A stretch of DNA of 42,691 nt. Source: Parachlorella kessleri (Eukaryota > Chlorophyta > Trebouxiophyceae > Chlorellales > Chlorellaceae). Positions 1-42,691 of this stretch are shown in pieces. The notes below the pieces were generated by a model. That model ran no database searches. It saw nothing but the letters and a program-made list of their open reading frames with translations, and had not been told where the DNA came from. Every line of letters starts with the position of its first letter. Within the stretch, counting starts at the first letter, position 1. A program made the position numbers and the translations under genes. The stretch covers positions 1-42,691 of the forward strand of contig BBXU01000741.1 in NCBI GenBank assembly GCA_001598975.1, written 5' to 3'.

Positions 1-156
1 CTTGAACGAGCTGCATCGACGAATCTCACTGTCTGGGTTGACAAGAGGGATCAGCTGCCAGCACATGTCACCTCCTCTTGCTGGCAGTAACTCACTATCT
101 TGACATTGTGGCGACACTCCAGCAATGCACGGCACTGCCACAAGCTGTCGACTCAC
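1..156 (-). other. Intron of copy A running off the window edge
   Basis: The sequence begins with a GTGAGT donor (minus strand, 156-151) after exon 8 of copy A and contains no further repeat-coding sequence. The next exon should start with one nucleotide completing a Gly codon and lies beyond the left edge. Confidence 0.6.
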
Positions 157-2560
157 CCAACATTGTTGTCACCGCTGTTGCCGTCGCCGTTGTTGCTGCT
201 GCCGGTGTTGCCGTTGCCTTGGTTGCCGCTGCCGGTGTTGCCCTGGCCGACATTGTTGTCACCGGTGTTGCCCTGGCCATTGTTGTTATATCCAGTGTTG
301 CCCTCGCCGTCGTTGTAGGCACCAGTGTTGCCAGAGCCGCTGTTGTAAGCACCTGCAAAGAGTGGAAGAATAGTTTGGAAGCAGACTACCTGCCGCACAG
401 GAGAGCAGCTGCTTGGTTTTCACTGCTGCAACATGCATGGGACCCAGTAGACGAGGAGGCGAGGAAAATGTGTGCACAGATCTTGATAAATGATGGCTCA
501 CCAGTGTTACCCTGGCCCTGGTTTCCATTGCCGGTGTTGCCTTGGCCGTTGTTGTTGTTGCCAGAGTTGCCCTGGCCCTGGTTCTGGTTGCCGGTGTTGC
601 CCTGCAAGCAACAAGCAGTGCAAGCTAAGGCTGGGGCTTGACAGGCTAAGGCTTAACAGGACGCGCTAATAAAGCTCTAACAGGATAATAAGTGGAGGCG
701 AGCACCAACAGCGGTAGTGCGGCAGTGGATATGTTCGCAATTGCTGGCAGGTAGTAAAATAAGCTTGGCACACACCTGGCCATTGTTCTGGTTGCCAACA
801 TTGCCCTCGCCCTGGTTCTGGCTGCCGCTGTTGCCCTGGCCAACATTCTGGCTGCCGGTGTTGCCAGCGCCGATGTTGCTGCTGCCGGTGTTGCCCTGGC
901 CAATGTTGCCGGCGCCACTGTTGCCCTGCAGTAAGGAAAGCAGGTTGCCCATGCTTTTGTTAAAGCGGGGAAACCTCCAAGGACACTGTTACGCTGACAG
1001 TACATCCATGTTACGCTGTTACGCTGTTAAGCTGACAGTACATCCAGAAGGCAGACTGCGAGCAAGGTACCAAGCCTGTCAACACAAAACAGGTGCATGG
1101 CTGATGGATATTCATTGTGTGTTTAGTATGAAGCGCTCACCTCGCCTTCGTTGGCAAAGCCAACATTGCCGAAGGACTTAGCGTTGTGGTCGTTACCCAC
1201 GTTGTTGGAGCCAGCATTGTCGTCACCATTGTTGCCCTGCATATCAACAGGCTGCAGGTTCAGCAGCCATCACGTACAACCAACACACAATGTCGAGGGG
1301 ATATCTACCCAAATACAAGACCTCATGATTCTGTCAAACACAAGTTTCAGGTCAGAACACACATAGGACACAGGTATGCAGAGTACACCAACCAGGCCAA
1401 CGCACATTGCCAGAGTTGCCGTTCCCAATGTTGCCATGGCCGGTGTTGTCTGCACAGGAGAGCATGTGCGATTCGTCATGTGCATATTCGAGGAGTAGCG
1501 TCATGCATAACTTCATCACTAAGGACAAGGCACCACATTAGATATGCCCACACATTTGCACCAACGGTTTGTTTATGCCCCGCTGATGCACAAGACCCAA
1601 GTAGAGCATGCTGTATATCCTATCAAAGCAAACAAACCCCCTGCCCCCTCCACATTGCATGCAAACCAAGCAGCTGCTGGGACATTACCATCACTAGCCT
1701 GCCCCTGGCACTCACTCTTGCCAATGTTGCCGAGTTCGTCAGTCAGGCACTCCACAGGCACGTCAGCGGCGCCGCAGGCGATGTACAGGTAGCCAGGGCA
1801 GTCCTTGCCATACTCGCAGGTGGTAGAGCCATCCAGGGAGACGGTGCCCCATGTCCACCCCCAGCCAGCATATGGCTGCAGCTCATACTTCACTGCACCA
1901 GCATAGCCCTTGGCCCTGCAAAAGAGCCGGCAAGGGACACAGCGGCTGGTCAGGCCTGGCTGCAGTGGGATCCCCCAAGCTGCGAGAGCAGGCAAGAACA
2001 CAACGGCAGCAAAGGAAACAGAGGAGGAAGTCTGGTTCATAAGCTAGGGTACCGTAGGACCTCAGAGCTGGCAGAACAACCTCATGCTGGCAAAAAGACC
2101 TCATTGTGGCTGGAAGCTCGTGTGGAGTGGGCACACTCACACGCAGAAGTCGTCGGCGATCTTGCCATTCTTCTTGTCAGTGGACTTGCCCGAGTTCGCG
2201 GCCAGAATGGCGTGGCTGCTGTCGGAGGGGTTGGTGCTGCAGGCGGGCGGCAAGAAGAACAGACAATCAGCGTGTTGAGGAGTACATGCCGATAGGGTGT
2301 GGGCTGGGCGAGCTGCAAAACTTGGAGCAAAAGGCAGAACATAGCATAGACGCACAAAAGCAGAAAAGGGCAGAACACGAGGACGTCGCAGACCCAGGAT
2401 GTTATTGAGAAGTTTCCTGCGAGAACTTCACTCACTTGGGCAGCGCATAGACCTCCCACTCGCTCCAGTATGCGTCGCAACCGCCAGCCTTGAGTGTGCG
2501 GGCAGCATCTGCTGACAGGCACAATGCCAAGAGCAGCGCGGTGGCTGCAACACCCTTCAT
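157..2560 (-). CDS. Secreted XNXGX-repeat protein, copy A (partial, 3' end off window)
   Basis: Eight exons on the minus strand: 2560-2436, 2236-2141, 1915-1716, 1449-1406, 1236-1141, 925-776, 601-502 and 352-157. Together they give 335 codons plus 2 nt, and phase closes at every junction. Residues 1-20 are a signal peptide ([19 protein letters not shown]), followed by RTLKAGG. A diverged version of the B/C N-terminal domain follows ([34 protein letters not shown]). From exon 4 onward the protein is GNxGxxNxGx decapeptides. Exon 6 is exactly 50 codons, that is five decapeptides. Exon 8 matches exon 6 of copies B and C in length (196 nt) and phase. Compared with B/C there are extra introns (1450-1715 and 926-1140) and different repeat numbers. 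The last exon ends in phase 2 at GTGAGT and no continuation is visible in bases 1-156, so the 3' exons lie outside the window. Function is unknown; secretion is inferred from the signal peptide. Confidence 0.85.
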
Positions 2561-2974
2561 AGTTATCTGCAGTCAGACAGGACATGTGGGGTAGGAAGTG
2601 CAGTTCCAAACCTGTGTGGCTGGACCGGGCAAACCTTGGCTGCTGCAATGTGCCATGCTGCCTCACGGATGCGGCACACCGACATCACGAAGACTGCAGC
2701 AAGACTTGATGGCCAAAACAGCACGAACACATACAGCACTCGGAACCAGGGCTGATCAAGCTGCTAGACTTCCCGCAGCTAGGCACTGGTCTAGCGGTTG
2801 CCGCACACACCTGCTGCTCTGCCGCTTCAGCTGGTGCTGAAAGTCCTAGGGCAATCAGGATTTATGATTGATCGGAGCTCGCGAGAAAACAGTAACTTGT
2901 CCCTGTCGAGCCTTAACTACCGATGCGGTTAGTTCGGCTGGTACCGGGCATCTCGGACAGAATCCACGGCGGTT

Positions 2975-2992
2975 GCGGCGACATGTCGCCGC
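2975..2992. repeat. 18-bp perfect palindrome
   Basis: GCGGCGACATGTCGCCGC is its own reverse complement. It lies about 415 bp upstream of the ATG of copy A, so it could be a dimeric transcription-factor site or simply GC-rich secondary structure. A second, looser inverted repeat (TGTGAGG ... CCTCACA) lies about 80 bp further upstream of the gene. Confidence 0.5.
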
Positions 2993-4863
2993 GGGATCGA
3001 TTGGAACGCCGTGCATCCTGCAGCCCCTGCGAAACCCAATTGCATCCCTATGGATATGAAGTGACTGGAGTCTGTGAGGGACTGTAATCCTCACACGGCC
3101 CCCATGCCAGCCACACGTCAGCGGTTCGGCAGTAGAGCAGGCTACAGAGTTCACTTCATAAAAAGACTTAGTATATCATCAATTACAAAGTTGGAAGCCA
3201 TGGGACATGCTGCTACGCTCGTATAGCCCTCGTGCTGCTCACACGGCCATGCTGTCACCAACAACACTTGCCCATGGCACCAGACGAACCTACTTCAACA
3301 ACAGTACTCACGCACCATGGCTGGAGAGCCAACCAGGGGCACACCCAGTCATGGTTTGCTTTTTTGTGGGCGTCAAGGGTTGTGGTGCCCTGTTCAGAGG
3401 TGCAAGCAAGTCTCCAAGCTTTGCGCCAGACTCACTTGTGTGCTTGGGCTTGTCCTGCCAGTCTCCATAAAGCAGCGTTGCGTTGCCAGCAGGGCGTAGC
3501 GAGGCCCTGCACAAGGCGGGAGCAGGACAGAGCAACTTATTCCTGCGTATAGCTGTTGGTGGCGTACACTCGGGCCGTGCCAAGTGTTTGGCTGGAGCGG
3601 CATTGAGACCTCCGGCAATAATCTGACGGTGTGAGGAAGGCACAATGCCAGCTCTCTCGTCAGACCACTGTGCTGGGCACGCACGAAGAGCAGCCTGCAT
3701 AGAAAACCAGCTTCCGCTCTGAGTTCATGGCACCGCAGCGACCTGCATAGCAAGCCATGCTCAGGAGGATGGACTGCTGGCAGACGGGTGGCCTGCCTTG
3801 GGGCCATCAATATAGGGTTGAACGGGCAGCACAGTGGCAGGGCAGTCAAGCCAAGTTTGCCTGGCTAACACCACTGGAGAAGCGCCAGCACACCCCGAGT
3901 GGTTAGACCGCATCCAGCCAATCAGGTGGCGGCGGTCCCTCCTCACCTCAGCTCCTACACTTGATAAGCCTCTAGGAGCCTGTCACTGGAGTGAGGTCAC
4001 TGTTTGTCACCATGTTGTAACCCATATGACCTGAGCCTTGCCTCCTACGGTTACAACAGTCGCCTTGGGGAAAGCTTTGGGGCTCACGCCCTGCACACCT
4101 GGCAGGGGGCCATGGTGGCCAACATCAGCTCACCTGTGCAGAAGCGTGGCAGCACAGGGCTGTTAAAGAGAGCCCCGCTTCACAATGTGGCAATCGTTTG
4201 CAATGTGCTCGATGACCTCCTCGCGCTGCTGTGCGCTGGCAGTGCCCCGGAGAGGCAGCCACAGCAGCAGCGCCAATGTTTTTCAAAATGAGCGGGCATC
4301 TGCATCCCACACTGCACAGACCACAACAGCACCACAGCCGATTGCCACGACCAGGTGTACCTGCATTCCTACCTGCCCAGTGCCTGCTCCCGCAAGGCCG
4401 GGTCAAAATGCTGGCCTTGAAAGTGGATTCGGCTGGCGGCAGGAAGGTTGATGGCCACGCTGCTGCTGTGCATGCCAAGGAGACGCACGGTGGTAGGCGA
4501 ATCCTCCTGAAGCTTCCTCCTGAAGAATAGTGCACAGAATAATCTTTCGAGATAGTAATTTTATGGGCCTTCCGCAGCTGCGCTTGTTGAGCCACCAATG
4601 TCGTGGCGGGCAGATAGATCCCCATGGGAAGCTTGGTGGACCAGAACAAGTGCCCTTACCCCTTTAACGAGTCGGGTGGGAGCAAGAAGCCGTGACGCAA
4701 GGCAGCATTTGCCGTAGTTAGCCTTCACAGCCAATGTTAGTGTGTTCTTTTCAATTTGTAACCTCCAGGTGCCATGATCAAGTGCAAAGTTGGGCTGACA
4801 AGGAAGGGTCACCGCCGAGCCCAAAGGGCTGCAAATGCTTTCATGGATGCACTGATCCCTCAC

Positions 4864-4999
4864 CCTGCCAGCCACCACAGGCCAGCAGAGACACCCGCAC
4901 CATGGTCCCCTGCTTGACCCGCGTGGAGGCGCTCATGTGCTGGCAGTCGCAGCCCAAGTGCGCTAGACGCATCTTGTGCCACCCGAAGACGGTCACACA
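4864..4999 (-). CDS. Candidate internal exon of an unidentified gene
   Basis: It is flanked by a CTGCAG acceptor (minus strand, just above 4999) and a GTGAGG donor. One frame is open throughout and encodes about 45 residues starting CVTVFGWHKMRLAHLGCDCQ, with four cysteines and ending in ACGGWQG. The composition looks protein-like, but I recognise no family and could not join it to neighbours. Treat it as a hint only. Confidence 0.2.
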
Positions 5000-5521
5000 C
5001 TGCAGGCAGGGTCAATAGGCCTTGTGGGCGAACTTGGCTTGATGAACAAGCTGCCCACACGCAAGGCTGACTCAGGGAAGTCCCCAGGACCTTTCGGACG
5101 GGGCTGCTCAGCATACTGATGACACTGACACCGGCCTGTCAGGGAAACCAGAAGGGTGCCCTGGATGGTTGCAACACTGCGGCTCACCAAGCTCATCACT
5201 GCCACCAGAAGTGCAGTCGTCCGTTCTTAAGGCTGCCGTACCTCGCGGTTTGCCAGTGGCTCCCTGCCTTGTGCCCTGCAGTACCAGCTGCCCTCAACCC
5301 GTGGCAGTACATGTTACTTGTGCGGTTTACAGGTCACTGGGGCACCCTACAACCCGTCATGGGAAAAGTACTCTCAGGCGCACTCCCAAGTGAGTAGATA
5401 AGTGATCCAAGGCACGCTAGCTGCCCGCTGACTCCTGCCGTAATGTTTCACGCCTAACCAATGCTATATGGACGAGAGCTAGTTTTGGAGGAAGTCATTC
5501 GAGTCTCGCTACGGAAGGACC

Positions 5522-5725
5522 ATGCTGCATCTGCTGGGCTCAGCGCGCCCTCTGACTTGGCATGGACAGCTTATCTTCCTCTCAGCATTGCTGGCTTTGG
5601 GGATTTTGACTGTGGGTTTGATAGCTGGGATGTTGATATTGGCTATGCTACTGATCATGCTTGTTCTGAAACCCATTCCAAAGTGGTCTCAGAGTGGTCG
5701 ACATATTGTGCTTTCCCAGGGCTAG
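5522..5725 (+). CDS. Possible 67-aa membrane microprotein
   Basis: Uninterrupted ORF with ATG in a fair context (GGACCATGC). Residues about 17-50 form one or two hydrophobic segments (LIFLSALLALGILTVGLIAG and following), then a basic tail (KPIPKWSQSGR). There is no homology I recognise and no regulatory context. It may be chance or part of a spliced gene. Confidence 0.2.
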   Translation: MLHLLGSARPLTWHGQLIFLSALLALGILTVGLIAGMLILAMLLIMLVLKPIPKWSQSGRHIVLSQG

Positions 5726-5847
5726 AGTGACACAAGTGCTGCACCCGTGGACAATTCATTAGAGTGCGGCTGGCTTCCTACCCTCCAGGAAGCACTGGTG
5801 CCGCGTGACCCTAGCTGGCTCTATGTACCAGATAATGTGCTGCATTG

Positions 5848-5852
5848 TTACA
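5848..5852 (-). terminator. Putative polyadenylation signal (TGTAA) of copy B
   Basis: TGTAA on the minus strand, about 330 nt past the TAA stop of copy B. TGTAA is the usual poly(A) motif of chlorophyte green algae. The placement matches the signal of the paralogue C, about 290 nt past its stop. Confidence 0.35.
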
Positions 5853-6180
5853 GATCAGCGCGAAGAGAACATGAAACATGGTAAGGAGAAAGAAAGCATT
5901 TGTTGTCAAAAAGGGGGTAGCAATAGAGCAGTGGCTCACAAAACTGGGGTCAGTATGACGGCGTATCAGGCACAGCTACCAGTTGTGTGCTACCTATCGA
6001 CCAAGTCTGCCTACCCGATAACGGCATCATATGCCAATGCCAGGACAACCTCACTGGGTACCTATATCAGCTCTAGCCCTGGTCAACTTTGCTGTCGAGC
6101 ACAGGCAAGCGTACCACTACAGAAACCTACGGGTGTTCGTTCTCTTAATCGCGCTGAGTTTGGCTAACACTTGTTGGCAC

Positions 6181-9100
6181 TTAGTTGCTGAGGCCCTGGC
6201 CGGACAGATTGTGACCGGTGTTGCCAGACCTGCAGGAACAGGGGCTGAGTGGTCACATGCCTCGCAAAGATGTTGCGAGTGAGGACGCCTACAACCGGGC
6301 AGCACAGTGGGGTTCCTGGCGAATTACCTGCTGCCTAAGCATACTTACCCTGCAGCAGGAGTATCCTAGCAACTCTGTGCAGTAGAGATAGGCAGTGACA
6401 TGCAGGTGACTGACCTACCAGAGCATTCCTGGACCAACCAGGAAAGGCTAGGCAAAGACGGCAAACAGTTATGTCAACCACCCCAAGAGGTTGCTTGCAG
6501 CGGGACACAAAAACCCTTTGCTCACCCACTGTTCTCAGCACCAGTGTTGCCCTCGCCATTGTTGGCATAGCCAGTGTTGCCAGAGCCATGGTTATCGGCA
6601 CCGGTGTTGCCCTGGCCGGCGTTGTTAGCACCGGTGTTGCCCTGGCCAATATTGTTAGCACCAGTGTTGCCCTCCCTGCAGGGTTAAACACCAAGGAACC
6701 ACTTGGCAAGGACACCTGTCAGGGACTGCCTGTGCTCTGTGCACAAAGCAGGTGTCACATAGAGGTGGGAACTCCAAGGCATCCATTCTACTGTGTTAAG
6801 GATGGGGTGAGGCTGTGATGAGCAGAGGGGTAGATGAACTTAGCTGCCTCGCAGTGCCAGCCACTATAGGCAGCAGCAGCCAAGCCGCTCACCCAATGTT
6901 CTTATCGCCGGTGTTGCCAGCTCCAATATTCTCATTGCCAGTGTTGCCGTCACCAGTGTTCTTGTTGCCGGTGTTGCCCTTGCCAGTGTTCTGGTTGCCG
7001 GTGTTGCCCTGGCCCGCGTTGCCGCTGCCAGTGTTGCCCTCACCCTTGTTGTTAGCACCAGTGTTGCCAGAGCCTGCAGGGCACAGGAGCAGCCAAGCAA
7101 GATCAAACTCTTCTTGAAGTGCGGGTTGCACACCTGCGGAAAGGTTGTCTTGCATATCTTCCACAGTCGCAGGTGTCCCCGTCAATGCATAGCCGGCCTG
7201 CTAGCCAGCAAAGCAAATGAGCGAGCAAAGGCCCTAGCGCGCTAAATTGCTGCCCTGCAACCTAATATGCCGTTGTCTCCTAGCACATGCCAGCACATGG
7301 CACCCGGGTGTGACAGGCACTCACCCTCGTTGCTGTCGCCGGTGTTGCCCGAGCCGTGGTTCTTGTTGCCGGTGTTGCCCTCGCCCTCGTTCTCATTACC
7401 GGCGTTGCCCTGGCCGTGATTCTTGTTGCCGCTGTTGCCCTGGCCCTCGTTCTCAGCACCGCTGTTGCCCTCACCGACATTCTTGTAGCCGCTGTTGCCG
7501 GCGCCAATGTTGCCATAGCCGGTGTTGCCAGCCCTACAAGCATTGCAAGCACGTGCGGGTCCATCAGGTTAGTTAAAGCCAGCAGATTGGCAAGAAGCCA
7601 AGGGGATGTGCAAGCGCAGCGCCCCGAGCAGAATGGGTTGTGCAGCACAGTGTGTAAGGTGTGAACGACATGCGAGGCGTATTGCAACCCCTGAGGCTGC
7701 ATGCAGTGTGAAACAGACATCAGCCCAGGTGACACGCAATGGATGGCAAGCTGCCCTGCAACGATTCTTCAGCAAGCATTGCATTCAATGTTCTCACCCA
7801 ATGTTCTTGACGCCGGTGTTGCCAGCGCCGGTGTTCTCAGAGCCGGTGTTGCCGTTGCCGGTGTTCTTGTCGCCGGTGTTGCCCTCGCCGTTGTTCTCAG
7901 CACCGGTGTTGCCCTTGCCAACGTTCTTGTAGCCAGTGTTGCCCTCACCCTCATTGAAGGCGCCGGTGTTGCCCTGGCCCTTGTTATAGGCACCTACAAG
8001 AGAGAGGGGATGACAATAGGCCATGATCCAAATTTGCAAGCATGCAGGCATGAGGCAGGCTTCACACCGCTTCACAGGCACGACCTCCCTAGCCCCTCAA
8101 ACAGATCTTATGAGTTTTCAAGGCGGCAAGAGGAGTTTGTCGCGGTACACCAAGGGACAGGTGTCAGTGCCAAAATCTGACTCTTACGGGTCAGCTCAGA
8201 GCAGTCAGAACAAGGAATGGGCATCGTTTGGGGGCATATAAGGCATATTAGGCTGTATGAGCGAGCCATCTACCTCCCTGACACAGAGCAAGATGTGAGG
8301 CTGACGGCTCACCAGTGTTGCCCTCGCCCTCGTTGCCGTTGCCGGTGTTGCCCTGGCCCTTGTTCTTGTTGCCGGTGTTGCCCTGGCCCTCGTTGGCGCT
8401 GCCCACGTTGCCCTGGCCGTTGTTGGCGTCACCAGTGTTGCCCTGGCCCTGGTTGGCGTTACCGGTGTTGCCCTCACCCTGGTTGGCGTTACCGGTGTTG
8501 CCCTGCAGGCGGCACAGGCAGGAGGCCAGACGTTAGGAAGAGCAAAGTAGTATGTGTTATAGAGCTACAGTGCCAACTGAGGTACTGGGCTGGCTGACAA
8601 AGTTGCTCCATGCAGACCTGTCTGCCAAGCACCAACTTGTATCACAGATTTGGCAGTAAGCACTCCATTGACACACGGTAGCAACTGCACGCTAGGAGGT
8701 ACTCACCGCGCCGACGTTGCCGCTGCCGCTGTTTCCCTGGCCCACGTTGCCGGTACCAGTGTTGCCGGCACCCACGTTCTTGACACCAGTGTTGCCCGCG
8801 CCGTCGTTGTAGAAGCCGGTGTTGCCGGAGGCGCCCTTGGGGTGGTCATCACCCACATTCTGGTCGCCGGCGTTGTTGTTACCTACGTTGCCCTGCAGCA
8901 AGCGGGAGACGACCAAGGGGGCTCAGCTGTTGCGTATGTGAACTGTCAGTGATGGAGGCATGCAGGAGCTTGCATTGAAGCAGCATGCAAGGCGCACACA
9001 GCTACACTGCACAGCATCCATCTGGTGTTATGGGTTTCCAAGCCTGGGCTAAGTGGTGGTTGATGATGTGCCAGATTCCACAAGTTGATGATAGTGTGGC

Positions 9101-10051
9101 ATGCATGGACCGCGTGCATGCAAGCCAACACGAGAAGCCGCACTCACGTCGCCTGAGTTGTAGTTGCCGACGTTGTTGGTGCCGGTGTTGCCATAGCCGA
9201 TGTTGCCCTTTCCGTCGTCGGCGCAGTTGGGGTCAGAGCTGGCCTTGCCGCACACAACATACAGGAAGGCGGTGCAGCCAGATGCGGCGCCGTAGGCGCA
9301 GGTGTTGCCCTGGTAGTCCTTGAGACCCCAGGTCCAGATCTGGCCAGCAAAGTTCTGGAGCTCGTAGGTCACAGAGGTGTCATAGCCCTGCTTCCTGCAG
9401 AGCGGCGAGGTACAGAGGAGACAGTGGGTGAGCTTTGGCTCGAAAGTCTTGGTTCTAAGGTCCTCGGTTGAGGTTTCTGCACACAACTTCCACAACAAAG
9501 CGCAGCCATGTTGTCTTGCGCTTCTGTAATATCGGCCTGCTTGGTGTTAGCAGCTGACATGATTCGCAAGTGCCAGAGAGCAGGATCAACCAGGTGGGTG
9601 CAGCCAACATGAGGTGCCACTACTCACTTGCAGAACTCATCAGCCTTGGCCTTGGTGTCAGCAGACTTCTGGGTGGTCCAAGTGGACGCAACCAGCAGGA
9701 TCTCCTTGCCAGTGCCAGGGGTGATGCTGGGCAAGGGATACACCCAGCAGGTGGCTGCAGCAGGGTGAACAGTGGAGGGTTGGTGGTGGAGGCGGTGCTC
9801 TTGTGTGATTTTAGCCACACCACAGGGCCACGCTACCATCATCTGGGATGTGGCCAACGGCGCTCTGAGCTGCGCAGCCTGTACTGGCCATTCTGCCCTA
9901 CAGACGCACTGTCAAGGGACTGCCCCAAATCCAGCAGTGGTCTCCTAGCCGCCCGACCACACCCACCTTTGTCAGCCGCCTTCAGCTGCCTAGCAGCGCT
10001 GGCAGACATGGCCGCTGCCAGAAGCAGCATGGACAGGGTGGCGAGCCGCAT
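6181..10051 (-). CDS. Secreted XNXGX-repeat protein, copy B (complete)
   Basis: Ten exons: 10051-9967, 9754-9628, 9394-9148, 8892-8707, 8502-8313, 7993-7798, 7533-7325, 7073-6893, 6675-6526 and 6229-6181. The sum is 1620 nt, 539 aa plus TAA, with phase consistent at all nine junctions. Residues 1-20 are a signal peptide ([20 protein letters not shown]), then RQLKAADK. Residues about 29-133 form an unrecognised domain with six cysteines ([53 protein letters not shown]). From residue 134 to the end there are about 75-80 XNXGX pentamers arranged as decapeptides GN(T/S)GxxNxGx, broken once by DDHPKGAS. Introns fall at Gly codons of the repeat. Against copy C, the coding length is identical and exons 1-8 are the same sizes, but C has one 199-nt last exon where B has 150+49 nt. 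The repeat matches the XNXGX description of Pentapeptide_2; an extracellular beta-solenoid role is inference. Confidence 0.95.
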
Positions 10052-11842
10052 GGTGGGTACCTGCGGCATAGCAGACGCCAGCTTGGTAACTCTATCCCGG
10101 ATGACTCTCCTTTGCCTACCAGTGTTCGACAGCAAGTTCTGGCGTGCTGCATCATGATGCATGCGACACAGATCTTGAAGGTGAGATAATGTTAGACCAC
10201 AAGTGTGCACACCACACCTTAGAATCCTTGTTCTGTAAAGTCTCACCTGATCGTGGTCGTAGATCAACGCAGATCCTGGTGCTAGCCGAGCCTCCTTTCA
10301 CAAGGGGCACAGGACTTCACACGATATAGGTGAAGAGCAAAATGGATGATCGGTGTCATGCGACTCGGTATTTCTTGCATCCGACTCAGCGCGTCAAACC
10401 CTGATTCAAACTTTCCCCTCTGGCGAACTGCGCGCGCGTCGCCGGCAGGCAGGAGGCGGGGCCGGCGACATTTCCTACGGCGATAAACACCCCGCCACCT
10501 TAAGGATTGGTACAACCCCCGCACAGTTCTCTTTGCGACTGCGACACGCCGGTGCCGGTGCTGCCCAGCGCTGATGTCATGGTCACGCATGCGTAGGCAG
10601 TGCACTCTGCAGGACAACCAGTGACCAAGATCTTTCAACTCCGCAGCCCACAGGGAGGATAGAGACCTCAATTTGTCCGCGCAGTCACGCAGCGGGATCT
10701 TCCCTCACGGCCTGGATCCATACCCACTGGGCGCCACCATGACAGGCGCAAGCCCTGGGCTGGATCAAGCCAGGATCAAGTCATATACCCGTATTTACAA
10801 ATGACTCTAGCCTTAAACCTCAGAGTTGTGCAGGAGAGGTGATTGCCTAGCCCAACTAGGTGGGCATGGGATAATACAAGACAAGCAGCAGGCCTCCCTG
10901 CCGAATTCTTCTTCCACTGAGAAACTGTGCGGTGGCGGTGCACATTAGAGACCACAGATGTCAGCTGTGCAACTGGGAGGGCTTGGAAGCAGATGCTGGC
11001 TGGTGGCAAAGCAGAAGTCTGACATGCTTAGGCCTGTGGGCACAAGCACAAACTGGAAGCTGGTACTGGTGAATCTGGGACCCTCCAGGGAAATCCGCCA
11101 GCATCTATTTTACAGAAGAAAACACCAGCACTAAAAAAACTCATGAGCGTACGGACCCACAGCGTGGGCCCAAAGAGCAAGAAAAAAAGCAGGTACCCAA
11201 TACGTCAGGCTAACAACGCTACGGCAGCACCATGGCAGGCAGGCTCCCAGCAAATAAATCATGCACCGGCTACAGAATTGCTAGTGTCTCGTGCGATGGG
11301 GTTACACTGCCGGACACAGGCCAGCAGAATGCAGCCCAATGAAATGGCATACTGGGCCCAAAAGGGGCCTCTCCTAGGCATGGCAACGGGAATGTGACCC
11401 TTTCTATGGCACGCCTCCGGCCTGCTTGAGCACAAACACAATGCAAAGTCGGCAAAAAAAAGACGAATGGATCGGACCCTGAGTTATAACATGAAAGCAA
11501 ACAAGCCTGCGCTGCAGCTGGTGTCGCACTGACATGGCCCTCAGGAAGCGAACAATGTAAATCACCACTTTAGGCCAGGAAGCAGCCATGGCTGAAGCCT
11601 TTTGACCGCTAATACTACTTCTACCCAACGATGCATGACTGCAGGATCACGAGACACCCAACCTACTCAGGCTATCAGCCACAACTCAGCTGGGGTCTGA
11701 GAAAACCGAGCAACAGGTTGCAGACGATGCACAAGCCCATACGACACTACTACCAGGCCACACTTTACACCCACGAACCGACCTCCCCCATAAAGGGCAG
11801 ACCTTGCTCCCTGGCCTTCGCTCCCTGCTCCTTCCTGTCAAT
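10052..11842. other. 1.8 kb intergenic region
   Basis: It holds the promoter and 5' UTR of copy B (nearest 10052) and the 3' UTR of the GGPP synthase. Immediately upstream of the copy B ATG the minus strand reads GCCGCAG then GTACCCACC, which looks like an intron acceptor 9 nt before the start and is matched in copy C. GC-rich blocks at about 10430-10490 and 10540-10565 could be promoter elements. I see no ORF with a recognisable product. Confidence 0.5.
11765..11769 (-). terminator. Putative polyadenylation signal (TGTAA) of GGPP synthase
   Basis: TGTAA on the minus strand about 75 nt after the stop codon. Other TGTAA motifs occur further downstream (near 11302 and 11110), so a longer 3' UTR is equally possible. 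Confidence 0.3.
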
Positions 11843-14828
<2,986 letters not shown>

Positions 14829-15478
14829 GGTGGCCTCGGAGAGCCCCGCTCGCTAGGAAGCCCTGCCTGGAAGGCCAAGAAGTCACGACGGGCACAGAGC
14901 CGCTAGGTTGCCGCAAAGCCAAGCGACTTCCGTCTGTCAGCTGATAGAGGTGCTGACGGATATCAAGATACGTCGAAGTCAGGGTCTCCAAGAGCAGTCT
15001 ATTGAATCCGTAGTGTTTGCCTGCGTCTCTTGCAGCAGGCAGCGAGGATGTTGGAAGATAACACCGCAGGGGCGAAGCATGGCGGGTCACGCACGTGATC
15101 TTCTTAACAGTGAGTAGACTGGTAGACGTGTGCTCAATGACATGGTGCTACATACTTGATTATATGACACGGCAACTGACACCGTGCCCACCTTGATAGC
15201 ACTTTGGGAGATGTCCACTTTGGCCTTATCCCAGGTGTTGCAATGCCAGCTCTCGGCAATGATCAAGGGAGCTCAGAGATGATAGGAAAGTAGCCAGGAT
15301 GAGAGCAACCTGCTGCAGCTTGCTGAGGGGTGCTAGAAAGCCCAACTGGGTAACTCTGCAACGTCAACAGTGGGTAACTCTGCAAGCCACCAGTGCGGAA
15401 AGCGGCTCGCCGCAATGCTTCCTGGCACGTGTGGCTAACACCTCCACTGCAGCGGGGGTCTAAACAGATGCACTAGCA
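14829..15478 (-). promoter_or_regulatory. Upstream region of GGPPS / 3' UTR of ZNF830-like gene
   Basis: This 650-bp gap separates two minus-strand genes. It should contain the GGPPS promoter and the 3' UTR of the ZNF830-like gene. I see no clear TATA box and no credible ORF. Confidence 0.4.
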
Positions 15479-18400
15479 TCAGAAAGCAGACTTCTTGGCC
15501 CTCCAGTCCAGGAGCTCTTCCGGCTCCTCCACATCGCTGTCTCCTTCGCTCATGCTATCCCTTTCCAGCTCCGCAAGCGTGTCAGCCACCTGCGCAGTAA
15601 CATATATGTCAGTACCTCACCAACTGCAAAGATGTACGCAAAGGCTCGCTTACAAGCCAACTTCCGCGGGACTTCCATGGCATCTTCTGGCCAGCCTATG
15701 CAATCACAACGGCGCTGATACCGTCCGCAATACCTCAAGTACAGTCACTGTCAGGCTTTGACAACCAGCTCCCATGCCCCACAGGATTTTTTTTTTCGTT
15801 ATAAAGTTTGGCGACCTTTGGCTCCGCCCATGGCACAGAAAGTTACTTTGGAGCCAAACCTTGGCTCCAGGAAACCTGATTTTGGCTCCGGGGGTTGGCT
15901 CCAGGTTCTCAGAAATTTGGCTCCTGGTTTGGCCCTGGGTGTTGAAGCTGCCCCGGTGTTGCTCCTTGGACTTGTTGCTTGAAAGCAAGTGGGATCAGGG
16001 TGTGTCTGTTCGCATGAAACCATGCCTGAAACCTAGCTGGATCATTAAAAGGATCACCCACTACACCAGATTTGACCAGACAGCTTGCAATCTTGCTGTC
16101 CTGGCGTCCTGTACTGGCGATATGGCGGCTGATTCTTGGCACCAGTTTGGCTCCGCGCCTTCGGCGCACCTGTGGAAAATCGCCATAAAATTTGGCGACG
16201 CCGCTTATGCGTCGTCGCCTAACAAGCCTCCCAACGCTCATTTTGTCGCCAGAAGTTGGCGAAATCGCCAAAAAAAAAAAACTGAATGCCCCAGTGCCAC
16301 AGCACATGAGCGCCCATGTGCCTGCAACACAAGCTACGCAACAGCACATCGCCTACACTTGCCTTACGCTTCTTGGGGAGCTGGATGGCAGGCATGCTCA
16401 CGTCTGGGTCGCTCACAGCTGCTCTTGCACTGGCGGCAAGGTCGTCTGAAGGCTCCTCAGCGCCTGCGGGCCCTGCTGCTTTGGCACGCCTCAGGTCCTC
16501 TATCCGCTGCAAGCGTACTCTGCAGCAATGGGACGGGTTCCAGGTTCCACAGGTACTGCCAGGAAGTTTGAGCAAACGATGCAAACCAGCGCCACATGTG
16601 TGCACAACAGTTGCTAACATTATGGTTGCTTACAAAATTAACCATGCTTGCACAGGGTATGCCGCAAACACAGTCTGAAGTCTAGCCTTCAGGGGACAAC
16701 CGCACGCGTTTTGCAGTGATAAGTACGGGTATACGAGCCGGCATGCAGTCTACTTACATATGCTCAAACTCCTCCCTGTCTTGCTTGTCAACTGCCTCTG
16801 CCGCATCTTCCGCCGCTTTCTGTGCTGCTGCCTCTGCTGCATCAGCGTCCACTTGCTTCAAAAAGTCTGCAAACTCCTATAACAGGTAACAAAGGCAGCG
16901 TCAGCCACGCCGCCACAACAGAGGGTGGCAACGCAAAGCAAGTAGGGTGGCACGGCGGCAAGGCAGCCGCTGCAAAGCGCAAGTGCTGCTCATACCTTTC
17001 AGCCTGGCAAACTCTCGGCACATGCCCTGGAAGAAGCGAACTTCAGTCAAGCCACTTTCATAGTACCCAGGATCATTAACATTACTCCCAGACTGGCCAG
17101 GCTAGGCATGTAATTGTTCCCATTCGGGTTGACCCAGTGGCAAATGGCTGGCACCCCACCTTGTCCATCTCTTTCTTCGTCTTGGGAACCTCCCCTCGTG
17201 CCTTGGCATCAGCTGCCTTGTCTTCAAAAAACCCTGCAGGATGCCAGCTATAGTGGTGAGCAACGACGTCACAGCATGAGAGTGATGCCACCCGGCCAAA
17301 CGCATAGCCTCAAGCGGCGGGGGCATGGCGCCCAGAGCCACATTACCATACCGCCTGCGAACATGCAGCGAAGTCCACCAAGCCTCGGGCAACGTCAGAA
17401 AGCTGTCACCCAGCGTTCAGCAGGGCTACGATCAAGAACGGTCCCAAGGGAACAGTTTTCACAAACCTTGCCCTCTACAGGCTGAAGGCTACATGCCAAA
17501 AGCATGCAGGGCAACCTATATTGAGCAATGGTATGCCACCGCAAGCACCAGCCAGACGGCCCTGGGGCCAGCTTACCTTTGGGCAGCGCAGCCCCTGGTC
17601 CTGGTGCTCCGTTGCCAGCTGCGGCGCCCCTGGTGTGCCCACTGCCGCCCTGCTCAGGAGGAGGGCTTGATACCACCCCTGCATCGACGGCGCTCAGCGC
17701 AGCGGCTGCCTCATCGAAGAACCCCGCTGGCACTGTCGAGGCAACGGACGGCTGCCCCCTCATCGCAGCTTGCTGCTGGCTGCTGAGCGGAGAGGTCAGG
17801 TCTGCAGAACCACCAGCGGCCCCTGCCACAGCACCTGCGAACCAGGCAGAGCTCCTTGCAAATTAAAGCGTGTTCCTATACGACCCACGGATCAGCCAAG
17901 AACCAGTGTGCCTCCCTGGGCTACCCACTCTGAGAGAGCCCGGAGGCTTGGCTCAGTCGGGTTGACAGGATTTTTCCCGCCATTCCTGCCTACCTGAGGA
18001 CCCTTCCAGCGACACAGCCGCCTCAACCTGCTGCTGCGGTGCACCTCCTTCTGCTGCCTCCGCTGCTGCTGCGGGCACATCTCGAGGCATCGCTGCTGCT
18101 GCAGCTCCACTGGAACCCGCTATAGAGGCGGCATTGCTGCCCGGAAAGATACCAGCAGTGGAGCGTACAGAGCCTTGGCGAGAAGCTGCCGCTGCCTGTG
18201 CCAGGTGGGGTCCTTGGTTCACCGAGGGCTCCGGGTGGGCGGAGGGCGCTGCACCGCCACCGTTGTACATGCGTGTGGCTTGGGAGTCTGCATGGAATGA
18301 GGCTGCAGAGGGCTGCTGCGATGGAGGCTTGGAGGACGGCTGCCGCGGCGGCGGCGGGGGCATCGTGCCTGCATCCCTCTCGGCACCCCGCCCGGCAGCC

Positions 18401-18771
18401 GGGGCGGACTGCAGGCACACACCAAGGGTGGTGCACCATTCGTAGGCTGAACCAGCACTGCTTATATAAAACACCCTGCAAGCTCGGTTGAAACACTCAA
18501 CAACTAGCCAGCTGCTAGATACCCTTAGCAGAATACTCCTTGACACACCCGTCCAGCAAGCGGTGGTGCTGTTGCTTTTTGCGCCTTCAGAGCCTTGATT
18601 TGCTCCTTTGACTGCAGGGAGGGGGCAGGGAGGCAGCAAACCTTGATCAAACGCGACCACCAGACTTGGGATAGGAAATCCAAAGCCCATTCCTCCACTT
18701 GCCAGTTTCTGCGGACCCCCTCTGGCTGACTTGGCTGCTTTAAAGAGGCTTTTGAAGTCCTTGTCGGACAT
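15479..18771 (-). CDS. ZNF830 (CCDC16)-like nuclear protein
   Basis: Probable exons: 18771 to about 18703 (3' end uncertain), 18611-18549, 18408-17994, 17834-17577, 17233-17160, 16876-16758, 16519-16363 and 15589-15479. This gives about 421-435 aa. Family features visible are two GFFD-type motifs (VPAGFFDEAA, and LPKGFFEDKAADAKARGEVP followed by KKEMDKEF), an acidic/Ala coiled coil (EFADFLKQVDADAAEAAAQ, REEFEHIVRLQRIEDLRRAK), a basic KKRK, and the C-terminal SEGDSDVEEPEELLDWRAKK. The order and the final DWR motif match plant and animal ZNF830, a pre-mRNA-splicing and genome-maintenance factor. The middle (exon 3) is low-complexity Pro/Ala/Ser/Gln. I cannot find the family's C2H2 zinc finger. 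The exon 7 donor fits only as a GC-AG intron (AAG|GCAAGT). That last intron carries a MITE. The N-terminal MSDKDFKSLFKAAK and exon 1/2 join are the least certain parts. Confidence 0.8.
15774..16293. mobile_element. hAT-like MITE (non-autonomous) with 8-bp target duplication
   Basis: A 504-bp insert (15782-16285) is bracketed by the direct repeat ATGCCCCA at 15774-15781 and 16286-16293. The left end starts CAGGA-T10 and the right end, read in reverse complement, starts TCAG-T-run (A12 at 16270-16281), so the termini are imperfect inverted repeats beginning with CAG. An 8-bp duplication plus CAG termini is the hAT signature. There is no transposase ORF. The interior has six copies of TTGGCTCC and several GGCGA(C/A) motifs near both ends. 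It sits wholly inside the last intron of the ZNF830-like gene. A SINE with a poly(A) tail on the minus strand is the alternative. Confidence 0.6.
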
Positions 18772-19038
18772 GGTCAGCAGTAGAGGAGTTTGTCACATGG
18801 AACTATCGAAGCTGCATGATGAGGATCAGAACCCACTGTGTTGAGTCGTCACAACTTGCCTGTAAGATAGACTATGTGAAAGCTGTGCTGATTACCCGCC
18901 AGCGCGTAGACCGTCTCAACTCACATTCCATTAAAGTTAATAGTATCATTCCCTCATCAGGACTCAGTGTGACACAAAAGGGTTGCAAGGGTTCATTGAT
19001 ACACTAATGTAAATGTGGTGACACTTTGTGATCAGGAC
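18772..19038. promoter_or_regulatory. Short bidirectional promoter region
   Basis: Only 267 bp separate the ATG of the ZNF830-like gene (minus) from that of ALG10 (plus), so both 5' UTRs and core promoters must share this segment. No clear TATA box is visible. It is more AT-rich than the flanking exons. Confidence 0.55.
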
Positions 19039-20989
19039 ATGATGACGCTTGTAACGCCCTTGGTCGTTGGCTTGGCTCTTGTCACGACAGTGGGGTACCT
19101 TCTATTTCAGTCCCTCGCGCCTGAAGCGTACATGGTAGGCTGCTGCTTGGCCACCAACTCTCTACTCTGGCCGAACCACGGGGGTTCTCCCAGTCAAGGG
19201 CACCAAACTGACTTCGCCGTATCCTCCTTGACAGGACGAGATATTCCACGTTCCTCAGACTCAGAGGTACTGCGCTGGACAGTGGGCAGCGTGGGACCCA
19301 AAGATAACAACTTTTCCTGGCCTCTACCTCCTGGGCGTGGCCTTTGGTCGAGCCGCTGGTGCCTTTGCCAGTCTACAAGGCCTGCAGGTGATAACAAGCT
19401 CGGTCGCTACGAACTTGCCGGCTGGCTTGACACACTCCTTTCCCTGCCCAGGTCCTCACATAAGCTAGTGCTCGAGCCCGCAATAACCCTGGCATGTCGA
19501 GCTCCACACCTGTGCCGTATTTGCTGCAGATAGACGAGTGCAGCACAGCTGTCTTGAGGGCAGTTAGTTCAGTATTTGCGGTCGCTTGCGGACCCCTGCT
19601 TTATTTGCTGAACAAGGCCATCAACCCTGGCTGCAGCAGCGACGTTCAAGCCACACTCTTTGTGAGCAATATCAGAACCCTCATGCTTCTGCCATTTCTT
19701 AAATGTTGTATCCTCGACCCACCAAGCCATGTCAGTGCACAGCAACCCCTGGAGCTCCTTGACCATCTCACTGCACTGATTGCTGCCTCCCCACTGTGGT
19801 TGCTGTCTTGATGGGGCTGGTTTATATGCTCTTCCACTGCCTAGCAGGAAGGATAGCAGCATGCCAGCCTTCGTTGATTTGGCATCATGGCTTCCCAGCT
19901 GGCCTGGCGTGCTTGCAGGCGTTGGCTTGTGCGCTCTTCCCACTTCACTACTTCTATGCCTTCCTTTACTACACCGATGTCCCTTCTCTCTTCTTCACCC
20001 TGGCAGCCTACCTAGCTACAAAGCAGCGCAGGGGAAGCCTTGCTGCAGTACTGGCCGCTGCCGCGGTTCTCATGCGGCAGACAAACGCAGTCTGGGTAGT
20101 GTTCATTGTGGCTGACGCAATCCTGGACCGCTGTCAACCAAGGAAGCCCTTGAAGGCTGGCTGCCAGTGGCAGGAGGGCAGTGGAGGTGGCAGCAACGGC
20201 GGCCGCGTTGAAACCTGGGACAGCACGGTGGCAGAGCAGAGATTGCAGGACCTTCCACGAGTGCTGGCAGCCACGTTGCGGCAAGCTTGGGTTCTTAGGT
20301 GGGAGCTACTTCAGCAGCTCTGGGGTTTGGCGGCAGTGACAGCCAGCTTTGCAGCCTTCGTGCTTTGGAACGGAGGCGTAGTAGTGGGGGACAAGGCCCA
20401 CCATACGCCCGTGAGGCACTTGGTGCAGCCCCTCTACTTTGCCCTGTACAGTACTGGCTGGCTGGCACCGGTCTTTTGGTCGCCGACAGCGCTCTGGGCA
20501 GGGCTTCGTGCGGCTGCTAGGGCAGGGCCGGCACAGTGGGCCTTGGTAACCATTATCGCCAGTGCAGCGGCAGCAGCTGTGCAGCGAGCCACCCTAGTTC
20601 ACCCTTTCCTGCTGGCTGACAACCGTCACTATACCTTTTACCTCTGGCGGAGAGTGCTGAATCGGCGGTGGTGGGTGCGGTATGCTCTGGTGCCACTCTA
20701 TGTGGCGGCGGTGGCACAGTTGTGGAGCAGGGTTCAGCACAAGGGTCTTCTATGGCAGGCCTTGTTTGCTTGCAGTGCGTGTCTGGTGCTGGTTCCAGCG
20801 CACCTTGTTGAGTTTAGGTATTACACTGTACCATTTATGATCCTTTTGCTGAACATGCGGCCGCCCAGCACTAGGCAGCTGGCTTTGTTGGTGGCTGGCT
20901 ATGCTGTGGTCAACTGTGCTACTGTTGCTGTGTACCTCTTGAGGCCGTTTGTGTGGGTCGATGGCACTATCGCTCGTTTCCTATGGTAG
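19039..20989 (+). CDS. ALG10: Dol-P-Glc:Glc2Man9GlcNAc2-PP-Dol alpha-1,2-glucosyltransferase (ALG10)
   Basis: Four exons: 19039-19134, 19235-19387, 19530-19661 and 19919-20989. The sum is 1452 nt, 483 aa, all junctions in phase 0. ALG10 adds the third and last glucose to the lipid-linked oligosaccharide in the ER membrane before N-glycosylation. Signature segments are [17 protein letters not shown] then [14 protein letters not shown] (residues about 33-65), [59 protein letters not shown] and [16 protein letters not shown]. The protein is strongly hydrophobic with many membrane spans, and its length is close to the human enzyme. A GTG-initiated extension upstream is possible in frame, but the first in-frame ATG (of two adjacent) is taken. 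The Gly/Ser-rich [11 protein letters not shown] segment is a lumenal or cytosolic loop insertion. It is divergently paired with the ZNF830-like gene. Confidence 0.96.
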
Positions 20990-21489
20990 TGCGGAACAGT
21001 TGGCAATTACGCCGCTTCGTCCTTGTCGCCGGCGAGGTTTTCCGCGAAGGGCGGCGCGCTCGGCAGGGTTTTACGCCGGGACCCCCGGCCCCTGTTCTTA
21101 AAGCGTAGCTGAGCCAGCCCTGTTATTAGCTCAACATTTGCACTGTTGGCCTGTTGACCGTGTGAGTGTGTGTCAACCTTGTGAGGGAAGGTCGCCGGCA
21201 TCTCGCATCTACCATCTGACTAGAACTGCTCGTCAGGTGCGAGACTGAGACATCTTGATTTCTTCTGACTTTAATGGCATACTCTAGCTTTATTCAAGCC
21301 TGATCTTGAGAAGATCTCAATATTTCGAAGTCATGGCGCCTTGTTGGCGCGTCATGCTCGAAGGCTGTCGTCGGCTAGATCCCTTCACCTTTTGCCCTTC
21401 TGCCTCACGTGTGGGGGAGTCTGGATCAGCCCGTGCAGCATTGAGCTTTCTCTGAGGGGTCTCACCTGCTTGTTGTGCAGGTGCCCACC
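20990..21489 (+). promoter_or_regulatory. Intergenic: ALG10 3' UTR and promoter of copy C
   Basis: 500 bp between two plus-strand genes. A GC-rich patch (21015-21105) follows the ALG10 stop. Right before the copy C start the sequence is TGTTGTGCAG (acceptor-like, ending 21480) then GTGCCCACC and ATG, mirroring the layout at copy B, which suggests a 5' UTR intron. A 64-codon minus-strand ORF here (21201-21007) has no support. Confidence 0.4.
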
Positions 21490-24400
21490 ATGAGGTTCGC
21501 CACCCTGTCAGTGCTGCTGCTGGCAGCCGCCATGTCTGCGAGCGCTGCTAGGCTTCTTAAGGCAGCTGACAAGGGTGAGCTCTTGTTGAGAATGCCTCCT
21601 GAGGACTGTATGTTTGACAATGGACTGGATGTTAGCTTAATTATAAATGACAGCCCCTGGGCCACGCTGAAATATCCCTTCGCCGTCGCCCTTTTGCAGA
21701 CACCTGCTGGGTGTACCCCTTTGCCAGCATCACCCCTGGCACTGGCAAGGAGATCCTGCTGGTTGCGCCCACCTGGACCACAGAAAAGTCTGCCATCACC
21801 AAGGCCCTGGCCGACCAGTTCTGCACGTGAGTACCTCTCCAACCCTACGATGGGCGACCTGGCGCTGCCGCCCTGCACCATAAAGCTGTCAGGGATCTGG
21901 TATCTGAGGTCAAAGCTGCCAAGCTGGCTGCCTTGAGCTGTCATATTGGTGCCCCAACTCGCGAGCCACATCGGTGGGCCGTAGCTGACTCACTGTGTGT
22001 TCCTCCCTCACCCCTTGCCGCTCTGCAGGAAGCAGGGCTATGAGACCTCTGTGACCTACGAGCTCCAGAACTTTGCTGGCCAGATCTGGACCTGGGGCCT
22101 GAAGGACTACCAGGGCAACACCTGCGCCTATGGTGCCGCATCCGGCTGCACCGCCTTCCTGTACGTTGTGTGCGGCAAGGCCAGCTCTGACCCCAACTGC
22201 GCTGCTGACAGCACGGGAAACATCGGCTATGGCAACACCGGCACCAACAATGTCGGCAACTACAACTCTGGCAATGTGAGTGGTGGGCCTCTTTCTACTG
22301 CGGCATGCATGCATGTGTCCTGCATGCCAGACTATCATTGAAGTTGTGGAATCTGGCCTTCGACAACCGCAGCTAAGCCCCAGACCTGCAAGCCTATAAC
22401 ACAGGTGGATGCTGTGCAGCATTGCACAGTGCCCCTTGCATGCTGCTGCAATGCAAGCTCCTGCATGCCTCCATCACTGACAGTTCACATACGCAACAGC
22501 TGAGCCTCCTTGCCCATCTCCTTCTTGCTGCAGGGCAACGTTGGTAACAACAACGCCGGCGACCAGAATGTGGGTGATGACCACCCCAAGGGCGCCTCCG
22601 GCAACACCGGCTTCTACAATGATGGCGAGGGCAACACCGGTGTCAAGAACGTGGGTGCCGGCAACACTGGTACCGGCAACGTGGGCCAGGGAAACAGCGG
22701 CAGCAGCAACGTCGGCGCGGTGAGTACCTACTGGCGTGCCATGTGTCAATGGGGTGCTTACTGCAAAGTTGTGATGCAAGTTGGTGCTTGGTAGACAAGT
22801 CTGCATGGAGCAACTTTGTCAGCCAGCCCTGTACCTCAGTTGGCACTGTAGCTCTATAACACATAAGTATTTTGCTCTTCCTAATGTCTGGCCTCCTGCA
22901 TGTGTCGCCTGCAGGGCAACACCGGTAATGCCAACCAGGGTGAGGGCAACACCGGTAACGCCAACCAGGGCCAGGGCAACACTGGTGATGCCAACAACGG
23001 CCAGGGCAACGTGGGCAGCGCCAACGAGGGCCAGGGCAACACCGGCAACAAGAACAAGGGCCAGGGCAACACCGGCAACGGCAACGAGGGCGAGGGCAAC
23101 ACTGGTGAGCCGCCAGCCTCACGTCCTGCTCGTATGCGCATGGGCTCGGATGCTTTCTGGGCCAATATGGCTTGTTGCGGCAGCAGTGGACCTCGTGAGT
23201 GAGCAGGTCCCCTGACTGCACCTGTTTTGTGGTCCTGAAGGGCTGGCTCCCACAGGTTATGCCAATTCCTACTCTGAGCGGACCTGAAAGAGTGTGAATG
23301 AATGTATGTGACAGTCTAATTTTGTCGCCTGCATGACTCATGATCTGCTTGATGAAGGGCGTCTTGCCTCTCTGTGAAGCCTGCCTCATGCCTGCATGCT
23401 TGAACTTACTGACCATAGTCTACTCCCCTCTCTCCTCCTGCAGGTGCCTTTAACAAGGGCCAGGGCAACACCGGCGCCTTCAACGAGGGTGAGGGCAACA
23501 CCGGCTACAAGAACGTTGGCAAGGGCAACACTGGTGCTGAGAACAATGGCGAGGGCAACACCGGCGACAAGAACACCGGCAATGGCAACAACGGCTCTGA
23601 GAACACCGGCGAGGGCAACACCGGCGTCAAAAACATCGGGTGAGTTTGTTTTTAGTGCATTTCCTGCCAAAGTTTGGTTGTGGGGCAGCTTGCCATCCCT
23701 GGAGTGTCACCTTCACACTGCACGCAGCCGCAGGAGGTGCGGTACACCTCACCCGTCTTCACACTTAGTACACTTTGCTGCACAGCCCACTCTTCTGCTT
23801 AGGGCGCTATGCTTGCACTTCCCCTTCAGCTTCTTGCCAATCTGTCAGCATGAGTCAGCATGACGAACCCGGTACTTGTGGGTAATGCTTGTAGGGCTGG
23901 CAACACCGGCTATGGCAACATTGGCGCCGGCAACAACGGCGACAAGAACGTGGGCGAGGGCAACACCGGCAGCAGCAACCAGGGCCAGGGCAACAGCGGC
24001 AACCAGAACAACGGCCAGGGCAACACCGGCAACCAGAACGAGGGCGAGGGTAACACCGGCAACAAGAACCACGGCTCGGGCAATACCGGCGACAGCAATG
24101 AGGGTGAGTGCCCGTCACAGCTGGGTGCCTTTTTGGCATGTGCTAGGATAGGAGACGACGGTGGTGCATATTAGGTTGCAGGGCACCAATTTAGCGCGCT
24201 AGGTCCTGTGCTCGCTCACGTGCTATGCTGGCTAGCTGGCCGGCTATGCATTGCGTTTGGCACACCCGAGACTGTGGAAGCTGAAATGTGTGCAAGGCTT
24301 GTATCGCAAGTGTCGCACACGCACTTCAACAAGACTTTGATCTTGCGTGGCTGATTCTGTACTATGCAGGCTCTGGCAACACAGGTGCTTACAACAAGGG

Positions 24401-25017
24401 TGAGGGCAACACTGGCAGCGCCAATGTGGGCCAGGGCAACACCGGCAACCAGAATAGCGGCAACGGCAACACCGGCAACCAGAACCAGGGCGACGGCAAC
24501 ACTGGCAACCAGAACATAGGCGCCGGCAACACTGGAGACAAGAACATTGGGTGAGTGCCTATCATAGCTGGGTGGTTTACTGTTTCCCTTGCCAACGCCA
24601 GTCACCAGGATGACGGTCTCAAAAATAGCAGTTGGAAGACCCTTTGTATTAATTCTGACTGCCTGCACAATGGTTGCTCCATGACATTACATGCGCAAAG
24701 AGAGAGGGTCCGGCTCTGAACCGGCGGTGTGTGTGCTCTGGCTGGCGGCTTGCCTGATTCTGTGACACCAATCTCAGGCTCGCTGTACCTGACCGGCTCT
24801 CCTATCTTGTTCCTGCAGGGAGGGCAACACTGGTGCCAACAACGTCGGCCAGGGCAACACCGGCGCCAACAATGCCGGCCAGGGGAATACTGGTGCTGAG
24901 AACCATGGCGCTGGCAACACCGGCTTCCAGAATAATGGCAGCGGCAACACTGGTGCCAACAACAGCGGCGTCGGCAACACTGGCTCTGGGCTCAGTGGCG
25001 AGGGCCTCAGCAACTAG
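21490..25017 (+). CDS. Secreted XNXGX-repeat protein, copy C (complete)
   Basis: Nine exons: 21490-21574, 21700-21826, 22029-22275, 22534-22719, 22915-23104, 23444-23639, 23895-24103, 24370-24550 and 24819-25017. The sum is 1620 nt, 539 aa plus TAG, with every phase closing. Residues 1-20 are a signal peptide ([20 protein letters not shown]), then RLLKAADK. The N-terminal domain (29-133) carries [39 protein letters not shown] and [13 protein letters not shown], with six cysteines. Residues 134-539 are GN(T/S)GxxNxGx decapeptides, with DDHPKGAS as the one clear interruption and [11 protein letters not shown] as the C-terminus. Exon sizes 1-8 are identical to copy B; exon 9 equals B exons 9+10 fused. 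Exon 5 encodes the same peptide as in B. Introns 3 and 4 are also visibly similar to those of B, so this is an inverted segmental duplicate or is kept alike by gene conversion. Repeats match the XNXGX (Pentapeptide_2/MPTR) pattern. The function is unknown and likely extracellular. Confidence 0.96.
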
Positions 25018-26047
25018 GCATGCAACTTGATTGAGACTAAATAGGGCATTAGAGCTAGCGATAGATGATGCCGGGTTCACTTTTTTGAGTGGTCAAGCAG
25101 TTGCTAGGCAGGGAGACGAGGGTTCAAAATAGGAAGCAGAGCCACATTGCGACTTGAGAGGGCACTTGTTTTTCCACTTTCTCTAACTTCACTTGCTCCT
25201 TGCCACCCAGCTGGCATGGCTTTTCTGTGTGTTCCCTTCTGCTGCTGCAATAGTATGCAGCACTGTGTCATGTGAGAGGAGTTGCTGTGGGCACTCTCAG
25301 CCCTTTGTTGTAAGATGTGCAAACAAACAAAGATGGACAAAGCTTAACTAGCCTTCCTGCCGCACGGGCCAGGCTTGGCTTCACACATGCAGGCATTGAC
25401 CTTCTTTTTGCATGCACAGCTCATGACTGACTCCCTGACACTGACTCATCTACCATCATTTTACCTTTTACAGCGTTACCTGCACCAGGACTCCACATGC
25501 TACATATGCATGCACAATGTTACCGAGAGCAACTGAGGGCAGGCCCTAGTAGATATAGCTCCGAGCTGCGCAAGCAGGGTTGAGAGAACCACGTTCCCCA
25601 GAGCATTTTCAACATCCAGCAGCTGTCAGACTACAGCAAAACATGCAAGTCACTATTTCACTGCCTGTCGCCGTAAAGCAAATCAACCAAACTGCGTACG
25701 ACAAAGGTGAAGAGGTCGGCTAAAGCACAGTGGACACCCAGGAACGAGTCATGTTTGACTCATGGTGGCCTGGCAATCAAAGCTCACAAAAACGCTCACG
25801 ATGAAGAGGGCAGTTCGACTGAGGGAGAAGACAACACGGCTGGGACAGAGGCGGCCTCCATGAAAGGAGGCACAGTCAGGTATTTATTCAAGAAGCACCA
25901 AGCGCTGATAAAGACAATGACCATGAAGAAGCAGTAACCTGCCGGGTCTCCCACCCAACGGACGGAGGAGCAATAAACCAGCTCCACAATCGGTTCCGCA
26001 ATCTGACGTCATATCGACAAAAACCAGCGGTATAGAAGCCGGTGGCT
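25018..26047. other. Intergenic between convergent genes
   Basis: This holds the 3' UTRs of copy C (plus) and of the PAN-like gene (minus). A TGTAA at 25309-25313 fits copy C. No credible ORF is present. The plus-strand ORF at 25707-25937 lacks any support and overlaps the expected 3' UTR. Confidence 0.5.
25309..25313 (+). terminator. Putative polyadenylation signal (TGTAA) of copy C
   Basis: TGTAA about 290 nt after the TAG stop, in a T-rich context (TTTGTTGTAAG). It is the canonical green-algal poly(A) motif. Confidence 0.5.
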
Positions 26048-29030
26048 TCAGCAAGCCTTTCCAGCGCCGTCTTGGCACGTAACCTCCCCCTGTAGAGGCA
26101 GCTGTGACAGCGTGAACTGGGCCGACGGCAGCACCCCTGCCAACGCCGTTTTGAGCCCGCCACCCTTTGTAGCCGCCTTGAGTTTCTGTTGCGCGGAGGC
26201 GCCCTCCGTAGGCGTGAACGGCCCCAGCAGGACTTGGACTTGCAGCTGCTGGCACGAGCTCGCAGACCCTGCTGCGCCTGCTGTGCGTTTCGCTGCAGAA
26301 CAGGTTGGCCGGGCTGTAGCTGCTGCCGAAGGCTTGGAGCCCTCCTGGCAGGTTAGGTCCACTGTTGTTGCCAAGACTCCAGCGCTGGCGGCAACCGCTG
26401 TGCGCAAGACCTTCTTGTAGCTGAGCAGTGAAGGGCAGTCGGGGCCTGCACAGGGCGCAACGCATCGTTACATGCCAGCGAAGCATACTGAAAAGACAGG
26501 ACCAAGCCTTGTGCGGCCGGCTGGAAGGCGCAAACGCGTTCGTTTTTGTGGCAGGTAGCAGCACAACCAATCCACCCGATTTTAATGCGCGGAGGCAGCA
26601 GGAGTACAAAGGCGGCCCCCACCTACCATTGATGACCAGCTTGAACTGTAGCCTCCAGCGCAGGTCAGCTGCTGGGCATGGCGAGGGCAAGGCTGCAAGC
26701 AGGGCAGCAGTGGACAACTGAAGCATGCTCAGTGTTCTACAGCGGCCGAAACCTGTGCTAGGGTGCAGTCAATGTGGCAGGTGGAAGACCAGAGCAACAA
26801 CACAGCTCATGTGCAAGACGCATGGTGGCATGGCTCCTTCTCTGGGACTGTGCTACTGCGGACGGCGCCAGGGTAGTCACTGTGCGCAAAGACATGACAC
26901 GCCTTGTCCCATCTCTAGGGTAGCGGGACGGGGCTTACTGAACGGGACAGGTGCTTAAAGCAAGGCAACCCAAGGTGTGCGGTGCTCCTCACACCTGGTA
27001 TCGCGCTGGCATCAATCGCCCCATATGTCAGCTTGGTATCATTGTCAGCCCGCGCCCGCGCCTTGGATACCCGTGTGAACAGCAGGCACTCCCCTGCCTT
27101 GGCTATTATTTTCCCATCCTCATCTCTGGCACCCCCAAAGCAGGAAGACTTCTCGGCGGCATTGAATGAGTAGGCCAAGCAGCCGCCGCCGCTGCCGATG
27201 GCCTGGGCTGCGTAGCGCTGCGAGTTGCACGCTTCCACACAATCTTCAACTGCACGCACAGCAGGCACAGCATGGACAGCGTCAGATGCCCGGCCCACTC
27301 ATCATTGGAGGAGATGGGACACATATGGTGCACACCCTAAGCGATAGGCAGACTTCTCGGCATTGTGGAGAGCAATTGAACAATTGAACCCGTCAACAGT
27401 ACGGCACTGAATATGGCAGTACACCCATGGCCATGCCTGTCGTGCTGGCATCGTCCGTGCCCATTGCTCCTCCTTTCATCAGCCCCCACCTGAGTCAGCA
27501 AACAACTCGCACGGCCTGTTTATTGCAGTGGCGGTGTTGTCCTGGTAATCAAAGGCCAAACACACCGTCATGCCTTTCTCTGCAGCACAGACAGGACAAG
27601 GTAACCAGTTGGCGGAAGGCAGTCAGGGCCTAAAGATCAGCAGCCAGGCCGTTCAGGAAAGCAGGCTACCTATTGCCAGCATCCCATGCACATGACCTGT
27701 ACTTTGGGGCAAAAGCTAACCCTGATTGATGCCCTTGGGCACATTACAAGCCCACAATAATTGGCATTACAGCCAGGGCACCGCAGGGCATACTAATGCT
27801 GGCTTCAAGGACTAAGCAGTCTTAAATATGGAGGTCACATAGCATGACACACGGAGCGAGCCTGCGTGCTATGTGCGTGCCCCACCTGCTGCAGGGTCCG
27901 GGGCTGCGTCGGGTTTATCAAGGGAACCGCCATTGCTGCGCCCTTTGTAAGCTCCCGCCGTCAGGCCATAGGAAAAGAAGGAAGTAGAGTTCCCGTTGTC
28001 CACCTTGTAGTACCCGCTGTACAGGCTGCAGCTGCTTGGTCCGCAGCTATCTGGCGCCTGCAGAGCAGGCATGTGGCCGCCATTGTGGGGTACCTCCTCC
28101 GCGGAGCGCGGCCACATGGCCTGTGGGCTAATGTGTTGCAACAGTATGCGAGCAAAGCTGCTGCTCAGGAGCGTGCCTGGGCTGGCCGGGTAGGTGGCGC
28201 TGGGAGCTGCCACAGGGCTCAGTTGGGACGCCAATACGCATCCAAACCAGCTGGGAGCTCTGAGAGAGATCACAGTGAAGCTTGCAGGTAGTGGGCATGG
28301 TAATGAAATCACCACGGGGATGCTTGCAAACGAGCCACAGTCTGCTGCTGCCCTGCACAAGGTCTGCTTCCCTCCTTTCATACCCCTGGCCGTCCAGCAA
28401 GGAAGCTTCTGCTTACCTGCTGCGTAGACTTGCACGCAGCGTCGCCTGAGTCGCAGTCCAACCCCGGCACTGTCGTGAAAAACCAGGCGGCACACTGCTT
28501 ATTGGCACCACACTGGGCGCAGCAGGACAGTGCGTCGGCTGCATAGCGGCAGTTGCCAGGCCCGGGGTGCAGAAGATACTTGGGATCCGCAAGGATGACT
28601 GCGTAGTTGACAGCTCCACACATCTCTGCAGAGATAGAGAAATGTCTGTAGGTGCGGGGCTAAGGAACTACTGGGCTTGGAAATCCACCCCCTCTTGAAT
28701 GTTTTGCTGGCTCGATAACCTGGCACAACTTCAATATTTCAGACCGTAACGAGGTAGTTGCCCAAGCAAGTGGACGCCCGTACTGTCCTCCGCTGCCCCG
28801 TTAAAGTAAAGGTTCCAAGTGCAGCCCTCGCCGGCACACTCCTACCCAGTAAATACCGGGTGCTGACACACAGTCACATGCCAGCCCAGGACCCTGCCTT
28901 GGTACACGTGTAGGCACGCGAAGGGACCCTCACCTTCCAAGGACGGCGGGGAAGGGGGTTGAGGAAGCACAGCTGCTACAGACGTGAGCAGCATAAGGCT
29001 AAACGCTAAATAATGGTTCAGGGTCAGCAT
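26048..29030 (-). CDS. Secreted cysteine-rich protein with PAN/Apple-like modules
   Basis: Six exons: 29030-28934, 28625-28417, 28057-27886, 27249-26995, 26692-26623 and 26420-26048. The sum is 1176 nt, 391 aa, with phases closing. Residues 1-20 are a signal peptide (LAFSLMLLTSVAAV), then a short Pro-rich linker (PQPPSPP). Exon 2 contains NCRYAADALSCCAQC and KQCAAWFFTT, and exon 4 contains VEDCVEACNSQ, GGCLAYSFN and SSCFGG. These cysteine spacings resemble PAN/Apple modules (PAN_4 type), which bind proteins or carbohydrates. Exons 5-6 form a separate C-terminal part (RWRLQFKLVINGSYKKVLRT, LATTVDLTCQEG, FTLSQLPLQGEVTCQDG) that I do not recognise. The exon 5 donor is placed at AATGGTAG|GTGGGG because only that gives phase 2 and the natural NGSYKKV join. 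Exon 3 could start earlier (acceptor before AMWPRSAEE). The role is probably in the cell wall or matrix. Confidence 0.75.
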
Positions 29031-30013
29031 TCCTCCTGCACTCAGGTGCCAGAGGGGCTGGGGCTCACACACTGGGTAAGTTGCAAGCTGACCTTTCAAG
29101 TTGCAGGTCGGCACTTGATGGCAGGCTCTGTTGCAAGCATCCCCTGTGAGAGATATGTTCGCCTGTCGCCGGCAAAATCTCTCCCTAGCGAGTATCCGCT
29201 GCACCTGCTGGAAGGCGCCGTACCCAGTCGCTACGCAGGTTGACAGGGTAGATGCGCAGAAGACGCTGCGGAGCGGTTGCTAGGACCCGCTATCAGCTAT
29301 CCAGTCATGCTGCGCGCAGGTGTGAGCCATCCGGTCAGGACCATCCAACGCAGGTTCAACTAGGCAGCAAGTGTGAGACCATCCAGCTGCCCAAGGAGTG
29401 ACAAGTGACCGAGGTTGGGGCCTTCGGGGGCCGCAAGCAGGACAGGAATCGAAGGAAGACCGCAAAACTGGATTCCGTGAATCGCGAGTAAAGCGCGCTT
29501 GGTCTGGACCAATCACGGGGGCCAAACGGGGGTGCAGCTTGTCTGGACTTGTTCACCTCCAGCGTGATCCTCTATGGAGCAGGATGCACAGCAATCCCAT
29601 CATAGCGCAGTAGCTGCCTATGGATGGCTCAGCTGGTTGCCTGCTTAGCTTGGAGTGCTTCGAGTCTTGCCTACAGACCCCGTCCGCATCCTGCTTCACA
29701 ATAATGGTGTTAAGTCGCACGAGTGCTATGCCGCCGAGACATACACTGGCCGAGAAGCCAGCCCATGGCATTGCATGATGCATGGTGGTTAGCACGGAGG
29801 CCAGTTTGCACAAGTGGAGGAATATATGCCGATCTAAGGGGATACATTTGGTTCACAGGGACGTAAGGTGGAAGCGGGAACCAACATTGATGTCTTGCAC
29901 TTGACAGAGCCGCTACTAGCCAGTTCTTTACGAATATCTGGAAGCAGAATGGGATTGTCCTAGCAGCCCAGAGCGAAAAAGGTTCTGTGCTACAGGCTGG
30001 TTTTGCCACTGCA
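29031..30013. promoter_or_regulatory. Divergent promoter region
   Basis: 983 bp separate the start codons of the PAN-like gene (minus) and the golgin gene (plus). It should contain both promoters. The stretch 29300-29400 repeats CCATCC-type words a few times (GAGCCATCCGG, GACCATCCAAC, GACCATCCAGC). I see no TATA box that I would trust and no RNA gene. Confidence 0.4.
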
Positions 30014-33000
30014 ATGAATCGAGGAGCTAGTTGGCTTCAGAGCCAGTTGAAGGCCGCGGAAGAGCTCCTTCATGCGGTGGATCGAACAGCCAAGACCGTT
30101 AGCACCTCGCAGGGCAAGTGCTGCTTAGGCACAGATCGTGGACTCCTCCGTCTCACGTGCACGCTGTGCAGAGCTTTAGTACGGAATAACGGGATGAACA
30201 GTGGCGTGCAGGGTCGAGAAACCTGGACGAGCGTGCGCCACTCCAGGTGGGTGCCCGTGGGGCTGGTCAGGCGCCTGGGTCGCTTCCACTCCTCCCGCAT
30301 GTCCACTAACACACTCTCATAAAGCTGCACTCGCATAAAGTGCAGGGCCCACACTCAGTGAGCGGCAGCAAGCATGAGCGGCAGGCCAGCTTTGCTCCCA
30401 GCCCGCCTCGTGGCCACAGCCGCCAGGGCAGCCGCAGCCGCTCCAGCAGCGGTGCAGAACCCAGTGAGCTCCTAGCCACCTCGGGCGCAGGCAGTCGCTC
30501 GTCAGAAGTGGCACCGGAAGGTCAGGCTGCGGAAGCAAGCGTGGAGCAACAGCCTGGTGGCACTCCCTTCAGTCAACTAGCAGCAGCACCCAGCTTCAGT
30601 GAGCAACATGAGCAGCAGCCCTCTCCTGGAAAGGCCACAAGCCCAACAAAAGTTGCAAGCTCGGCTTTACCACAGCCGCGCATTGGTGCATCCTTGGCTG
30701 CCAGTCCTGTCGCTCATGCAACCCGGGCGCTGCCCCCGCTGCCGCGGCAAGCTGTCACTGCAGCTAGCCAAGAGCCGCAGCCGGCAGGTTCCGAGCCAAG
30801 GGAGGCAGAAGCAGATGGGGTGGTCAGCAGCAGCACTGAAAGGCCGCAGGAGCTGCCTGCTCGTGATGCAACACACGAGCAGAACACAGTGTCAGCTTCA
30901 GCCGCGAGCGCCGCCTTCAAGCAGCGCGAAGCTGAGCAGGAAGGGGCTGCTAGTCCTGACGCTGTCCCGACAGCAGGCGGTAGCAACGCGACTCTACCTG
31001 CAGATGCCGCCCAGGCGACGAGCGCTCCGGCACCCCGCGACCAAGCTAATGGTAGCTTGGCCCAGCCAGGAAGCAACCAGGCAGCGAGTGCTGCAGAGGA
31101 TGCTGAGCTTGTGGCTGACGCAAGCAGCACCAATGGCATTCATGGTGCCGGTGGGTCCCACGCGGCACAAGACCGAAAGGCTGACGGCGAGGCAGCGAGC
31201 GATGGCGGTGGGTTGCAGCGCAGTGAAGAGGAGCTTGACGAGGCCAAAAGCCTGGCAGGTGTGGTGCGGGCAACACGTCGGCATGTAGCTGCACAGAAGA
31301 GCACGTGGGCCACTGACAGGGCTCGGTTGCGGAGGATTGATTGACTGCAGTCCAGCTGGCATTAAAAACTTTGTCACTGGTCAGGGCTCCACTTGCCTTG
31401 CTTACAGCGCAGTCCAATGCTTGGGCAGCATGAACAGTGCACCAGTATATGTAAGTGTGTCCTAATCTTCGTGCTGCCCGCCTACGTGTAGCTCCAGCAG
31501 TAAGACACACGTTGGCTCTTTTTGCACCTGTTGGCGAGGTTTTTGTTCCTTGCTCCTTGGCATGATGGACCCCATGCGCGTCGTTCCAGCAGGCGGCGCG
31601 GTGTCGCAGCGGGAGCTGCGGCTGCAGCAGGTGGTGGCTCGGCTCAAGCAGCGGCTGGAGCAGTACAAGCAGGAGAACCAGCAGCTGGAGGAGATGCTGA
31701 GGGTAGCGGACGCCAAGGCGCAGGGTAAGGCAGTCTAGTCTAGTCTAGTCTAACAGCGTACCGCCACCTGACCATGCTGCCGGGTAAGGCAGTGAGGTGG
31801 CACATCTACTCCAGCATCATGCCTGTATCTGACAAGTGGCGAGGGCGTGCTGCGCCCGTGTACCCGCGATCTGCTCTCGTTCACATAGATGGGGCCACTA
31901 GTGGTGGTGGCATGGTGGATGTTGTGCCCCAGGCATTACTTTATCAGCTTCGTAGGTGCTAGGCGGGTCCCTTGCGTCGTGTCTATCCTAGGAAACTCAG
32001 CACGCTCCCTTCTGCATTCTTCATACCTACTGTCATGCACGTCTCCTAGCATTTCTGACCATTGCATAGTACAGCTAGTGCGCATTAAGCTAGGGTAACC
32101 CTGTTCCTGTGGCAGGCGGCAGTGGGGAGATTGAGCGGTTGGAGGATGACCTAGCACGTGCGCAGGCTGCCAGGATCAGCGCGGAGGCTGCGTTGCAGCA
32201 TGCAATGGCCACAAAAGACGGAGGTGGGTGCCCAGGACAACATGCTCACTGCAGGTCGGGCTCCTAGGGAGCTGCGTGCCCAGGTTCGTCGCACGCTATG
32301 CTTGGCCGTGCGCACTTTGCACTATGCTGTTTGCCGGGATCACCAAGAACAGTCAAGCGCAAGATACGTCTGCACATGGGGAGTCAACATGCTGGGTGTC
32401 CTAGCCACACTCTATGCTCTCCAGTCATTGGCTGATGAGTGCGCATGACCAGTCGTGCTGGTACCCGACTGCAGAATTGCGAGGTGTGAAGGAGCAGCTG
32501 GAGGGCGCCCAGCGCAAGTGTGGGGTGCTGGAGGAGCAGCTGCAGCACCTGCAGGAAGCCAACGCCGCCATGATACAGGAGCGCAAGGTAGGGACCCTGC
32601 AGGGTGTCTGGCCGGCTCTGCAGCATTAAGAAACGCTTTCCTCCTAAAAGAGCAGGCTGCAGAGCTCCCAGGAGGCATTTTGCTCTGCGGATAGCGGGCA
32701 CAAGGCAAGGGCATTTTTGAGGCTTGGTGCTCAGTACATGGGCAGTGATTGCGGCAGTGATCAACAGCGGCAGTGATCAACAGCACTTGCAAGAGGCGAA
32801 CTCGATGCTTTCGCTGGTCCGCTAGGCAAGCACGCAGCTTCTGTTGGTAGCTGGCTTGCTGGTTGATTTGGCTGGCGCGGGGGTAGCCAGCTGGGAAAAT
32901 TGCGATCTCTGTGGTGTGCGGGTTGCATTGTAATCTGGCTACTCCCTGCTGATGGAGGGCCACATTGTGAGAGGGGGCGTTGGGTGGGTGGGGGATGGTT

Positions 33001-36000
33001 GGGGTGGGGTGGGGCTGCACCTTCTGGTGGCGGTGCGGCACGACCTTCGCACGTAGACTCAGGAGCACACATGTCATTAGCAGGGGAAGGGCTTGCCATG
33101 CGTGGACTCGTTCCCTTTTCATGCAACTCTCGCCCTTGCACCTCTTTATCCAACAACACTGGGTGCTGGTTTTGTCCCACTATATCCTCTGCACCCAATG
33201 TTTATTTGTGGGTTCGGCGTACACAGTTATTCCACCGAATGTCTGATGAGATTCCCGGAGTGCTGGAGAAGGAGCAAGCTACGTATGCCATCTCTGGCCC
33301 ATGCCCCTCCCTCGTAAAAATTTTGGGCTAGGCTCCCTGCATGTGCTACTCCCCCACAGAGGTCTAAAAGGTCCTGCTCCACTTGCATCCCATGCCGCCG
33401 CAGGTCTCTGAAGGCCAGCTCATACAGTCGTTGCGTAAGGAAGTGGAGGAGATTGAGGGCCTGCTTGAGGAGGAGCGCGCTGCGCATGCTGCGACGAGGA
33501 AAGCGGCCGCAGCGCGAGAGCACGAGCTGGAGGGCAGCCTGCAGGACAGCGCGTCCTCGCTGGCACGCATGCAGGTGGGTATGAGGGCGGGGTAGAGGAG
33601 CGTGGGGAGGCTGGTCAAGGACTGGTGCACGATGGTGCGGCATGGGTCTTGCCTACAAGTGCAGGTGCGGGCCTCAATCCCCTGCTAGGAGTGGGACTTG
33701 GAGCACTCTCTCCACATTCAGGCCAGCCTGCCAGTCAGTTTATGAGGATGTGTCCTTGAACTTAAGAAATGCCACCCTTGAACCTTGCGGCCATACGGAG
33801 GTTGGTGTTCCCCTCTGTTCGTCCCTTTCAGCGCGACGTAGAGGACCGCAGCAGCAGGCTGGCCGCGGCAGAAGAGCGGTGTACAGCGCTCGAGCATGAG
33901 GTTGACTCCCTGGCTCACCAGCTGAGAGCAGCCGAGGGCAAGTTGCAAAAGCAGGTGAGAACACGAGACACTAGCAGCTATCTTGAGTGCTAGCATTTAT
34001 AGAGACGGGGCGGTGTCGCAGGGCGAGGCCGCAACCTCTTACGCAGTTAGGGTGGTAGTATAGGCGTGCAGAGAGGCAGGGCTGAGTGGAAGTGCAGTCG
34101 AGCCTTATGGTGTTTGGAACAGGACAGGCGGCTTACAGAACTAATCCTCAGCCTGCCCTCAGGCATACCTTGCCGGCGTGCACCAGCGTTATCAGCTTCG
34201 TCCCTGGGACGAACGTATGCCTTGGTACCCACCGCCCGCAGGCTGAGCTGGCGGCGCAGTCAAGCCCCGAGGTGCTGCAGCAGCGGATAGCAGAGCTGGA
34301 GTCAGCGCTGCAGGCGGAGAGGGGGGCTTCCTCGGCAGCAGAGCAGGGCCGGGCGGCAGCAGACGAGGAGTTGGTGCGACTCAAGGCAGAGGTGCGGTGT
34401 CGGGTTTGGGAGGCCGTTATACACCTAGGGTTGGCATGTCCTCCGGCAGGGAGTGGTATCTATAGAGATTTTACTGTAACCGCATTTGCTAGAAGGCTGC
34501 GTACCTCCTTGCTTTGACTTCTTGTGAGCAGTGAAGGAGAATGTCTAGGTCACACTATGTGAAGGGCACTGTATTATGCATTCAATGTGCTAGCGTTGGA
34601 CCCTGGCGATCAGTCTCAAGCGGCAGCACACCAACAGCGCTGCGTTGCTGCGTTCGTCTGCAGGTGGGCAGCCTCAAGCGGCAGTTGGCGGACACCTTGA
34701 CCCACTCTGATGCCGGGGATTTACAGCGAAGGCTCAAGGAGGTCACAGACCTGCTGTATCTCAAGCAGGTGGGTAGTGTGCTTTTTAACTTTTCCCATTC
34801 AGGGCGGCCACCGTGGAGAAGTGCTCTGGGTGGGTGGGCGGACCTGCTTTAAAGCGAGGCATGCAGTGGGTCTTGGTGTGCAGATCACCTGAAGCGTGTC
34901 AGTTTTGAGGCTTCTGCCAGCATTTTGCTGCTCAACAGTTTCAAATTTTGCCGGAGGAGCACAGCCAACTTGCCTTGTGGTGCTCTGCCTAGTTTTGCCT
35001 ACTACTGGTGGCGCTGCAGACCCAGTTGGAGCGCATAGCCTCTGAAAAGGCCGCCCAGCAGCTGGGGATGGAGAGGGAGCTGGCACAGGCGCGGCAGGAG
35101 GCGGCACAGGTATTGAAGGGGTGGCAGACTGTTAGGCTGGATCTATGTATGGGTGTGTGGCTGTGTGTGTGCGTTTGTGTGGTTTGGTGTGGTGTGTGTG
35201 TGGTGGTGGTGGGGGGGGGGGTTCGTTGCGGGCGCAGGATGCTAGGAGGGCAGGCCATGATACTGATGAGGATGATTTGGAGTGAGGGAAGAGAGCAAGC
35301 TGGTCCATGCCTTGCAGTAGGCACATGAACGATGGCGTTGTGGGTCCTGGAGTGGGTCTCCATGTAGCAGGCATAGCAGGAGGCGGGATGGGCGTGCTCC
35401 GGATTACTGCTGTAGAGTCTGGTCAGTCACAAGAAGGGCCCGTCTCTATCCCGACAGGGAGGGGCGTACATGGATAGCATCCCTATTGTGTTATGATGGT
35501 GTTAGGTAATACCAGGGCAGGTTACATTGCTACTGTCAGCACGGCTGCTGCGGTGGCCCAGCAGCGGCGGATCTTGGGTGCAGCCAGGCCGTTGGTGTCC
35601 AGGTGCTGAGGGACGCGCGTTGCCTCCCTTCTATTATAGGAAACCCTGCTAAGGTGTCTGCGCGCGTGTGCAGGTGAAGCGGCGTGCGCTCACCGATCGT
35701 GCCATTGCAGCAGCCGAGGACGCGGTGGTGCCTATGGACACCATTGGGGACGCTTACCATAGGCAAGCGCTGGGAAGGAGGGGAGGGGAGGGCACCTGGA
35801 TGGCCAAGGCTATTGTTGCTGAGGCTGTTGATGGAGGACACGCGTGTGCGCTGCATTGGGTGGGAGGTAGAAACATGCTTCAGAATGGGAAGCGAAGGGC
35901 TGTAGGCCCCTGAAAAGGCCTGACGTGTTTGATAAATCTGGGGCTTGCGTGGGTGCAGGCTGGCCAACAACAACCGTGTGGGCGGGGCAGTCAAAGCGGG

Positions 36001-36559
36001 TGCCAGGTTCCTTGATGCCACAGCCTCTCAGGTGGGCCAAACACTATTTACTCGATGCGTTCTTGCTGCCTGGCTCCTATTTGGTGGCATCTGTGGGTGT
36101 CTTTGGGAACGGAGGTGTTCTGGGCATGCTGCTTCAATCAGCCTGCAGCAGCTGCATGGCTCTGCCGCTTAGGTGCATGCAGGTCTGAGTACTCTCCATG
36201 TGCTCTTGGCACACTCCCGAAAAATCAACTGGGGTCGCACTTTATTGCATTCACCCTGCTTTGCTGCTTTTGTCAGCTTTCACTGAGTGACCGACGCCAC
36301 CACCAATCAAGTGACCGGCTGGTAGCTTCCCCACCTGCCCTTGTAGGTGGTGCGGATACTCAAGCAGTATCCCATGGGGCGCCTGGTGGCGTTTGCCTAT
36401 GTTCTAGGCATTCATCTCTTCATCTACCTGCTGCTACACCGCCTCCAGCGGAGGGCCTTCTCAGCGGAGCACACGCCTGGTGGCGGGGCGTCTGACCCGC
36501 TTACAGCCATGCATGATGCACTGCACCGTGGTGATGGGCACGAGCAGTCGGCGGGGTAG
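30014..36559 (+). CDS. Golgin-84-like Golgi tether (golgin candidate 1/2 type)
   Basis: Thirteen exons: 30014-30113, 30359-31258, 31590-31724, 32116-32223, 32475-32587, 33404-33574, 33832-33954, 34242-34391, 34664-34768, 35020-35109, 35674-35762, 35959-36031 and 36347-36559. The sum is 2370 nt, 789 aa. The N-terminus WLQSQLKAAEELLHAVDRTA matches plant golgin candidates (WL-AAE-L-VVDRRAK). Residues about 34-333 are low-complexity Ser/Ala/Pro/Glu. Exons 3-11 form a long coiled coil (RLKQRLEQYKQENQQLEEML, EEIEGLLEEERAAHAATRK). The C-terminus has LANNNRVGGAVKAGARFLD, YPMGRLVAF, a single membrane anchor at about 732-749 (VAFAYVLGIHLFIYLLL) and a short tail. It tethers vesicles at Golgi rims as a tail-anchored dimer. 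Introns 1 (G|GCAAGT) and 11 (AG|GCAAGC) appear to be GC-AG. The join of exons 2 and 3 (CTGGCAG to CAGGCGG) is the least certain. Confidence 0.92.
31734..31752. repeat. TCTAG pentanucleotide microsatellite at an intron donor
   Basis: About four copies of TCTAG directly follow the exon 3 donor of the golgin gene. The 12-mer GGGTAAGGCAGT that includes the donor (31723-31734) recurs at 31782-31793, giving a second potential GTAAGG donor 59 bp downstream. Confidence 0.8.
35143..35221. repeat. TG-rich tract ending in an 11-G run (golgin intron 10)
   Basis: Imperfect TG/TTG repeats run into GGTGGTGGT and then eleven G (35211-35221) inside the intron between golgin exons 10 and 11. It is simple sequence with no coding role. 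Confidence 0.85.
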
Positions 36560-37113
36560 TTTTCGGGCCAGCACTCGGCGCTGAGGCAGCTTGACATACA
36601 GCTCGTCGTGTGCGTTACTGTAGGATTTGACAAAGGGTGCCAGAAACTATATGTCGACACGCGAGATTTGGGGGCCTTGGCCTGTAGTGGTCATTTGTAA
36701 CATGTATGTATGCTAGTACATCTTTCTCTGCTTCCTTTGTGAATCCATCTGGTCGGCATTTGAAACGGAACAGTCTTCTTGTGCACATCAGTGCAAATGT
36801 TCCTCTTGTGCCAAGTGAGGTTGCTGCCCTTTGCACCAGTTGTGTGATATGAACTCTGTTCAGACCCCTTTCGTGAAGAGTCGTTGTACCTTGGGTCGTG
36901 CGAACAGTCCATGTACACACATGTAGCAGGGTAATGCCATCTAGAAGAGATGGGTTGATAGCTAGTGTTGCGGAATGGCAGCCACAGGTCTCATGGCGCT
37001 CGCGCCCACAACCACAGGTTGAACCATATACTTTGTCGACCAGCACGCCTTCCAAGCGACGCTTCGAACCTTGATGTCAGCCCGTTCATAAGAAGCTGCT
37101 ACTCTTAACGGGT
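36560..37113 (+). other. Intergenic: golgin 3' UTR and promoter of next gene
   Basis: 554 bp. It holds the TGTAA signal of the golgin gene at 36696-36700 and then the presumed promoter of the gene starting at 37114. No ORF on either strand has a recognisable product. Confidence 0.45.
36696..36700 (+). terminator. Putative polyadenylation signal (TGTAA) of the golgin gene
   Basis: TGTAA 137 nt after the TAG stop, the first such motif downstream on the plus strand. Confidence 0.55.
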
Positions 37114-38587
37114 ATGGCTATACAGTGGAGGTTGCAAGCTGCCTTCTTCCGTCGCCCTGTCGCCCCCGCTATATCATTTCATCGAAGAGGCTTGGCTCAG
37201 TGCAGCAGTAAGCTGAAGTCATGGCGGCCAACGCTGGATGACGTTCAACGGTTGGTGACTTGAAGCTTGTCACGTGGAAGTATGTACATGGTGTGGTGGC
37301 AGCATACTCTCAGGGCCTGGGCCAGACAACTCACTGAAGTGAAGTTGGGCGTATGTTACCTAGATGCACTAGACAGGGGTGCTTCGGACTTGCCTGGCAG
37401 GTGGTCACCAGGCATTCATAGTTGACGTGCTGTGCCCCTGCTTGCAGTCTGTCTGAGGGCCGGGCAGCCAGGACACGTGGTACAGGCAGCCGGCAGGTGC
37501 CTCACCGGCTTAACACAGAGGAGGTCAAGGTCTTTAAGCTGGCCAAGGAGAAGGGGTTCCTTACGGTCAAGGGCAGCGGCTACCGGCGCGAGCGCAAGGG
37601 CAGCCCCCTGGCTAACATCTACCGGCAGTGGTGTGACGCCATGGCGCGGCCCTGCATCGTGGTTGAGCAGCAGCCGGTCCCAGCCGGGTTTTCGGCAGAG
37701 TCTGGAGGAGTGCTAGACACGGTTCTGGTGGACCTTTCCCCACTCCGCAACCCTCGGCTGGCTTCTGAGGTGGGTCACTGGAGCGGTGGGAGGATTCTGA
37801 AGGCGTTGGTCATCAAAAGGCCTCCATGCGGGCCCGAGGCTGCGAGTTATGGGTGGTGGTGGTGTGTGTTGTGTGTGGGGGGGGAAGGCTTGTCTTGCAG
37901 GGTGCGGCGGGGCCCTCAATGTGGACCATTGCTGCTAGTCTTGCTTGGGGTCATGGGGAAATCTCAGGGTTAATGTGCGGATTTACACAGCCTAAGGCTT
38001 TGACATGGCTGTTCACCGCTTCTGGTTTCTCTGCCTGCTGCTCTGTCACGTTGTACTCACTGCAGTTTGTGGGACTGCTGGGAGTACAGGTGGAGGCGGC
38101 TTGCCAAGCGCTGGCTGGGCAGTTGGGCTGCCGGCCTGCCACCCCATCCACCCTGCGATCACCATTTACCGTACTTGCGCCAAGCTCAACCTTGGCAGAA
38201 GATGAAGTGCTTGAAAAGGGCCAGTCGGACGGGGCACACAGCCCAGCTGCCAGCAATACTGCCTTAGAATCATCAGCAGGAGGGCCAGTCGGACTGGAAC
38301 CTAGCAGCAGTCCAGGAGGAGCAGCCATGCCAGCTGCCGGTCAGCAGGCACCCCTTGCGTCGGAGGCACAGAATAGCCCAGCTGCTGTAGTTTTAGATGC
38401 GAATGAGGAGAGCAGCGTTGAGCAGCAGCCTGGCTTGCAAGGCGCAGAGCAGGCGGATGTAGTGGATGTCCCCATCTGGAAGCAGGCACCTAGGCTGGTG
38501 GGGTTCCAGGTGGATAGAGCAACTGCCAAGGCTCTAGCCAAGGCACTAAGCTCTCAAGCAGCCGGGCTGACCCAGGGCAGGTCCTGA
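37114..38587 (+). CDS. Conserved green-lineage protein with probable organelle presequence
   Basis: Three exons: 37114-37250, 37448-37769 and 38090-38587. The sum is 957 nt, 318 aa, and phases close (2, then 0). The N-terminus MAIQWRLQAAFFRRPVAPAI then SFHRRGLAQ has only basic residues and could form an amphipathic helix, like a mitochondrial or plastid presequence. Residues about 40-115 are a compact conserved-looking block: LDDVQRLSEGRAARTRGTGS, RQVPHRLNTEEVKVFKLAKE and KGSGYRRERKGSPLANIYRQ, then WCDAMARPCIVVEQ. This resembles a plant family of similar basic proteins that I cannot name with certainty. The rest (exon 3) is acidic/Ala-Ser-rich with no motif, ending VGFQVDRATAKALAKALSS. The high Arg/Lys content of the block would suit nucleic-acid binding, which is inference. 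Confidence 0.75.
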
Positions 38588-38834
38588 GCTTGTGAAACAG
38601 TACCATGCTTGCTTCTAGTGTCCAGATGATGAAAAGTTTTGGGAGATTCAGTTTGAGATCTTATTGCAATGCTGCTGTTTATATTGAGATTCCTAGTTGT
38701 TGTCTTCTAGTCGCTATCATGCAGCACCTCTTATTCATGCACACTTCCGGTTACAGTTTCCCTGAGGTTCCTCCTCACTGCCCAGCATGGCCAGCACAAC
38801 TTCATGCAACTTCACTTCACCCACCCAAGCGGTT

Positions 38835-38843
38835 CATAAATAG
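38835..38843 (+). promoter_or_regulatory. TATA-like box of the silk-like gene
   Basis: CATAAATAG lies 83 nt upstream of the ATG at 38926. This spacing is reasonable for a TATA box with a short 5' UTR. It is the clearest TATA-like element adjoining any start codon in the window. Confidence 0.4.
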
Positions 38844-38925
38844 CTGACGCAGTTGCCAGAAACGACCATTACCCATTAGTAGTCTGCAGCTTATCTCAAA
38901 GCATATCCAGAAGCAACCAGACACC

Positions 38926-41918
38926 ATGAGGCGGATGAGCCTGCTGATCGTGCTCCTGGCTCTGGCCGCCGTGGCTCAGGGTAGGTCGGGCTGCCCAGTA
39001 GGGACGGTGGTCTGCTTGCTTCCTACTTGCTGGTATTCCTGGCACACTCTTCAAGGCAACAGTCCAGCACGGACACAAGGCAGGACTGGTAATGTGTGAC
39101 GTTAAGCAAGGGTTCGTGGCATTTCTTGACCGATTCGGGTGCAAAGGCCTGGCTGCATGAGCAGAAGGGATGCTGATTGAGAGCATGGCTGTACGACTAA
39201 AAAGACAAACCCTTTCTTTGATGTCCTTTGGCTTCCAAATGCAGTCAAGTGTCCTGCACATCCTTTCCTGCAGGGCGCCTGCATAGCCATGCAGGCCATG
39301 GTGGCTTGGGCTGTGTTTCTGCCCTCATATTGCTCAGCATTGGTGCATGCAGGCCGCCACCTCCTCCAGGCCGCTGCTGCTGATGCCATGGCCCTGGCCC
39401 AGTCTGCCGGCTTCCCGCCAATCAATTTCCCATCATCACAAGCCAGTGCCATTGCCCAAGCCAATGCCCAGGTCAGTGCAACACTACAATCAAGACGTAT
39501 GATCAAGTTGCAAGCCAGGCCCGCCTTGCCTTACGACATGCATGAGACTGGGCAGGCTGGCTATGTGCTGTCATGGGGCAAAGAGGGAAGGCTTGCAAGA
39601 GCATCGTCTGTGAGGCCATACACTATGAACCCATGCGGCAATGCAGGCCTCTGGCGGCGGTGGTGGCAGTGGTGGCGGCGGCAGCGGCGGCGGAGGGTGC
39701 AGTGCACAGGTAAGCGGAGCATCAAGGCTCATGTAAATAGCCATAGCCTGGCCCGGTGACAAACCTGGAAACTTGACATCTGAAGTGTGACCAGCGTAGG
39801 TCCACTACTAGCGCAGGAGTGCATAACGGCCGTGCCCGGGGTAGCCTCCCTCGGCTGTGAGTGTGACTGTGCACTGCACTGCAGGCCTCCTCACTTGCGA
39901 GCGCCCTGGCATCTGGTAGGTTCTCTGGCCTCTCACTGATCATTGGCCTTGCTGCTAGTGCGAGCTGACCGCTGCCATGTCGCCCGTCAAGGTGACCTAG
40001 GGTTTGAGAGAAGGGTACCGCATGCTGTACCCCGGCTGACTGCATGCAGGAGGGAGCTCCTTTGCTCAGGCAGCTGGCTCAGCATATGCTGCTGGGTAAG
40101 TTCTGGGTTGGAACTTCCCTTTAGCCCAGTCTGGTCACACCTGAGGGGATTGAGCGCGCCGCCCCCTTTCACTGTGTTGACAGTCAGCCGGAAAAGGCCC
40201 GATGGACGGACAGGAGGGTTGTATATGTGGGCCGCTTGAACTGTTCTGCAGAGGTGATTGCACGCCGGGCGTGTGCCATGGGGGGTGCTGTGCACTACCT
40301 TGCAGCTGTATGTACCCGCTGGTGACTGCCAGAGCGGGTTGGAAGGATTGGATTGCCATCCGTACTTGAGCGATGCACTGTGCAGGTGTGGGACTGCTGT
40401 AGCCGACACCCTGGCAACGGTGAGGGTGACGGCCTGGCATGGCGGTGATGAGAACCAAGTCTTGACAGAAGCATGACAGGCTATTGACGATGCTCTGCCT
40501 TGCTTGATTGCCCCTTTGCTCATCCGCAGCCATGCAGGCTGCTACCACCTCCTGCCCTCTCTTCTGGCATTCGCCAGCAGGCCTTCTACTCTTCAGATTC
40601 TTAAGGGCAGCCAAGCGGCCACTGCCGGAATATTGCCCACTTTGCAGGCAATTACTAACGGCCAGGGTAGCGCAGCAGCTCAGGCTGCAGCCTCGGCGTA
40701 TGCTGGTAAGCCTCCATGTATATGACACTCGTTTATTGTAGTTCCATGCCATTGAGTGTTTCCCTGTCAACGAGGACACAGGGGACCTCGCCAATTTCTC
40801 GTGACACTTCTAACTCCTGGTCACCATTTCCGACAGTGACACCTGCCTGCTCTGGCTGTTGCAGCTGGACAGCAGGGTGTGGCACAGGCATTTGCACAGG
40901 TGAGCAGGGTTGAGGGTTTTCCGCCGTGGGTCTGGCCCCCTTTGTGGCGCCACATAACGAGCGCTGCCAGTATCTCTGCTCTTTAGTGCGGTAAAGGGTC
41001 TGACTGGCTGCTGCCAGCAAGCTGAAACCCACCCACTCCACGAGCTCCAACAAAACTCTGCCTGAGACCTTGGCAACCGCGGGTGCTGTGCAGGCAGCCG
41101 CTCGTGCGGCTGGCTCTAATGCCAGTGCCTCTGCCCAAGCCATCGCAAGTAAGCCGCTGCTGATCTCTCCATCTCAGCTTCTGTAGTCATCCTGTGTGTA
41201 TGTTCACACCCGGGCATGCAGAGTTGCTGGCCTGCCATTTTTGAGCATGCATCAGCTTAGGAGCTGCAGGCGGCCCCACCTGCATCTCCCAGGCCCTCCA
41301 CTTGTTTACTATTGGCGCTTCGCTTTTGTGCACTGCAGGCGCTGCATCCCAGGGGGGTGGCTTCAGTTATGCTTTCGCGAGTGCCGCTGCCTCCGCTGCG
41401 GCCTCCAACAAGGGAGGTGAGTCCAGCCAGATTGGACCCTCTTGTGTGACTCTCTTCGCTGCCTCCCTCCCCCGCTGCCCTGTTGCTGCTTTAGTCACCA
41501 TGCTCAACAACTCGGACGCTGACCTTTCGCTTGTAGCACCCACACCAAATTTTAACACATTCTTGCCTCCCCGCCCGGATGTGCAGGGTTCTGCCAGGCA
41601 CTGGCCAGTGCTCAGGTGAGAACACTGTCATCCCCCACCTGTGCTCAACCACAGTGCGCAGCAGCACGTGTGCTAGGGCCACCGGCAGGGGCGGACCGTA
41701 AGCATGTCGAGGCATGGCTCAGCTTGGCCTGACGCTTTGCCTGCTTGGTGTGCTGGCTCTTGCATTGTACAGTCCACAAACCAAGGCGCAAGAGCCCACT
41801 AGCACTTCCGCTCGTTCCCTTGACACGCCCCTGACTGCATTTGCAGGCTTCAGCCTCGGCTTCCGGCGGTGGTGCTGCCAGCGCTTTGGCACAGGCCAAG
41901 GCATCTGCTGGCTGCTAA
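38926..41918 (+). CDS. Secreted Ala/Gly/Ser/Gln-rich silk-like protein, micro-exon gene
   Basis: Twelve exons: 38926-38980, 39353-39471, 39647-39709, 39885-39915, 40050-40095, 40386-40419, 40597-40705, 40865-40899, 41094-41148, 41339-41416, 41587-41615 and 41847-41918. The sum is 726 nt, 241 aa, with phase agreeing at all eleven junctions. Residues 1-19 are a signal peptide (MRRMSLLIVLLALAAVAQG), then RHLLQAAAADAMALAQSAG. The mature chain is low-complexity: SQASAIAQANAQ, then GGGGGSGGGGSGGGG followed by Cys, SSFAQAAGSAYAAGCGTAVA, GSAAAQAAASAYAAGQQGVA, SNASASAQAIASAASQGGG and ASASASGGGAASALAQAKAS, ending Gly-Cys. Four cysteines are in the mature part. Poly-Ala/Gly-Ser blocks alternating with Gln and Tyr recall structural silks, although homology to them is not implied. 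Several exons are 29-35 nt. I cannot exclude an extra exon in 40096-40385, although none is needed for phase. Confidence 0.8.
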
Positions 41919-42691
41919 ATGCATTGGGTTGGGCAGCCACTAACAGGCAGTTGATGGTTTGATAGCAAGGTTGTTTTTGACTTGCCGGAGCTATGAACCT
42001 CTAGGTACTTCGTCACCATTCGTGGCTGTGCTCCCTGGCTGCTGCGGAATCACCAAGATATGCACTGGCTCGGTCATGAAATGGGGTCCTACTGTCCAGG
42101 TTTGAGGTGAGAGGAAATACTGAGTGGCAGGTGCCCTACAGGTGTGAAGGATACAGTGGTGTGTGATACTGTTTGGCTTGCGGGTGCACCTCATCACCCA
42201 TCCGTCATGCATTTGGGACAGATAGGTCCAGCAATATCCCCTGTGGGCTTATGGTATTGTGCTGAAGGGTGACCTCCGTAATGACCATGTACATATGTAA
42301 ATCCCTCTCAGGCTTTTCTCTGTCACACATGAGTATAAAATTCCAAAGCACCATCAGGGCGTCACACTGTCACACACCAACCCCGCCCCCCTCCATCATC
42401 ACCTGCCTGCTACCTTGTCAGTCAGACCTTGTTAGAGGGATGTTTCATCACCCTAGGCTGATGTGAGGGTGGCATCAGACCTGCCACCCCAGTTATGCAC
42501 CGTCAGGCCAGTGAAGCCGTCTCCTTCAGGTTGACTCATGCATCAGCCTGGGATCTGACCAGCTACCTCACTTCTGCGCCACACTACGCCACACTAGGTA
42601 TTGTCCACAAGTGCCATGAGGGAGGAGAGCTGCCGCTACCTCGGGATACAGGAAGGGCTAGCACCGGCAGGGCGCCCAAAAGGACCCCCCC
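41919..42691 (+). other. 3' UTR and downstream intergenic sequence
   Basis: It contains a TGTAA at 42296-42300, the likely poly(A) signal of the silk-like gene. Beyond it I see no exon, only a short tandem ACGCCACACT near 42578-42596. Nothing else is supported to the right edge. Confidence 0.5.
42296..42300 (+). terminator. Putative polyadenylation signal (TGTAA) of the silk-like gene
   Basis: TGTAA (in TATGTAAATC) 378 nt after the TAA stop; I noticed no earlier one on the plus strand after the gene. Confidence 0.4.

Follow-up and report, generated by a model that had tools for sequence, protein, structure and literature searches.

The window analysed here is the whole of a 42,691-nucleotide contig (BBXU01000741.1, here C449) of the green alga Parachlorella kessleri. 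It carries two closely related genes, B and C, and a third, shorter and diverged copy, A. B and C are transcribed divergently, with their starts about 11 kb apart, and positions 6181 and 25017 are the stop-codon ends of B and C, respectively. Both gene models were joined from the window DNA, every intron being GT-AG, and each encodes 539 amino acids followed by a stop, with no internal stop. As read from the sequence, the two proteins have the same layout: a signal peptide, a six-cysteine domain and 78 XNXGX pentapeptides.

Gene B has 10 exons (10051..6181, minus strand). Exon 1 (9967..10051) encodes the predicted signal peptide, exon 2 (9628..9754) the first part of the cysteine domain and exon 3 (9148..9394) the rest of that domain together with the first repeats. 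The repeats continue through exon 4 (8707..8892), which includes a recurring 12-residue insertion, and exons 5 (8313..8502), 6 (7798..7993), 7 (7325..7533), 8 (6893..7073) and 9 (6526..6675); exon 10 (6181..6229) supplies the C-terminus and the stop. Gene C has 9 exons (21490..25017, plus strand). Its predicted signal peptide lies in exon 1 (21490..21574), the cysteine domain in exon 2 (21700..21826) and exon 3 (22029..22275), the latter again with the first repeats, and the insertion in exon 4 (22534..22719). Further repeats are carried by exons 5 (22915..23104), 6 (23444..23639), 7 (23895..24103) and 8 (24370..24550), and exon 9 (24819..25017) combines repeats, C-terminus and stop.

The original prediction placed all three copies between 6181 and 25017. 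This holds for B and C, but A lies outside the interval, at 2560..157 on the minus strand, and runs off the contig. Eight exons of A are visible (2560-2436, 2236-2141, 1915-1716, 1449-1406, 1236-1141, 925-776, 601-502 and 352-157, all minus strand), and its 3' end is beyond the contig. The repeats expected in A are present, but only about 200 of the predicted 400 or so repeat residues can be seen before the contig ends. The domain of each of the three copies has six cysteines. Behind their signal peptides, A to F share an R-x-L-K/L motif (in the window, in the genes starting at 10051, 21490 and 2560) that could be a processing site; a motif of this type, GRHLLQ, also occurs in an unrelated open reading frame at 39181-39759.

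The product of C matches the NCBI protein N2152v2_001003 [Parachlorella kessleri] over residues 301-839 without a difference (539 of 539 positions), so that a separate NCBI gene model joins the same exons; B is identical to this protein at 488 of 539. A protein database search with the cysteine domain of C returned (from 45 candidates) one protein, again N2152v2_001003, 100% identical over the domain, and B was not among the matches listed. Residues 1-300 of N2152v2_001003 derive, in truncated form, from an ALG10 glucosyltransferase gene upstream of C (window ORF 19763-20989, plus strand; PF04922, 284.9 bits). Since the ALG10 reading frame carries its own stop, N2152v2_001003 is most likely an annotation error, a chimaera of ALG10 and gene C. 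No transcript of A, B or C was seen among the matches listed in the protein database searches. The predicted intron-split eukaryotic family with a six-cysteine head and XNXGX repeats is thus borne out by the open, GT-AG-spliced models of B and C and by the separate annotation of C.

The repeat array and its register

In both B and C the pentapeptides span residues 134-168 and, in an unbroken run of 71, residues 176-530. The 12-residue insertion, which sits early in the array, is shared by A to E. The HMM search that had been proposed assigns the array, as expected, to the Pentapeptide_2 family of Pfam (PF01469), with 259.1 bits in C (E 1.2e-78) and 115.0 bits in A (E 1.3e-33). The curated cut-off for the whole-protein score, 26.4 bits, is also exceeded by P0002 (39.1 bits), P0012 (34.8) and P0013 (32.8); P0003 (18.0) and P0014 (19.3) are below it. 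On the P. kessleri genome (50.9 Mb, 1642 contigs) the profile gives 34 matches at E <= 0.001, on six contigs. Among 14 control genomes it matched in one, that of Methanosarcina acetivorans.

The same repeat model, for which PMC9663297 presents a ten-residue-coil solenoid prediction, describes the mycobacterial PPE-MPTR proteins. B and C differ from them in having a cysteine head and a predicted signal peptide, in being eukaryotic and intron-split, and in the strictness of their decapeptide, with Thr at position 3. A PPE domain (PF00823) was not found by Pfam at E up to 1, which gave PF01469 alone in C and A and nothing in the head of B. Pentapeptide_1 proteins, such as the DNA mimics MfpA and Qnr, form a solenoid with a five-residue period from A(D/N)LXX repeats. 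That motif has no match in 12 sequences, and the setting here is a secreted one by prediction. The GGxGxD nonapeptide of RTX beta-rolls likewise gave 0 matches in 12 sequences.

B and C were compared over 39 decapeptides, a count that excludes the insertion and the nine C-terminal residues. Only C was used to fix the register, and a lack of change at the core positions of B was therefore not forced. At positions 1, 2, 4, 7 and 9, the presumed core, none of 195 residues differs between B and C, whereas 33 of 195 differ at positions 3, 5, 6, 8 and 10. The codon differences are 25 synonymous and 0 nonsynonymous at the former positions, against 29 synonymous and 33 nonsynonymous at the latter (Fisher p 4.2e-7). 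This split shows that the repeating register is under selection. For the two genes overall dN is 0.057 and dS 0.290, and the repeat (dN 0.055, dS 0.280) and the domain (dN 0.065, dS 0.266) are alike.

The similarity of B and C varies along the genes. Exons 4 and 5 with intron 4 (8313-8892 in B; 22534-23104 in C) are much closer than the gene ends, nucleotide identity being 96.8% in exon 4, 98.9% in exon 5 and 92.3% in intron 4 but 77.4% in exon 9. Five of the eight introns compared are 74-79% identical and three are 85-92% identical, on a scale where shuffled copies of one B/C intron pair give 70%. This pattern suggests local gene conversion between B and C in the region of exons 4 and 5.

PF01469 has been assessed as a solenoid of ten-residue coils (PMC9663297), and four prediction methods are reported to agree on a solenoid for it (PMC11795689). 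The latter source also describes AlphaFold2 as over-predicting solenoids for perfect repeats. The published predictions, together with the substitutions between B and C, support a predicted ten-residue-coil beta-solenoid. This part of the original prediction gains from both; the AlphaFold2 models are mostly of low confidence. The model of P0001 (839 residues) has a mean pLDDT of 44.0, with 641 of 839 residues below 50, and a second model (216 residues) has a mean of 46.2, with 138 of 216 below 50. The P0001 model has bridges every five residues, with block pLDDT of 76-87 at 441-470 and 65-87 at 481-510; the confident bridges are limited to such short stretches, most of the model being of low confidence.

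The cysteine domain and the family in P. kessleri

The family was searched for in the P. kessleri genome with C, D, F and G as queries, and in protein databases by word-limited searches. The three predicted copies are real, but the family is larger: ten P. kessleri genes with the cysteine domain were found. Besides A, B and C on C449, these are D (contig C286), E (C285), F (C806, P0003), G (C438, P0004), H (C1044, P0002), J (C534, P0013) and K (C904, P0014). Five database proteins were placed at their loci by exact 8-residue words, which account for 417/417, 216/216, 399/400, 370/370 and 204/204 residues. P. kessleri is the named organism for five of the at least 17 database proteins listed (P0001, P0003, P0004, P0013 and P0014). 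P0002 (source lgn) is identical to H over all 398 modelled residues. Its source contigs are at most 1827 nt long, whereas the same exons of H with their introns span 3187 nt of the genome, and P0002 may therefore be taken as a spliced transcript of H.

The members differ widely in the length of the array. The longest pentapeptide runs are 71 in B and C, 31 in A (cut by the contig end), 24 in D, 21 in E, 12 in G, 9 in H and J, and 4 in F and K, which would correspond to about 2 to 35 predicted coils per member. A further gene, I (contig C448, 1-2530, at the contig start), shows repeats only, of the GNQGQ type, with Cys residues near the C-terminus; it may be the end that A lacks or a separate member of the family. 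D and E, whose cysteine domains are 94% identical, are possibly another inverted pair: their contigs bear consecutive numbers, and the two genes are on opposite strands. F and H have several CC-rich repeats (CC..K....YDP.C....C..W.P..H) ahead of the cysteine domain, for which Pfam names no family. In J a Cys-rich N-terminus comes first; a stretch of 56 residues, 23 of them Pro and 11 Ser, separates it from the domain, which is followed by short repeats. Among the ten members the Pro/Ser-rich stretch occurs in J, with a trace in K only. In the related green alga Auxenochlorella about 100 pentapeptide-repeat genes are described, with function given as unknown (PMC12633428). The account there states neither the pentapeptide class nor whether the products are secreted.

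The alignment of the heads of A to H centres on FC...GY, C... and C..f..(V/I)xC. Eight positions are invariant (A36, F39, C40, Y45, C74, C79, C87 and N103 in the numbering of the D domain), and pairwise identity ranges from 25% to 94%. The original prediction had not recognised the domain, and the searches agree with this. Pfam gave no family for the head of B alone and, for eight heads, a best E of 0.17, which is the chance level. Against the PDB, the sequence search with the head of C gave a best E of 0.18, also at the chance level, and a profile search with the head gave no match. By these comparisons the cysteine head is an undescribed domain without a significant Pfam model or PDB sequence match.

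A proposed role in the cell wall or extracellular matrix

The reading preferred here, given about an even chance, takes B, C and their relatives to be secreted, length-graded solenoid rods of the cell wall or the extracellular matrix. The predicted signal peptide would export the proteins from the cell. The compact cysteine head, probably with three disulphides, would cap one end of a rigid beta-solenoid in which each GN(T)GxxNxGx unit forms one ten-residue coil. The core and the turns would be made by Asn (positions 2 and 7) and Gly (positions 1, 4 and 9), with the residues at 3, 5, 6, 8 and 10 facing outward. The number of repeat-bearing exons would set the length of the rod; at the usual beta-solenoid rise of 4.8 A per coil, the rods of B and C would be about 17 nm long. 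The putative ligand of the head is most likely a polysaccharide of the wall, an exopolysaccharide or a partner; the role of the rod would be to space or cross-link what the head binds.

This role is favoured by the signal peptide, the cysteine head, the outward repetitive surface, the graded lengths, the Pro/Ser-rich stretch of J, the exopolysaccharide coat reported for P. kessleri (PMC5381895), and the scarcity of N-glycosylation sequons. The repeat part of C has 3 sequons against a shuffled mean of 14.8, despite about 26% Asn, a low count to which the repeat motif itself contributes by disfavouring sequons. A Pro/Ser-rich stretch is a hallmark of algal hydroxyproline-rich wall glycoproteins. 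Like these and the pherophorins, the present family would be green-algal and extracellular, and J has a Pro/Ser-rich linker; unlike them, A, B and C lack any Pro-rich stretch. Pfam found neither a pherophorin nor another wall domain in A, C, the head of B, P0002, P0003, P0012, P0013 and P0014, and no pherophorin domain in the heads of D, E and G. The lack of a Pfam wall domain weakens the wall or matrix role, as do the mostly low-confidence AlphaFold2 models and the restriction of the Pro/Ser-rich stretch to J and a trace in K. More tentatively, and with somewhat less than an even chance, the family may represent a hitherto undescribed class of green-algal matrix proteins, independent in origin of mycobacterial PPE-MPTR, in which an orphan six-cysteine head is joined to the shortest predicted type of beta-solenoid as a molecular ruler, its length depending on how many repeat exons the gene has.

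The proteins could instead be adhesins or lectins whose head recognises a specific glycan, whether on other cells, on hosts, on bacteria or on surfaces, while the solenoid serves only as the stalk that holds the head out. The divergence of the heads between subfamilies (25-51% identity) against a constant rod motif fits this, as do the Trp- and Tyr-rich segments of the head and the varying rod lengths; we consider it rather unlikely, with perhaps one chance in several. It is improbable that the repeat is an unfolded linker, a disordered stretch of low complexity rich in Gly and Asn and maintained by repeat expansion. Gly plus Asn make up 56% of the repeat of C, and pLDDT is below 50 over most of the repeat, but such a linker would hardly be expected to keep an exact register over 71 pentapeptides, or to show no replacement at the presumed core positions beside 25 synonymous changes while a sixth of the outward residues differ.

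Ice binding, which the original prediction had listed among the possible functions, or inhibition of ice recrystallisation is weakened by the sequences and is now very improbable. Decapeptide position 3 is Thr in 32 (C) and 31 (B) of 39 units, and these residues would form a stack with one Thr per coil. Ice-binding beta-solenoids have a regular two-rank TxT array, and in B and C the second rank is absent: TxT occurs in 2 of 78 pentapeptides in each. Position 8 is Thr in 2 of 39 units of C and 4 of 39 of B, and the remaining outward positions are mixed polar (overlapping pattern matches counted). TxN/TxD, found in 14 of 78 pentapeptides, is faintly like the repeat of a bacterial calcium-dependent antifreeze protein, and TxT makes up 5 of 36 pentapeptides in gene I. 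Against this, the ladder position lacks Thr in F, H, J and K, and B and C differ at position 5 in 5 of 39 decapeptides. Slimmer still is the chance of a sulphur-free nitrogen or storage protein placed in the wall. The absence of Cys and Met from the repeats of A, B and C and their Asn content of about 25-29% would suit such a protein, but it would need no conserved register, conserved head or graded lengths, and the repeats of D and E do contain Cys.

The genes at this locus thus present a known repeat class, PF01469, in a new architecture and setting, and they belong to a real, selected gene family. The best-studied XNXGX repeats are mycobacterial; P. kessleri has natural versions that are Cys-headed, apparently secreted and graded in length. 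CRISPR editing is reported for this alga (PMC10916037), so that the predicted ten-residue-coil solenoid would be directly testable on natural proteins of graded length. P. kessleri is an industrial alga known for its exopolysaccharide; as wall or matrix rods, B, C and their relatives would give its coat a protein constituent as well.
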